This document shows positions 1-64,000 of a stretch of DNA of 64,000 nt, piece after piece. The DNA is from Thermodesulfovibrionia bacterium (lineage in GTDB: Bacteria > Nitrospirota > Thermodesulfovibrionia > UBA6902 > BMS3Bbin08). Made by a program: the position numbers and the translations under genes. The stretch's first letter is position 1. The number at the start of each line of letters is the position of its first letter. The notes beneath the pieces were generated by a model that was not told the origin of the DNA, did no database searches, and saw only the letters and a program-made list of their open reading frames with translations. Location: the NCBI GenBank assembly GCA_030694425.1, contig JAUXYI010000012.1, forward strand, positions 1 to 64,000. Reading direction: 5' to 3'.

Positions 1-892
1 GAACAGCGTCATCTGTAAATCTCTTAATCAGTTTCCCATGCTCTTTTGTAAGCGCAGTGCCAAGCGGAGCCACTGTGTTTGGGAATCCATGCATATGAGT
101 TGTTATAACATCAATATACCCTTCTACAAAAATTACAAAGCCGTTTTTTTTAATTGAATCTTTTGCAAGGTTAATTCCGTAAAGCACCCTGCTTTTATTA
201 AAAATAGGCGTCTCGGGCGAATTCAAATATTTCGGCATGGAATCATCCATAACCCTGCCGCCAAACGCAATAAGTTCGCCCATTGTATTAAAAATAGGGA
301 AGATAATTCTGTCCCTGAAAGTGTCGTAACAACCCTTTGCACCCTGTATAATAAGTCCGGCTTTTTTAATTGCTTCTATTTTATAACCTTTATTCTTGAG
401 TTTAGAAAATAATGCATCCCATTTATCAGGGGCATATCCAAGAGAAAAGAGTTTTTGCGCCTCTTCGTTTATCCCCCTCTCCTTCAGATAATTCTTTGCC
501 TTTAAATTTTGTTTCAGGTTTTCCTGATAAAAAATACAGGAATCCCTGTATAAATTAAGCAGAACCCCTTTCTCCTCTACAAACACCGTATCTTTCCGGG
601 ATTTCTGAAGCATTACCCCTGCCTTCTTGGCAAGGATATTAAGGGATTCATTAAATGACAGGTTTTCATATTTAGTAAGAAATGTAAAAATATCTCCTCC
701 GCTTCCACAGCCAAAGCAGTGATATATCTGTTTCGTCGGGCTTACCATAAAGGAAGGTGTTTTTTCTGAGTGGAAAGGGCAGAGACCTCTCCAGTTTTGG
801 CCTGCTTTTTTTAGTGGGATATATTCTGATATTACATCAACAATATCTAATCTGCTTTTTATCTCTTCAAGGGTAGAATTATAAGAAGACAT
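1..892 (-). CDS. dnaG: DNA primase DnaG (N-terminal part, runs off window start)
   Basis: Reverse strand from ATG at 892 reads MSSYNSTLEEIKSRLDIVDVISEYIPLKKAGQNWRGLCPFHSEKTPSFMVSPTKQIYHCFGCGSGGD, the CHC2 zinc-finger primase N-terminus; downstream of rpsU/yqeY. Confidence 0.95.
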   Translation of the reverse strand, partial: MSSYNSTLEEIKSRLDIVDVISEYIPLKKAGQNWRGLCPFHSEKTPSFMVSPTKQIYHCFGCGSGGDIFTFLTKYENLSFNESLNILAKKAGVMLQKSRKDTVFVEEKGVLLNLYRDSCIFYQENLKQNLKAKNYLKERGINEEAQKLFSLGYAPDKWDALFSKLKNKGYKIEAIKKAGLIIQGAKGCYDTFRDRIIFPIFNTMGELIAFGGRVMDDSMPKYLNSPETPIFNKSRVLYGINLAKDSIKKNGFVIFVEGYIDVITTHMHGFPNTVAPLGTALTKEHGKLIKRFTDDAV

Positions 893-958
893 GATAAATA
901 TTAATTGTAAAATTCAAAATGTATCCCGACTATTCGGGATGATTTTTGAATTTTTATT

Positions 959-1915
959 TTAGTCTCTACTAAATCTTCTGTAGCCTGAACATGGAAGAAC
1001 TTCTAAAAAATCTGTCTTTTGTATCTCATCAAACATTAAATTCATGCCTAAATTATCGCTTGAAATATGTCCGGCTAATACTGCGTTCATATGATGCTTC
1101 TCTGCCTCTTTTCTGTGGTCCTCGCTGAGATGCATCACCACAATCGTGTTAACACCTGAATTCACAAGATTTTCAAAGATATCCTTAGCGCCTTCAGTGC
1201 CGCCGGTCATATCAACGAAAATTTTGCCCGCTCTTCTGTCCTTTGAGCCGAGAAGAATCTTCGGTCCTGCATTGTTCTTTGCAGCCTCTCTATATTCAGG
1301 AATCTCTTTTAATATCTTCGTTATATCCTCCAGAGTATCAGGTTTTTTCTCATCAAAGACCTGCTGGAGATAAGTTGCAACCATGTTGTCCGCAGGGGTA
1401 TGCACACAAAGAAAAAGAACGTTAAGGAGCTTTGCAACATCCACAGCCCTTGTATGATTCACGGGAGACAACCTCCTTTCAACCTCTTTAATCCTGTCCT
1501 CAAGGAGGCTTTCCGCAACATTTATTGGAACACCGAATTTGTTTAATATATCCGCCTGCATATGCATAACCTCATAAAAATTTGCATATGCCTTTCCTTC
1601 CGGATGATGTGATATAACAAGGTCAATTTTTTGCCCTTTTGATGAAAGCCTGTCCGCAAGAAGTATCTCAGCCATTTCCATATCAATTCCTACAAGGGCG
1701 GTCTTTACGTCTTCATCACCGGTTCCATTAAGAATCCTTGTATCAGCATAAGGGTTTGCAAGACTTTCTGTATCAAAAAATTCCTTTTCATCTTCTTTCA
1801 TATTTTCATAGGTCTTTACCCTTTTTTCAAGTGTCTTCTTAACCGCCTCTTTACCTCTCGGGTCTTTTTCAATGCCCTTAGCTACAACAGTCTCGTATAT
1901 CTTCCTTAATAACAC
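959..1915 (-). CDS. NIF3-like (NGG1p-interacting factor/DUF34) family protein
   Basis: ORF 318 aa; GIDMEMAEILL..DLVISHHPEG and C-terminal HHMNAVLAGHISSDNLGMN resemble Nif3-like metal-binding motifs. Confidence 0.6.
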   Translation of the reverse strand: MLLRKIYETVVAKGIEKDPRGKEAVKKTLEKRVKTYENMKEDEKEFFDTESLANPYADTRILNGTGDEDVKTALVGIDMEMAEILLADRLSSKGQKIDLVISHHPEGKAYANFYEVMHMQADILNKFGVPINVAESLLEDRIKEVERRLSPVNHTRAVDVAKLLNVLFLCVHTPADNMVATYLQQVFDEKKPDTLEDITKILKEIPEYREAAKNNAGPKILLGSKDRRAGKIFVDMTGGTEGAKDIFENLVNSGVNTIVVMHLSEDHRKEAEKHHMNAVLAGHISSDNLGMNLMFDEIQKTDFLEVLPCSGYRRFSRD

Positions 1916-1925
1916 TTATCCCCCT

Positions 1926-2378
1926 CTACGAGCCATCGGCTAATAGATTTTTAACAAGTTTGCTGACGAGTTTACCGTCAACCTGTCCCTTTACTTTTGC
2001 CATAACAAACTTCATGACTTTACCTGTATCTTTTTGGCTGCCTGCGCCAATTTCTTTTATCGCATCTTCTATTATCACCTTAAGTTCTTCCTCTGTAAGC
2101 TGACGAGGCATGTATGACTTGATTATAGACAGCTCCCTGGTTTCTTTTTCAACAAGGTCCTGTCTGTTAGCTCTTGAAAACTGCTCTATTGATTCTTTTC
2201 TCTGTCTCGCAAGAGACAGGAGGACGCCGTTTATCTCTTCATCGCCAAGAGGGGTTCCTTTTTCTATCTCTTTGTTTTTGATTGCTGCCTTAATCATTCT
2301 GATAACTGAAAGGGCATCCTTTTCACCAGCTTTTAAGGTTTTTTTTAAATCTTCTGACAGTCTCTCGGAGAGATGCAT
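1926..2378 (-). CDS. GatB/YqeY domain-containing protein
   Basis: 150 aa, LSEDLKKTLKAGEKDALSVIRMIKAAIKNKEIEKG...; typical rpsU-yqeY-dnaG neighbourhood. Confidence 0.9.
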   Translation of the reverse strand: MHLSERLSEDLKKTLKAGEKDALSVIRMIKAAIKNKEIEKGTPLGDEEINGVLLSLARQRKESIEQFSRANRQDLVEKETRELSIIKSYMPRQLTEEELKVIIEDAIKEIGAGSQKDTGKVMKFVMAKVKGQVDGKLVSKLVKNLLADGS

Positions 2379-2380
2379 TT

Positions 2381-2581
2381 TTATCTCTGTGTAAACTTAA
2401 CTCTATTTTTAACCGCTTTTTTTCTGGCAGCAATAGATTTTTTCTTTTTCCTTACGCTTGGCTTATCATAATGCTCTCTTCTTTTAATTTCAGAAAGTAT
2501 CCCTTCTCTTTCACACTGTTTTTTAAATTTTTTCAGAGCATTTTCAAAGGATTCGTTTCCGCCAACCCTGACTATGGGCAT
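2381..2581 (-). CDS. rpsU: 30S ribosomal protein S21
   Basis: 66 aa [48 protein letters not shown]. Confidence 0.95.
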
Positions 2582-2769
2582 CTATTTTCACCCCCCTCTC
2601 ACTATAACTGTTTGATTAATATACCCTTTAAAAACTATTTAATCAAGGGCTTTGATAAATAATGTCAAGCCAATTTAGAAATGTCCTAATTTTTACCAAA
2701 ATAGAAATGTCCGCTTTTCATGTTATTGCTTTAATACTTAATACAGGAGAGGTATTCCCGCTTATTTTT

Positions 2770-2849
2770 CTGTCATTCTCCCGATGCTTCGGGATTCGGA
2801 ATCTTTCTTTAAAGAAAGATGTCCCGAAAGCTTTCGGGACATGACAGAC
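2770..2849. repeat. Short nested palindromic repeat (tgtcattc...gacatgacaga)
   Basis: Internal dyads cccgatgcttcggg, tctttctttaaagaaaga and gtcccgaaagctttcgggac; related copy at 19518-19581. Confidence 0.7.
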
Positions 2850-2867
2850 AGAAGAACAAAAAAGCAA

Positions 2868-3798
2868 AAAAGGGGTCAGGTCTTTACTTTTACTATTTAT
2901 CATTTACAATCCTGCTTATTGTCGTATAATACAACTCAAGATAATCTGCAATCTCTTTTTGACTGTAACCATATCTGTTAATCGCTTCTTTTATCTGTTT
3001 ATTCCTATCTTTTCTATTCAACAACATTTCTTCCTTAAAGATTTCCTTAAGTGCAGGTCTATTTATGTATCTTTGGCTTTTCGGTATTTCTTTAATGTCC
3101 TCATGTCCTTTTACATATCCAATTAGCTTTTCTACAAACTCATCACTTCCAAGGATGCTCTGACCCTTCACGTCTTCCCATATCCTCTTCTCTCCTATCC
3201 CTGCCTCTATAAATCCCTTATATTTCCTCTCCGCTGTCCTTTTCTGTTTTGCAAACTGACCTAATATCCAGCCTGTTGTCAAACATGGATGTGCCTTTTC
3301 TATCCCAACTGTTGCACGGTAACTGCTCCATGTCCATTCTTCAGGTCTCTTTACAGATTTTGCTCGAACAGGGTTTAATACTACATACTTGCAAACCTCA
3401 AGTAAATGACTCTCTTTCTGTATAAGTATCGCCTTGTATCTGCCCTGAAGTATATGACCTGCTCTCTTATGTCTTCTATTAAATGTTTGCGTATAAACTC
3501 CATTTAATTGTCTCATCCCTTTTGAGAGATTGCCATCAGGTGTTTCTATGACAAGATGGTAATGATTATTCATCAAGCAATAAGCGTGGCATATCCAGTT
3601 GTACCTCTTGTTTACTTTATGAAGTATATCAAGAAAGACACTGCGGTCTGCGTCGTCTTTAAAAATGGGTTTCTTCTCATTGCCTCTTGATGTGACATGA
3701 TACAATGCCCCATCATATTCGATTCTTAACGGTCTCGCCATGAAATATATTATGCATATTTAAAATAAAATAGCAAGATTAAAGACCTGACCCCTTTT
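2868..3798. mobile_element. REP-associated (Y1) tyrosine transposase unit with flanking 18-bp inverted repeats
   Basis: aaaaggggtcaggtcttt at 2868-2885 is the exact reverse complement of aaagacctgacccctttt at 3781-3798, enclosing the transposase ORF. Confidence 0.8.
2893..3741 (-). CDS. REP-associated tyrosine transposase (Y1_Tnp domain) with C-terminal HTH
   Basis: MARPLRIEYDGALYHVTSRGNEKKPIF...CLMNNHYHLVIETPDGNLSKGMRQLNGVYTQTFNRRH (HUH-type NHYHLV) and C-terminal YGYSQKEIADYLELYYTTISRI HTH. Confidence 0.92.
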   Translation of the reverse strand: MARPLRIEYDGALYHVTSRGNEKKPIFKDDADRSVFLDILHKVNKRYNWICHAYCLMNNHYHLVIETPDGNLSKGMRQLNGVYTQTFNRRHKRAGHILQGRYKAILIQKESHLLEVCKYVVLNPVRAKSVKRPEEWTWSSYRATVGIEKAHPCLTTGWILGQFAKQKRTAERKYKGFIEAGIGEKRIWEDVKGQSILGSDEFVEKLIGYVKGHEDIKEIPKSQRYINRPALKEIFKEEMLLNRKDRNKQIKEAINRYGYSQKEIADYLELYYTTISRIVNDK

Positions 3799-3832
3799 CT
3801 CTTTTCTCCTGTGACAATATCTATTGATACTG

Positions 3833-4078
3833 TTATGTGGTTTTTTTATTTTCTTCATCTCCGAATATTTTATTTAATACAATCAAAACTTGTTTGTTTG
3901 TCATCCAGCCTTTCTCTACAAAAATTTCCCCTAATAACTTATGGGGCCTATGGGCAATATCATCATCTACTTGTTCATCTAAACCCTTTTTTAACTGTTC
4001 TCTGGTTATAAAACCCAATTCAACTGCTACCTGTCCAAAACGGGGACAGTATTTATAATAGCCTTTTGGAGACGACAT
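3833..4078 (-). CDS. Small protein resembling a GspE/MshE N-terminal-like domain
   Basis: 81 aa; FGQVAVELGFITREQLKKGLDEQ...LLGEIFVEKGWMTNKQV follows the two-repeat LG.iLve.GlIt..ql pattern. Confidence 0.5.
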   Translation of the reverse strand: MSSPKGYYKYCPRFGQVAVELGFITREQLKKGLDEQVDDDIAHRPHKLLGEIFVEKGWMTNKQVLIVLNKIFGDEENKKTT

Positions 4079-4183
4079 TTTTTTATCCTTTCTTCTTAAC
4101 TTAATATTTATTTATTGTAACCTAAATTTTCATTAATGGTAACATTAATTATTTTCTTCAAAAAGACAATGACAAGTTTAAAC

Positions 4184-4221
4184 AAAAAAGGGGGTCCCGA
4201 TTTTGTCGGGACCCCCTTTTT
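4184..4221. terminator. Intrinsic terminator hairpin
   Basis: aaaaaagggggtcccgattttgtcgggacccccttttt. Confidence 0.8.
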
Positions 4222-4241
4222 GAAATTATTCCTGAATAATC

Positions 4242-4312
4242 TTAGTGCTGATATTTAAGAGGGAAATGCTCGTGTGCCTTTTTAAGGTTCTCTTTGAAAT
4301 TGAATTTATATA
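4242..4312 (-). pseudogene. 3' fragment of a multihaem cytochrome c gene (paralogue of 58518-59099)
   Basis: Reverse strand encodes YKFNFKENLKKAHEHFPLKYQH*, near-identical to the C-terminus YKWDFKERLKNTHEHFPLKYKH* of the 58518 gene; the post-stop sequence is also similar. Confidence 0.75.
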
Positions 4313-4314
4313 AT

Positions 4315-4514
4315 GGGTATCTTTTGCTTGATGAGCCACTATCGTCACTCCATGAAGGGATGAAGAGGGAGTTGTGGTTTTTAATCAAAGAATTACAGCA
4401 GAGATACGGACTCACCATTGTGATGGTCACCCACGACATGGAGGAGGCATTCTTTCTTGGCGACAGGATAAGCGTGATGATAGATGGTGTTATACGCCAG
4501 ACAGGAACAATAAA
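4315..4514 (+). pseudogene. 3' fragment of an ABC-transporter ATPase gene
   Basis: YLLLDEPLSSLHEGMKRELWFLIKELQQRYGLTIVMVTHDMEEAFFLGDRISVMIDGVIRQTGT has Walker B, D-loop and H-loop, but no Walker A or LSGGQ. Confidence 0.75.
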
Positions 4515-4524
4515 TAAAAGGAAT

Positions 4525-4560
4525 AAAAAAAGGGGGAAAAACTTCGCCCCCTCTTTTTTT
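4525..4560. terminator. Intrinsic (bidirectional) terminator
   Basis: aaaaaaagggggaaaaacttcgccccctcttttttt between converging ORFs. Confidence 0.7.
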
Positions 4561-4579
4561 ACAATTTTTCTATTTAGAA

Positions 4580-5452
4580 TTAAATTTTCTTATTGAATTT
4601 CTTTCTTCCGTACAAAGCAAGACCTATAAGTCCGCTTCCAAGAAGCAAAATTGTGCCCGGTTCAGGCACCTGTCCTCCGCCTCCGCCGTCATCTTCCCAT
4701 GTCACGTCATGCGAGCCGGGGTTATTATCCAGATCTGTATTCAGAGTAGTAACAACCCTGGTAGATTTACCACCGCTCTGTGCATAAGTAACAAGCGCCA
4801 TAGCATCAAAGTGCACCCAGTCATATCCCGTTAATTGAAATTTAACGGTCTTGATTTGCCCGCGACCTGAGCCGGATGAGCCGCATCCCTCACCACTTTC
4901 GCAAAAGTCCGGAACCACTTCTATTTCAGCAAAACTTCCAATGTCAAAAAACAAGAAATCTGAAATCTCTGCTTTCACCGGGTCATGTTCATTCGGGAAG
5001 AAACTCATATCATCAGAGATATAAAATGGAGAAATATTGCCATAACCTAAATCAATTGTTAAAGAACCGGAACTTCCGTCTGGAACCGAGGCAAGAAGTA
5101 TTGCCCCCCTGCCGGCAAAATCAGATGGAAACGGAGTTTTACCATCAGAAAAATCCGTCCAATCAAAGCCCTGTGTACCAGGAGTAATTGTGGGGGTTGT
5201 TGATAAATCCAAAGGATCTGTATACTGACCGCCGATAAAGAGATCTTTTGGGCCAAAGGCTCCGGCAACAAAAATTGTATTGCCTGATGTACGAGCTGTA
5301 TCTGTCTCGGTTGGGTTGATTAAATTAGACTGGTAGTCTGCATAAGCGCCTGAATCTCCTGCGCCTGCCGGTGCGCCTACTTGAAGGGTGGGTACAGCAT
5401 AAGTCGTTGCTGCCATACCTAAAATTAAGATAAAAGTTATTAATTTTTTCAT
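4580..5452 (-). CDS. PEP-CTERM sorting domain-containing secreted protein
   Basis: Signal peptide MKKLITFILILGMAATTYAVP and C-terminal VPEPGTILLLGSGLIGLALYGRKKFNKK. Confidence 0.9.
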   Translation of the reverse strand: MKKLITFILILGMAATTYAVPTLQVGAPAGAGDSGAYADYQSNLINPTETDTARTSGNTIFVAGAFGPKDLFIGGQYTDPLDLSTTPTITPGTQGFDWTDFSDGKTPFPSDFAGRGAILLASVPDGSSGSLTIDLGYGNISPFYISDDMSFFPNEHDPVKAEISDFLFFDIGSFAEIEVVPDFCESGEGCGSSGSGRGQIKTVKFQLTGYDWVHFDAMALVTYAQSGGKSTRVVTTLNTDLDNNPGSHDVTWEDDGGGGGQVPEPGTILLLGSGLIGLALYGRKKFNKKI

Positions 5453-5688
5453 TTTATTTCTCCTTATTGATACAACTATTTATTAATATTAAAGCAATTT
5501 CTATGCCAAAATGTAACTAATTGATTTTACTATATACTATAACAGCAAAGTATATAGTAATATTAAAAGTGTAAGCTTTTCCGACTAAAAAGTCAAGAAA
5601 ATTCGACATAAAAGTAAAAAAATCCGACACACCTATTTAAAACATACAATTTGTTATACGATTCTTAATTATCCTAAAAACGGCAGTT

Positions 5689-5821
5689 AGCCGCTGATTT
5701 GCGCAGATTGACACGGATTTTTCAATGAGTTACAAGAAGTTCATATTTCACCTTATTGGTGAAGTATGAAATAAGCATAACTTTTTGTTCTATCGGTTTT
5801 TATCTGCGTTTATCTGCGGCC
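5689..5821. repeat. Nested inverted repeat of the '(c)gcagattnacacggatt' type
   Basis: gccgctgatttgcgcagattgacacggatt ... atcggtttttatctgcgtttatctgcggc, with inner arms ttcatatttcacc/ggtgaagtatgaa. Confidence 0.6.
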
Positions 5822-5870
5822 AAATGCTTTTTATAGGATTATACATTAGATTAACTGAAAATCATAACCC

Positions 5871-6797
5871 GTGATTTATTTTAATTTGACATACAAGGGG
5901 CGATTATTTAATCTAATTACTGTGTTTAAATTTTTCTTTAAAAAACTCCGCATATTTAATTATTTTCTTATTGCATTTGTTTTTTTTACAGTTCTTTTTT
6001 TTATCAGAAACATAATCAGCGCTAATTTTACAAAAAAGGTATTACAGCCATCTGAAAAACAAAATGAAACAAACACTGCCATCGCAAAAATTAAAGATAT
6101 TATGAGCTATGCTCTTATTCTTGAGCAAAATCCTTTTGGGCACCCTGCAAAATTAGTTTCCTTAACCGGTGAGCCTAAAGCTGAAAAAAGCGCTTCTTTA
6201 TCAGAACTCATATTAGTAGGTACGGCGGTAGGTCCCAAAAATCTCAGTTATGCAATTTTTGAAGATAAATCACATCCCGACGTTTCAGGACAAGAAGTTT
6301 TTAAATATGGAACGAATGTTTATGGACATGGGACCCTTACAAGAATAGAAAAAGAATGGGTTGAATTAACACAAGGGATAAATACATATAAAATACATTT
6401 TATAGAAACACAGGTAAATGAACTGCATGTAAAAAACATAGAATCTCCACAAACTTCATTTGCTAAAAAAATCGGGGAAAAAGAATACCTGCTTGACCAG
6501 CGAAAAGTCCAGCAGGCGCTTAACAGTCCTGAACAGATACTGACTGATGCAAGACTTTTGCCTAATATAAAAAACGGCGTTCAAGAAGGATTTAGCATCT
6601 CGGAGGTAAAACCGGGAGGGATCTATGAAAGCCTCGGACTCAGAAACGGAGACATCTTATTAAGGATAAACAACCTTGAAATATCAAAACCTGAAGTTGC
6701 TATGCAGGCGATGTCTGCGCTGAGAGGAATGAACACAGTCAATCTTGATATAATAAGAAACAGCGTAAAAATGACAATGAGCTATCAGATAAGATAA
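5871..6797 (+). CDS. gspC: Type II secretion system protein GspC (PDZ-like C-terminus)
   Basis: Single TM segment, then LVGTAVGPKNLSYAIFED...; C-terminal PDZ GFSISEVKPGGIYESLGLRNGDILLRINN; first gene of gsp operon. Confidence 0.85.
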   Translation: MIYFNLTYKGRLFNLITVFKFFFKKLRIFNYFLIAFVFFTVLFFIRNIISANFTKKVLQPSEKQNETNTAIAKIKDIMSYALILEQNPFGHPAKLVSLTGEPKAEKSASLSELILVGTAVGPKNLSYAIFEDKSHPDVSGQEVFKYGTNVYGHGTLTRIEKEWVELTQGINTYKIHFIETQVNELHVKNIESPQTSFAKKIGEKEYLLDQRKVQQALNSPEQILTDARLLPNIKNGVQEGFSISEVKPGGIYESLGLRNGDILLRINNLEISKPEVAMQAMSALRGMNTVNLDIIRNSVKMTMSYQIR

Positions 6798-6806
6798 TAA
6801 ACAAGG

Positions 6807-6977
6807 ATGCGGGATGAAGGTATTATTATACAAGAGCTTGATGAGACCGCTTACTGGCTTGAACTTTTACTTGAAACAAAGATAAACTGTAGCAGTGAAT
6901 TAAAATCTTTACTTTCCGAAACAAATGAACTAATAGCTATTTTTACTTCAATAATAAAAAAAGTTAAGAATAGGTAA
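6807..6977 (+). pseudogene. C-terminal remnant of a four-helix bundle (23S rRNA intervening-sequence protein-like) gene
   Basis: ATG at 6807, TAA at 6975-6977; MRDEGIIIQELDETAYWLELLLETKINCSSELKSLLSETNELIAIFTSIIKKVKNR matches the C-terminal pattern (ELDET.YWLELL...SETNEL.aIf) of the family. Confidence 0.7.
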
Positions 6978-6980
6978 GTC

Positions 6981-8906
6981 ATGAAAAAAAATTCTAAAAA
7001 AATATTGATACTTTCTTTTTTTCTGTTTTCCTCCTTCATCCTTCTTCCTTCATCCTTTCCGATTTGCTTTGCCGAAACCCAGAAACCTGAACAAAAAATT
7101 GCATTCAATTTTGTCGACGTAGAAATCCCTACGGTAATTAAATTTATAAGTGAAATCACGGGCAAAAATTTTATCTTTGACGAAGGGGTAAAAGGTAAGA
7201 TTACCATTATAGCTCCAACAAAATTATCCATTGAAGAATCTTTTGCATTATTTACCTCAGTCCTTGAGCTTAAGGGATTCACCGTAGTATTGCTTGGAAA
7301 TAATGTTTATAAGATTATCCCTTCTTCCATGGCAAAACAATCAGGAAAAATTTCAACAGTTGAAGAAGCTGCGGTTAACGAGGCATACATAACAAGGCTT
7401 CTGCCAATAGAACACATTAAGGCAAGCGAGGCTCTGCAATTTCTTCAGCCCCTTGTCTCAAAAAATGGCCATATCTCTTCATTCGGGCCAGGCAACCTTC
7501 TTCTTGTCGTTGACTCAGCGCTAAATATTGATAAGCTTATATCCATATTAAAAAAGATAGACCAACTTCCAACCCATGAAGAGCCCCCGGGCATAAACGT
7601 TTATCCCCTTGAAAATGCAGATGCAGCAGACATTGCAAAGGTTTTAGAGGAAATGATTAAAAGCACTCAATCTGTAAAAAGCCCCTCTCCTGCTCAACAA
7701 GCGCCGTTTTCATGGATAAGCATAACACCTGATAAGGCAACGAATTCCCTTATCATCGTGGCGCCCAGTAAAGATTATCAGAATATCATCCAGGTAATAA
7801 AAACTCTTGACAAGAGAAGGCGGCAGGTGTTTGTTGAGGCAATGATTATAGAAGCATCAATAGAAAAACTTAAAGACCTCGGAGCAAAATGGAGGGCAGC
7901 GGCAAAACATTCAGGAAAACCTATAGCAATAGGGGGACTCGGAACAATAAGTTCAACCACTATCCAGAATATAGTCAGTGGTCTTACTGGATTTACAGCA
8001 GGAGGAATGGGTAACTTTTTTGATATACCTATTACAACCATTAAATCAGACGGCACGCTTACTACATCAAATTTGACAGCGCCAGGATTTGCAGTGCTTT
8101 TCAGCATGAGTGATTTCAAAGGCACAATAAACGTTCTTTCAATGCCGCAGATACTTACTTCTGACAATGAAGAGGCAGAAATAGTGGTTGGGGAAAACGT
8201 TCCTTTTATATCAAAGAGAGAACGCGACATAACTACTACAAACACGGTTCTGAGTTCAATAGAGAGAAAAGATGTAGGAATAACCCTTAAGATTACCCCT
8301 CAGATAACTGAAGGCGACTATGTAAAACTTGATATGTATCAGGAAATCTCATCAGTCAAAGAAAGCGCAGAGACCATTCTTATTACAGTGGGACCCACAA
8401 CCTCCAAGCGTTCTACAAAAACGTCCGTTGTTGTCAGGGATGGTCAGACTGTAGTTATCGGAGGTCTTATGCAGGAAAAAGACGAGGAGAGCACTGAGAA
8501 ATTGCCTATCCTTGGAGACATACCGCTTTTAGGATGGCTTTTTAAGCATAAAAGCATATCAAAAAATAAGACAAATCTCCTTGTATTCCTCACGCCGCAT
8601 ATAGTTAAGGACTCTACGCAGCTTTCTAAAATAACAGATGAAAAAAACAAGGAATTTTCAATGAAAGAACAGTACTATATTGAAGGCGAACTCCTGCTTA
8701 AATACAAAGAAGGGATTTCAAAGGAGAAAGCGCTGGAAATAATATCGCAGCATGGCGCATCTGTGAAAGAATTTATTGAAGGAATAAATGTTTACCATAT
8801 AAAGCTCAGACCTGAACAGGAAGTAGAAAGCGCTGTTAAAGAGTTTTCATCCATACCAGAAGTTGAGTATGCAGAGCCAAATTATAAGATAAAAATCCAG
8901 AAATGA
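6981..8906 (+). CDS. gspD: Type II secretion system secretin GspD with C-terminal extension
   Basis: Secretin N0/N1 domains and C-terminal VVRDGQTVVIGGLMQEKDEESTEKLPILGDIPLLGWLFKHKSISKNKTNLLVFLTPHIV, followed by about 80 extra residues. Confidence 0.95.
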   Translation: MKKNSKKILILSFFLFSSFILLPSSFPICFAETQKPEQKIAFNFVDVEIPTVIKFISEITGKNFIFDEGVKGKITIIAPTKLSIEESFALFTSVLELKGFTVVLLGNNVYKIIPSSMAKQSGKISTVEEAAVNEAYITRLLPIEHIKASEALQFLQPLVSKNGHISSFGPGNLLLVVDSALNIDKLISILKKIDQLPTHEEPPGINVYPLENADAADIAKVLEEMIKSTQSVKSPSPAQQAPFSWISITPDKATNSLIIVAPSKDYQNIIQVIKTLDKRRRQVFVEAMIIEASIEKLKDLGAKWRAAAKHSGKPIAIGGLGTISSTTIQNIVSGLTGFTAGGMGNFFDIPITTIKSDGTLTTSNLTAPGFAVLFSMSDFKGTINVLSMPQILTSDNEEAEIVVGENVPFISKRERDITTTNTVLSSIERKDVGITLKITPQITEGDYVKLDMYQEISSVKESAETILITVGPTTSKRSTKTSVVVRDGQTVVIGGLMQEKDEESTEKLPILGDIPLLGWLFKHKSISKNKTNLLVFLTPHIVKDSTQLSKITDEKNKEFSMKEQYYIEGELLLKYKEGISKEKALEIISQHGASVKEFIEGINVYHIKLRPEQEVESAVKEFSSIPEVEYAEPNYKIKIQK

Positions 8907-8931
8907 AAATATATGGTGTTCCCAATATTTC

Positions 8932-9112
8932 TTTGTCATTGCGAGGAACGGAGTGACAAAGCAATCTCAAAAGCATGCCCTGAGCAAAACGAAAGGGACG
9001 AGATTCTTCACGGAGTTTATCCTGAGCAGAAAGATGAGATTCTTCGCTTCGCTCAGAATGACATGCGAAGGGTTCAGAATGACAGAGAGCGAAGGGATCT
9101 GAATGACAGATT
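8932..9112 (+). repeat. Long dispersed repeat ('cattgcgaggaacg...gattcttcgcttcgctcagaatgaca'), copy 1
   Basis: Shares ttcttc[a/g]cggagtttatcctgagcagaaagatgagattcttcgcttcgctcagaatgacatgcg with the reverse complement of 45945-46132. Confidence 0.85.
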
Positions 9113-9142
9113 ATAGTAAAGCTATTTAATTTATTAACAGAT

Positions 9143-10672
9143 ATGGAAACCATAGACAAGATTAAGGATGAGGATATTGACCCTTCTTTTTTAAAAGGGC
9201 TGCCCCTTTCATTTGTAAAAGGCAATGTTTTTCTGCCTCTGCACAAAGAGGATAATGAGCTTGTAGCCGCTGTTGCTGACAACCAGGGATTTTTTGCGCT
9301 GCTTGATATGGCAAGAGTTCATAATCTTAAGCCAAGGCCCCTTTATGCGCCAAAAGAAGTAATACTGAATGCCATAAACAGGATTTACAGCCAGACAAGC
9401 AGAGTCAACGAGGTAATGGGCGACATAGAGGGAGAAGACCTCTCAATGATTGCCACAGAGTTTGAATCACCAAGGGACTTACTTGAACTAACCGAAGAGG
9501 CTCCGATTATCAGACTCCTCAACGCCCTGCTGATGGAGGCTGTAAAAGAAAGGGCAAGCGACATCCATGTAGAGCCATACGAAAAAGGTCTTGATGTGCG
9601 ATTCAGAGTAGATGGCATTCTCAGAAAGGTCTTAAGCCCGCCAAAAATTATTCAGGATGCCCTTATCTCAAGAATAAAAATAATTTCAGGACTGGATATA
9701 GCAGAGAAACGACTCCCGCAGGATGGAAGGATAAAACTGCTGGTAGGCGGAAAAGACATTGATATAAGGGTCTCGATAGTCCCGACAGCTTTAGGTGAAA
9801 GGGCAGTTTTAAGGCTGCTTGACAGGCAGGTAGGTATTTTAAGTTTAGAGGTGATAGGACTTGAAGGCCCAATCTTAAACATATTCAAAAACGCACTTTC
9901 AAAACAAAATGGAATAATTCTTGTAACCGGTCCCACGGGCTCAGGCAAAACCACTACTCTTTATGCATCGCTTCTTAAACTCAATACAGAGGAAAGAAAT
10001 ATTATTACTGTAGAAGACCCTGTAGAATACCGGCTGAAAGGCATAGGGCAAATCCATGTAAATCCAAAAATAGGGTTTACCTTTGCTTTGGGGCTGAGGG
10101 CTATCTTAAGACAGGATCCGGATATAATCATGGTCGGAGAAATAAGGGATTTGGAAACAGCCGAAATCGCGGTGCACGCCTCTTTGACAGGACATCTGGT
10201 TTTAAGCACCCTGCACACAAATGACGCTCCGGGCGCCATTACAAGACTTATTGATATGGGCATAGAACCTTTCCTTGTAGCGTCATCCCTGATAGTGATA
10301 CTGGCGCAGAGACTGGTAAGGGCAATCTGCCCTCACTGCAAAGAATCGTATACACCGCCTCCTCACGAAATAAAATTCCTTGAAACCAGTCTAAAGAGTG
10401 AAAATATTCCTAAGCTGCTCTATCGCGGACACGGCTGCAGCAAATGTATGGGAAAAGGCTATCTTGGAAGAACAGGAATCTTTGAGCTTCTGGAGATAAC
10501 TCCTGACATAAGGTCAATGATTATTGAGCGCAAAGATACGCAGACGATAAAAACATCGGCAATAAACGCGGGTTTTAAGACAATTATGGTTAATGGGATA
10601 AGTAAAATCATAAATGGGATTACCACAACAGAGGAAGTCTTAAGGGTAACACAAAAAGACAGCGAAATATGA
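9143..10672 (+). CDS. gspE: Type II secretion ATPase GspE
   Basis: Walker A GPTGSGKTTTLYASL, PDIIMVGEIRDLETAEIAVHASLTGHLVLSTLHTND, two CxxC pairs near the C-terminus. Confidence 0.97.
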   Translation: METIDKIKDEDIDPSFLKGLPLSFVKGNVFLPLHKEDNELVAAVADNQGFFALLDMARVHNLKPRPLYAPKEVILNAINRIYSQTSRVNEVMGDIEGEDLSMIATEFESPRDLLELTEEAPIIRLLNALLMEAVKERASDIHVEPYEKGLDVRFRVDGILRKVLSPPKIIQDALISRIKIISGLDIAEKRLPQDGRIKLLVGGKDIDIRVSIVPTALGERAVLRLLDRQVGILSLEVIGLEGPILNIFKNALSKQNGIILVTGPTGSGKTTTLYASLLKLNTEERNIITVEDPVEYRLKGIGQIHVNPKIGFTFALGLRAILRQDPDIIMVGEIRDLETAEIAVHASLTGHLVLSTLHTNDAPGAITRLIDMGIEPFLVASSLIVILAQRLVRAICPHCKESYTPPPHEIKFLETSLKSENIPKLLYRGHGCSKCMGKGYLGRTGIFELLEITPDIRSMIIERKDTQTIKTSAINAGFKTIMVNGISKIINGITTTEEVLRVTQKDSEI

Positions 10673-10760
10673 GATGCAGCAAATTCAAAAATTAAAATGT
10701 AAAATGCAAAATTAAGGAATTTTTATTATTAATGAGTTCATTAGTAAAGCCTCATAAGCA

Positions 10761-10836
10761 GTCATTCCTGCGTAAGCAGGAATCCAGGAAAACCAAAGAA
10801 AATACTGGATTCCCGCTTAAGGACTGCGGGAATGAC
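10761..10836. repeat. gtcattcctgc...gcgggaatgac palindromic repeat
   Basis: gtcattcctgcgtaagcaggaatccagg...ctggattcccgc..gactgcgggaatgac. Confidence 0.8.
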
Positions 10837-10917
10837 GGAAAAACCAATGTGCTCTTACTTATGGTCTTCTTAGTATAGATTTCCCGTCCGCAATTTTGCA
10901 TTTTGAATTAAAAAATT

Positions 10918-12096
10918 ATGCCAATATTTAAATATCGAGGATACAAAGATAAAGGAACAAATATTGAAGGGGTAATCGAGGCTGACGGACAAAAAGACGC
11001 CATAATAAAGTTAAAAGCCTCTGGTGTCTTTCCAAAAGAAATTACCGAAGCAATATTTGCATCAAGAAAGATATTCTATTTTAAACATCCTCAATCCTTT
11101 CTGCCTGATATTACAAGAAATCTCTCGGCATTGCTGTACGCCGGCGTCTCTTTAATAGAGGCTATAGAAGCTATTTCATCTGAACAAAAAGGTCAGTGGA
11201 AAGGCATACTGATAGATATAAAAGACAGACTGTTAGCCGGTGCAACACTGGCAAAATCAATACAGGCATATCCGGCAATATTCCCTGAATTTTATTCAGG
11301 CATGGTTTCTGCCGGAGAAAGCAGCGGAAGATTAACCGAGGTCCTTTTAACCCTCGCTGACTTTCTTGAATCACAGAGGTCCATAAAAAATAAGGTGCAA
11401 ACATCCCTTGTTTACCCGATATTTATGGCATTTGTAAGCATCTTTATTCTTTCATTCCTTTTCACCTTTGTTGTCCCGAAAATAACAAATATATTTGAAG
11501 GAACCTCGGCAACCTTGCCGTTAATTACCGTGATGCTCGTATGGATAAGCACTGCGTTTCACAAATTCTGGTGGCTTATGGCGCTCGGAGCAGCAGGTGC
11601 TGTAGTTTTTTACCGCTGGCTTAAAAAAACAAAAAAAGAAATAATTGACTCAATCCTGCTTAAGTTTCCCCTGGGGATCTTACAGAGTCTTTATATGGCG
11701 CGGTTTTCCATTACCATGTCCTTCCTGCTTTCAGGCGGGATCCCGATATTAAATGCAATGCGGTCAGCTGCTGACGCAATCGGCAACGTTGTTTTGAAAA
11801 ACAAGATTATGTCCGCACAGAATTTAGTCTCACAGGGAGCAAGGATATCAACCAGCCTTGATGGTTTTCCGCCAACGCTTTTGCAGATGATATCCACAGG
11901 CGAAGAGAGCGGGCAGTTAGCAGAGGCGCTGAAAAGAGCTGCTAAATTTTATGAGGCAGAATTTGATAAAAAACTTTCAAGGACGATAAGCCTTTTAGAG
12001 CCGGCATTGATACTATTTATGGGACTTATTGTAGGATTCATTGTAATTGCTGTGCTTTTACCCATATTTGAGCTTAATCAGTTAATTAAAATGTGA
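10918..12096 (+). CDS. gspF: Type II secretion inner-membrane protein GspF
   Basis: Three TM regions, SAGESSGRLTEVL...STGEESGQLAEALKRAAKFYEAEF duplicated T2SF motif. Confidence 0.96.
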   Translation: MPIFKYRGYKDKGTNIEGVIEADGQKDAIIKLKASGVFPKEITEAIFASRKIFYFKHPQSFLPDITRNLSALLYAGVSLIEAIEAISSEQKGQWKGILIDIKDRLLAGATLAKSIQAYPAIFPEFYSGMVSAGESSGRLTEVLLTLADFLESQRSIKNKVQTSLVYPIFMAFVSIFILSFLFTFVVPKITNIFEGTSATLPLITVMLVWISTAFHKFWWLMALGAAGAVVFYRWLKKTKKEIIDSILLKFPLGILQSLYMARFSITMSFLLSGGIPILNAMRSAADAIGNVVLKNKIMSAQNLVSQGARISTSLDGFPPTLLQMISTGEESGQLAEALKRAAKFYEAEFDKKLSRTISLLEPALILFMGLIVGFIVIAVLLPIFELNQLIKM

Positions 12097-12122
12097 TAAG
12101 TTTAAAACTTATGGTGAAAGTC

Positions 12123-12244
12123 ATAAATAAGTTGACATATACCCCTCACCCTAACCCTCTCCCGCAAGGGGAGAGGGGACTGAATATTTCCCCTCCCTTG
12201 ACGGGAGGGGATGTAGGGGAGGGTGAATTTTGTGTACTTATTTA
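12123..12244. repeat. Nested palindromic element with outer taaataagt/acttattta arms
   Basis: ataaataagttgacatatacccctcaccctaaccctctcccgcaaggggagagggg...gagggtgaattttgtgtacttattta. Confidence 0.65.
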
Positions 12245-12274
12245 AGTCGTTAACTATAGAAAGGAGTTTAATAA

Positions 12275-12754
12275 ATGCAGAAGAAACTAAATTCCAAAAT
12301 TTTTAATTTTGAATTTTATACTTTGCATTCCCGGAGGGCGGGGTTCACTCTCATCGAGATTATGGTAGTACTGTTTATCCTTGCCATCCTTGCTGCAATA
12401 GTAGCGCCCCGGCTTATCGGCAGAACTGATGACGCAAGGGTAGTTAAAGCAAAAGTGCAGATAAAAAATTTTGAGACTGCCCTCAAGCTCTTTAAAATGG
12501 ACAATGGTTTTTATCCATCTACCGAGCAAGGGCTTGAGGCGCTAATAGAAAAACCGACAACCGGAAAAATACCCGAAAACTATAAGACAGGAGGTTACTT
12601 AGAAAAAAAGAAAATAACCCCAGACTCCTGGGGACATTCTTACGTGTACATATCTCCTGGCACGCAGGGTGATTACGATATTATAAGTTACGGAGCTGAC
12701 GGTGTCCCCGGAGGTAAAGGATACGATGCAGATATTACAAACTGGGATTTATAA
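12275..12754 (+). CDS. gspG: Major pseudopilin GspG
   Basis: RRAG^FTLIEIMVVLFILAILAAIVAPRLIGRTDDA...SWGHSYVYISPG..YDIISYGADG. Confidence 0.96.
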   Translation: MQKKLNSKIFNFEFYTLHSRRAGFTLIEIMVVLFILAILAAIVAPRLIGRTDDARVVKAKVQIKNFETALKLFKMDNGFYPSTEQGLEALIEKPTTGKIPENYKTGGYLEKKKITPDSWGHSYVYISPGTQGDYDIISYGADGVPGGKGYDADITNWDL

Positions 12755-13280
12755 AATAAATTCAAAAATAAAAAATCAAAATGTAAAATTAAGGAAATCC
12801 GTTCACTGTTCACTGTTCACTATTCACTGTTTTAGGGGTTTCACCTTCATAGAATTAGTTGTGGTCATCTTTATTCTCTCCCTTGCTACAGCCTTAATAA
12901 TGCCGTCCTTCTGGGAAACTGAAAAAGATGCGGTAAAAACAGAAGCAAAACATCTGAGCAGCACCTTAAGATATATCTATGATAATGCAGTAGGGAAAAA
13001 ACAAATCTATTCATTTAACGTTAATCTTGATAATGAATCATGGGGATTCAAAAGTAAAAAAGAAACCAGAAATTTTAAGACAAAAGGTGATGTAGAAATA
13101 CGGGATATCGTAGTGCCTTCACTCGGGGAAGTCTCAAATGGCGAGGTAACAATAGAATTCGGGCCCATGGGACCTGAGGAGCCAATAATACTGCATCTTA
13201 GAAAAGGCAAATCAGAGTATACAATTATACTTAACCATTTAAATGGAAAAACCAAAATTTTTGAAGGATACACACTTTAA
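12702..13280 (+). CDS. gspH: Pseudopilin GspH (true start may be downstream of ORF start)
   Basis: RG^FTFIELVVVIFILSLATALIMPSF prepilin motif; position in operon. Confidence 0.8.
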   Translation: MSPEVKDTMQILQTGIYKINSKIKNQNVKLRKSVHCSLFTIHCFRGFTFIELVVVIFILSLATALIMPSFWETEKDAVKTEAKHLSSTLRYIYDNAVGKKQIYSFNVNLDNESWGFKSKKETRNFKTKGDVEIRDIVVPSLGEVSNGEVTIEFGPMGPEEPIILHLRKGKSEYTIILNHLNGKTKIFEGYTL

Positions 13281-13294
13281 ATTCAAAATTTAAA

Positions 13295-13726
13295 ATGAAA
13301 AATGCAAAATTAAGGAAATCTTACCGTTCACTCTTCACTGTTCACCCCGGCCTCGCTCTGCGAAGCGGGGCGGGCTGTTCACTGCCTAAAGGTTTCACTC
13401 TTCTTGAAATTATGATTGCACTTGCAATTGTCGGGGCAGTGGTCATAACCATTCTCTACACGGTTAATTATCACGCTGACACAGCTTATGAACACACCGT
13501 TACTACCCGGATGTTTCTTGCAGCAAAAGAAAAAATAGCAGAAATGGAGCAAAATCCACAAGATGCAAAAGGAAACATTGCCGGAACAGATTACACATAT
13601 GAAAACTCAGTAAATACTACAAAAGATGAAGGGATTATCGAGATAAAGACAATTATAAACAAGAATGGCAAAAAGGTCATCCTCAGCGAGCTTGTTATTA
13701 AAAAAGAGATTCAAAATCCACAATGA
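13295..13726 (+). CDS. gspI: Pseudopilin GspI
   Basis: KG^FTLLEIMIALAIVGAVVITIL; position in operon. Confidence 0.85.
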   Translation: MKNAKLRKSYRSLFTVHPGLALRSGAGCSLPKGFTLLEIMIALAIVGAVVITILYTVNYHADTAYEHTVTTRMFLAAKEKIAEMEQNPQDAKGNIAGTDYTYENSVNTTKDEGIIEIKTIINKNGKKVILSELVIKKEIQNPQ

Positions 13727-14418
13727 AAAATGCAAAATTAAGGAAATCTTACCGTTCACTGTTCACTGTTCACTGTTCACTGCCTAATGGTTTTACCCTC
13801 CTTGAGGTGCTTTTAAGCCTTACCCTTTTAACTATTATATTAGGAGCTGCTTATAGTTCATTCTTCACAATTCAGAGGGCTATTGAAAGATTCACCGGCG
13901 TATCCCTTAAATATCAAGAAGCACGAACAGCATTGGACCTGATGCGGCGTGAAATTGAAGGAGCACTCCTGAAAAATCCCATGTCACCAAGCCGGGACAA
14001 TAATGATAAAACAACTTTTATAATTGAAGACAGAGATATATTCGGGAAAACAACATCAAGATTACATCTTACCGCATTTTCTTTTAAAGGCAGGGGGATA
14101 AATACAATCTCTTATTTTGTCCAGGAAAAAGACGGGCAATTCACCCTCATAAAAGGTGAATTACCTGCATCTACTTCATTAATAGATAAATCATTAACAG
14201 AATTCATATCGGACAAGAGATATATCTCAGAAATAATAGAGGGAATAGACGGCTTTACAGTTGAGACTTTGTATAACAATGAATGGATAAAAACATGGAA
14301 TACTGAGCAGACCGGGAAACTCCCTGATGTTGTAAGGGTCAGCATAGAATTTGATGATAAGGGCAAAAAAATCAAACTTACAGAATATGCCAAACCAAAA
14401 ATCGGGAAGCAGCTATGA
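13723..14418 (+). CDS. gspJ: Pseudopilin GspJ
   Basis: NG^FTLLEVLLSLTLLTIILGAAYSSFF; LDLMRREIEGA. Confidence 0.88.
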   Translation: MKNAKLRKSYRSLFTVHCSLPNGFTLLEVLLSLTLLTIILGAAYSSFFTIQRAIERFTGVSLKYQEARTALDLMRREIEGALLKNPMSPSRDNNDKTTFIIEDRDIFGKTTSRLHLTAFSFKGRGINTISYFVQEKDGQFTLIKGELPASTSLIDKSLTEFISDKRYISEIIEGIDGFTVETLYNNEWIKTWNTEQTGKLPDVVRVSIEFDDKGKKIKLTEYAKPKIGKQL

Positions 14419-15296
14419 AAAAAACTGTTCACAATCAAAATGGTTCTGCCCTGTTAATCACCCTCCTTATCGTTACAATTCTAACGAGCCTCACAGTTGA
14501 ATTTGCATACGACGTTTATATCAGCACCGGTGCATTATCTAACTGGGCCAATGCACAAAGAGCATCACTCATTGCCAAATCAGGGCAAACCCTGAGTTCT
14601 AAAAATTTAATGTCTGTTCAAAAACATCCCTATACTTACGCGACAGAAGTAAATTTACCGATTGAAGAAAAATTCGGTCCTGATACAAATCTCACAGTAA
14701 ACATAGAGGATGAAAATTCAAAATTCAATATTAACAGTATTATCTTTCAAAACGGGCTGACTAACGAAAACGCCCTCTCTTCCTTGAAAAAGCTTTTTGA
14801 ATACCTTAATATTAATCCGTCTCTTGCATTGACTATTGCAGACTGGATAGACCCTGACCACGAGCCAAGACTGAGGGATTCAGAATACAGAGCAAAAAAC
14901 TCATATCTCTGGAGCGTAGATGAACTTAAGCTTATAAACGGAATAGATAAAAAAACTTTTGAAACGATTCGTCCATTCATAACAGTGTATGGAGAAGACA
15001 AAAAGATAAACATAAACACTGCAAAACTGCCTGTGCTTATAAGCCTGCATAAAGACATGACAGAAACCATTGCTAAAAGGATTATTGATTACAGGGAAAG
15101 CATGCCGTTTGAAGATGAAGCCCAGATAGTCAGGGTATCAGGACTTGAAACCATTGGTCCATTGCTCCTGGGCAGGATTACAGTTAAAAGTTCCTATTTT
15201 AGAGTCATCTCAACAGCAATAGTCAATGAGATAACAAGAAGCATTGAAAGTGTTTTGGATACTTCCATGAAGGTTTTATACTGGAGAGAAGGATAA
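14415..15296 (+). CDS. gspK: Pseudopilin GspK
   Basis: NGSALLITLLIVTILTSLTVEFAYDV...LTIADWIDPDHEPR...INGIDKKTFETIRPFITVYGEDKKININTA. Confidence 0.92.
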   Translation: MKKTVHNQNGSALLITLLIVTILTSLTVEFAYDVYISTGALSNWANAQRASLIAKSGQTLSSKNLMSVQKHPYTYATEVNLPIEEKFGPDTNLTVNIEDENSKFNINSIIFQNGLTNENALSSLKKLFEYLNINPSLALTIADWIDPDHEPRLRDSEYRAKNSYLWSVDELKLINGIDKKTFETIRPFITVYGEDKKININTAKLPVLISLHKDMTETIAKRIIDYRESMPFEDEAQIVRVSGLETIGPLLLGRITVKSSYFRVISTAIVNEITRSIESVLDTSMKVLYWREG

Positions 15297-15297
15297 G

Positions 15298-16356
15298 ATG
15301 ATAGGTTTTATTGACTGGACAGAAGGGAAGCTCAGCCTTTATGTTTTTAAAAAAAAAGGCAGCCAGTACACTCATGTTGACACCCTGACCGTCCCTGTTG
15401 AGGAAGAATTAAATCAGTCCTTCCTTGCATCGGTTGTAAAACCTAATATTGAACAAGTATATCTAAGCGTGCCCATAAACCTTCTAACACTCAGGGAACT
15501 TCGCTTTCCTTTCTCTGACAAAAATAAAATAAAGGAAACTATTCCCTATGAACTTGAAGGAATCCTGCTCGGCAGCGTAAGCGATTATTCAATTGATTGC
15601 ATAATTACAGACATATCTGACAGCGGCAGCAATGTCCTGGCTGCCTGCATGGAAAAAACAAAACTCAGACACATAGTTGACCTTTTTTTATCAGTCGGGC
15701 TTGAACCCGTGGTCATTACCTCTCTTGACTTGAGGCTTTACGGTAAAAATATTAATATGCTTTTTGAAGGCCCGACTCTCGGGGAAGGAATCAGGGCAGA
15801 GGCTGCCAGAGAAGAACTCGTCAACCTTTCAATAAATCTCAGACAGAATGATTTAGCCTATCAGGGCGATATAGAACGAATAAAAAAATCACTGCGCCTG
15901 ACAGGGGTTCTTGTCTTCCTTATTCTTCTGATTATTGGCTCTTATGCAGCAATAAAACTCATAACCCTAAAAAAAGATAATGCCTTAATCACAAAAGAAC
16001 TTAATGCAATATATCATAGTGCATTCCCTGCGGACACAAAGATAGTTGATGCTGTAAGACAGTTTAAAGGGAACCTCCATTCTCTGAAAGAAAAAAAGAC
16101 CATACTCATCGGTATCCCTGTTCTTGATATCCTGCTTGACATTGCAAACCATAAAAACAAAAACATTACGCTGAACGAACTTAACATTGATGAAGAAAAT
16201 ATGCTCATAAAAGGCGCCGGCCTATCATTTGAAAATACAGATGAATTTAAAAATGCCCTTTCATCCTCGTTTGCAGATGTAAAAGTTGTAGATTCCAAGT
16301 CTTCTCCTGACAAGAAAATAAGTTTTTCAATAATCATGAAGGAAAAGGCAAAATGA
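15298..16356 (+). CDS. gspL: Type II secretion protein GspL-like (actin-like plus TM)
   Basis: Position between gspK and gspM; IEQVYLSVPINLLTLRELRFPFSDKNKIKETIPYELEG. Confidence 0.8.
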   Translation: MIGFIDWTEGKLSLYVFKKKGSQYTHVDTLTVPVEEELNQSFLASVVKPNIEQVYLSVPINLLTLRELRFPFSDKNKIKETIPYELEGILLGSVSDYSIDCIITDISDSGSNVLAACMEKTKLRHIVDLFLSVGLEPVVITSLDLRLYGKNINMLFEGPTLGEGIRAEAAREELVNLSINLRQNDLAYQGDIERIKKSLRLTGVLVFLILLIIGSYAAIKLITLKKDNALITKELNAIYHSAFPADTKIVDAVRQFKGNLHSLKEKKTILIGIPVLDILLDIANHKNKNITLNELNIDEENMLIKGAGLSFENTDEFKNALSSSFADVKVVDSKSSPDKKISFSIIMKEKAK

Positions 16357-16865
16357 GATTCAATACAGGCAAAATTATTTTCTCTGATAAATACACAATT
16401 ATAACAGCAGCTCTCGTCATCTTAGCAGCAATCTTTACAATTACAGCACACATATCTATCAATCACCTGGAAAAAGAAAACAAAAAACTAACAGGCCATC
16501 TCAGTGAAATGCAAAGCCTCCAGAAAGAGTTGATTCAAATAAAAGATATTGCTGAATCAAAAGAAAGAAAAATAGGGCTGACAAAGATAACGGGAGTAGT
16601 CCCTGCTTTACAGCAATTGCTTGATAGCCTGGGGCTTAAGGCAAAGGCAATAAAACCTCTGGAGAAAAAGAAAATAAAAGAATTTACAGAAGAAGATGCA
16701 GAATTAGAAATTGAAGGCATCAACCTTAATCAGATAGTCAATCTGCTTTATAGAATAGAAAACTCACCGTTTCCTCTGAAGGTCAAAAACGCTGCCATGA
16801 AAACCGCTTTTGAAAATCAAAATGTATTTATTCTGAATATTACTGCATCACTTATAAGTAAATGA
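16353..16865 (+). CDS. gspM: Type II secretion protein GspM-like
   Basis: Single N-terminal TM and coiled-coil, size and position in operon. Confidence 0.65.
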   Translation: MRFNTGKIIFSDKYTIITAALVILAAIFTITAHISINHLEKENKKLTGHLSEMQSLQKELIQIKDIAESKERKIGLTKITGVVPALQQLLDSLGLKAKAIKPLEKKKIKEFTEEDAELEIEGINLNQIVNLLYRIENSPFPLKVKNAAMKTAFENQNVFILNITASLISK

Positions 16866-17644
16866 CTAAACTCCGCAATCCCTTGTTTCTGATAATCAGC
16901 ATTCCTGTATTTATACTCCTTTTATGGCTTATAGCCCTGCCTGATAGCGTAATAAAAACAACTATTGAGAACTCCATATCAAACAATGGGAGACTTAATA
17001 TCAATCCATCAATAAAGGGTCTCAGGAAAGGATTATTTTTTACTGTATATGCAGAGAGCCTTGAATTGAAAATCGGCAAAACCGCCGTCCTGATAATTAC
17101 AGACATATCCAGCAGAATCAATCCATTGTACTTGTTAAAAAAACAGTTTGCTTTTTCTATCAGAGGCAAAATCGGCACAGGAAATATTAAAGGTTTTTTT
17201 AAACTTCCTGAGAGCGGCAGTTTAAAAATAGATAAAGCAGAATTTTCTTCTATTCCCTACCTTGCCTCTGCAGGGCTTCAGGGCAAAGGTCTTATTTCAG
17301 CCAGGCTTAACTTAAAAAACAACATCATGGACGCTGTTTTTGAAATCCCTGACGCAGACATCCGCAGCTCAACAATGGCAATACCTATGCCAATAAGCTC
17401 ATTCCGTAAAATTCAGGGCGCGCTGCAACTCCAAGGGAACACCATTAAAATCACATCAATAAGTCTTGACTCAGATAAGGGTTATGCAAGAATAAAAGGT
17501 GAGGTCATTAATGGAACTATGGACCTGAGTTTAGAGTTGATGCCCTCTGCCGGTAAACTTGAACCAATAGAATCAATACTTATCAGCAAATATCAGATTT
17601 CACCCGGCTATTATGTTATTCCTATTAAAGGACCGATTTTGTAA
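16862..17644 (+). CDS. gspN: Type II secretion protein GspN-like
   Basis: Position at operon end; AsmA/GspN-like SSIPYLASAGLQGKGLISARLNLKN. Confidence 0.65.
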   Translation: MTKLRNPLFLIISIPVFILLLWLIALPDSVIKTTIENSISNNGRLNINPSIKGLRKGLFFTVYAESLELKIGKTAVLIITDISSRINPLYLLKKQFAFSIRGKIGTGNIKGFFKLPESGSLKIDKAEFSSIPYLASAGLQGKGLISARLNLKNNIMDAVFEIPDADIRSSTMAIPMPISSFRKIQGALQLQGNTIKITSISLDSDKGYARIKGEVINGTMDLSLELMPSAGKLEPIESILISKYQISPGYYVIPIKGPIL

Positions 17645-17661
17645 AAGGGTTATCTATCTTC

Positions 17662-18060
17662 TTATTCAAGCAAAATAAAACCATCTTGTCTTTTTAAAGA
17701 ACGGTCAAAAGTCGCTGTAATGTCACATCCTTTTATATGGTTAACCCTGCCTATGACATAGTCTGCAAAATCTGCTTTCCCACTTCTGTAATTATTAATA
17801 GCGTGGCGAACGACATCTTTAGACTCAATTTCAAATTGCTTTGTCCTGAGAATCTTGTCAAACACATCTGCGATCTCATTTCTATGAAATCCATAAGCCG
17901 ATTCAAGCACCCATACAAGTTCACATAGAACAACTATGTTGATAAAGCATAACTCCCCTGCGGTTGTTATTTTCTGTATATAAGCTGAAGCCATATCCGC
18001 CTGTTTTTTATCATCTTTAACAAGATAACGAACAAGGATGTTTGTATCTATCCCTTTCAT
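17662..18060 (-). CDS. PIN-domain toxin (VapC-like)
   Basis: MKGIDTNILVRYLVKDDKKQADMA...KADFADYVIGRVNHIKGCDITATFDRSLKRQDGF. Confidence 0.92.
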   Translation of the reverse strand: MKGIDTNILVRYLVKDDKKQADMASAYIQKITTAGELCFINIVVLCELVWVLESAYGFHRNEIADVFDKILRTKQFEIESKDVVRHAINNYRSGKADFADYVIGRVNHIKGCDITATFDRSLKRQDGFILLE

Positions 18061-18066
18061 AATTGC

Positions 18067-18312
18067 CTACTTCTCAGTTTTGAAACGCTTTTTAACTGCT
18101 GTTTTCATCTCTTCCACTGAAACTACTTTTCTATATGGTTTATAAAGTATTCCTTCAAGTTCTTTTACATCAACTGTAGCAGGTTCTATAACTACCCTGC
18201 CTTCGCTCTCCACAATAAAATCAATCTTGTCGCCAGTGTGAAGTTTCAGGCGTTTTCTTATATCTTTAGGTATCGTTGTCTGCCCCTTAGAAGTAACTGT
18301 TGAAACCGACAT
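18067..18312 (-). CDS. AbrB/MazE-type antitoxin (swapped-hairpin)
   Basis: MSVSTVTSKGQTTIPKDIRKRLKLHTGDKIDFIVESEGRVVIEP. Confidence 0.93.
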   Translation of the reverse strand: MSVSTVTSKGQTTIPKDIRKRLKLHTGDKIDFIVESEGRVVIEPATVDVKELEGILYKPYRKVVSVEEMKTAVKKRFKTEK

Positions 18313-18339
18313 AAGTTTCTCCTTTCATAGATAATATAT

Positions 18340-18357
18340 CCTTACTTTAGAGTAAGG
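18340..18357. promoter_or_regulatory. Palindrome upstream of the AbrB/PIN operon, candidate autoregulatory operator
   Basis: CCTTACT ttag AGTAAGG immediately upstream of the antitoxin start. Confidence 0.5.
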
Positions 18358-18494
18358 AATTTTGATATTTCTGTCAAGTGGCAGGAGGTTTTGTTTCTCA
18401 TTTCTGACTTCTATCCCTTCCGTACCTGCCGCTGTTGAGAGTGATAAATATGTTAAAGAGGGATAATGAAAGAAGCCCTATTCTCTATCAAAGT

Positions 18495-18923
18495 TTAGGG
18501 TTTTTCCTGTCTTTTATCTCCTGATGGATTTTCAGTATCATTCCTTTGTTTAATATTTTTAAATATATAGTGTCCATCATATATATTTTCCAATATAGAT
18601 GTAGCAGTCGGAAGATTGATTTTCCCAGTGCTTAATCCCTCTTTTTGCTCTTTTGTAAGTTCTATAGGTGAATATTTATTGAGAAGGTCTACCGCCCAAT
18701 TTCTTAACTCCTTAGAATCATTATTTTCTTGTTTGTTGTTTAATATAGAGATAGCAAGTTTTACATATTCTTGTTAACTATTGGTATGGGCTATTTTGGT
18801 TTGGATAAGCCATCCCCCCACTACCAAAACTATTGGTATTAGTACTAATGAAAAGATTTTCGCAATAATCTCAGCTTTTCCCCAACCCGATAACTGTCTT
18901 TTTTTAGATTCGTCATTTTCCAT
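18495..18923 (-). pseudogene. Single-TM protein gene interrupted by an in-frame TAA
   Basis: MENDESKKRQLSGWGKAEIIAKIFSLVLIPIVLVVGGWLIQTKIAHTNS[TAA 18774-18776]QEYVKLAISILNNKQENNDSKELRNWAVDLLNKYSPIELTKEQKEGL...EKP*; the same frame continues 92 codons past the stop. Confidence 0.75.
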
Positions 18924-19100
18924 AACTTTATTGTTATCCTTTGCCTTAATTTATCTTAATTTATAAGTATAAAAACTAACTTTTTATTTATTTTCATTAT
19001 AGATTACTGGTTATAATCTATAACATTTTATCAATTTTTAAAAGTGAAGACCTCCAATTCATCTGCAGATCAGATGTATGGGTTTTATAGGAATTAAAAA

Positions 19101-19406
19101 CTAATCGCTCATATCCCAGGGTGGGTCTATAATTTTCATACCTATTCTATTTGTTAAGCGATGAGGCAGGGTTTTAGAAGACCATTTTACCTCGCAGTGG
19201 AGATTTAGTGTTTCTCCTGAAAGGAATTGAAATTTCACTTCAAGGATTGCTCCGGGAGTAAAATCTATTTCAGCCTTCGCAGGAGCGGTTATCACATATA
19301 TGCCATCTTCAGAAAGATTCTCTATGACTCCTTCACAACTTATATCGCCTGAGATAATTTCAGCCTTTAAACCAATAATTATCCTCTTAGAAAGTCTTTT
19401 TTCCAT
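19101..19406 (-). CDS. PilZ domain-containing protein
   Basis: ENLSEDGIYVITAPAK...RIGMKIIDPP; D/NxSxxG PilZ motif. Confidence 0.75.
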   Translation of the reverse strand: MEKRLSKRIIIGLKAEIISGDISCEGVIENLSEDGIYVITAPAKAEIDFTPGAILEVKFQFLSGETLNLHCEVKWSSKTLPHRLTNRIGMKIIDPPWDMSD

Positions 19407-19475
19407 GGTTATAAACTTTATTTTTTAAATGCATATCTAAATTTTAAGTATAGCAAAAATATATAAAATGAATCC

Positions 19476-19611
19476 TAATACAAACGCATTAACTAAGTTG
19501 ACATAACTCTTTAGTGTTGTCATTCCCGCTTGTCGGGAATCCTTCTTAAAGAAAGATGCCGAACAAGTCGGCATGACAGAAAATGTAACATTATTTATTG
19601 CGTTTGTATTA
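19476..19611. repeat. MITE-like nested inverted repeat
   Basis: Outer 13-bp arms taatacaaacgca (19476-19488)/tgcgtttgtatta (19599-19611) enclosing an inner tgtcattcccg...ggcatgacaga repeat. Confidence 0.7.
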
Positions 19612-19808
19612 ATTTTTATAAATCCTTATAAATCCTAATAATAAGGTCAAATATGTATAATTAGCAAATATTTATTCCTAAAGAAAAACGTTTAAAGATT
19701 TCACATGATTCAAAATTTTTACCGCAGAAAAATAACATTTCTGGTAAAATTTTAAAAATGCCTACAATTAGCTGAAAACAAATAACAGAAAGAATTGTTT
19801 ATAATTTA

Positions 19809-20900
19809 ATGACAATGTCTAACAAAACTTTCATGCAAAAAGCACTATCACTCGCAGCTAAAGGAAAAAGCAGGACAAGCCCTAATCCCATGGTAGGCGC
19901 TGTTATCGTTAAAGGAGATAAGATAATTGCCGCTGATTACCACAGAAAAGCAGGAACGCCTCATGCAGAAATCCTTGCATTAAAAAAAGCAGGTTCAAAA
20001 GCCAGAGGAGCTGCGCTTTATATAAACCTTGAGCCCTGCTGCCATACAGAGAAAAAAACTCCTCCATGCACTAAGTCAATCATTAGATCAGGTATTCAAA
20101 AAGTAGTTATAGCAATGCTTGACCCAAATCCAAAAGTTTCTGGCAGAGGCATAAAAGAACTTCAAGCCGCGGGCATCAAGACCGACGTCGGCATCATGAA
20201 ATCAAAAGCAGAAAAACTAAACGAGGCGTTTATAAAATTCATCACTAAAAAAGAGCCCTTTGTAATTCTTAAAATCGCTCAGAGCATTGATGGGAAAATT
20301 GCAACAGCAAAAGGTGAATCCAAGTGGATTACAGGAAAAGAAGCAAGGGAATATGTTCATAAATTAAGAAATGAGGTAGATGCTGTTCTTGTTGGCATCG
20401 GCACGGTTAGAAAAGACAATCCTTCTCTTGATTGTAGAATTAGAGGAGGTAGGAATCCATATAGAATAATCGTTGATAGTAACCTGTGTATATCTCTTAA
20501 TGCAAAGGTATTAAAACATAATGATAGTAAAACGATAATCGCTGCAGCTAAAACAGTAAATAAGAAAAAAATTGATATGCTGAAATCAAAAGGAGTCAAC
20601 ATTTTATTTGTAAAGGCTAACGCCGGCAAAATTGATTTGAAAGAACTCATGAAAAAACTCGGAAAGTTAGATATTACGAGCGTAATGATTGAAGGCGGCT
20701 CATCAATAAATGCCTCTGCACTTTCCGGTAGAGTTGTAGATAAAATTATGGTTTTTGTCGCTCCAAAGATTATCGGAGGAGTGGATTCTGTTCCTTCAGT
20801 TGGTGGAAAATCTCCAGCATTTCTTAAAAATGCCGTCAGAATAAAGAATCTTCAGGTTAAAAAGATTGGAGAGGACTTTTTATTTGAAGGCTATATTTAG
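19809..20900 (+). CDS. ribD: Bifunctional diaminohydroxyphosphoribosylaminopyrimidine deaminase/reductase RibD
   Basis: MQKALSLAAKGKSRTSPNPMVGAVIV...HAEILAL...LEPCCHTEKKTPPCT...KIAQSIDGKIATAKGESKWITG. Confidence 0.96.
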   Translation: MTMSNKTFMQKALSLAAKGKSRTSPNPMVGAVIVKGDKIIAADYHRKAGTPHAEILALKKAGSKARGAALYINLEPCCHTEKKTPPCTKSIIRSGIQKVVIAMLDPNPKVSGRGIKELQAAGIKTDVGIMKSKAEKLNEAFIKFITKKEPFVILKIAQSIDGKIATAKGESKWITGKEAREYVHKLRNEVDAVLVGIGTVRKDNPSLDCRIRGGRNPYRIIVDSNLCISLNAKVLKHNDSKTIIAAAKTVNKKKIDMLKSKGVNILFVKANAGKIDLKELMKKLGKLDITSVMIEGGSSINASALSGRVVDKIMVFVAPKIIGGVDSVPSVGGKSPAFLKNAVRIKNLQVKKIGEDFLFEGYI

Positions 20901-20925
20901 AGGCTATTTATAAACTTAGTTTAAA

Positions 20926-21014
20926 GTCATTCCTGCAAAAGCAGGAAACTATACAAAAGAACTGGATTCCAGTTTCCACGGGAAACCCTGGATTCGCAGT
21001 TTCGTGGGAATGAT
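20926..21014. repeat. gtcattcctgc/gggaatgat palindromic repeat
   Basis: gtcattcctgcaaaagcaggaa...ctggattcgcagtttcgtgggaatgat. Confidence 0.75.
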
Positions 21015-21022
21015 GTATAATC

Positions 21023-21286
21023 TTACTCTGACTTTAAATCCTTTCTAAGCTTTTTATCTGCTTTTATAATCTCTTCTACGTCATCACCGCTTATTTCCCA
21101 TGAATAGCCTTCTTTTGAATCACGTTTGAGTTTTATCTTTGCAGGTCTTTCGGGTTTTATCTCCTGTATCTGAGGGACTTGCTTAAAAACAGGCTGTTGC
21201 TGTTTATCCTCTGTTCGTGAACACGCCTGTACGGAAAGTAATAAAACAATGGAAAACAAGATAATAAGAAATTTGAATGTAGACAA
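21023..21286 (-). CDS. Small predicted lipoprotein
   Basis: MSTFKFLIILFSIVLLLSVQACSRTEDKQQQ has a lipobox-like VQAC; charged body. Confidence 0.6.
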   Translation of the reverse strand: MSTFKFLIILFSIVLLLSVQACSRTEDKQQQPVFKQVPQIQEIKPERPAKIKLKRDSKEGYSWEISGDDVEEIIKADKKLRKDLKSE

Positions 21287-21330
21287 TGTCCCCTCCTTGA
21301 AATGTAGTTATGCTAAATTTCTAAAAGGCT

Positions 21331-21465
21331 CTGGATTCCCGTTTTCACGGGAATGACTGTTTGGTGTCATTCCTGCCCCGTATCTAAGTACGGGACAGGA
21401 ATCCAGTTAGACCCTGCATTAACTCCCCCATCCCCTCTTAATTTAAGAGGGGAGCGAGGGGAGTT
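21331..21465. repeat. Cluster of palindromic repeats (ctggattcccg/gggaatgac; gtcattcctg/caggaatccag; aactccccc..ggggagtt)
   Basis: Direct reading of three adjacent dyads. Confidence 0.7.
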
Positions 21466-21476
21466 ACTTAACTCTA

Positions 21477-23252
21477 TCAGTAGCTTCTATACCTATTTGT
21501 TATAGGAAAACGCCTGTCTTTTCCAAATGCCCTTGGCGTTATCTTTATTCCCGGAGGCGATTGGCGCCTTTTATACTCTGAATGGTCAATCATTCTTATA
21601 ACTTTCTGTACACATTCCATATCGCAATTCATCTTCAATATCTCATCAAAACTTTTGTCATCTTCCACATACGCCTTCAAAATGGGGTCAAGCACCGGGT
21701 AAGGAGGCAGCGTGTCTGTATCTCTCTGATCCTGTTTAAGCTCTGCGCTGGGTTCTTTCCATAAAACCCTCTCGGGAATTACCACCTTGCCCTCTTTCCC
21801 GTTTTTCCACTTGCAGAGTTCATACACCATTGTCTTTGGCACATCTTTTATAACCGCAAAACCGCCTGCCATATCACCGTAGAGCGTTGCATATCCTACG
21901 CTCATTTCTGATTTGTTCCCAGTTGTAAGAACAAGCCAGCCGAACTTATTGGAAAAAGCCATCAATACATTGCCTCTTATCCTCGCCTGAACATTTTCTT
22001 CAGCAATGCCGATCTTGGTTCCTTTAAAATTCTCTGCTAAAGTTTTTAGATATGTTTCGTATATATTATTAATCGGAATTGTTATAATTTTTATCCCGAT
22101 ATTTCCAGCAAGCGCATAAACATCTTCATAGCTTTCCTTTGAAGTATAAGGAGACGGCATAAAAAGACCATGGACATGTTCCTTTCCAATTGCACCAACA
22201 GCAATAGCGGCTACTAATGAAGAATCAATCCCTCCGCTCATGCCGATTACGACATTCTTAAATCCATTTTTATACACATAATCCTTTGTCCCGAGCAAAA
22301 GCGCATTATACACCTCTTCCACAGGAGGCATTGTGACGCTTTCTTTTATTTTTAATTCCGGTTTCCGCTCATTAATTAATTTAGAAGGAATTTTTATATT
22401 TTCGATGACCTCTCCTTTATGAACAAGTGTTTTTAATTCTTTTTGCTCTTTATCAGAAAATCTCGCTTTCGTATTCTGGACTTTAATATCAACCGCGATC
22501 AATGTTTCTTCAAATTGCTTCCCTCTTAAAATGATATCGCCCTGACTATTTACTACAAAACTGCCTCCGTCAAATACGAGTTCATCCTGACCGCCAATCA
22601 TATTCACATAAACAATTATTGATTTGCACTCTAAAGCGCGTGTGTACACAAGGTTCTCTCTAAAAGATGCCTTCCCCATATGATACGGCGATGCATTGAT
22701 ATTGATAATTATTTCTGCCCCTGATAATGCCTGAACCTTTGCGGGTCCTTTCTCGTGCCATATATCTTCACAGATATTAACCCCGATGTTAACTCCACTA
22801 AAATTGTAAACAGGGTATCTTATGCCTGACTGAAAATAGCGATATTCATCAAAAACCCCGTAGTTTGGTAAATGTTTTTTATGATAGACATCAATAAGCC
22901 TTCCATTTGATATTATCGCAGCCGCATTGAATAAACTGTTATCATGCTCTATAAAACCCACTACAGCAGTAATGCCATTTGATGCTGCTATTACTTCATT
23001 TAAGGCGTCAATATTATCCTTGATAAACTGGGGTTTCAAAACGAGGTCCTCTGGCGGATACCCTGTGACAGCAAGTTCAGGGAAAGCAATGATTTCAGCT
23101 TTCAATGCGCGGGCGTTTTTAATGTAAGAAATTATTTTTTTAACATTCCCGGGGAGGTCGCCTACAATCGGATTAATCTGTGCAAGGGCTATTCTGATTT
23201 TCTTCAAAAATAACCTCCTAAGACTACCTAAGAGATAATTAAATAATACCAA
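21477..23252 (-). CDS. nadE: Glutamine-dependent NAD+ synthetase (start probably within ORF near KKIRIALAQINPIVGD)
   Basis: Nitrilase domain IRIALAQINPIVGDLPGN; synthetase NVVIGMSGGIDSSLVAAIAV; TTGNKSEMSVGYATLYGDMAGGFAVIKDVPKT. Confidence 0.96.
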   Translation of the reverse strand: MVLFNYLLGSLRRLFLKKIRIALAQINPIVGDLPGNVKKIISYIKNARALKAEIIAFPELAVTGYPPEDLVLKPQFIKDNIDALNEVIAASNGITAVVGFIEHDNSLFNAAAIISNGRLIDVYHKKHLPNYGVFDEYRYFQSGIRYPVYNFSGVNIGVNICEDIWHEKGPAKVQALSGAEIIININASPYHMGKASFRENLVYTRALECKSIIVYVNMIGGQDELVFDGGSFVVNSQGDIILRGKQFEETLIAVDIKVQNTKARFSDKEQKELKTLVHKGEVIENIKIPSKLINERKPELKIKESVTMPPVEEVYNALLLGTKDYVYKNGFKNVVIGMSGGIDSSLVAAIAVGAIGKEHVHGLFMPSPYTSKESYEDVYALAGNIGIKIITIPINNIYETYLKTLAENFKGTKIGIAEENVQARIRGNVLMAFSNKFGWLVLTTGNKSEMSVGYATLYGDMAGGFAVIKDVPKTMVYELCKWKNGKEGKVVIPERVLWKEPSAELKQDQRDTDTLPPYPVLDPILKAYVEDDKSFDEILKMNCDMECVQKVIRMIDHSEYKRRQSPPGIKITPRAFGKDRRFPITNRYRSY

Positions 23253-23460
23253 AATTGGGTGATTCTTTCAAAAGATCTTTGTAGTCACCCCGAAATGTCA
23301 GGGCGTTTATAAGTATCGTGACCTAAAGATTGCGGCTACAGAATCATTCAGTTCAGATAATAATTAACCCTTGTATTTGACTCTAACTACTTCAATATAT
23401 ATAATTATGATTAAAATATAATTGCTTGCCTAAATAATAAAATCACAAGGAGTAAAAAAA

Positions 23461-24933
23461 ATGAATTTAAGAAAATCAAATTTTAAAAGAGTCTTATTCT
23501 TCACCATATTAATGGTTTTATTTAATTCTGCAGTTTATTATTTTTTTGGTCTTCAGGATAAGGCATATGCTGATGCCCCAAAGATTTCAAAGGAGTCAGT
23601 AGATTTCCTTACAAAAACCGGACAGGCCATGGCTGAAATATCTAATGCGGTTAAACCCACCATAGTTAACATTTCTACCACAAAGACAGAGAAAATCGCA
23701 GAAAACCCCTTTGCCCCTTTTTTTGATGACCCTTTTTTCAGGAGATTCTTTGGTGACAGATTCAAACACCCTGAAGTACCGAGAGAACGCAAAACAGCAA
23801 GCCTTGGCTCAGGAGTAATCGTGTCTTCTAATGGATATATACTGACAAATAGTCATGTGATTAAAGATGCTGAGGAGATAAAAGTCCTGCTTTCAGATAA
23901 AAGAGAATTTCAGGGCAAAATTATCGGTACTGACCCTAAAACAGATATAGCAGTAATCAAGGTTGACGCACGGAATTTACCAATAATTATGTGGGGCGAC
24001 TCTGACATATTAAAAGTCGGCGAGGTGGTGCTGGCAATTGGGAGTCCCTTTGGATTAGACCAGACTGTTACAATGGGCATAGTCAGCGCAGTAGGAAGGG
24101 CAAATGTCGGCATTGCAGATTATGAAGATTTTATCCAGACAGACGCTGCTATTAATCCCGGGAATTCCGGCGGTGCGCTTGTCAACGCAAGAGGCGAGCT
24201 TGTGGGTATCAATACAGCTATTTTTAGTGGGACAGGGGGGTATCAGGGAATAGGGTTTGCAATTCCAAGTAATATGGCAAAAGCAGTTATGGACAGCTTA
24301 ATTAAAACAGGAAAGGTTATAAGAGGCTGGCTGGGGGTATCAATACAGCCCCTCACCCCTGAACTTGCTAAGCAGTTCAATTTAGAAAAAGAATACGGCG
24401 GCGCACTTGTTGGCGATGTTATTGAAAACAGCCCGGCAGAAAAAGCTGGAATTATTAGAGGCGATGTAATTATAGAATATAACGGTAAGAAAGTTAACGA
24501 ACCCTATAATCTTAGAAATACTGTAGCAAATACCCCTCCCGGAGAAATTGCAGAACTTAAAGTAATAAGAATCGGCAAGATTGAAACAATTAAGGTCACG
24601 ATAGGCGAACTTCCAACAGAAGTGCCAAAAGCGCCAGTTATAGAATATAAAAATGTGCTGAGGGGAGTAACTGTAAGAGATTTTACTCCTGACCTATATC
24701 GTCAAATGAATATTTCAGAAAAAATAAAAGGTGTAATTATCGCCGAAATCAGTCCTGACAGCCCGGCAGAGGGAAAACTCATGGAAGACGACATAATTCA
24801 GGAGATAAACAGAAAAGCTGTAGCAAATTTAAAGGACTATGAGTCTATTGCATCAGAGATAAAACCTGACGAAATTGTATTGCTGTTAGTCTTTCGTAAA
24901 GGCAGTTCGGTATTTATAACTATTTCTCCGTAG
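23461..24933 (+). CDS. Do-family (DegP/HtrA) periplasmic serine protease
   Basis: GSGVIVSSNGYILTNSHVI, TDIAVIKVD, QTDAAINPGNSGGALVNARGELVGINTAI; two PDZ domains. Confidence 0.96.
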   Translation: MNLRKSNFKRVLFFTILMVLFNSAVYYFFGLQDKAYADAPKISKESVDFLTKTGQAMAEISNAVKPTIVNISTTKTEKIAENPFAPFFDDPFFRRFFGDRFKHPEVPRERKTASLGSGVIVSSNGYILTNSHVIKDAEEIKVLLSDKREFQGKIIGTDPKTDIAVIKVDARNLPIIMWGDSDILKVGEVVLAIGSPFGLDQTVTMGIVSAVGRANVGIADYEDFIQTDAAINPGNSGGALVNARGELVGINTAIFSGTGGYQGIGFAIPSNMAKAVMDSLIKTGKVIRGWLGVSIQPLTPELAKQFNLEKEYGGALVGDVIENSPAEKAGIIRGDVIIEYNGKKVNEPYNLRNTVANTPPGEIAELKVIRIGKIETIKVTIGELPTEVPKAPVIEYKNVLRGVTVRDFTPDLYRQMNISEKIKGVIIAEISPDSPAEGKLMEDDIIQEINRKAVANLKDYESIASEIKPDEIVLLLVFRKGSSVFITISP

Positions 24934-26179
24934 ATGAAACTGACTTTATAACCTCTATAAGAGGAATATTGAATTTTTTTGCGATTTTCTTGCAGTCTTC
25001 ATATTCAGGAGTGATTTTAACCATATCAGCCCCAAGTCTGGAAATTTTTACTTTTATTTTTCCAAACTTTGTATCCACCGATTCAATTGTGCGTTGCAAT
25101 ATTTTCCTCTGAGTCTCATAAAAACGGACCCCTATGCTCGTTGTTTCCTTTAGTATTATCTCAATTAACTCATCCCTCTTATCCTCACTGCAAAGCGCTG
25201 TAAGCTTAATCCCGGGCCTTCCCTTTTTCATAATAACCTGTGTTAAAAAAACATCAAGCGCACCTGCTTTAAAAAGTTTTTCCATAATATATTCATAAAT
25301 TTGTGGATTCATGTCATCAATATTTGTTTCAATAATAGTTATTTTTTGTTCTGAAAATCCTCCTTGATTTTCGTCATTCCTGCGGAAGCAGGAATCCAGT
25401 TTGTTTTTTTCTGGATTCCTGCTTTCACGGGAATGACACGGAGGAGTATTTTCTGTTTCCTCTCCAATAAATACCCTTAACACATTGGGCTGTTTTTTGA
25501 AATCTTTGCTGCCAGCGCCAGTACCAATTTTAGAAATCTGCATATCTGGCATTGGCCCAAAACTGTCAGCAAGCGTAGATATGAGTACAGCGCCCGTAGG
25601 TGTGGTGAGTTCAAAATTTATATCCGAGGAATAAACCGGAACATTTTTTAGTAATTCTGCTGTTGCAGGTGCAGGCACAGGTAAAATCCCGTGCCCTGTT
25701 TTTATAGTACCGCTTCCAAGATTTAAAGGAGAGGAATAAATCTTCTTAATCCCGAGTATATCAATACCAATTAATGTGCCAAAGACATCAATGATGCAGT
25801 CAATTGCTCCAAGTTCATGCAGATGGATGTCTTCAAATCTTTCGCCATGAACCTTTGCCTCTGCTTCAAAAAGCCTTTTGAAAATGCGCAGTCCCTTTTG
25901 TTTAATTTCATCAGACAGGGTTGAATTTTTGATTATCTTCTCTATATCCTTCCACTTTTGTACTGCGTGATGCGTAATGCGTGATGCGTGAATTTCAACA
26001 TTAACTTTTGTTGCTTGAATTCCTGCCCTTTTAACTTTTTTAATATTTAACTTGTATCCTGTAATTGGAAGACGGGATAATGATTTTTTTAACTTCTGCG
26101 GAGGCAAACCAGCATCAACCAGTGCCCCCAGAATCATATCACCGCTTATTCCTGAAGAACAATTGAAATAACAAATCAT
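24920..26179 (-). CDS. larC: Nickel-pincer cofactor biosynthesis protein LarC, with in-frame repeat insertions
   Basis: CYFNCSSGISGDMILGALVDAG..HLHELGAIDCIIDVFG...ETNIDDMNPQIYEYIMEKLF. Confidence 0.93.
   Translation of the reverse strand: MICYFNCSSGISGDMILGALVDAGLPPQKLKKSLSRLPITGYKLNIKKVKRAGIQATKVNVEIHASRITHHAVQKWKDIEKIIKNSTLSDEIKQKGLRIFKRLFEAEAKVHGERFEDIHLHELGAIDCIIDVFGTLIGIDILGIKKIYSSPLNLGSGTIKTGHGILPVPAPATAELLKNVPVYSSDINFELTTPTGAVLISTLADSFGPMPDMQISKIGTGAGSKDFKKQPNVLRVFIGEETENTPPCHSRESRNPEKNKLDSCFRRNDENQGGFSEQKITIIETNIDDMNPQIYEYIMEKLFKAGALDVFLTQVIMKKGRPGIKLTALCSEDKRDELIEIILKETTSIGVRFYETQRKILQRTIESVDTKFGKIKVKISRLGADMVKITPEYEDCKKIAKKFNIPLIEVIKSVSSTEK
25372..25437. repeat. gtcattcctgc...gggaatgac repeat lying in frame inside larC
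   Basis: cgtcattcctgcggaagcaggaatccagtttgtttttttctggattcctgctttcacgggaatgac; encodes CHSRESRNPEKNKLDSCFRRNDE. Confidence 0.92.
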
Positions 26180-26913
26180 ATCGTATTAATCTTATGTGCC
26201 AAAACTCCTGCACCAAATCCGTTGTCAATGTTCATAACCCCAATGCCGGGGACGCATGAATTAAGCATTGAAAAAAGCGCTGTAAGACCACCAAGGCTCG
26301 TGCCATAACCCACAGACGTTGGAACAGCAATCACTGGTTTGTCTGTCATTCCACCCACAACAGATGGGAGAGCGCCTTCCATTCCAGCAACAACTATTAT
26401 TACATGCGCCTTTTTTATGTATTCAATATTGCCCATCAGCCTGTGAAGACCTGCAACGCCAACATCATATACTGTGTTTACTTTACTTCCAAGAAATGAG
26501 GCTGTCACAGCAGCTTCTTCTGCCACTGGTATATCAGACGTGCCCGCTGTAAGAACAAGCACATTGCCTCTTTTTTTCTTTTCTTCTCCTATTGAGATTA
26601 TGCCTGATGAAGGATAAAAAACAGCGCCTTTAATCTTTAAATACTTGTAGATATTTTCTGATACTTTTGTGATAAGAAAACTTTTACTTTTTCTGTACAT
26701 TGTTTTTGCAATATTTATTACCTGTTCATCGGTCTTTCCTGAAGCAAAAATAACTTCTGGCACACCCTGTCTGAGATGTCTGTGATGGTCAACCTTTGCA
26801 AATGCCATATCTTCATATGGAAAATGTTTAAATTTTTTTATGGCTTCTTCCACAGAAACACTGCCATTTTTAACCAAATCTAAAATCTTTTTTATCTTTT
26901 CGTTGTTCATCAA
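26176..26913 (-). CDS. larB: Nickel-pincer cofactor biosynthesis protein LarB
   Basis: VPEVIFASGKTDEQV...VLTAGTSDIPVAEEAAVTASFLG...VVAGMEGALPSVVGGMTDKPVIAVPTSVGYG. Confidence 0.95.
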   Translation of the reverse strand: MMNNEKIKKILDLVKNGSVSVEEAIKKFKHFPYEDMAFAKVDHHRHLRQGVPEVIFASGKTDEQVINIAKTMYRKSKSFLITKVSENIYKYLKIKGAVFYPSSGIISIGEEKKKRGNVLVLTAGTSDIPVAEEAAVTASFLGSKVNTVYDVGVAGLHRLMGNIEYIKKAHVIIVVAGMEGALPSVVGGMTDKPVIAVPTSVGYGTSLGGLTALFSMLNSCVPGIGVMNIDNGFGAGVLAHKINTI

Positions 26914-27899
26914 AACTCCGCTTTCAACGCCCTGTTCATAAGCAATCTAACAGCTTCAGCAGCATTCTTATCCTTATATATGACTTCATATACCTGCTCA
27001 ACTATCGGCATTTCTACCCCATGTTTCTGAGAAAGTTCAAAAACAGATAAAGCAGTTGCAACACCCTCTGCAACACTCTTTGTCGCTGATAGTATGTCTT
27101 TAAGTTTCATGCCTTTACCAAGACTTACGCCTACTGAATAATTTCTTGAAAGAGGGCCGGTGCATGTAAGCACAAGGTCCCCGAGTCCGCTTAATCCTGA
27201 AAAAGTCCTTTTATCAGCGCCCATTCGTTCTCCTAATCTAATGATTTCCGCAAGTCCCCTTGTTATAAGAGCAGCCCTTGCATTGTGCCCGAGTCCAAGA
27301 CCATCGGATATCCCTGATGCTATTGCAATAACATTTTTCAAGGCGCCGCCGAGTTCAACTCCAAGCATATCGGTGTGAGTATAAACCCTGAAATAATTAG
27401 TATTAAAAATCTCCTGAATCTGAAGAGCTGTATCAGGATCTTTAGTCGCGAGCGTCACTGCTGTCGGAAGTTTTTTTATGACCTCTTTTGCAAAGCTTGG
27501 TCCGGACAAAATAGCAACCTCTTTGCCTGTTATATCATTAAGAATTGAAGATGCTGTAAGCAGTGTTCCATTTTCAATACCCTTTGAAGCACTGATAATC
27601 ACAGCACCCTTAGGAATAAATTTTACTGCTTCTTTAAATATAGAGCGTGTAAACTGGGTTGGCACAACATTCAAAATATAACGTGCTTGTTTTATAGCAT
27701 GTTCGATACTATTTGTTGTTTTTAAACTTGAAGGCAGGACAACGTCGGGCAGATATACAGTGTTTGTGCCTTTACTGCTTATTTCATCAACAACCTCTTT
27801 TTCGTATGCCCAGAGAGATACATCATATCCTTTTTCCGTAAGAAGACAAGCAAGGGTTGTACCCCAGCTTCCAGCCCCTATGACAGAAATGTAACTCAT
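26910..27899 (-). CDS. gpsA: Glycerol-3-phosphate dehydrogenase [NAD(P)+]
   Basis: SVIGAGSWGTTLACLLTEKG...ILSGPSFAKEV...ELGGALKNVIAIASGISDGLGLGHNARAALITRGLAE. Confidence 0.97.
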   Translation of the reverse strand: MSYISVIGAGSWGTTLACLLTEKGYDVSLWAYEKEVVDEISSKGTNTVYLPDVVLPSSLKTTNSIEHAIKQARYILNVVPTQFTRSIFKEAVKFIPKGAVIISASKGIENGTLLTASSILNDITGKEVAILSGPSFAKEVIKKLPTAVTLATKDPDTALQIQEIFNTNYFRVYTHTDMLGVELGGALKNVIAIASGISDGLGLGHNARAALITRGLAEIIRLGERMGADKRTFSGLSGLGDLVLTCTGPLSRNYSVGVSLGKGMKLKDILSATKSVAEGVATALSVFELSQKHGVEMPIVEQVYEVIYKDKNAAEAVRLLMNRALKAEF

Positions 27900-27940
27900 A
27901 ATCTAAATTCCATAGTTTGCTCTGAAAATATTCATAAAGC

Positions 27941-28011
27941 CGTCATTCCTGTGAAAACAGGAATCCAGTATTTGTTGATAAGCGTGGATTCCCACTTTCG
28001 TGGGAATGACG
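27941..28011. repeat. cgtcattcctg...gggaatgacg palindromic repeat
   Basis: cgtcattcctgtgaaaacaggaatccag...gtggattcccactttcgtgggaatgacg. Confidence 0.8.
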
Positions 28012-28053
28012 AAATCAAAAAAAACCTAAATCTTGCATCCTGCATCTTGTATC

Positions 28054-29748
28054 TTATTTAATTAGCGTTTTCTCAATTTTTGCCCATGTATCGCGCAAGG
28101 TTACTGTCCTGTTGAACACAGGTTTTTTATCTGATGAATCAGGATCAACACAGAAATATCCCATTCTCTCAAACTGATATCTGCTTCCTGCTGCCGCACC
28201 TGTCAGACTTGGTTCAATATAACATGATCTCAAAACCTCCAGCGAGTTTGGATTTATATTGGATTTAAAATCTTTACCCTCTTCCACATCATTCAGGTCT
28301 GCTTTCAAGAATAAATGATCATATAACCGCACCTCCGCTTCAAGAGCATGTGGGGCTGAAACCCAGTGTAGAGTTGCCTTGACTTTGCGTCCGTCAGGCG
28401 AATCACCACCGCGTGTCTTTGGGTCATACGTGCAGTGTAACTCTACTATTTTACCTGTTTGTTCGTCTTTAACCACATTAACACATTTTACATAATATCC
28501 GTAACGCAGTCTTACCTCACGACCAGGCGCTAAACGGAAAAACTGTTTTGGAGGGTCTTCTCGGAAATCATCTCGTTCAATATACAAAACGCGTGAAAAA
28601 GGAACTTTCCGCATTCCCATAGAAGGGTCTTCAGGATTATTTATTGCATCTAATTCTTCAGCTTTGTTTTCTGGATAGTTAACTATAATCACTTTTAGTG
28701 GTCGAAGGACAGCCATAACACGTGGAACACGCTTATTCAAATCTTCACGGATGCAGTACTCAAGAAGCGCCATATCAACAATGCTGTCTCTTTTAGCCGC
28801 CCCAATGCGCTCACAAAAATTTCGGATTGATTCAGGCGTATAGCCGCGTTTACGTAAACCAGCTATTGTCGGCATGCGCGGGTCATCCCATCCAGTAACA
28901 TATCGCTGTTCTACTAATTCTATAAGCTTTCTTTTACTCAATACAGTGTAGCTTAGATTTAAACGGGCAAATTCAATCTGCTGTGGATGATAGATGTTTA
29001 ATTCATCAAGGAACCAGTCATACAGAGGACGATGGTCTTCAAATTCCAGGGTACAGATTGAATGTGTGATTTTTTCAATGGAATCCGAAATGCAATGTGC
29101 ATAGTCATACATTGGATAAATGTACCATTTGCTGCCTGTCCTGTGATGCTCTGCATGAAGAATCCGGTACATTACGGGATCCCGCATATTGATGTTCCCA
29201 GATTTCATGTCAATTTTTGCACGGAGTGTGCGTGAACCGTCAGGGAACTCACCTGCTCTCATCCGCTCAAAAAGGTCAAGATTCTCCTCAACTGAACGAT
29301 TGCGATACGGACTGTCCTTGCCGGGTTCTATCAAAGTGCCGCGGTATTCTCTTATTTCATCTGCGCTCAAATCACAGACATACGCCTTCCCCATTTTGAT
29401 TATCTGCACAGCATACTGGTACATCTGCTCAAAGTAGTCTGATGCGTAAAACAGCCTGTCTTCCCAGTCAAATCCAAGCCATCTGACATCTTTCTTGATT
29501 GACTCTACATACTCTACCTCTTCTTTAGTGGGATTTGTATCATCAAACCGCAAATTACAAAGACCTTTGAAATCCTTTGCAATACCAAAGTTAAGGCAAA
29601 TTGATTTAGCATGACCAATATGCAAATAACCATTCGGCTCAGGCGGAAATCGGGTATGAACCCTGCCGTCGTATTTGTTTGTTTTCAGGTCTTCTGCAAT
29701 AATGTCCCTGATAAAATCAGAGGGACGGGTAGAATCGGGAGCAGTCAT
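28054..29748 (-). CDS. glnS: Glutaminyl-tRNA synthetase
   Basis: [32 protein letters not shown] (KMSKS-like); [19 protein letters not shown]. Confidence 0.96.
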
Positions 29749-29901
29749 ATTTTTACAGTTTTTTCTCCTTGATTATCAATATAGTAGTAATAGATTCAAT
29801 TCATATTATATTATTCAGAAAATATTTTAACACATTGCATAGATTGTTAGGCGGTGAAGTTAATATTGTATTTTGGTTGCTTAACGTGTGGTTGTAATTT
29901 T

Positions 29902-30060
29902 TTAATTCGCGGGAATAATCGAAATCCCCTCATCAATGCAGACAGCTTGCCATGAGTTGTGTTCCTTAAGTTTGCCGGTTAAAATAAAATTGCTCAAGGG
30001 AATCTGGACGAAAAAATTTAAAAGCTTCGCTTTCTGCATGAGACATTGATTCTTTATCTT
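29902..30060 (-). pseudogene. Probable C-terminal remnant of the adjacent Clp/AAA+ gene
   Basis: Open frame ...LLNFFVQIPLSNFILTGKLKEHNSWQAVCIDEGISIIPAN* resembles the extreme C-terminus of two-NBD Clp ATPases (PLSnfIL.GklkeG.. pattern). Confidence 0.4.
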
Positions 30061-30065
30061 TCTGT

Positions 30066-31580
30066 TCAATGAATCCAATCTTCCGTTTTTTCTGCTCTGC
30101 CTACTGTAAATTTCAGGAAAGTGCTTAACTCAAGCAGCCGTGCCCCCGAAATACCTTCAAGGTTCCCTTTTATGATTTCAAGGGGTATGCCGGTTTTATC
30201 TGAAAGAACTTCTGCAATGGTGTGCTCAGTTACAGTCTCAGCATTGCTGGCCTCGCCAGCTTTTGCATCATCAGGTTTTATGCTTTGTACCATGCTCAGA
30301 AAGGGCACCTGAACCCGTGCCCCTGCCTTATCCACAAGGTCAACAGCCTTGTCAGGCAAATGATGGTCAGTGTCAAACCTTATCGCTAAATCAACAGCCG
30401 TTTGTAAGGCTTTATCAGTAATTTTTTTGTTGAAGTGCTTCTCCCATTTAGGCCGTATGCCCTTGAGAATCTCTACCGCCTCATCCCTTGTCGGCTCATT
30501 TATAATTATTTTTTCAAACCGCCTCTCAAGGGCAGGGTCTGACTCAATATAACGCCGATATTCTCCGATAGTGGTTGCTCCTATGCACTTGATATCTCCC
30601 CGGGCAAGCGCTGGTTTCATGATATTGGCAGCATCCATACTGCCTCCGACACGGCCTGCACCCACTAAGTTATGTATCTCATCAATGAAAATAATGATGT
30701 TTGCATCAGCGCGTACCTCTTCTATAATCTTTGTAAGACGCTCTTCAAATTCACCCCGGTATTTTGTGCCGCCAAGGAGCGCTCCCATGTTTAGTTCAAT
30801 AATTTTTTTGCCTGAAAGCACCTGCGGGTCTTTGCCCTGAGCAGCCCTTACAGATAGTGCCTCGACTATAGCAGTCTTCCCCACCCCTGCCTCGCCCACA
30901 AGTACAGGATTGTTTTTCATGGAGCGGGCGAGTGTCTGAATCACCTGAAGCAATTCATTCCGGCGGCCGACAAAAGGACCAAGTTTTCCTTCTTTTGCAG
31001 CCTTGGTCATATCCCGTCCATAACGCTCAAGATATGAATGAGGCTCTTCTTTATCCGCTTGTTCTTCGTTTTCCCTTGCAAGAGCTTTTTCTGGAGGGGA
31101 TAAAAAATTATCTTTCAATTCTTTAAGGTCTATTCCAATTTCACTGAAGATAGATTTTAAAGTATCACCGGGATTTTCCATTATTGCAGCAGCAATATGA
31201 AGAGTCGTTATTTTTGCTGACGAACCTGAAAGGGTATCAGCCCTTTTGAATATTGCCTTACATTCCTCGCTCCTATGGATAGTTTTTTCTGAGTGCTTAT
31301 AATTACCTTTGCCTGAATTTTTCCGGATAGACCTCCTCATGCGGGTTTGTTCAATACCAAAAGCGCGCAAGATTTTCTTGAATACCAAATGCTCTGCCTT
31401 CAACTCCTGCCATGCATTCTGGTCAATTCCCGACTTTTCCGGACCATCGGAAATTACTTTTTCAAGACTCAGGATGCCGATAAGAAGATGCCAATTTTCG
31501 ATATAACGGTAACCTGATTCAGCAGCCTCATAAGCGGCTATTTGCCAAGCTATGGTTGCACCGATTGAAAGGTTTTTCAT
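30066..31580 (-). CDS. ClpA/ClpC-like AAA+ ATPase truncated after NBD1
   Basis: Clp N-domain-like start, GPFVGRRNELLQVIQTLARSMKNNPVLVGEAGVGKTAIVEAL; IIFIDEIHNLVGAG; ends at the NBD1/NBD2 junction (TGIPLEIIKGN...STFLKFTVGRAEKTEDWIH*). Confidence 0.85.
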   Translation of the reverse strand: MKNLSIGATIAWQIAAYEAAESGYRYIENWHLLIGILSLEKVISDGPEKSGIDQNAWQELKAEHLVFKKILRAFGIEQTRMRRSIRKNSGKGNYKHSEKTIHRSEECKAIFKRADTLSGSSAKITTLHIAAAIMENPGDTLKSIFSEIGIDLKELKDNFLSPPEKALARENEEQADKEEPHSYLERYGRDMTKAAKEGKLGPFVGRRNELLQVIQTLARSMKNNPVLVGEAGVGKTAIVEALSVRAAQGKDPQVLSGKKIIELNMGALLGGTKYRGEFEERLTKIIEEVRADANIIIFIDEIHNLVGAGRVGGSMDAANIMKPALARGDIKCIGATTIGEYRRYIESDPALERRFEKIIINEPTRDEAVEILKGIRPKWEKHFNKKITDKALQTAVDLAIRFDTDHHLPDKAVDLVDKAGARVQVPFLSMVQSIKPDDAKAGEASNAETVTEHTIAEVLSDKTGIPLEIIKGNLEGISGARLLELSTFLKFTVGRAEKTEDWIH

Positions 31581-31612
31581 ACTGTAAAAAGTCGCACTAT
31601 CAATAAACTAAT

Positions 31613-32539
31613 CTACTGCCACTTCCAAACTTCCGGTTTCCATATAATATCATGTTTGGATAACAGAAGCTTGCTGCAAGCTGGTTCAATAAACAGTTCT
31701 AAATGTTCAACTGCTTCAGCAAAAGTCTTGAAGGAATCCAGACGGCTTCTTTTTAAGAATGCAGACCATTGCGTTTGTTTTTCTGTTGAAGTCTTAAACT
31801 CTTCGGTAAATATAGATATTCTTTCGTTAAGTGGTGTCTTCCTATGCCTGAATGTCTCAACGATTGCCTTGTGAACGGTTTTGAGATTAAAAGGTTCTCG
31901 TGAAGCGAGGAATAAGATGTCGTAAATATCTTTCATGCGGCTGCTTAGAATAGTTAGTTTAACGAGCGCTTCAAACTTTTCAGCTATTGCTGATTCTCTG
32001 GAGTAAACTTGCAAATGGGGCACAGGTTGTTCTTCCAATAGCACAGGAAAATCCATTTCAATTGGTCCTGCTACTACAATATCGCCAAATCCTATATCCA
32101 GTTGCAGCACCTTTCTTGCATTATCAAGCATCGCCTCAATCTTTACTCTAATGCCTCCGTAATCAGCATTTTCTATAATACTCTCGGCAGAGATGCTTTC
32201 AATGACAAATGAAACTCCATCTATAGCATCAATACTTGCAACCTTTTTAATAATACTTTTAATCTTTTCCTTATCATTCTTTATTGACTTTAACAGAAAA
32301 TCTATATCTTTCGTAGGCCTTAAAAGAGGCATCTTATAGGCAAGCAAGAACAAAGCCCCCTTGAGTATAAAATTTTTTCTGAATTCAGAGATGGAAAGCC
32401 TGTATAGGAAGCGCTCCTAAAAGTATTGGAGCAAAATGAAATCGAAATCTCTTCCTGTTTCCCTTGCGATATTATAAAGCTTTGCCCTTATTGATGCGGC
32501 AAGGTTTGTTATTGTTTTCCTCTTTTTCAAGCCCTGCAC
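31613..32539 (-). pseudogene. AbiEii/AbiGii-type nucleotidyltransferase toxin gene with in-frame amber codon
   Basis: Frame from GTG 32539 reads ..KTITNLAASIRAKLYNIARETGRDFDFILLQYF[TAG 32417-32419]ERFLYRLSISEFRKNFILKGALFLLAYKMPLLRPTKDIDFLLK.. in one continuous frame. Confidence 0.85.
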
Positions 32540-32541
32540 CT

Positions 32542-33177
32542 TTATTGCTTAACAAGAGCCTTAAGATACGGCATCATTATGGTTTTAACTCTGCAGATTT
32601 CTGCATATTCCCTGAGCTTATTGATATTTGTATCTTTACGAAGCATATAGTTCTTTAGCCCTTCAAGTGCGATATCTTCTCCAATTTTATTGCGATACCG
32701 GAATACATCACAGATTGTTTTTTCCCTGTTATAAATTTTTACAATAACATCACCTGCCTTTATCTTCTCTATGCCCGTCCGGTAAAATCGGTCACGGAAA
32801 TAGAATATCTTCACAGGCGGATACTCTATCTTTGGTTTTTTGGCAGCATTTGGAATAGCCACGTATATTTCTGATGGAGTAAAAGTTGTGAGGCCATAAA
32901 ATTCAAGGGCTGAGGCGAGGCAAATAACACCTTCCGGTATTGCCCTGCTAACATCCATTATCCCTACACTTATTGTATAACCGGTTGCATTAATTGTTAT
33001 AGCAGGGAGCACAACATCTATAAAATTAGCAAGACGATAGAGTCCCGGCTTCACCTTCACAATGGTGCCTTTTTCCAGAAGGCGCGCAACATCACGAGTC
33101 TGAAAAGAAGCTTTTTTCAGCCCTTTCATCCTGGCATATCCGCCGTGACTCCTGAAATATTCAATAATTTTTTCCAT
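32542..33177 (-). CDS. AbiEi-type antitoxin
   Basis: MEKIIEYFRSHGGYARMKGLKKASFQTRDVARLLEKGTIVKVKPGLYRLA (N-terminal wHTH); ends 2 nt before the toxin GTG. Confidence 0.85.
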   Translation of the reverse strand: MEKIIEYFRSHGGYARMKGLKKASFQTRDVARLLEKGTIVKVKPGLYRLANFIDVVLPAITINATGYTISVGIMDVSRAIPEGVICLASALEFYGLTTFTPSEIYVAIPNAAKKPKIEYPPVKIFYFRDRFYRTGIEKIKAGDVIVKIYNREKTICDVFRYRNKIGEDIALEGLKNYMLRKDTNINKLREYAEICRVKTIMMPYLKALVKQ

Positions 33178-33345
33178 GGCAACATTGATTCTTTTGTTCT
33201 GTCACTATGATACACTGACAGCAAAATAGATTCAATTATTATTTAACTTTTTCTGTAAGGGTTATGGGTAGGGGGAATACTATTTGCTGTAGATGAATTT
33301 TGCCGGTAATTTCCAGTTGGCGTAGCTGCTTTTCAATTAAACTAA

Positions 33346-33396
33346 AATGATGAATAAATGTACCTGTCCCCTTTTCTATTTTGTTTATTCATCATT
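33346..33396. repeat. 13-bp inverted repeat hairpin enclosing a 'tgtcccctttt' motif
   Basis: aatgatgaataaa (33346-33358) / tttattcatcatt (33384-33396). Confidence 0.65.
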
Positions 33397-33433
33397 ACTT
33401 GTTAATGGTCGCTGTCCCTATTTTGTCCCTAAG

Positions 33434-33869
33434 TTATAGAATCTTTGTTGGCAACACGGTAAAACTTTCTTTCCTCGCTGCTTCTCTGAGTCTGTGGTCA
33501 AAGCATACAAAGTGTTGTCCTTTAGGCTTTTTATCAGCCCAAACTATTGCAGCAGCCAACTGCAAAGAATCAGCAGCCCTTAAACGAATGGTTTAGGAGA
33601 AGGCGTACTGCTATGTCTCTTATATCTTCACTTGGCTCTATTTCAGTCCATACAGATGCTAAAGAGAAAAGTACTTCCCTGACCTGTTCCTCTTCCTGAT
33701 ACTTTAAAGAACCCTCACGGTATAAGCGGGCAAACGCTGAATAGCATTCTACGAGGCTTCCCCACCACACAACAAGAGCGTTATCTTTTTTAGCAATATC
33801 TTGAACGATTTTGGTTTGCGGCTCTTCAATACATAATGGAATAACAGCAGAAGCATCCCAGAACTTCAT
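33434..33869 (-). pseudogene. PIN-domain toxin gene with frameshift
   Basis: MKFWDASAVIPLCIEEPQTK..VVWWGSLVECYSAFARLYREG..RLLLNHS, then in the next frame LRAADSLQLAAAIVWADKKPKGQHFVCFDHRLREAARKESFTVLPTKIL*; shift at the TTT run (33582-33584). Confidence 0.85.
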
Positions 33870-34159
33870 CTGCCTTCCTCACGTTCTTTTAAAAGACTGG
33901 CCAGCGCAAGCCCTTTTTTATCCTTAGGCCTTGGCATTTTCCAAAAATCTGCCGGCAATTTCCCTCTTCCGATACGAGCTAAACCTGCCTTTTCCAATGT
34001 TAAGAGATGTGATGGTATTGCAGTTTCGCTCCTTTTAAGGGGAACTATCTTAGCAATTGGTTTCCCTCTATCCGTTACAATTACCTCCTCACCTGCTTTC
34101 ACTTTTAATAAATATTCGCTGAGAGATGCTTTTAATTTAGAAATCGCTGCCGTCTTCAT
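33866..34159 (-). CDS. Phd/YefM-family antitoxin
   Basis: MKTAAISKLKASLSEYLLKVKAGEEVIVTDRGKPIAKIVPLKRSE. Confidence 0.93.
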   Translation of the reverse strand: MKTAAISKLKASLSEYLLKVKAGEEVIVTDRGKPIAKIVPLKRSETAIPSHLLTLEKAGLARIGRGKLPADFWKMPRPKDKKGLALASLLKEREEGR

Positions 34160-34448
34160 AAACTTGACCTCCGTGTTCTTGTTGATATGACTAATATAGT
34201 CTGATTTACAAGACTTGTCAAGACATAAAATAATTACAATGAAAATATATTAGAAAGTTGTTGAAAAAATTAGATAACCATCAAAGATTATTCAATATAT
34301 ATTCAGAATTCTTAATTGCAGACTCAATTAATTTTTTGTCGGAGCTGCTATTGAAAACAGCATGGCAGATGAAATATGGGATCAGTTGAAAAAGGGCACA
34401 TTAAGCAACGCCGCTATTGACTCACGCACAAATAATGCCCCATTTTTC

Positions 34449-34549
34449 GTCATTCCCGAATGTCTTAATCGGGAATCCAGTATTTAAGTTCATACCTCTG
34501 ACTTCCTCTATTGAGCCTGCCTGCCGGTAGACAGGTGAGGGGAATGACA
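34449..34549. repeat. gtcattcccg...ggggaatgac palindromic repeat
   Basis: gtcattcccgaatgtcttaatcgggaatccag...gcctgcctgccggtagacaggtgaggggaatgac. Confidence 0.75.
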
Positions 34550-34641
34550 GCAGATAAATGCCGATCAGGTTGCTTCTTTGTGTGGGTGGTTGTGTGGGTT
34601 GTAGGTCAGATGCGTCTATATACTAAGTCTGATCTCTGAGG

Positions 34642-35349
34642 TCAGTAAAATGTGTAGACCCGCCCCCCATCTTTTTTGCCCCCATCTTTTTTGCCGTCCA
34701 ATTTAGGATGTTTGCAAATCTTATTTAGAAAACAAACTCGACAACGTGGTCGGTAAGGGATACATACCAGTCTGCCATGCTGGATTAGATTGACATGTAA
34801 TCTGTATCGAATTAACCGGGGAATCAATCCTTGGATATAGTCCTGTATATTTATAGTATATCTGCTATGTGAAGGAATCCAACCGAGTCTTTTAATTATC
34901 CGAAAGCAATGAGAATCTACTGGGAAAACATCTCTTGCGAATGAATACATCATAATGCATCTAGCACTTTTCAATCCAACCCCGGGGAGTGTCAATAAAT
35001 ATTCCTCTAAGCGCGTATTATCAAATGACTTTAATTTTCGTAGTGATAATACATTCCAGTCCTTCTTTATTTTTGTTAAGATGTTCTTCAAGTTGCGAGC
35101 TTTCTGTTTAGATAGACCAGCGTTCTTCAATACCTCAGCTATCCGGTTAACTCTTGCGGTATAAACATCTTCCCAATTGGGAAAAACCCTTTTAAAATAG
35201 ATATACGTTCTTTGTAAACTCGGGTTTGTTGTTCTTAGTGATATTAAAATATATAACAATTCATTGAGAGGATTGTTTTTATTTCCTAAGTTTGATATTC
35301 TATAATTTTTAGAAAGCATGGTCTCAACTTTAGAAATTATCTTGTTCAT
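34642..35349 (-). CDS. Endonuclease III-family HhH-GPD DNA glycosylase with [4Fe-4S] loop
   Basis: LPGVGLKSARCIMMYSFARDVFPVDSHCFRIIKRLGW retains the Nth-type HhH Lys and the Asp of VDSH; C-X6-C-X2-C-X5-C (CIPYRPRCRVCFLNKIC). Confidence 0.88.
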   Translation of the reverse strand: MNKIISKVETMLSKNYRISNLGNKNNPLNELLYILISLRTTNPSLQRTYIYFKRVFPNWEDVYTARVNRIAEVLKNAGLSKQKARNLKNILTKIKKDWNVLSLRKLKSFDNTRLEEYLLTLPGVGLKSARCIMMYSFARDVFPVDSHCFRIIKRLGWIPSHSRYTINIQDYIQGLIPRLIRYRLHVNLIQHGRLVCIPYRPRCRVCFLNKICKHPKLDGKKDGGKKDGGRVYTFY

Positions 35350-35371
35350 TTTGAACTCTTATGCCTATGCT

Positions 35372-36568
35372 TTATATTGTAGCGGGCTGCGAGGATGGGT
35401 CTAGTTTTAGACGTTTCCTACTTCTTTCAAAATTGCTCAATAACTTATCAGCACTTGGAGGCATAGAGATTCCATAATCCATCAAACTTTTTAAATTCAG
35501 GACTTGTAACAGTGCACACTCCTTTACTAATTCAGGATCAAAACCGTGAACAAAAATATTTAATGCTGGGGAAGCCCAAATAAAAGTTTCTCCTAAACCA
35601 TAAAAAACTATTTTATCTTCAGTTACCATAAAATGATTTAGAAAAAGTGTCTTTTCTTCAGCGCTAAAAGACTGGTGTATCAGACCCACTTGGCCTTTTG
35701 AGTCAATGATTTCTAAACCAGTATCTATTATGTCAGCCTCTCTTTCTGGCTCTGGCCAGGGATTTTGGGGAGTATCACTTGGCATTTCTAACAACATTAA
35801 TGCTTTTGATTGTTCATATCTCAGTATGAATAGAATCTTAGGTATTTCATGTAAAATATCTATCGAGTCTTCTGCTTGATGAGAGGTGAATAAGCTTTTC
35901 CAGTACTCTCTAAATTCTGGTGGTAATTCATTACCGTTTAACTCTGTGATAATGCAACCCAATGAAAACATTCTCTCTTTACTTTTTCCTCGAAGTTTTG
36001 GCAACGAATTGAGCGTAGAAAAAATTGTCATATTATATGGATTAGTGACCCGGTCATTCTTTGTTGCGATACCATTATCTTGCAGGAACATCTCACTACA
36101 CAATAATCCATCTCCAATCGCCGCATTTTGTTGAAAAAAAGTTCCAGCTTCCGTCGTTGTGTTATGTCCTTTGAACCTCTCGGTATTATGCACTTTAATT
36201 TTTTTTAAAAACTTACGACACTGATCTGATGCAACTTTAACAGAAAAAATCTTGCATTTGTCCGATAAATTATCTCCTTTGACTCCTAATGCGTAAGTTA
36301 TTCCATTTGGCCACAAATCAACTATAGCGCCTGCTTGACCTGAAAATATATCAGGTGTTTTAGTTTTTTGATCCATGTTTACTGGTCCTGAGTTTGAGTT
36401 CCATAAGGGTACTATACTTACCTCATCTCTTGGTATTTCCCCTTCCAATAGAGCGGTTACTAAATCTCCATGGGTATGACTTTCAAATGGATTTTTGTTG
36501 CCATATCTTTCCTTCCATGCAATATATGTAAAAGAATATTTTCCCCCTACGATGTGTACTTTCTTCAT
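35372..36568 (-). CDS. Unknown protein with N-terminal prephenate-dehydratase-like domain
   Basis: VHIVGGKYSFTYIAWKERYG..LVTALLEGEIPRDEVSIVPLWNSNSGPV; TTTEAGTFFQQNAAIGDGLLCSEMF..RVTNPYNMTIFSTL compares with PDT motifs (G..GTFTH.A, VPLEN, AA.EA, N.TRF). Confidence 0.5.
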   Translation of the reverse strand: MKKVHIVGGKYSFTYIAWKERYGNKNPFESHTHGDLVTALLEGEIPRDEVSIVPLWNSNSGPVNMDQKTKTPDIFSGQAGAIVDLWPNGITYALGVKGDNLSDKCKIFSVKVASDQCRKFLKKIKVHNTERFKGHNTTTEAGTFFQQNAAIGDGLLCSEMFLQDNGIATKNDRVTNPYNMTIFSTLNSLPKLRGKSKERMFSLGCIITELNGNELPPEFREYWKSLFTSHQAEDSIDILHEIPKILFILRYEQSKALMLLEMPSDTPQNPWPEPEREADIIDTGLEIIDSKGQVGLIHQSFSAEEKTLFLNHFMVTEDKIVFYGLGETFIWASPALNIFVHGFDPELVKECALLQVLNLKSLMDYGISMPPSADKLLSNFERSRKRLKLDPSSQPATI

Positions 36569-36586
36569 ATAAATAATATCACCTTG

Positions 36587-37702
36587 TTATTTGTCCCTTA
36601 GCCTCGTAACTGCTGAAAGGAGTCTCTTTTTTAACTCACCAGAAATTTCTGTTCTCTCTTTTTTGGACAGGCTTTCCAACCATTCACAAAAATGCAATAT
36701 TTTCGGTCCGGCTTCCTTCGGTCTCGAGTAGTCTTGATAGATTGCTCTAGCTAATTCAAAATTACCATTCGGTTTTTCCAAGTGAGACCTTGCCGGTTCA
36801 TATCTTACTATTTCAGCTAATTCTCTGATTTTAGTAATTGAGTTAATCTGCTGATTCAAAAGATATTTGTATAATAGCTGCTTAGATTTCCTCAATATTT
36901 TTTTATCTCTAATAGGCGTGTTACCCATACATGTTTTATTATAGAATTCTTCAAAAAAATGGAATTTTGCCCTTGTAAACCGTTCGGCGCTTTGCTTGGT
37001 TTGTGCCGTATCTCTCTCAGCATAATTTATGTATTCATTAATCATTCCCAAAACACTTTTAAATCTCTTAAGGTTCTGCTTATTAACGCCTAAAAGGTAA
37101 GCTACTTGCTTGTAGGCTTTTTCTTCATCACATTTAAACTCAATAAAAAACTTGTCAAACTGTTCTACCGCAAATTTAGCTCTTACCTCTCTCGTCCATG
37201 GTTCTTTATAATCAGGCAAGAAATTCATCTCTGCTATGATTTTCAATCTCAACTCTTTATCGATAGTAGGCTTTAAACAATAGACCGGTACTTTAGTAAA
37301 ATTTTCGTTAATTTCTTTTTCGTGGGCAATCAAATATTTACAGGCAAGGAACCTTCTATTACCATCTAACAATTCTTTCTTGTAAGATAACGTTAGGGGG
37401 ACACGGACTCCGTTTTTTTTAATCGATCCTGCTAATTCTTGTATTTTATGGAGTCCTTGTTTCAATATATAATCTACAATTTCCTCGTCTGATAAATTTC
37501 TTATTCCCTTTTTGCCTAATTCCTGCAAGAGATGTTCTAAATCAAGTGTTGTTCTGTTATTGTCTCTCCATAATTTAATCTCTTTTACTTCGACAAACCC
37601 ACTGTAAGTTTCAACCTTTGTGTCATGGAATAACACCTCTTTTTTCACAGGATTGATTAACCATTTAGGTGGAGACCACTTATAAGTTTTTTTATCCTTC
37701 AT
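36587..37702 (-). CDS. ParB-like (ParB/Srx fold) protein
   Basis: VEVKEIKLWRDNNRTTLDLEHL...LAGSIKKNGVRVPLTLSYKKELLDGNRRFLACKYL ParB box; KYKQVAYLLGVNKQNLKRF-type HTH region. Confidence 0.75.
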   Translation of the reverse strand: MKDKKTYKWSPPKWLINPVKKEVLFHDTKVETYSGFVEVKEIKLWRDNNRTTLDLEHLLQELGKKGIRNLSDEEIVDYILKQGLHKIQELAGSIKKNGVRVPLTLSYKKELLDGNRRFLACKYLIAHEKEINENFTKVPVYCLKPTIDKELRLKIIAEMNFLPDYKEPWTREVRAKFAVEQFDKFFIEFKCDEEKAYKQVAYLLGVNKQNLKRFKSVLGMINEYINYAERDTAQTKQSAERFTRAKFHFFEEFYNKTCMGNTPIRDKKILRKSKQLLYKYLLNQQINSITKIRELAEIVRYEPARSHLEKPNGNFELARAIYQDYSRPKEAGPKILHFCEWLESLSKKERTEISGELKKRLLSAVTRLRDK

Positions 37703-38820
37703 TTTCGTGCCTCCTCTATAAATTTTAGTATAGCCTTACCAATACTCATGGATAATTTTACAGGAACAGCGTTACCAATCTGTCTATATTTATGCGTTAA
37801 ATTACCCGCAAATTTCCAATAAGACGGGAAGCCTTGAATTAATGCACATTCGATATAAGTTAATGGTCTTGGTTTGTCGGGATGGCATAGATTTGTTGCG
37901 CGACCTGCTGGGTTAGTAGTGATTGTAGGACTCGGTTTATCCCATGAAAGCCTACGACAAAAACCCACCCGTCCGCCTGTTGCGTACCAACCCTTTCCCA
38001 TTGCTTTCTTTTGTAGCTGGACTGGCAGTACATTCCAATTTTGACCTTGTTTGATTAACCCTTTCGAAAAAATCTCATAACGGAGCTTATCGTACGGAAT
38101 ATAGTCGACCCCTTCCTTCTCGTACTTGCCATTTAATTGGCCTATAACTTTATTAATTGATAGATGGTTGTCCTTAAATTTACCGACTGGTTTGTCGAGA
38201 TTATGTAGTCCTCTAACCCCGACAACAAAGACTCTCTTTCTTTTTTGAGCAACACCAAAATCCGCAGCGTTCAATTCCCAGACGGAAATACTGTAACCGT
38301 CCTTTTCCCCCCGTCGCAGTTTATGGTCAAACTCTTTTTGAATAAAGTCCCATGCAGAGCCTAAACTCTCAACCTCTGAAAATTTGGCATGTTTTAAGGT
38401 GCGTTCTTTAAGTGGTCTATGCTGTATGGCAGCAGACATAATCCCCTTAACATTTTCGAAGATAAAAAAACTAGGACGGATATCCCAAACAATATCTAAA
38501 AATTTCTTAAACAACATCCCTTCTGATGACGAGACTGAATGTCTCCTGCCTACTGTACTAAAGGGCTGACACGGGGGACCACCCGAAATGAGAGTTACTT
38601 CGCCTTTTTTCAATCCAGACACGCTAAGAACCTCCTTAGCGGTAACATCGTTAATATCTTTTTGGATGATAGAACCTAATAGGTTAGGTCTATTTGAGAG
38701 AATAGTTTGAACAGCAATTGGATCTTTTTCAATACATGCTCTGACTTTAAACCCAGCTTTTTCAAGCCCGAGGTCAAGACCAAAAGCTCCTGTAAATAGA
38801 GAAATCGCAGTTAGTTCCAT
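37699..38820 (-). CDS. DNA (cytosine-5-)-methyltransferase
   Basis: Motif I SLFTGAFGLDLGLEKAGF, IV SGGPPCQPFSTVGRR, VI FIFENVKG, VIII QKRKRVFVVG, X YRQIGNAVPVKLSMSIG; 4-nt overlap with next gene. Confidence 0.96.
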   Translation of the reverse strand: MELTAISLFTGAFGLDLGLEKAGFKVRACIEKDPIAVQTILSNRPNLLGSIIQKDINDVTAKEVLSVSGLKKGEVTLISGGPPCQPFSTVGRRHSVSSSEGMLFKKFLDIVWDIRPSFFIFENVKGIMSAAIQHRPLKERTLKHAKFSEVESLGSAWDFIQKEFDHKLRRGEKDGYSISVWELNAADFGVAQKRKRVFVVGVRGLHNLDKPVGKFKDNHLSINKVIGQLNGKYEKEGVDYIPYDKLRYEIFSKGLIKQGQNWNVLPVQLQKKAMGKGWYATGGRVGFCRRLSWDKPSPTITTNPAGRATNLCHPDKPRPLTYIECALIQGFPSYWKFAGNLTHKYRQIGNAVPVKLSMSIGKAILKFIEEARK

Positions 38821-38869
38821 CTTAAGAAATTGAACTGTTTTCTCCTTACCAACTCATCTATACTTATTT

Positions 38870-38955
38870 TTAAAGTCTTGAAACATCAGGGTCAGGTATT
38901 GTTTCTGGAATACCAACTTTTCCTATTAAATCAAGCCCTTTCTCTTTGACGTCCC
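38870..38955 (-). pseudogene. 3' coding remnant (unknown family)
   Basis: Reverse strand DVKEKGLDLIGKVGIPETIPDPDVSRL* abutting a repeat; no start. Confidence 0.35.
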
Positions 38956-38959
38956 CGCC

Positions 38960-39175
38960 CCTTTGTCATAGTTAAAAAATATGATACGCCACAATAGAGG
39001 AAAAGTCCAATAGAGCTATAGTTTTGCCAAAGAAGGATAATAAAAATTCCCCTCACCCCTGCCTACCGGCAGGCAGGCTTGCCCTCTCCTCTACGAGCCA
39101 TGGCCGCCGGGGGAGAGGGGATTACGGTGTGCTTCAGTGCAAAAGTGAAGAAAATCAGAAATCGTTTAATCTGGA
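38960..39175. repeat. About 200-bp direct repeat, copy 1
   Basis: tttgtcatagttaaaaaatatgatacgcca..atagaggaaaagtccaatagagc..atag, then ctctcctctacgagccatggccgccgggggagagggg. Confidence 0.8.
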
Positions 39176-39301
39176 TTCGTGACTGTTGTCAGTGGCGGAA
39201 GAAGTCTTAAGAATGGTGCGACTTATTGCATAGATTCTTGCGTTTAGTAGCGCTATATGCTAATAGGGTTGCGTTTGGTTCAGAGACAGTTTTAAACGGC
39301 A

Positions 39302-39439
39302 GACACGCTTGGGAGCGGGTATCCGAAAGGGAATAATTTTGTCGTCTCATCGGATGTTACAAAAGGTTTTACGCGTGCATATGATAACATACAGGTCAGA
39401 TTTATAAACCTTGGTGAATTGATAAAGGCAGTAAGCTAA
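39302..39439 (+). pseudogene. 3' coding remnant between the two direct repeats
   Basis: DTLGSGYPKGNNFVVSSDVTKGFTRAYDNIQVRFINLGELIKAVS* with a stop just upstream and no start. Confidence 0.35.
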
Positions 39440-39451
39440 TAACAGCCCTCT

Positions 39452-39634
39452 CTTGTCATAGTTAAAAAATATGATACGCCATGATAGAGGAAAAGTCCAA
39501 TAGAGCCATAGAGCAAAAGAGCAGAAGATATACCCCCTCACCCTTCCCCTCTCCTCTACGAGCCATGGCCACCGGGGGAGAGGGAACTATTGTATGTTTA
39601 GCTCAGAAGTGAGGAAGTCAGAAAACCCCTTAAT
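39452..39634. repeat. About 200-bp direct repeat, copy 2
   Basis: cttgtcatagttaaaaaatatgatacgccatgatagaggaaaagtccaatagagccatag...ctctcctctacgagccatggccaccgggggagaggg. Confidence 0.8.
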
Positions 39635-39719
39635 TCTATGAATTACCTATACTCTCTTATCAAAACTCTTTTAGTAAACTTGGGTAGTGTTATGTCCCAT
39701 AAATAAGTTTGCATGTTTT

Positions 39720-39786
39720 GTCATTCCTGCGAAAGCAGGAATCCAGAAAAATAAAGACTGGATACCGCATCAAGTGCGGTATGACG
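39720..39786. repeat. gtcattcctgc...gcggtatgacgg palindromic repeat
   Basis: gtcattcctgcgaaagcaggaatccag..ctggataccgcatcaagtgcggtatgac. Confidence 0.75.
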
Positions 39787-39823
39787 GCTAAAAATAATGT
39801 AAAGAAACGTTAGAGACAGTACA

Positions 39824-41257
39824 CTAGAAAGTATTCGCTATCGTCTTTATCGCTTTCTCCAGCCTCTTTAAAACCTTTTCCTTGCCGACAATCTCAAGCA
39901 CTTCAAATATCCCCGGGCTTTCTGTGCCGCCTGTCATTGCAACACGCACAGGCTGGGCAAGGCTGCCGAGTTTAATATTGTGCTTTTCAATAATTTCCTT
40001 GAATATTTTTTCAAGTTCCTGTGTTGAAAAGTCAGTAACAGAGGTTAAACGGTCATTCAATTCAATCAATAAATCACGGCTCTTTTCATTCAGAAATTTC
40101 GCCTTTGCCTTTTCATCATATTCAATCTCTTCTGCGATATAATACCGCAGAGAGTTTGCAAGTTCAATTAATGTCTTTGAGCGCTCTTTTAAAGTCTTTA
40201 TTGCCTTTGACAACCATTCTTTGTTTAAATCCTGTCCCTCACTTATAATGTTTTCTTTGACAAGAAACGGTATAACCAATTCAGCGAGTTTCTCTGCGGG
40301 TGCATTAATTATATATTGACTATTTAGCCATAGGAGTTTCTCGGGATTAAATATAGCAGCTGCCTTCCCCACATTCTCAAATGAAAAATATTTTATTAAT
40401 TCCTCTCGTGAAAAGATTTCTTGATCCCCATAAGACCATCCAAGTCTTACAAGATAGTTGACAAGGGCATCAGGTAGATAGCCCATATCTTTATATGCCA
40501 TAACAGATGTTGCGCCATGTCTTTTGGAGAGCCTTGTTTTATCAGAGCCGAGTATCATCGGAAGATGCGCAAATAATGGAATATCATAGCCCAGCGCTTT
40601 ATATATGTGTATCTGCTTTGGAGTGTTATTCAGGTGGTCATCTCCCCTTATCACATGCGTTATTTTTATATCAACATCATCAACGACAACTGTAAAATTA
40701 TAAGTTGGCGTGCCATCAGACCGCATGATGATAAGGTCATCAAGCTGGTTGTTTTCAAAGACTATCTTGCCTTTTATCAGGTCATCAACAACTGTCTGCC
40801 CTTCCTGCGGCATCTTAAACCTTACAGCCACACTTTTTTCTTGTCTCTCGTCTCTCGTCCCTCGTCCCTCTATATTCCTGCACCTGCCGTCATACTTCGG
40901 AGATTTCCCCTGTGCTATTGCTTCTTTTCTCCGTGCTTCAAGTTCTTCGGGAGAGCAATAACAATAATAAGCCTTGCCCTCTTTTACCAGCATGTCCGCA
41001 TAACTTCTGTAAATATCAAATCTATCAGTCTGTCTGAATGGTCCTTCATCCCACTCGAGTCCGAGCCATTTCATGCCCTCAATTATTGCTTCTATATATT
41101 CTTCAGTAGAACGGGTCCTGTCTGTATCTTCTATCCTTAATATAAATACACCATTATTATGTCTCGCATAAAGATAGTTGAAGAGGGCCGTTCTTGCTCC
41201 TCCTATATGGAGAAATCCCGTAGGACTCGGTGCAAATCTTACCCTGACCATTAACAA
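39824..41257 (-). CDS. gltX: Glutamyl-tRNA synthetase
   Basis: [59 protein letters not shown]. Confidence 0.97.
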
Positions 41258-41514
41258 TATCCTCCAGATGTTTGAGGGCTTATTTTAGATACACTTTATA
41301 TTAAAATAGTTATTTTATCACATTACACCACGTTAATCATTCTAACAAATATAACAAAGAATCCAAAAGAATAAGAAAGCTATTCCATATCCCGTTTATC
41401 AATTAGAACAGTCCCGACAACTGATTGACCTGTTATTCTTCTAATAATTACAATATAATAATTCTGTATTTTAGGAAAGACATCGGTCCATCGTTTTTTA
41501 TTTGCGGATTAAAA

Positions 41515-42516
41515 ATGAATTCTGAGGTATATATCTCTGTCGTCATTCCAAATTGCAATAATGCTGCAACTATAGGAAAATGTCTTGAATCTGCATTCTC
41601 CTCAGATTACAGGAATTTTGAAGTTATTGTCGTTGACGACTTTTCCGAAGACAACTCTATTGAGGTTATAAAAAAATTCCCCTCTAAACTTATATGCCTT
41701 GAAAAACACGCAGGCGCTGCAAGGGCAAGAAACATCGGCGCACAAAACAGTAATGGCGACGTTATTTTTTTCACGGATGCAGATTGTATCCTTAAAAAAG
41801 ATACTCTTTCAATTGCAAGCAAGACCATTCAAGCAGTGACGCCGGATGTTATCATAGGCGGCACATATACAAAGATACCTTATGATAAGGGCTTCTTCAG
41901 TATGTTTCAATCTGTATTTATAAATTATTCAGAGACAAAAAAACTGGAAAATCCTGATTACATAGCAACTCACGCAATGATTATCAATGCCCTGACATTC
42001 AGGAAAAGCAATGGTTTTCCTGAAGATTTTTTGCCAATACTTGAAGACGTTGAATTCAGCCACAGATTAAGGGAAAAAGGTTATAGGCTCAAAATGAACC
42101 CCAGAATACAGGTTCAGCACATATTCAATTTCACCTTAATTAAATCCCTGAAAAACGCTGTAAAAAAATCCTGGTACTGGACTATGTATTCCCTGAAAAA
42201 TAAAGATTCATTTGCGGACTCGGGTACGGCATCTGTAGAACTAAAGATTAACGTTGTTTCATATTTTTTAAGCCTCTGTTTGTTAATATCATGGTTATTT
42301 TCAGGGGAAGCTGCATTCTTATGCCTTTTGCCTGCGATTATATTTGTTAACAGTTTCATAAGCAGGGGATTGCTCAGGGCTTTTTATGAGACAAATGGCA
42401 TTTTTTTCGCGGGATTGGCTTTTATATATTACACTCTGCTTTACCCTGTTGCCGTTGGAACAGGTGTATTTACAGGGATAGTGAATTTTTTATTGAATAA
42501 GAGAAAACTAAAATGA
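41515..42516 (+). CDS. Family 2 glycosyltransferase with C-terminal TM segments (ORF track start 41425)
   Basis: MNSEVYISVVIPNCNNAATIGKCLESAFSSDYRNFEVIVVDDFSEDNS; FFTDADC. Confidence 0.9.
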   Translation: MNSEVYISVVIPNCNNAATIGKCLESAFSSDYRNFEVIVVDDFSEDNSIEVIKKFPSKLICLEKHAGAARARNIGAQNSNGDVIFFTDADCILKKDTLSIASKTIQAVTPDVIIGGTYTKIPYDKGFFSMFQSVFINYSETKKLENPDYIATHAMIINALTFRKSNGFPEDFLPILEDVEFSHRLREKGYRLKMNPRIQVQHIFNFTLIKSLKNAVKKSWYWTMYSLKNKDSFADSGTASVELKINVVSYFLSLCLLISWLFSGEAAFLCLLPAIIFVNSFISRGLLRAFYETNGIFFAGLAFIYYTLLYPVAVGTGVFTGIVNFLLNKRKLK

Positions 42517-43637
42517 ATTACTCGCCTTTCCGCCACATAGGGTCTGTGCTCTGGAAACATAACCCTGTGCATCTTACATTTTTTTTAACCAAAAGATGCA
42601 ACCTGAAATGTTCATTCTGCTTCTACCTGTCCGCTGAAAATAATCCCCCCTCACCCCCCTTTAGCAAAGGGGGGATGGGGGGATTTACAGAAAAAAGAGA
42701 TGGGGTTGAATTGACTCTTAGTGAAATTAAAAAAATCTCTTCTTCAATGGGGAGGTTGCTCTGGCTTGCATTCTCAGGGGGTGAAATATTTTTGAGGAAA
42801 GACCTTGTTGAAATAACCATGGCATTTTATGAAAAAAACAAACCTGCTATAATTCTCTTCCCTACTAATGGAATATTAACTGAGATTATAAAGGAAAAAA
42901 TAGAGGCAATTCTGAAATACTGTGAAAAAAGCATTATTGTTGTAAAACTTTCTCTGGATGGCACCGAATACGTACATGATTCTATCAGGGGGAAGGGCAG
43001 TTTTCAAAAAACCATGCAGACTTATAATGCACTTGGAGGATTGCTTGAAAAATATCCGAATTTTGAGCTTGGCATAAACACTGTGTTTTGTTCGGCAAAT
43101 CAGGACAATATGGACAGCCTTATTGAATTTACTAATAAATTAGATAACATTAAGACTCACACAGTATCAGTGATAAGAGGCAGGGTTTCAGATGAAAGTC
43201 TAAAAAATATTGATATCAATAAATACCATAGGACACTTAAAAAAATGGAGTCAAATCTCAAAAACAAGACATCCGGCACCTATCGTTTCAAAGGGGCAAA
43301 ACTCAAGGCAGCGCAGGACATCTTACAGCGTCGTCTTATCCATGAGACACTAATCCAGAAAAGGCAACTCATTCCCTGTTACGCAGGCAGATTAAACCTC
43401 GTTCTTACAGAATCAGGGGATATTTATCCCTGTGAATCTTTTACCATGAATATCGGCAACGTAAAAAACTATGGATATAATTTAAAAAGTCTCTTAAAGA
43501 CTGAACAGGCTGAAAAAATAATCCATTCTATTCAAAACAATAATTGCTATTGCACGCATGAATGCTATTTGATGACGAACATCCTCTTCAATCCGCGTAT
43601 GTATCCATTATTACTGAAGGAGTATATGCAGGTATAA
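42513..43637 (+). CDS. Radical SAM/SPASM-like protein with in-frame repeat
   Basis: LTFFLTKRCNLKCSFCFYLS (CxxxCxxC); AFSGGEIFLRKDL; C-terminal CYAGR..GDIYPCESF..CYCTHEC. Confidence 0.9.
   Translation: MNYSPFRHIGSVLWKHNPVHLTFFLTKRCNLKCSFCFYLSAENNPPSPPFSKGGMGGFTEKRDGVELTLSEIKKISSSMGRLLWLAFSGGEIFLRKDLVEITMAFYEKNKPAIILFPTNGILTEIIKEKIEAILKYCEKSIIVVKLSLDGTEYVHDSIRGKGSFQKTMQTYNALGGLLEKYPNFELGINTVFCSANQDNMDSLIEFTNKLDNIKTHTVSVIRGRVSDESLKNIDINKYHRTLKKMESNLKNKTSGTYRFKGAKLKAAQDILQRRLIHETLIQKRQLIPCYAGRLNLVLTESGDIYPCESFTMNIGNVKNYGYNLKSLLKTEQAEKIIHSIQNNNCYCTHECYLMTNILFNPRMYPLLLKEYMQV
42642..42686. repeat. Palindromic repeat in frame inside radical SAM CDS
   Basis: aatcccccctcacccccctttagcaaaggggggatggggggattt; encodes NPPSPPFSKGGMGGF. 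Confidence 0.92.
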
Positions 43638-43705
43638 AAACTTACTTTCTTTCGTATTTTAGTTGAAATTTAGTTTTTATAAACAACTGGGACACTGAGA
43701 AATTA

Positions 43706-43786
43706 GATCCGCAGATTTCGCAGATGACACAGATTAAAAAAAAGCTTCTCAAAAAAATCTGTGAAAATCTGTGTAATCTGTGGATA
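43706..43786. repeat. Inverted repeat of the 'atccgcagatttcgcagat-acacagatt' type
   Basis: atccgcagatttcgcagatgacacagatt ... aatctgtgaaaatctgtgtaatctgtggat. Confidence 0.7.
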
Positions 43787-43873
43787 AATCTTATTCTTCT
43801 CCGTGTCTCTGTGGTTATTCAACTTTTTTACGAATGAACCAAAATAAAACAGCTTGCAATTTTTATTTTTTTG

Positions 43874-44227
43874 CTACTCCGGATAAGGAAATTCCGAGGG
43901 ATTTATAGAAGCAACCCGGAGCCTGTCTATAAATTCAAAATAGTTTTGGGGTGGATTCATAAGTTCAACGCCTATTCCATCATATAAACCAGTTGACTTC
44001 ATCACCCTGTTAACTCTGGCGTGAATCTTAAAAACCTCTTCTTTTAATAAAATAAATATTTCAAAGTGCGATGCAAAAGGGAAAAACATCTCCTTTATAT
44101 TAATAAACATACCGCTCTTAGAGAGATTAGCTGCGGTTCCCGAATACTCTGTATCTCCGCAGAAAAATTTTACTTTTATATTGGAAGGTATTCTCTCAAA
44201 GATTCTTTTTGTAAAATTGCTATCCAT
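43874..44227 (-). CDS. PilZ domain-containing protein
   Basis: KRIFERIPSNIKVKFFCGD...AANLSKSGMFINIKE...DGIGVELMNPP. Confidence 0.75.
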   Translation of the reverse strand: MDSNFTKRIFERIPSNIKVKFFCGDTEYSGTAANLSKSGMFINIKEMFFPFASHFEIFILLKEEVFKIHARVNRVMKSTGLYDGIGVELMNPPQNYFEFIDRLRVASINPSEFPYPE

Positions 44228-44271
44228 AATAATACATCTTTCTGGGGCTTTTAAAAACTTAAACTAAAAAA

Positions 44272-44308
44272 CCGAACTGCTAACAGGTCTTTACCTTTAG
44301 CAATTCGG
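44272..44308. terminator. Bidirectional intrinsic terminator
   Basis: ccgaactgctaacaggtctttacctttagcaattcgg flanked by A-run (left) and T-run (right). Confidence 0.75.
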
Positions 44309-44499
44309 CATTTTTTACCTAAGAAAAGCTCGCCAATTTCCACCCCTTAGAGATAAAGGTTTTGGCTTTGTCAGGAAACAACGTATTACTTAATATTTTC
44401 TCAATTATTACAATAAATATCTGTATTGTCAATTTAAAAATATTTATAGATTCTTAAAAATTTAAAATAAGGCAATTAAATCAAGCAGATATAGGCAAA

Positions 44500-45933
44500 T
44501 TAATGATTACCGGCTTTAAAAACACCCTTTTTAGCCCATAACCAGAAAAGGCTTTTAAACCCTTTTGCTGCAGCTTTCACATCATTGATATTTCTTAAAC
44601 TTAGCGCTCTTCTAAAAATAAATTTTGGTCTTGAGTAAAACCTTTTAAAAGCTATCTGCCTCAGTTCCGTAATCTCATGTCTTGTCATAGAATATGGCAC
44701 AAAGGCTGCTCCCTGGTAAGTAAAATCAATGAGGTCATGAGATATTCTGCCGTATCTGTCAAGATTGTCATAAAGTTCGGTGCCGGGAAATGGCGTAAGG
44801 GCATGAAAATTAGCAATGTCAGGATTTAATTCACATGCAAACTCTATGGTTTTCAGTCCTTCTTCAAATGTCTCGCCCGGAATACCAAAAATAAATGGCG
44901 TATACACTGTTAAGCCAACTTCTTTGGCAGCCTTGACTGCAATGCGAATCTGTTCAAGGGTTATGCCTTTTTTTATTGCGTTCAGATTTTTCTGTACACC
45001 GCTTTCAGCTCCCAGAAGTATCGCCCAGCAGCCTGCATCCTTAAATGCGCGGAGCAGGGGCTTATCCACCTGATTAACACATGCAGAGGCAAACCATGTA
45101 AAATCAAGTTTGCGCGCCTTTATCTCTTTTGCTATCTGCATTGCTCTATCATAGTCAGCAGCAAGGGTATCATCTATAAATTTTATCTCCCTGTATCCCT
45201 GCCTCAAACAAAGCTCTATCTCCTGCATAACATTCTCTACACTGCGGTAGCGCACACCGTGTTTTCTCTCTTTATCAATCTGGAAACAAAAAATACATCT
45301 CCTGTTACAGCCCCTTGCTGTCATAATAACAGCCACGGGCTTCCGTTTATATGTGGCAGGAGGAGGAATATAATTAATTGCATTACCTAAAAGCTCCCGT
45401 GCTGGGAATGGAAGTGAATCAAGGTCTGTAATTAAAGAGCGTGGAGGATTTTTTACAATCCTGTCAACATCTCTGAAAATTGCACCCTCAACACCAGCAA
45501 GGCTTTTCCCATGAGATAACCTTTCCAGCATCTCAACAACGGTTAATTCACCTTCTCCGGTTACAACGCTGTCAATTGCCATTGAGTCCATCAGGCATTT
45601 TTCCTGCATTGCTATTGGATATGGACCACCAACTGCTATAAATACGTTAAGGATTTGTTTTATATCTGATGCTGTCCGGACTGCCTTGTTCCAGCCAAAT
45701 GTAGTTGAGTAAAGACCGACAAAGTCGGGCTTGTACTCTGATACATTCTGTAAGATTTCGCTGTGGGTCATAAATGCGCCGTTTAGAAACCTTACATCAT
45801 GACCTGCTTTTAATATAGATGATGCAACGTAAAGCGTCCCGAGCGGCTGCCAGTAATTTATCTGGGAACCTGCGGTTTTTGAAGAAAAGATTTCTTCAGG
45901 TATCCAAGAGGGAATGATAAGGGCGCATTTCAT
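44500..45933 (-). CDS. B12-binding domain radical SAM protein
   Basis: N-terminal cobalamin-binding-like region; MTARGCNRRCIFCFQIDKERKHGVRYRSVENVMQEIE. Confidence 0.92.
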   Translation of the reverse strand: MKCALIIPSWIPEEIFSSKTAGSQINYWQPLGTLYVASSILKAGHDVRFLNGAFMTHSEILQNVSEYKPDFVGLYSTTFGWNKAVRTASDIKQILNVFIAVGGPYPIAMQEKCLMDSMAIDSVVTGEGELTVVEMLERLSHGKSLAGVEGAIFRDVDRIVKNPPRSLITDLDSLPFPARELLGNAINYIPPPATYKRKPVAVIMTARGCNRRCIFCFQIDKERKHGVRYRSVENVMQEIELCLRQGYREIKFIDDTLAADYDRAMQIAKEIKARKLDFTWFASACVNQVDKPLLRAFKDAGCWAILLGAESGVQKNLNAIKKGITLEQIRIAVKAAKEVGLTVYTPFIFGIPGETFEEGLKTIEFACELNPDIANFHALTPFPGTELYDNLDRYGRISHDLIDFTYQGAAFVPYSMTRHEITELRQIAFKRFYSRPKFIFRRALSLRNINDVKAAAKGFKSLFWLWAKKGVFKAGNH

Positions 45934-45944
45934 ATTCTCTTTTT

Positions 45945-46132
45945 GTCATTCTGAGCCCTTCGCATGTCATTCTGAGCCCTTTTCGCATGTCATTCTGAGC
46001 CCTTCGCGCATGTCATTCTGAGCGAAGCGAAGAATCTCATCTTTCTGCTCAGGATAAACTCCGCGAAGAATCTCGCCTTTGGAGATTGCTTCGTCCCGAT
46101 GTTTCGTCCCGAAATATCGGGATCGCAATGAC
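45945..46132 (-). repeat. Long dispersed repeat, copy 2 (inverted relative to 8932-9112)
   Basis: tgtcattctgagcgaagcgaagaatctcatctttctgctcaggataaactccgcgaagaatctcg, plus three extra 'cgcatgtcattctgagccctt' units. Confidence 0.85.
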
Positions 46133-46172
46133 GCCTTTATTATCTTTTTTATCTCCTTTAGACATGAATTTT

Positions 46173-47585
46173 TCATTTTGAATTTTTAATTATCTTCTCA
46201 GCCATTTCAATCCCGCATTCAATTGTATGGTCCATATTATAATATCTGAACATGCCGCTTCTGCCGATTATGTGGAGATTTTTAAAGTTCTGCAAATAAT
46301 TTAGGATCTTATTATAATGCCCTTCATATCCTACCTCAAAAATAGGATATGCATTAGGCACCCTTACTATGCAGCTATCAATAACTTCATCCTTTTTGGT
46401 AAATCCCAGCCTCCCCAGATGTTCTACGGTAATAGATGTAAGTTCTTCATCACTTAGATTCCATAGCTTATCTCCCTCGGAGCAGAAATATTCAGACACA
46501 ATATGGGTTTTCCCTTCAGGCGCCATATGCGGACTCCAGTTTTTTGGCTCATGTATTCTTCCCAGTAATATGTCCTGCTCGGGCAGATACAGCCATGTAA
46601 GGTCAGTAACCCTTTCACGATTCAGCATAACTGTCACTACTACAAAGTCCCTATATTTTAGTTGGGAGGCTGCTTTAAGTATATCCTGTGGCGGAAGGGG
46701 TGTAAGCATTCTTATGAGGTTTGTTAATGGTATGCTGGAAATAAATTCACTGCCTTCAACATCATAAATTTGATCACAGTTTTTTGCGTTCAGGCTCTTT
46801 ACAACAAAACCCTCATGCCTTACCTGCGCGACCCTGGTATTTGTAAATACTGAGTTTCCCTTCTCTATCCCTTCTTTAAGTTTGTCAGAAATCTGTCCAA
46901 TCCCCATCGGAGGATATAAGAACTTATCAACAAGAGTGTCTACCTTCTGTCCGCTAAATTTAAAAAATGCATTTTTGATGGCTACCCAAAGGGAAAGACC
47001 TTTTATCCTTTGTGCCACCCATTCCTTAGATATTTTATTGCACTCAACACCCCATACCTTTTCACTATATTCTTTAAAGTAGAGGTTGAACATGGTGCGT
47101 CCAAAATTACTTACTACCCAGTCTTCAAGGGAAATATCGTCATCCTCTTTTGTAAATCTCTTAATCTTTTCTGCCCCGTAGTCGGTCACTATTTTTAATG
47201 TAGTTGCTACACCCAAACCAAACATCGCATTAAAAGGTTTCAGGGGGTAATCAAAAAATTTATTCCGCATAAATATCTTGCTTGTTCGGTTAACTGAAAG
47301 CAGTTCTCCATTCATCAGGTCTATCACAAACTTATTAATTTTCTCATTTTGTGTAAAAAACCTGTGACCGCCAAGGTCAAACCGGAACCCGCCTTTTAAG
47401 ATTGTCTTTGAAAGTCCTCCTACTGCAGCATCACTTTCAAAGACCTTGACATTAAGTCCGGCTTTGGTTAAAACATATCCGGCAGAGAGGCCTGCAAGAC
47501 CTCCTCCAAGTATAATATTGGCGTTTTCACCTGTTATTGATGAAGGGTTTGAAAGAGGTGATAAATTATCAGGAAAGGAATCCAT
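46173..47585 (-). CDS. FAD-dependent protoporphyrinogen oxidase/amine oxidase-like oxidoreductase
   Basis: NIILGGGLAGLSAGYVLTKAGLNVKVFESDAAVGGLSKTI...GGHRFFTQNEKIN; IIGRSGMFRYYNMDHTIECG. Confidence 0.88.
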   Translation of the reverse strand: MDSFPDNLSPLSNPSSITGENANIILGGGLAGLSAGYVLTKAGLNVKVFESDAAVGGLSKTILKGGFRFDLGGHRFFTQNEKINKFVIDLMNGELLSVNRTSKIFMRNKFFDYPLKPFNAMFGLGVATTLKIVTDYGAEKIKRFTKEDDDISLEDWVVSNFGRTMFNLYFKEYSEKVWGVECNKISKEWVAQRIKGLSLWVAIKNAFFKFSGQKVDTLVDKFLYPPMGIGQISDKLKEGIEKGNSVFTNTRVAQVRHEGFVVKSLNAKNCDQIYDVEGSEFISSIPLTNLIRMLTPLPPQDILKAASQLKYRDFVVVTVMLNRERVTDLTWLYLPEQDILLGRIHEPKNWSPHMAPEGKTHIVSEYFCSEGDKLWNLSDEELTSITVEHLGRLGFTKKDEVIDSCIVRVPNAYPIFEVGYEGHYNKILNYLQNFKNLHIIGRSGMFRYYNMDHTIECGIEMAEKIIKNSK

Positions 47586-47599
47586 ATCTTATATAAAAA

Positions 47600-47633
47600 T
47601 TTTCGGGGCAATCACTATTGACTGCCCCGAAAA
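47600..47633. terminator. Intrinsic terminator hairpin
   Basis: ttttcggggcaatcactattgactgccccgaaaa. Confidence 0.65.
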
Positions 47634-47664
47634 TAATAGCAAGATTAAAAAGTCTTCCGGGCTT

Positions 47665-47880
47665 TTAATAGCCTGGTGCTTTTTTGCCTGTCTCAGGAGC
47701 CTTTGGAGACTCTGGAGCTTTTTCAGGAGCAGCCGGTGCAGGAGCAGGCGCGGGTTCTGCAGGGGGAGCTGGTTGAGTAACAGTCTCTTCCTGTTTAGGT
47801 GCTTCTTTTTTCTGGCAGGAAACTAAAAAAAGTCCTGAGACTAACATTACACCTATAAGCAATACCAGTAATTTTTTCAT
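47665..47880 (-). CDS. Small Pro/Ala-rich predicted lipoprotein
   Basis: MKKLLVLLIGVMLVSGLFLVSCQKKEAPKQEETVTQPAPPAEPAPAPAP; lipobox LVSC. Confidence 0.7.
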   Translation of the reverse strand: MKKLLVLLIGVMLVSGLFLVSCQKKEAPKQEETVTQPAPPAEPAPAPAPAAPEKAPESPKAPETGKKAPGY

Positions 47881-47947
47881 CTTTCTTCCCTCCTTTCTTA
47901 AGATGTTAAAGGGTTTATCCCTTTTTGTAACCTAACTTATTATAGCT

Positions 47948-48409
47948 TTATCTTGCAATTAATACGGGAATCTCTGCCCTGTTTGCCACCTCTCTGCTGA
48001 CACTCCCCATAAAAAGATGGCTAACCCTTTTGCCTCTGGAGCCGATTATAATCATATCAGCTCCTTCTTCTTTTGCAGCATTAAGGATCTCCTCGGCAGG
48101 GTTTCCCATTTTCTTAAGGGGTTTAATCCCGGTAATACCGTTGTCTTCCAATGCCTTTTTATAAGAGCTTATTATCTCCTCCGCCTTTTTGTCAAGGGCT
48201 ACCTTATATTCTGTCCCTTCCAGCACTTCCTTTAAAGTAGATACTTCTGCATCACCAAGCATGTCTGTCAGCAAGGACCTGCCTTCAAATCTTTCCACAT
48301 AAAGCAAAATCACAGTTTCTGGGCGCACACACGAAAACAGGCGGCTGAACGCGGGGACCGTTGCCTTTGAGCCTTTTGTATCATCCACTGCAATTAATAT
48401 CTTTTTCAT
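47948..48409 (-). CDS. Universal stress protein (UspA family)
   Basis: KKILIAVDDTKGSKATVPAF...ADMIIIGSRGKRVSHLFMGSVSREVANRAEIPVLIAR. Confidence 0.95.
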   Translation of the reverse strand: MKKILIAVDDTKGSKATVPAFSRLFSCVRPETVILLYVERFEGRSLLTDMLGDAEVSTLKEVLEGTEYKVALDKKAEEIISSYKKALEDNGITGIKPLKKMGNPAEEILNAAKEEGADMIIIGSRGKRVSHLFMGSVSREVANRAEIPVLIAR

Positions 48410-48442
48410 ACCCCTCCTCCTGTTGTTCAGGATTTTAAGACA

Positions 48443-48685
48443 CTACTTCTTTTTGCCAAAGGTGTTTCTTATTGGACTCCAGAGCAGTACGCCAGCAAAG
48501 ATAGCGATTATAACTACCATTGTTCCATAGTCAACACCTCTCACAACTGAACCTCCTCCATAACCTCCTGATGCTGCTGCATGAATGTCTGCCACCTTTT
48601 CATGAAGTCCTGTCTGGCTGTAAACCAGTAAAAGCCCGAGAATTCCGACTACGATAAGAATTATAGCTACCAATGGTGTCTTCAT
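48443..48685 (-). CDS. Small two-TM membrane protein
   Basis: MKTPLVAIILIVVGILGLLLVYSQTG...DYGTMVVIIAIFAGVLLWSPIRNTFGKKK. Confidence 0.65.
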   Translation of the reverse strand: MKTPLVAIILIVVGILGLLLVYSQTGLHEKVADIHAAASGGYGGGSVVRGVDYGTMVVIIAIFAGVLLWSPIRNTFGKKK

Positions 48686-48696
48686 TACAGCCTCCT

Positions 48697-48948
48697 TTAT
48701 CCTTTTTTAATCCTGAATATTATTTTACCGCCTTCCTGCTTCCTCTCCGTCAATTCGTGTCCTGCCTGATCCAGCATCTGAATTATGGTCTCGGCTGACG
48801 AAGGGTTGTCAAATATCATTTCCAATGTCTCGCCCTCGCCCATCTTTTCAAGAGATTTCTTGCAGTATATCTGGGGATGCGGACAAACATATCCGCATAC
48901 ATCAAGCATATAAGTTCCTTCACCTTTTTTTTCAAATTTCATTGCCAT
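48697..48948 (-). CDS. TusA/SirA-family sulfur-carrier protein
   Basis: Start MAMKFEKKGEG with upstream AGGAGGA; LDVCGYVCPHPQIYCKKSLEKMGEGETLEMIFDNPSSAETI. Confidence 0.88.
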   Translation of the reverse strand: MAMKFEKKGEGTYMLDVCGYVCPHPQIYCKKSLEKMGEGETLEMIFDNPSSAETIIQMLDQAGHELTERKQEGGKIIFRIKKG

Positions 48949-48980
48949 AAAGAACTTCCTCCTTTTTATTTTAGTGTCAG

Positions 48981-49036
48981 TGTCATGGTTCGGCAAGCTC
49001 ACCATGACATTGTCACCCTGAGCTTGCCGAAGGGTC
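48981..49036. repeat. Palindromic repeat (tgtcatggttcggcaagctcaccatgaca/cctgagcttgccgaaggg)
   Basis: Nested dyads tgtcatggt..accatgaca and ttcggcaagctc..gagcttgccgaa. Confidence 0.7.
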
Positions 49037-49039
49037 ACT

Positions 49040-50500
49040 TTAAAATGCTTCCATTTCTTTTGCCATCTTCCTCTCAGACCACCAGTTAAAGAACTTAACT
49101 CCAATAAATGCGCCTGTTACCATGCCTATCCCATAGAGCCATCCGCTTGGGTCGCCTCCGGCAACTCTGATAAAGAAAGCGCCGATATTGCAGCCGAGCG
49201 CAGGTCGTGAACCTATTCCCATCAGCAATCCACCAATAAGTCCCCATGCTATAAGTTCACCTTTAGGCAGTTTAAACTTGAATTCGTTGCTCAATCTCGC
49301 CATAACCATAGCGCCAAAAACTATGCCTAAAGACATCCATAGCGCAGGATTCCGCCAGAGTTCAGGAAGTCCGTTGTTTACGCCAAAGAATATATTATCA
49401 CGCATATCCCAACCGAATTTTTGCAGTATCCACGCACCGAGTTGTGCTTCCTGGCTTGTGATATACCAGTAACCCGGATCAAACACTGTCCCGCCGGTTG
49501 CAACATCAGCAGTATGCCCCATCTTGGTAAGAAGCTTTCCAAAGTTATCAGCTCCAAATTTAAGATGCATCCCTTTCATGACAAATATATGGAGTCCGGC
49601 AGTTATGCCGATCAAAACCCCCATAAGTGTTGTCCTTTTGGATGCTGTTATCATCTTCCACATTCCAGCCAGTTCATCCCCAAAACCGGTTGTCCTGCCC
49701 TTTTCTTTTGTCCTCTTCTTGATAAAGCCTTTCCTTATATAAACAGCATAGATAACACAGAGCAGCGCCAATGCAGGTATGATAGCGGTTATCAGCGAAT
49801 CCGCTATAAAATACTTCCATGCTCCCGGGAGCGCCTCTGACATGGCTTTTGTCCCTGAGAGCTGAACAGACGGCAGATCCCAGATATAGCCGCTGAGATA
49901 AACATCAAACCATGATGTAACCTTTTCAGGAGGGACTGCGCTGGAAGCCGGTATTTCTTTAAGGGCAGATGATGCTATCCATGATTTCGGAAGAAACTTA
50001 TTAAATATCCCTCCAAGGTCAACAAATATTGCCTGCCCGATGGAAAGACCGAAAAACGCTGCAAGAAACGATGTTCCATTGCCCTCGCCTATTTTATAGA
50101 GGGACCCCGATGCACACCCTCCTGCGAGAACCATTCCAACGCCAAAAATCAAACCTGCGATTAGTGTGTGCGGCCCAAAAGGAGCAGGATGGAATGTGCT
50201 CATATTAGTTGAAGCAAGGGTCGCCTGAATAAAACTGAAGAAAACAAGGGCCACAAGGATACCGACAGCCATCCTTGGAACTCCAGCAGCGAACAGGTCC
50301 CTTGAAGCTGAAGCAAAACAAAACCTACCGTACTGCAGCATCATGCCATAAGCAAAACCAAACCAGATATACGGTATCAGATACATGTAGAATACATTTG
50401 CACTGTAGTACATCATACTGATAACAATAAGGACACCGGTTATCGCAAATGCCCAGAGTTTATTTTTTTTATCACTGGTATTTACTGCTTCTATTTCCAT
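49040..50500 (-). CDS. YeeE/YedE family (thiosulfate transporter-like) membrane protein
   Basis: MLQYGRFCFASASRDLF; FGVGMVLAGGCASGSLYKIGEGN; GLLMGIGSRPALGCNIGAFF. Confidence 0.93.
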   Translation of the reverse strand: MEIEAVNTSDKKNKLWAFAITGVLIVISMMYYSANVFYMYLIPYIWFGFAYGMMLQYGRFCFASASRDLFAAGVPRMAVGILVALVFFSFIQATLASTNMSTFHPAPFGPHTLIAGLIFGVGMVLAGGCASGSLYKIGEGNGTSFLAAFFGLSIGQAIFVDLGGIFNKFLPKSWIASSALKEIPASSAVPPEKVTSWFDVYLSGYIWDLPSVQLSGTKAMSEALPGAWKYFIADSLITAIIPALALLCVIYAVYIRKGFIKKRTKEKGRTTGFGDELAGMWKMITASKRTTLMGVLIGITAGLHIFVMKGMHLKFGADNFGKLLTKMGHTADVATGGTVFDPGYWYITSQEAQLGAWILQKFGWDMRDNIFFGVNNGLPELWRNPALWMSLGIVFGAMVMARLSNEFKFKLPKGELIAWGLIGGLLMGIGSRPALGCNIGAFFIRVAGGDPSGWLYGIGMVTGAFIGVKFFNWWSERKMAKEMEAF

Positions 50501-50526
50501 AGCGCTACTACCTCCATTTTTAATTT

Positions 50527-51603
50527 TTACCTTGGCCCGCTTACCCTGGGTAAGCTGTCATCGTTGCCATATACAATCCAACTGTCATGATAAATAGCTA
50601 TATCTTTGAACCCAAGAAGCCTGAGCACAAAATAACTGAATGAAATCCTGTTTGCTATGTAGCAGTAAAGGACTGTTTTCTTATTTTTGTCTAATGGCAG
50701 ATACATCTTGTCAAGCTTCTCTATTGGTTTTAGTTTAAGGGTTTTCATATCAGCAAACTGCAGAAAGTGAGGCACATTAAGAACGGTATTGGGAATACGG
50801 CCGGAGTGAGTCACGGCTTTTGCCAGAAAATGTCCCGGAGGCGATACAGCCTTGCCGAGATATTCATCAATAAGCCTTGAATCAACAAGCTGAACATCCT
50901 TTATTTCTCCTCTTGCTATCTTTGCTGCTTCATCTGTTGTTGCAAGTTTGCTGCTTATTATCTTAGCCTTAAAATCTGATGGGGGAAGTTTACTTTCTTT
51001 CTGCTCAACTGATTTCCCTTCAGCAACCCATGCATCAAAACCGCCATCAAGGATTCTGACATCCTTATGTCCGAGATATTCCAGCGTGAAAAATGGAACT
51101 GCGTGGTAGCCCGGAAGGATGTCCGTGCGGTCGCTGTACACCACCACAGTTTTGTCATGGGTGATGCCGGCACGCGCAAAGAGTTTTTCCAGATATTCAA
51201 TCGGCTTCATGCTCAAGCTGGCTATCAGGGTTTTTTTGTCAAGTTTTCCGTCTTCTATAGCCTGTCTGATGGGTTCAAAGTCATAATCGGACTTCATCTT
51301 TCCTACTATAGGAATTATCTTTTCAGTATCTCTGATAAGCACATGGCAGCGGGCTCCGAGACTGATAGCACCGGGAATGTGTCCATCATTGTATGATTCC
51401 TTGTCCCTGCAGTCAAGCACAACCCATTTCCCCATATTCGTTTCTATATCTGTAGGTGTTACCAACAAGTGAGGATTGGGCTGTACCTGCTCAGGCTTCG
51501 GTTTACATCCAGGTCCGATTATAATCAACAGCAAAGCAATAACAAAAAATAGCGAACTTCTATTACGCATCATCTTAAACATTAGATTTTTCTTTACTTC
51601 CAC
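50527..51603 (-). CDS. Exported tandem-rhodanese sulfurtransferase-like protein
   Basis: N-terminal hydrophobic segment; WVVLDCRDKESYNDGHIPGAISLG; VVVYSDRTDILPGYHAVPFFTLEYLGHKDVRILDGGFDAW; TVLYCYIANRISFSYFVLRLLGF. Confidence 0.9.
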   Translation of the reverse strand: MEVKKNLMFKMMRNRSSLFFVIALLLIIIGPGCKPKPEQVQPNPHLLVTPTDIETNMGKWVVLDCRDKESYNDGHIPGAISLGARCHVLIRDTEKIIPIVGKMKSDYDFEPIRQAIEDGKLDKKTLIASLSMKPIEYLEKLFARAGITHDKTVVVYSDRTDILPGYHAVPFFTLEYLGHKDVRILDGGFDAWVAEGKSVEQKESKLPPSDFKAKIISSKLATTDEAAKIARGEIKDVQLVDSRLIDEYLGKAVSPPGHFLAKAVTHSGRIPNTVLNVPHFLQFADMKTLKLKPIEKLDKMYLPLDKNKKTVLYCYIANRISFSYFVLRLLGFKDIAIYHDSWIVYGNDDSLPRVSGPR

Positions 51604-51849
51604 CTTATCCCTCCTTGTCGTTTGATATTGATTATTTTTGCAATACCTTGAAATTCAAGATATTGTGGGAATCTCATTATTCATAAAACCACCCTTTTTA
51701 TTTCTTGTGACAGTGACAATATCAATAACAAAAAAATTAAATAATTGTCAACTTAAATTTTCCTTTTCATATATAAAATTTTGTTATAAAATCATAACAG
51801 AACAGGTTGTTTGTGAAAAAGGCAGAGCAGTGACAGTAAAAAAAGATAT

Positions 51850-52068
51850 ATGGACGAAATTAAAGAGATAAAACCTTCCACAAGGGTAGTGGATATTATC
51901 AGCAACTTTCCAGAGCTTGCCGATTACTTTCTGAATCTGGGTATCTGCGGCTGCGGGTATAAGTGGGAAAGTGATTATTACTGGACGCTGGAGAGGGTAG
52001 CAAAGGAGAAAGGCTTAGACCTCAAGGCACTCCTTGAAGGCCTGAATAAAAAGATAAAATCATCTTAA
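51850..52068 (+). CDS. DUF1858-like small protein
   Basis: IKPSTRVVDIISNFPELADYFLNLGICGCGYKWESDYYWTLERVAKEKGLDLKALLEGLN. Confidence 0.7.
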   Translation: MDEIKEIKPSTRVVDIISNFPELADYFLNLGICGCGYKWESDYYWTLERVAKEKGLDLKALLEGLNKKIKSS

Positions 52069-53858
52069 TAGTATACAGTTACAATTGTCCTGTACTGAAA
52101 TATATCCTCTGAGATTTTAAAGACCCTGAAATGGTGGTATCCTTTTATCTTCTGTGAAATATAATCTGGAGGGTTTGTCTCTAAATCATCGGATATTATC
52201 ACCACAGCCCTTGCTGAATCTTCACTGCCGCCAGCATAATAGGCTGGATTTTTATATGCCCATGTAAACCTTAAAGGAGATTTTTCAATCTCCTCTGGGG
52301 ATTGGTAAAAGGCTGGCTCATAATAATAGATAATTCTTTTTGAAGTAAAGAGGTCAAGGATAGGCACTGAAGCCGCCTGATTAACAACTTGATTTGCTGA
52401 AGATATGGTTAAAACCTCTATATTTGCCGCGTCAATGGCATTTAAAAACATCCCGGCATTTTTTAGATTTACATAACTCGTTCTTTGTAAAAAAGGCAAA
52501 TATGTAAAAATTGCTATAACCAGCGAGGACATTACAGCACACGAAACAATAAATTTTCTGATTTCTTTGTTTTTGATTTCTTGCAGCCCGTAAGAAGCCA
52601 ATAGCGCAAACATGGGAAATGTTACCATGATGTAGCGTATCCTTTTTATCTGGAGCAAAACCACAATGAATACCAGGCAGCCTGCAATCAGGTATTTTAA
52701 ATCTTTTTTCCTGAAAGCCGCGTAAATTGAGTATAATGCTGCAATTGTTATAAAAGGATGTATCTGATAAAAAAATGAGGAAAGAAAACTCTCTCCCCAT
52801 CGCTTTAAACCCGGCTTTTGATATTCCTGCAAAAACTTGATTTGCCCTGAAATAACATCAAACTTAAATAAGATTACAACTCCGATAAAAAAACCAGCTA
52901 TCAGGATAATTAATGCAGTACGGTAAATATAATTACGAATTCGGAATTCAGAGGCAACAAATCCCCCTTCACCCCCCTTTACTACAGGGGGAAAGGGGGG
53001 ATTTGAGCCTTTTAGCAAGTAAACAATAAATATAACAGCCAAAACAGATAGCATCAGCCATGTTGAATACTTGGAGAAAAAGGCGAGGAATACAGTAATA
53101 GATGAAATAACAATCCATACCCCTCCTCTATTCATAGCCTTAATAAAAGTAAAAATCAGAAGTGTAAGTAAAAACATAGTGGGGATATCAACAAGCATGA
53201 GCGGCACCTGCGTAAAAAGGTAAGGCATTCCTAACAATGCTATGCCAGCAAAAAAACCCGTCTCCTCGTCCCAGAGTATCTTCCCTATCTTGTAGGTAAG
53301 GACAACAGTCATTGAGAATAGAAAGGTTGTGAATATCTGGATGTAAAGCCTGGATTCTCCTAAGAACTTAAAAATCAAACCGTATAAAAAAGGTACAAGG
53401 GGCAGGTCTGTCCATGCATTAATGCCTCTGCCCCATTCCTGTAAAAAATATTTTATTCCGTATATTTCAAGATGCTTCGCCTGGGTAAAATATCTTGAAA
53501 CATCTACAATAACCTCTGGTTCTTTCCAGAAAAACACACATGCTATAAATGAGGAAAAAAAAAGGAATAAAGACGGGTTGCGCTCAGGGAATGCAGATTT
53601 TGAAAATAAATAAGCAGCGATTATTCCAAAAACTATAATAAGAAATATCCTGTTTATATCTACACCGATAAATGTCCACTGCCAGCTTGTGAGCCTGTTG
53701 TCATCAGCGGTTCGGAAGATAAAGAGGAGGAGAAATACAATAAAAGTAAGCAGTGTGATTAAAACATAGTAAGCTTTTTGAGACGATGAGGCATTATTAC
53801 GCATTACCAGGTGTAGGGTTCGAGGATTCTCGCCTCGGCGAGCCGCATGAGGAGACAA
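52065..53858 (-). CDS. Glycosyltransferase family 39/ArnT-like membrane protein with in-frame repeat (real start probably near MRNNASSSQ)
   Basis: Multi-TM, INAWTDLPLVPFLYGLIFKFLGESRLYIQIFTTFLF; GFFAGIALLGMPYLFTQVPLMLVDIPTMFLL. Confidence 0.82.
   Translation of the reverse strand: MSPHAARRGENPRTLHLVMRNNASSSQKAYYVLITLLTFIVFLLLFIFRTADDNRLTSWQWTFIGVDINRIFLIIVFGIIAAYLFSKSAFPERNPSLFLFFSSFIACVFFWKEPEVIVDVSRYFTQAKHLEIYGIKYFLQEWGRGINAWTDLPLVPFLYGLIFKFLGESRLYIQIFTTFLFSMTVVLTYKIGKILWDEETGFFAGIALLGMPYLFTQVPLMLVDIPTMFLLTLLIFTFIKAMNRGGVWIVISSITVFLAFFSKYSTWLMLSVLAVIFIVYLLKGSNPPFPPVVKGGEGGFVASEFRIRNYIYRTALIILIAGFFIGVVILFKFDVISGQIKFLQEYQKPGLKRWGESFLSSFFYQIHPFITIAALYSIYAAFRKKDLKYLIAGCLVFIVVLLQIKRIRYIMVTFPMFALLASYGLQEIKNKEIRKFIVSCAVMSSLVIAIFTYLPFLQRTSYVNLKNAGMFLNAIDAANIEVLTISSANQVVNQAASVPILDLFTSKRIIYYYEPAFYQSPEEIEKSPLRFTWAYKNPAYYAGGSEDSARAVVIISDDLETNPPDYISQKIKGYHHFRVFKISEDIFQYRTIVTVYY
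52960..53004. repeat. Palindromic repeat in frame inside GT39-like CDS
   Basis: aaatcccccttcaccccccttta..ctacagggggaaaggggggattt; encodes NPPFPPVVKGGEGGF. Confidence 0.92.
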
Positions 53859-53965
53859 GGATTCGAGGGTTCAAAAGACCGTAGAGCGTACTGCGTAATG
53901 CGTTTTAACGCCGTACTCAGTACGCTGTACTCATTACGAATTTACTTGTCCCCTTGAACACTTTT

Positions 53966-54136
53966 CTACCATGAGATTACCTTATCATGAAAAAATATCT
54001 CATCAATAATAGCGTCATATGATACGTCTTTTTTTGAAAGATTAATAACCTTTACATTATGTTCTTTTGATTGAACATCTATCACCTTTTTTGATAAATC
54101 CGTTGAGCCGTCATTTAATATATGGAGAATCTTCAT
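53966..54136 (-). CDS. Small DsrH/TusB-like protein (missed by ORF track)
   Basis: ATG 54136 to TAG 53966: MKILHILNDGSTDLSKKVIDVQSKEHNVKVINLSKKDVSYDAIIDEIFFHDKVISW; adjacent to DsrE-like gene. Confidence 0.6.
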   Translation of the reverse strand: MKILHILNDGSTDLSKKVIDVQSKEHNVKVINLSKKDVSYDAIIDEIFFHDKVISW

Positions 54137-54198
54137 ACTGCCTCCTTGAAATAATTAAACTCTTTAAACTGTTCAAACCGTTTGAACCGTTCAAGCGC

Positions 54199-54501
54199 CT
54201 ACAGCACAATGACCCTGTCAGCATTATGGTTCATTGTTGCATTATCAAACTGACTTCCGCACACTACCTGAGAAGGGATCCCCTCTTTGGAAACCCCTGC
54301 TTTTCCAGCGCTGTGGTCACAAAATCCCATACGAACACCCGATTTACTACAAAGACCTGTCACAGAAGGACTGCTAAGGAGTTTAACACCGTCATCCATC
54401 ATAAAAATAATTACTTCATGCCCTTTGGAAACAGCAGCATTTGTAAGACCTATTATATCCTGTGGATGTTTGTCTGTATTAACAAGAATACCCAGTTTCA
54501 T
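54199..54501 (-). CDS. DsrE/F-like family protein
   Basis: MKLGILVNTDKHPQDIIGLTNAAVSKGHEVIIFMMDDGVKLL...VRMGFCDHSAGKAG. Confidence 0.82.
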   Translation of the reverse strand: MKLGILVNTDKHPQDIIGLTNAAVSKGHEVIIFMMDDGVKLLSSPSVTGLCSKSGVRMGFCDHSAGKAGVSKEGIPSQVVCGSQFDNATMNHNADRVIVL

Positions 54502-54531
54502 AAACTCAACCTCCCTTTTTATTTAACGCAC

Positions 54532-55485
54532 TTATTTTTCTGCAGGATATTTTGCAGGGTCTAACCTATTACCCCATTCACCCCATGAACCTACATAATT
54601 CCTGACTTTTGGATAACCTAAGATATATTTAAGCACAAAATGTGTATCTGAAGCGCGCACGCCGCCCTGGCAGTAGACTATAATTTCTTTGTCTTTTGTA
54701 ACCCCTTTTGACTCATAGGCGGTTTTTAAATCACTAACCGATTTAAAGGTTCCATCATCATTAAGATTGGTAGGATAAAAATTAAGATTGATAGCGCTTG
54801 GAATATGTCCTGTCCTTTTATTGCCCATCGTTGTATCTGTTCCTTTATATTCTTCTACACCACGGGCATCTACTATCGCAACCTTTGGGTTTTTAAGATT
54901 TTGTAATACATAAACTGCGTCTGCCATTATAGACTCATCAGGCATTGCTTTATATTTTGCAGGTGTTATTTTTGCTGGCTCTCCTGTTGTTGGACGATTT
55001 TCACTTGCCCATTTTGTAATTCCGCCATTCAGGTAGCTCACATTTTTGTGACCATTATACTTCATAAGCCAGAACGCAGTAGCAATAAACGGATTTCCAC
55101 CCCCTGCACCATATATCACAACATGGGTATCATTGCTAATACCAAGGTTACCCATTAGAGACTCAAATTTCGCTTTGTCTGGAACTGCACCGCCATCTCC
55201 CAGCGCACCCATAAGACTACCGATATCAAGATATACAGAGCCAGTAATATGTTTTTTGTCAAAGTTTGCTTTATCATCCTGGACCATACTGGCTACATAT
55301 GCAAGGCTAATCTCTGGTTTTTTAAGATTCTCTGCAAGCCACTGGGTTTCTACAAGAGCGGGTATGCCATTAGCAAAAGCATTTTGATATCCTGAAAACA
55401 GACATAAGAAAAAGAACACCGTAAAAAGAACTGTTATAATTTTCCTGCTAAAAACCGCCCTCTTCCCCCTGCTAAATTCATGCAT
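54532..55485 (-). CDS. Exported sulfurtransferase (tandem rhodanese)
   Basis: LVETQWLAENLKKPEISLAYV; VVIYGAGGGNPFIATAFWLMKYNGHKNVSYLNGG; IIVYCQGGVRASDTHFVLKYILGY. Confidence 0.93.
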   Translation of the reverse strand: MHEFSRGKRAVFSRKIITVLFTVFFFLCLFSGYQNAFANGIPALVETQWLAENLKKPEISLAYVASMVQDDKANFDKKHITGSVYLDIGSLMGALGDGGAVPDKAKFESLMGNLGISNDTHVVIYGAGGGNPFIATAFWLMKYNGHKNVSYLNGGITKWASENRPTTGEPAKITPAKYKAMPDESIMADAVYVLQNLKNPKVAIVDARGVEEYKGTDTTMGNKRTGHIPSAINLNFYPTNLNDDGTFKSVSDLKTAYESKGVTKDKEIIVYCQGGVRASDTHFVLKYILGYPKVRNYVGSWGEWGNRLDPAKYPAEK

Positions 55486-55626
55486 TGCTTATACCTCCTT
55501 AATTATTAAAATATGCCTTGCTTTAATATGGCAAGGTTATTTCTGTTTTTTTAAAATGTTGCTTTAATATTAAGAAAACATACAAAGGTATTCTATGTCA
55601 AGTGCTTAATGTTAATATAATTTATT

Positions 55627-56562
55627 ATGAAAAAGACTACTTATATTGTTAGCCATGAAGTCAAAATCGAAAGGCTTGACACTTTTATTCCTTTAAAAAG
55701 CGGATTATCCCGTTCGCATGTTCAAAAACTTATAAAACAAGGGCTCGTTATAGTTAATTCAAGGATAGAGAAGGTCAGTTACAAAGTAAAAAATGGGGAT
55801 CGCATAGAATTAACTATCCCTGATGAGCCTGAAAGTCCACTCGTACCTGAAGACATTCCATTAGATGTTATTTATGAAGATGAACATATCATAATTATTA
55901 ACAAACCACCCAAGATGATTGTACATCCTGCTGCAGGGCATAAAAGCGGAACCCTTATAAATGCTTTAATTTATAGATGCGGAAAACTTGCTTCAATTGG
56001 CGCGCCTTTACGGCCTGGCATAGTTCATCGTCTTGATAAAGACACTTCCGGAATAATAGTTATTGCGAAAGATGACGCAGCGTATTTAAATCTCTGCAAA
56101 CAATTTGAGGAAAGGAAAGTTGAAAAACATTATCTTGCGCTTTTATATGGCACTTTAAAAAAAGACAAAGAAGAAATAAACACTCCCATAGGCAGGGCTA
56201 TTGCAGATAGAAAGAAAATGTCCACAAAAACAAGAAAAGGTAAAGAGGCTGTTACTCAGTTTGAGGTAATTAAAAGATTTAAATCAGCTACCATGGTAAA
56301 GATTAAAATTATCACGGGCAGAACCCACCAGATAAGAGTCCATTTTGCAGCATCAGGGCATTCGGTATTAGGAGATAAAATATACGGTAAGAAAACCAAT
56401 ATAAAATTCGCACAAAAAACTATTAATTTCAGCCGCCAGATGCTCCATGCGCAAAGCCTGAAATTTAAACACCCTATAGATGGGCGTCCCTTAGAATTTA
56501 CAACGCCAATACCAAAAGATATTGAAACAGCAATTAAAGAACTTAACGAAGAATCAACCTGA
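55627..56562 (+). CDS. RluA/RluD family pseudouridine synthase
   Basis: S4-like N-terminus; APLRPGIVHRLDKDTSGIIVIAKDDAAYLNL. Confidence 0.95.
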   Translation: MKKTTYIVSHEVKIERLDTFIPLKSGLSRSHVQKLIKQGLVIVNSRIEKVSYKVKNGDRIELTIPDEPESPLVPEDIPLDVIYEDEHIIIINKPPKMIVHPAAGHKSGTLINALIYRCGKLASIGAPLRPGIVHRLDKDTSGIIVIAKDDAAYLNLCKQFEERKVEKHYLALLYGTLKKDKEEINTPIGRAIADRKKMSTKTRKGKEAVTQFEVIKRFKSATMVKIKIITGRTHQIRVHFAASGHSVLGDKIYGKKTNIKFAQKTINFSRQMLHAQSLKFKHPIDGRPLEFTTPIPKDIETAIKELNEEST

Positions 56563-56599
56563 AATGTTGTAATCGCCCTCCGAAACCTTGACTTTTTAG

Positions 56600-57955
<1,356 letters not shown>

Positions 57956-57960
57956 GTACA

Positions 57961-58048
57961 TGGCGGAGGAGGTAGGATTCGAACCCACGGTACCTTGCGG
58001 TACAACGGTTTTCAAGACCGCCGCCATCGGCCACTCGGCCACTCCTCC
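57961..58048 (-). tRNA. tRNA-Ser (UGA anticodon), CCA encoded
   Basis: Reverse complement GGAGGAGTGGCCGAGTGGCCGATGGCGGCGGTCTTGAAAACCG...GGTTCGAATCCTACCTCCTCCGCCA; long variable arm; anticodon TGA. Confidence 0.95.
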
Positions 58049-58517
58049 AATCCATCATTAAAAGAAATCATTTATCAGTAGTTATTAATTTTAATATAAA
58101 AGCACAAAAAATGATAATAACTTGATAAAAGTTTACCGTTCATAATCTTTTTTATATTCTACGAAGATTGTTTTTTTATAAATATACTTTATGTTGCCTA
58201 TCCTAACACCTTCGTGAGACAAAAGCGGGCTTTTTGAATTTTTGATTTGTAGTTTGACTATGGGAGCTTAGGCTCAAGCAGCCAAGGATATAGGTCGTAT
58301 TCTTTTTTCCCAAAGGTTTTTCAGAGATAATAAGATTAATTAAACAAGCTTGAGCTAAAGAATAATCTTAAGAGGTGACTTGCCCTTAAAGGAAAAAGAT
58401 AAAAAGAGTTTTTTATTTTCCCTGTGTCAGTAATTTTATTGACACATTCAATACGTTTTTTCTAAAATATTCAGTAGAAATTAAGATTTAAATATCTATT
58501 TAAAGGAGGAGAAAAGG

Positions 58518-59099
58518 ATGTTGAGAAAAGCAGTAACACTACTTCTTTCAGGAATGCTTATAATGGTCCTCACGAGCATAGTAAGTGCCAATGGTCCACA
58601 GTATGTTGGGGCAAAAAAATGCAAGGCATGTCATCTGAAGCAGTATAAGTCATGGGAAAAAACAAAAAATGCAAAGGGTTTTGAAAATTTAAAGCCTGGG
58701 GTTAAACCAGAAGAAAAGAAAAAGGCAAAGCTGGACCCGAATAAAGACTATACTACTGATGTGGAGTGTTTAAAGTGTCATACAACAGGCTATGGCAAGC
58801 CGGGTGGTTTTAAGAGTCTTGCAGAAACACCTGATATGATAAATGCTCAATGTGAAACATGCCATGGACCCGGAAGCGAATTTACAAAGATAATGAAGGC
58901 AAATAAAGAGTTTAAGCGGGCAGAGATTATAGCGGCAGGTTGGAGATTTCCATCAGAACCAGAAAACGAAAAGAGATGTCTGGAATGTCACGGAGGGGAC
59001 AGCCCATTCAATGAAAAGGTTGACCAAAAATACAAATGGGATTTTAAAGAGAGACTTAAAAATACTCACGAACATTTCCCTCTCAAGTATAAACACTAA
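58518..59099 (+). CDS. Exported tetrahaem cytochrome c (c554-like)
   Basis: Signal peptide; four CxxCH motifs (CKACH, CLKCH, CETCH, CLECH); GPQYVGAKKCKACHLKQYKSWEKTKNAKGFENL. Confidence 0.88.
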   Translation: MLRKAVTLLLSGMLIMVLTSIVSANGPQYVGAKKCKACHLKQYKSWEKTKNAKGFENLKPGVKPEEKKKAKLDPNKDYTTDVECLKCHTTGYGKPGGFKSLAETPDMINAQCETCHGPGSEFTKIMKANKEFKRAEIIAAGWRFPSEPENEKRCLECHGGDSPFNEKVDQKYKWDFKERLKNTHEHFPLKYKH

Positions 59100-59120
59100 G
59101 AACTATTTTCTGGATAATTT

Positions 59121-59153
59121 AAAAAAGGGCTGGAAAATTCCAGCCCTTTTTTG
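59121..59153. terminator. Intrinsic terminator
   Basis: aaaaaagggctggaaaattccagccctttttt. Confidence 0.85.
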
Positions 59154-59189
59154 TTCCTGTACAATAAAAAAACTTGTCAGCAATTCCTG

Positions 59190-60389
59190 TTATTTTCCTG
59201 CTGCCTTTAGCTCTCCTGTCTTTATGGCTATTGCAATTTTTGCCAGCACGGTAAAGATTAGCATTCCCGCTGCCCATACACCGAGGGAAATCCAGAGCTC
59301 AAGGGCATTCGGGAAATAGTCATATATTTCCCCTAAGGTACTCGGTATGAATCCCGGAAAGACCAGTCCCATACCCTTCTCAATATATACACCTGCGAAT
59401 ATAAGTATGCATGCTAAATTCAGAGTGCTAAGCTTCATCCTTGTTTTTGGGATTAATAATAGTAAGAACGCTGTCAAGTTAAATGCAAGTGCAGTCCATA
59501 TCCACGGCACAAGCTGGTTATGTCCGTGCAATCCTGACCAGAGATATTCAACTGATGCGATATGTGCGGTCTCTATATAATGTTCCTTATATAGTTCAGA
59601 GATGAGGAAGAAGAGATTCAGTGACATGGCGTATGTAATTATCTCGCCAACCTTAAAGAGTGCCCTGTCTGAAACCTCAAATCGCGTTGTTTTCCTGATA
59701 ACCTGAAAGAGTATAAGCATGAGGGCAGGACCTGAACAGAATGCGGAAGCAATAAACCTCGGAGCCAATATTGCCGCATTCCAGAATGGTCTTGATGGTA
59801 GCCCTACATATATGAAAGCTGTAACTGTGTGGATGCTGATTGCTGCAGGAATTGAGAAGAGAATTAAGGGCCATATTAATTTTTTGTTGTATGGCTTGTC
59901 CGTGTACATCTTATATAGCCCATAAGTTACTAAGAATAAATTCAAAAATAAATAAAGATTCAATACGAACACATCCCATGCCAGAATAGACTGGGGGAAA
60001 TTAAAGATACCAATTTTAGGTATAAGGTGCCAGAATCTCTCAGGACTGCCCATGTCTATTGTCACAAATATAAGACACATTGATACAGCGGAGATTGCCA
60101 TTATCTCACCGAGCAGGACAATGTCTTTGATTCCCTCATGGTGATAAAGATATGCAGGGACAACCAGGACAACTGCTGCTGCTGCAACACCTACAAGAAA
60201 TGTAAAGTTTGCAATATACCAGCCCCATGAAACCGGGTCTCTCATATTGGTTACAATCAGTCCCTGGTCAGACTGTTTGTAAAGCAAAACTATTGCCACT
60301 GATATAAGGGCAAATAACAGTGTTAGCCATAACTTATATGCCCTGCTACCTGTTACTAAAGTCCTGATGATTCCTTTAAGTCCTTCCAT
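59190..60389 (-). CDS. NrfD/PsrC-family quinol-interacting membrane subunit
   Basis: Multi-TM; WGWYIANFTFLVGVAAAAVVLVVPAYLYH...RFWHLIPKIGIFNFPQSILAWDVFVLNLYL. Confidence 0.88.
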   Translation of the reverse strand: MEGLKGIIRTLVTGSRAYKLWLTLLFALISVAIVLLYKQSDQGLIVTNMRDPVSWGWYIANFTFLVGVAAAAVVLVVPAYLYHHEGIKDIVLLGEIMAISAVSMCLIFVTIDMGSPERFWHLIPKIGIFNFPQSILAWDVFVLNLYLFLNLFLVTYGLYKMYTDKPYNKKLIWPLILFSIPAAISIHTVTAFIYVGLPSRPFWNAAILAPRFIASAFCSGPALMLILFQVIRKTTRFEVSDRALFKVGEIITYAMSLNLFFLISELYKEHYIETAHIASVEYLWSGLHGHNQLVPWIWTALAFNLTAFLLLLIPKTRMKLSTLNLACILIFAGVYIEKGMGLVFPGFIPSTLGEIYDYFPNALELWISLGVWAAGMLIFTVLAKIAIAIKTGELKAAGK

Positions 60390-60432
60390 GCCCTCTAACC
60401 TCGCTTTTAAACTTAAATCTCAAATCTTAAAT

Positions 60433-61365
60433 CTAACTTTTAACCGGAGAACCCATGCTAAAGAAGTAAAAGAATTTTGGGTTGGTGTCAAGCCCTTCTT
60501 TAAGCCTGAAGACTGTTAACTGTTCAAGGATATAACGTATCTCACTCTTAGGGTCTAATAGATTGCCAAATTTTCTTGCTCCAACAGGACATGCCTCAAC
60601 ACAGGCAGTGTATCTGCCTTCTCTTGACCTCTGGATACAAAATGTGCATTTCCCGACTACACCTTTATACTGCGGTCTGTTGCCGAGATAGTGCATTGAT
60701 GGATTAAATTCCTCTTTTGGTATGTATGGTTTTGCCCAGTTAAAACTCCTGGCACCGTAAGGACATGCTGCCATGCAAAACCGACAGCCAATACACCAGT
60801 TATAATCCACTACCACTATGCCATCAGGCTCCTGCCATGTAGCCTTTACAGGACACACTTTTATGCAAGGCGGCTTTTTACATTGCTGGCACTGCACAGG
60901 GACATAGAAATGCCCCTTTTGTGGAACATCTTCAGGGTTATAGTAGCGGTTTGAATGCTCAAGGTATTGCCATTTCTTATTTCCTTTCTCAAATTCCAGA
61001 ACATTTATCCAGTGAATCTGAGGGGTTCTGGATAAGTTATTCTCCTTCACACATGCATAAACGCACCTTCTACAACCTATACATCTTGAAAGGTCAAGGG
61101 CGTAGCCAAATACAACATTCTCCATCGGAGGTGTTGCCTTTACAGTAACAGCCTTGCGGTATTTTTCTGATAACTCCTTTTCCATGTTTTTAAGTATTGT
61201 GTCTAACTCATCCTTATCAAGTCTTTTAAAATGCTGCCTGAAGTATTCTTCCCACGTGGAAGCATTAGCACCACCGATAGGAAGTGCAAGTGCAGAAGTG
61301 CATACTGCAAGACCGGCAAGAAATTTTCTCCTTGTTATCTTGCCCTTATCTTTCTTTTCTTGCAT
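60433..61365 (-). CDS. Exported 4Fe-4S dicluster protein (DsrO/PsrB/HybA-like), putative Tat substrate
   Basis: TRRKFLAGLAVCTSALALP; CIGCRRCVYAC, CQQCKKPPCIKVCP, CIGCRFCMAACPYGAR, CTFCIQRSREGRYTACVEACP. Confidence 0.92.
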   Translation of the reverse strand: MQEKKDKGKITRRKFLAGLAVCTSALALPIGGANASTWEEYFRQHFKRLDKDELDTILKNMEKELSEKYRKAVTVKATPPMENVVFGYALDLSRCIGCRRCVYACVKENNLSRTPQIHWINVLEFEKGNKKWQYLEHSNRYYNPEDVPQKGHFYVPVQCQQCKKPPCIKVCPVKATWQEPDGIVVVDYNWCIGCRFCMAACPYGARSFNWAKPYIPKEEFNPSMHYLGNRPQYKGVVGKCTFCIQRSREGRYTACVEACPVGARKFGNLLDPKSEIRYILEQLTVFRLKEGLDTNPKFFYFFSMGSPVKS

Positions 61366-61377
61366 ATCAATCGCTCC

Positions 61378-62016
61378 TCATTTTTCTGCTGCAGAATTAC
61401 TTTGCATTTCCGTAAGTATCTTCCTTAAATCCACAGGCTTTATCGGCGGAGGTTCTGGTTTTACAGACTTAAAAGGCGGGTCATGCGAGTCATGGCACTG
61501 GGCGCAATGCATATACTCCTTAACACCATTCCAGTAGCCTGTCGTTTTGCCGTGAACACCCATCTTCCATTCACGATAAATCTTCTTATGACACTGTTCA
61601 CACAACCTATAATATTCCTTAAAATCAACCAGTTTTCCATTGATAAGTCTCAGCTTATCCCTATTTTTGGCACTATGACAGTCAAGACACCACCTATTTT
61701 CAGAATCATGATTTATAAACTTGCCTGGCGTTTCGTCATGTGGTTCTCCCAATTCACGCCTTTGGGGATTGGCTTCCCAATCTTTATCATGACATTCCAA
61801 ACAGCTGGACACTTCCTGCACCTGAAATATTCTAAATTTATTCATTGGTGCAAGATATTTTTTTATTTCTTCTACAGGTCTATCATAGGGAACTTCTTCT
61901 TTCGGAGCTGCCTTTGTTGTTTCTTCATGTCCCGTTGTTGCGGTGTATGGATACGATAAAAAAAGGGCAAGTGTTAGCAAGGCACACAGAGATACGCTTA
62001 AAATTGTGCGTCTCAT
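61378..62016 (-). CDS. Exported tetrahaem cytochrome c
   Basis: N-terminal signal; CLECH, CLDCH, CEQCH, CAQCH. Confidence 0.88.
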   Translation of the reverse strand: MRRTILSVSLCALLTLALFLSYPYTATTGHEETTKAAPKEEVPYDRPVEEIKKYLAPMNKFRIFQVQEVSSCLECHDKDWEANPQRRELGEPHDETPGKFINHDSENRWCLDCHSAKNRDKLRLINGKLVDFKEYYRLCEQCHKKIYREWKMGVHGKTTGYWNGVKEYMHCAQCHDSHDPPFKSVKPEPPPIKPVDLRKILTEMQSNSAAEK

Positions 62017-62264
62017 TCTATAAACTCCTAAAATTATTGAAAGAATTTTGAGGTTTAAAAATTTTAAAACCTTGCTTGATTAAATTACTTGATTAAGTTT
62101 AAAGATGTCAATAAAAAAATTATTGATTTTATAATTTTATTTCATAAAAATTTTAAATAAGGATTTTAAAATCTGTTATCACAAGTAAAGACAAACAGTG
62201 CTTTTGCATAGTTACTTAAAAACTATATTGTATTTGTATTATAACTAATGTATTCTTTAAAATT

Positions 62265-62975
62265 ATGAGTAAATTAGCAAAAAATCCTCTCAAAATTCAA
62301 TCTATGTTTTCTTCAATTGCCCCCAGATATGACCTGCTCAACAGACTGTTGAGTCTTGGCAGAGACAGGTACTGGAGGCGTTTTGCTATAAAACAACTTC
62401 CGGGGATAAAAGACGGGGTATTCCTTGACGTTGCTACGGGCACAGGTGATATTGCTATAGAAATAATCAAGCGGCATAACCAAAATACAAAAGTAATTGG
62501 AATAGATTTCAGCGAGCAAATGCTTGAATTAGGGAGAAAAAAAATAATAAAACTGGGCTATCAAAACCAGATAGACCTCCGTTTCGGGGATATCACCTCC
62601 CTGCCCTTTAAGGATAAAACATTTGACGCTGCTATAATCGCTTTTGGAATACGGAATACCCCGGACTACAAAACAGGACTCGGGGAAATGACAAGGGTGC
62701 TTAGAGACAGAGGCAGAATAGTGATTTTAGAGTTTACAAGCGTCCAGAGCAGGTTTTTCAGACTGCTATTCCGTACATACCTCACAAAAATTCTACCATT
62801 CATTGGCGGAATAATTTCAGGCAGGAAGGGCGCATATAAATATCTTTCAGATTCAGTACTGGATTTTCCTGACCCGGAGGAATTTAAGAAAATTATGGAA
62901 GAGATGGGGTTAAAAGAGGTGAAATATTATCCTCTGACATTCAGCATAGTTACAGTGCATGTAGGGATAAAGTAA
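62265..62975 (+). CDS. Demethylmenaquinone/ubiquinone methyltransferase (UbiE/MenG)
   Basis: VQSMFSSIAPRYDLLNRLLSLGRDRYWRRFAI...FLDVATGTGDIAIEI; GIRNTPDYKTGLGEMTRVLRDRGRIVILEF. Confidence 0.96.
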   Translation: MSKLAKNPLKIQSMFSSIAPRYDLLNRLLSLGRDRYWRRFAIKQLPGIKDGVFLDVATGTGDIAIEIIKRHNQNTKVIGIDFSEQMLELGRKKIIKLGYQNQIDLRFGDITSLPFKDKTFDAAIIAFGIRNTPDYKTGLGEMTRVLRDRGRIVILEFTSVQSRFFRLLFRTYLTKILPFIGGIISGRKGAYKYLSDSVLDFPDPEEFKKIMEEMGLKEVKYYPLTFSIVTVHVGIK

Positions 62976-63144
62976 ACCTATATCATATGCATATATATAC
63001 TTACAAAAAATTAATATGCTGTAGCAATCTATGGAATTGCAAGGTAAGATGTAAAATAGATGAAAAACTGCTTTACGATTTAGAGAATTTTTATTAAAAA
63101 ACTTGTCACTAAGAGATGGTAAAAGCATGAGTTGGAGTAGCTGA

Positions 63145-63843
63145 ATGGAAGCGCCAAAATATATATTCATTGTTGAAGACGAAGCTGATATTGTTGAACT
63201 TGTCTCATACAATCTAAAGAAAGAAGGCTTTATTGTGGACTCAGCCCCAGACGGTGAAGCTGCCCTTAAAAAAATAAGAAAAGGTAAATATGACCTCATA
63301 ATCCTTGACCTTATGCTTCCAGTGATTCAAGGTATGGAACTCTGCCGTATCCTTAGAAATGATCCAAAAACAACAGCTCTCCCTATCATTATGCTTACTG
63401 CAAAAGGAGAGGAGATTGATAAAATCCTTGGTCTTGAAATGGGCGCTGATGATTACATCACAAAACCATTCAGTCCAAGGGAGCTCGTTGCGAGGGTTAA
63501 GGCTGTTTTGAGAAGGACAGTAGAAAAACCCGCAGCAGACAAAATAATAGAAGTAGGCGACCTTGTAATAAATAAAGAGACCTATACTGTTACCAGAAAA
63601 GGAGTTCCTGTTAAACTTAGCGCCACAGAATTCAAGCTGTTGGTATTTCTTGCCGAGAGAATGGGGAAAATATTTAATCGTGACCAGATACTTGATGCTA
63701 TATGGCGTGATGAGGCATTTGTTGAACCAAGGACAGTGGATGTGCACATAAGAAGATTGCGCTCGCAGATAGAAGAAGACCCTGCCCAACCCCGGTATAT
63801 CAAAACAATGCGCGGTATCGGTTATTTCTTTGACGGAAAATAA
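63145..63843 (+). CDS. PhoB-like OmpR-family response regulator
   Basis: IFIVEDEADIVELVSYNLKKEGF..DLIILDLMLPVIQGMELC; C-terminal winged helix RTVDVHIRRLRSQIEEDP..RYIKTMRGIGYFF. Confidence 0.95.
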   Translation: MEAPKYIFIVEDEADIVELVSYNLKKEGFIVDSAPDGEAALKKIRKGKYDLIILDLMLPVIQGMELCRILRNDPKTTALPIIMLTAKGEEIDKILGLEMGADDYITKPFSPRELVARVKAVLRRTVEKPAADKIIEVGDLVINKETYTVTRKGVPVKLSATEFKLLVFLAERMGKIFNRDQILDAIWRDEAFVEPRTVDVHIRRLRSQIEEDPAQPRYIKTMRGIGYFFDGK

Positions 63844-64000
63844 TGAAACGAGTCCTTTTTAGGAGAATCCTGCTCTTATATCTTATTGTTGCCCCGGTTT
63901 TGCTTATTGCACTTGAACTCTATCTCTCAAGTGTGATAAAGAATAACTACATCTCAAAACTCAAGGAAAATCTGTTAATTCAAACTCGTTTAATCGCTGA
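63843..64000 (+). CDS. PhoR-like sensor histidine kinase (N-terminal part, truncated by window)
   Basis: ATG at 63843 overlapping response regulator stop; MKRVLFRRILLLYLIVAPVLLIALELYLSSVIKNNYISKLKENLLIQTRLIA. Confidence 0.75.
   Translation, partial: MKRVLFRRILLLYLIVAPVLLIALELYLSSVIKNNYISKLKENLLIQTRLIA

Follow-up and report, generated by a model that had tools for sequence, protein, structure and literature searches.

A C5-cytosine DNA methyltransferase (MTase), a ParB-like protein and a prephenate-dehydratase-like (PDT-like) protein are encoded together as a rare, recurring unit, which in the analysed window (the whole 64,000-nucleotide stretch of a Thermodesulfovibrionia bacterium contig) shares a four-gene operon with an HhH glycosylase. 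This cassette is a candidate for, and probably represents, an unusual system of marking self and non-self DNA. The four genes, all on the minus strand, and the inverted repeat around them are as follows.

37699..38820, minus strand: C5-cytosine DNA methyltransferase (373 aa; PF00145; alignment and tree with SinI-linked MTases)
36587..37702, minus strand: ParB/Srx-fold protein (371 aa; carries the LLDGNRR box)
35372..36568, minus strand: PDT-like protein (398 aa; N-terminal domain resembling prephenate dehydratase)
34642..35349, minus strand: HhH-GPD / 4Fe-4S DNA glycosylase-AP lyase (235 aa; retains K127 and D145)
34514..34542, no strand: left arm of a 29-nt inverted repeat
39051..39079, no strand: right arm of the 29-nt inverted repeat

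The layout agrees exactly with the one proposed in the sequence-only reading, with the MTase and ParB-like genes overlapping by 4 nt (37699-37702; spacing -4) and gaps of 18 nt (36569-36586) and 22 nt (35350-35371) separating the ParB-like, PDT-like and glycosylase genes. The family assignments of that reading are likewise borne out by profile matches, which for the ParB-like protein consist of a weak ParB_N match together with TIGR00180 and Foldseek matches. Scans of the operon with Pfam, NCBIfam and PADLOC detected no restriction endonuclease of a known family, supporting the proposal of an undescribed C5-MTase operon without a canonical nuclease, and we found no description of a ParB-like and PDT-like pairing in the literature searched. 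The repeats noted earlier correspond to the 29-nt inverted repeat that flanks the operon. The picture of decayed toxin-antitoxin surroundings holds in part: a short putative toxin of 99 aa adjoins a Phd/YefM antitoxin (33570-33869), whereas the nearby AbiEii/AbiEi genes (31613-33177) are apparently intact.

Two other genomes, from two phyla, also carry the MTase, ParB-like and PDT-like genes as a group, and a chance grouping is rejected because of this recurrence. The three genes are contiguous and in the same order in the window and in the Omnitrophota MAG L010, and are rearranged in a second Nitrospirota genome. In this second Nitrospirota genome the glycosylase gene is there too, all four genes of the operon falling inside 5.4 kb, which contradicts the possibility, raised at the outset, that they never occur together elsewhere. 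The tally so far is three contiguous units plus one that is split, and the PDT-like gene is present in all four genomes that carry a close ParB-like gene. Ghiorsea has both genes, with contig ends truncating each of them, and there the ParB-like gene adjoins, in divergent orientation, an Eco47II restriction enzyme and a C5-MTase. A close ParB-like gene was found only in the window's own genome and G198 among 231 genomes of its class, as well as among the 251 sampled from its phylum, and only in the respective bait genome among 285 Omnitrophota and 399 genomes of Ghiorsea's phylum; the weak additional matches in the window's class (a third match, 4.7e-9) and in Omnitrophota (3e-9) are different ParBs. 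Identity to the window drops in parallel for the MTase, ParB-like and PDT-like proteins, from 64, 53 and 42% at L010 to 43, 28 and 23% at L004, as expected under co-inheritance.

The settings around these loci are rich in defence genes, including PD-(D/E)XK-like, Mrr and SNF2 genes. Searches with tblastn found neither the PDT-like gene in plasmids or phages nor the ParB-like gene in plasmids, and scans of viral contigs with the ParB-like, PDT-like and glycosylase proteins gave no useful match; the sole ParB-like match there (L018) is short and lies in an unrelated phage-like contig. Among other candidates set aside, L013 is an ordinary chromosomal ParB, and L052 (found with SNF2) and L053 belong to other ParB-like families.

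The MTase matches PF00145 (E 9e-61) and contains the PCQ, ENV, QxRxR and GNAV motifs. In the tree, the three contiguous units have MTases that group in one clade (support 0.98), which is sister to the SinI-linked MTases (support 0.98 versus 0.955; ~40% identity), and the target-recognition region of the window MTase is similar to that of the SinI-linked enzymes. The SinI-related lineage points to a predicted target that is probably of the GGWCC type. Across 407 kb of the genome, GGWCC shows a mild depletion (observed/expected 0.70, compared with 0.82 in a family member that does not have the system), which GATC and GGCC exceed; the avoidance is weak, not decisive, and counts rather against the explanation favoured below. 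PF09570, the SinI nuclease profile, matched nothing in the window's own genome, and its control also matched nowhere.

The ParB-like protein belongs to the ParB/Srx superfamily by its ParB fold and Arg box II, the LLDGNRR box being invariant among the copies. The ParB_N match is weak (E 0.11; 13 bits against a Pfam cut-off of 26.3), TIGR00180 matches at E 6e-4, and Foldseek finds Noc and the pNOB8 ParB N-terminal domain with probabilities of 1.00 and 0.98, at weak E values of about 0.01-0.03. A ParA partner gene, such as a partition ParB would have next to it, is absent from the window operon. None of the PADLOC defence models matches the ParB-like or the PDT-like protein. In restriction-modification (R-M) and conflict systems, ParB/Srx domains have been reported as NTP-regulated nickases or NTPases (PMC5512222, PMC12839542, PMC12704722).

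The PDT-like protein consists of a PDT domain (residues about 5-187; PF00800, E 2.8e-10, 40.7 bits against a cut-off of 25.2) followed by a C-terminal domain of ~200 aa, and its profile matches solved PDTs (2qmw, E 5e-9). In every complete copy, ENS has become WNS and TRF has become T-x-F, so that the first motif has lost its Glu and the second its Arg, and the protein has no ACT domain. Because these key motif residues and the ACT domain are missing, activity as a prephenate dehydratase is very unlikely, as judged from the sequence. The AlphaFold model, built from a 3-row alignment, reached a pLDDT of 36 and was therefore left out of the fold search. Ordinary prephenate dehydratases were recognised either by their aromatic-amino-acid pathway neighbourhoods (L005-L007) or by matching through the PDT domain alone, with the C-terminal domain unmatched (L032-L049).

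Tentatively, and with somewhat less than even confidence, we favour a C5-methylation-based self/non-self cassette in which the ParB-like and PDT-like pair acts on unmarked DNA and the glycosylase is an accessory. The MTase would methylate host DNA, probably at GGWCC, to place the self mark, and the ParB-like and PDT-derived partners would act on DNA that does not carry it, replacing or working beside a classical restriction nuclease. The ParB-like, presumably NTP-binding protein would most likely be the NTP-gated part that acts on DNA (a nickase or clamp). For the PDT-like protein, the most likely role would be that of a repurposed regulator that binds a ligand or partner. The glycosylase would be an exchangeable accessory, removing T (or U) after a methylated cytosine deaminates. 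It is possible, although rather doubtful, that the pair constitutes a new restriction effector outside the known nuclease families, an NTP-gated ParB-fold enzyme controlled by a fold from amino-acid biosynthesis. If the pair does restrict DNA, an effector that has no known nuclease domain would be added, and a metabolic-enzyme fold would join DNA self/non-self discrimination.

The pair may instead be an accessory rather than the effector, because a nuclease already belongs to the Ghiorsea locus and PD-(D/E)XK-type genes lie near L010 and L008. In its explicit form, which we regard as unlikely but worth weighing, this explanation makes the pair a regulator or immunity accessory of C5 R-M systems. 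At the other loci, ordinary nucleases next to the pair would then cut the DNA, and the window copy would have lost its nuclease, leaving an orphan MTase with accessories. The Eco47II enzyme beside the Ghiorsea ParB-like gene fits such a role, as do a PDDEXK_5-like gene (below the Pfam cut-off) 145 bp upstream of the MTase at L010, an Mrr_cat gene between the ParB-like and glycosylase genes at L008, further nuclease-like genes (assigned by inspection) after the PDT-like fragment at L050, and the window operon itself, which contains no nuclease gene. However, the nearby nucleases are of differing families, as chance in defence islands would give, and in the window all four genes are intact and closely packed, without decay. 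Non-nucleolytic hypermodification, with the ParB-like protein as a DpdB-like NTPase and the PDT-like protein as a base-elaborating enzyme, is improbable. DpdB, which is ParB-like and serves as an ATPase in a DNA-modification system, provides a precedent (PMC12839542), and the PDT domain keeps the N-S...G, Q-C and N-x-T-x-F pocket residues; yet the lost Glu and Arg argue against retained PDT chemistry, the operon has no kinase, transferase or hydroxylase, and a C5-methyl group would be hard to extend without an oxygenase.

The glycosylase forms a module separate from the other three proteins. It matches HhH-GPD above the cut-off (E 7e-10, Pfam), and the HhH, the catalytic K127 and D145 and the FeS cysteines C196, C203, C206 and C212 are all present. 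Its best sequence match is D. radiodurans EndoIII-1 (8a5c, 4unf; E 6e-28), yet its NF053634 match (E 2.5e-32) reaches 112 bits, far under the NCBIfam equivalog cut-off of 400; phmmer also matched it to 1kea (E 2e-13), the structure of Mig / V.MthTI. The HhH/FeS clade to which it belongs is separate from housekeeping Nth, and for 8 of the 13 members in the class, R-M genes, which are of unrelated types, are no more than 5 kb away. The clade also occurs beside systems with their own restriction enzymes (TdeIII, MjaI) and systems with N4/N6-type MTases. No close copy was found in the genomes of the Omnitrophota and Ghiorsea systems. Specificity of the glycosylase to this operon is thus not supported: because the clade recurs beside unrelated R-M systems and those two genomes yielded no close copy, the protein is more likely a generic R-M accessory than the effector of this system. 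Repair of deaminated methylcytosine would best fit the R-M linkage of the clade. The recurrence of this EndoIII-like clade near R-M systems whose MTases belong to different families raises a testable question, namely whether bacteria possess, beyond Vsr and Mig, repair enzymes devoted to the mutations that cytosine methylation entails.

Base-excision restriction at unmethylated sites, with the glycosylase/AP lyase as an R.PabI-like effector, is less likely as an account of this linkage, and for the window system we consider it very improbable. Restriction glycosylases are known (PMC10273834, PMC4357717), the bifunctional residues K127 and D145 are in place and the window has no other nuclease, but the association with the TdeIII and MjaI systems, which have different targets, and the missing Omnitrophota and Ghiorsea copies speak against it; although base-excision logic would be common to both, the window protein is HhH-GPD and R.PabI has the HALFPIPE fold (PMC7806768). 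Least plausible of all is a 5mC eraser like plant ROS1/DEMETER that would make marking reversible, since the match to ROS1, although among the top solved structures (E 5e-19), reflects the common EndoIII core and is outscored by D. radiodurans EndoIII-1, and the clade also accompanies N4/N6-type MTases.

Compared with known systems, the ParB-like protein shares with GmrS, Osa, DpdB, DndB and DdrB-like proteins the ParB fold, an Arg-bearing box II, the lack of an adjoining ParA and the proximity of DNA-modification genes, but it forms a separate long family (371 aa) outside the PADLOC models and is paired with a PDT-like protein. That partner has the PDT domain in common with prephenate dehydratase (PF00800) and differs from it in WNS, T-x-F, the absent ACT domain and the extra C-terminal domain. 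Relative to SinI- and Eco47II-type Type II R-M systems (GGWCC), the window MTase lies in a sister clade with a similar target-recognition region, and an Eco47II-type enzyme and MTase adjoin the ParB-like gene in Ghiorsea, whereas the window operon has ParB-like and PDT-like genes in the place of the nuclease. Mig / V.MthTI is the T:G glycosylase that Methanothermobacter encodes next to a C5 R-M system, and as in the window an HhH-GPD and FeS glycosylase there shares one operon with a C5-MTase. Mig, however, has a Tyr at the place of the EndoIII-type catalytic Lys, whereas the window glycosylase has K127 and is thus not Mig-type by its catalytic residue, is nearer to D. radiodurans EndoIII-1, and belongs to a clade that is also found by N4/N6-type R-M systems.

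The four genes of the window operon lie on the reverse strand, with the following family matches:

37699-38820, reverse strand: C5-DNA methyltransferase (MTase) gene; Pfam DNA_methylase, E 9e-61; PADLOC MTase_II
36587-37702, reverse strand: ParB-like gene; Pfam ParB_N, E 0.11, sub-threshold; weak NCBIfam ParB models
35372-36568, reverse strand: prephenate dehydratase (PDT)-like gene; Pfam PDT, E 2.8e-10, over the cut-off
34642-35349, reverse strand: HhH glycosylase gene; Pfam HhH-GPD, E 7e-10, over the cut-off; NCBIfam EndoIII-1-like model

ORF calls confirm these coordinates and the near-zero spacing described in the sequence-only reading, namely a 4-nt overlap followed by gaps of 18 and 22 nt. 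In PADLOC, the HhH protein also hits the 'Type II nicking endonuclease' model at E 8e-14; neither the ParB-like nor the PDT-like protein matches any PADLOC model. Between the MTase gene and the next upstream gene (38963-39599) lie two pairs of direct repeats 57-59 nt long, one pair 95% identical at a spacing of 490 nt, the other 86% identical at 465 nt. At 33570-34159, a Phd/YefM antitoxin gene overlaps a short 99-aa ORF reading like a truncated PIN toxin, and both adjoin an intact-looking AbiEi/AbiEii pair (31613-33177).

The sequence-only reading named, as the finding that would speak against its operon, that the four genes never occur together elsewhere; they do. All four are present in a Nitrospirae MAG of the window's class (G198; contig JAJYIF010000012.1, loci L004, L008 and L012), where the MTase gene (+) is convergent with the PDT-like and ParB-like genes (−), followed by an Mrr_cat gene and the same glycosylase, all within 5.4 kb. 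Another ParB-like gene of this genome, more distantly related (E 7e-27), precedes an SNF2 helicase gene plus one small ORF (L008:14654-18132); at L052, a related ParB and SNF2 pair adjoins conjugation-type genes. An Omnitrophota biofilm MAG (L010) shares the window's MTase-ParB-PDT order; the 0.6 kb from its PDT-like gene to the contig end contains no glycosylase, nor does the assembly have a close one elsewhere. In Ghiorsea (L011/L063), a contig end truncates the ParB-like gene, which is transcribed divergently from genes for an Eco47II restriction enzyme and a C5-MTase; the PDT-like gene is likewise cut, by the end of a different contig in this genome, and the two genes are likely adjacent. 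A fifth PDT-like copy (G429, L050) is a C-terminal fragment starting at the contig start, followed by ORFs that, on our own reading without family search, are PLD-like, GIY-YIG-like and PD-(D/E)XK-like; a search of the assembly yielded no ParB-like gene. Profile searches place the close ParB-like family in the window's genome and G198 only, both among 231 genomes of the class and in a sample of 251 genomes of the phylum, and in the bait genome only among 285 Omnitrophota and among 399 genomes of Ghiorsea's phylum. All four genomes with this gene carry the PDT-like gene. Furthermore, MTase, ParB and PDT identities to the window drop in parallel, from 64%, 53% and 42% in L010 to 43%, 28% and 23% in L004.

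The nearest full-length plasmid relatives of the window MTase are 34-42% identical, and a SinI-family restriction enzyme adjoins all three annotated ones inspected. In a tree that takes the Eco47II-linked Ghiorsea MTase for its outgroup, those of the window, L010 and L004 group together (support 0.98), and the SinI-linked MTases make up the sister clade (0.955). SinI and Eco47II cleave GGWCC, which together with this placement points to a predicted GGWCC-type target for the window MTase. GGWCC has an observed/expected ratio (o/e) of 0.70 in 407 kb of the window's genome (L086-L105 plus the window) versus 0.82 in a member of its family that lacks the system, which is compatible with this target and does not decide it. 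In the same 407 kb, GATC (0.27), GGCC (0.38) and CCWGG (0.51) are strongly under-represented (1.03, 0.79 and 0.83 in the family member), which suggests other restriction, past or present. Contig C25 of this genome carries a 168-aa C5-MTase fragment without C-terminal motifs, overlapping a 253-aa restriction-enzyme-like ORF, with an HNH-like ORF upstream (L009:5598-6862), possibly a decayed restriction-modification (R-M) system.

The N-terminal part of the PDT-like protein is a genuine PDT-fold homologue by profile match. In the three complete copies the ENS motif has become WNS and the TRF motif lacks its Arg (N-x-T-x-F), with the Asn/Ser/Gly and Gln-Cys positions retained. True PDTs carry an ACT domain, whereas the ~200-aa C-terminal domain common to all five family members (two of them fragments) looks unlike ACT. 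From these motif changes and this domain we conclude that the protein, whose predicted structure is unreliable at a pLDDT of 36, is very probably a repurposed module and no working prephenate dehydratase. The ParB-like model (pLDDT 70) has Noc and pNOB8 ParB-N as top fold matches, with weak E-values, and LLDGNRR is invariant among the aligned proteins. ParB/Srx-fold proteins of conflict and modification systems are described as NTP-binding proteins, as NTPases or as nickases under NTP control (PMC5512222; PMC12839542; PMC12704722), from which a putative NTP-gated DNA role is our best inference.

The window and G198 glycosylases (53% identical) match their own profile at E 2e-143 or lower, other HhH proteins of these genomes at no better than 1e-14. 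The wider clade numbers 13 copies in 12 genomes of the class; full-length members separate from housekeeping Nth (0.986) and conserve Lys127, Asp145 and, nearly so, the FeS cysteines, the fourth being absent in G198. R-M genes lie within 5 kb of 8 of the 13, cases that are not all independent (the TdeIII ones are closely related) and that include at least three unrelated R-M types; the other five lie <1 kb from a contig end, so that their neighbourhoods are half seen. Besides the window and G198, the eight are:

L079, 186-7016: in one row, MjaI with N4/N6 MTase, TdeIII-type with N4/N6 MTase, an AIPR gene and the glycosylase
L077: TdeIII-type with N4/N6 MTase, the TdeIII-like gene start near-identical to that of L079
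L082: TdeIII fragment near the glycosylase
L078: N4/N6 MTase near the glycosylase
L081 and L083: N4/N6 MTase with HNH near the glycosylase

Between the N4/N6 MTase and the glycosylase, L083 (7674-8678) has an intact MTaX1 (methylase-associated X1) plus HNH_2 protein, apparently in pieces in L081 (7855-9475). Some neighbouring MTases are predicted from their motifs to make N4-methylcytosine, and repair of methylcytosine after deamination, which turns 5mC into T and N4-methylcytosine into U, would account for every one of these neighbourhoods.

Together, these observations lead us to propose, tentatively, that the MTase would mark self DNA, the ParB-PDT pair may act on unmarked DNA and the glycosylase would repair the cost of methylation. 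Its main rival, in which the ParB-PDT pair has an accessory role and cutting falls to a nuclease encoded elsewhere or since lost, appears rather unlikely; hypermodification is improbable. Restriction by the glycosylase is more doubtful still, since loci with TdeIII or MjaI would have no need of such an effector, and we give very little credence to 5mC erasure by this enzyme. In the open-licence literature we found no paper linking a PDT-like protein to restriction or to ParB. The window system as a whole falls within the C5-MTase-based R-M-like systems.
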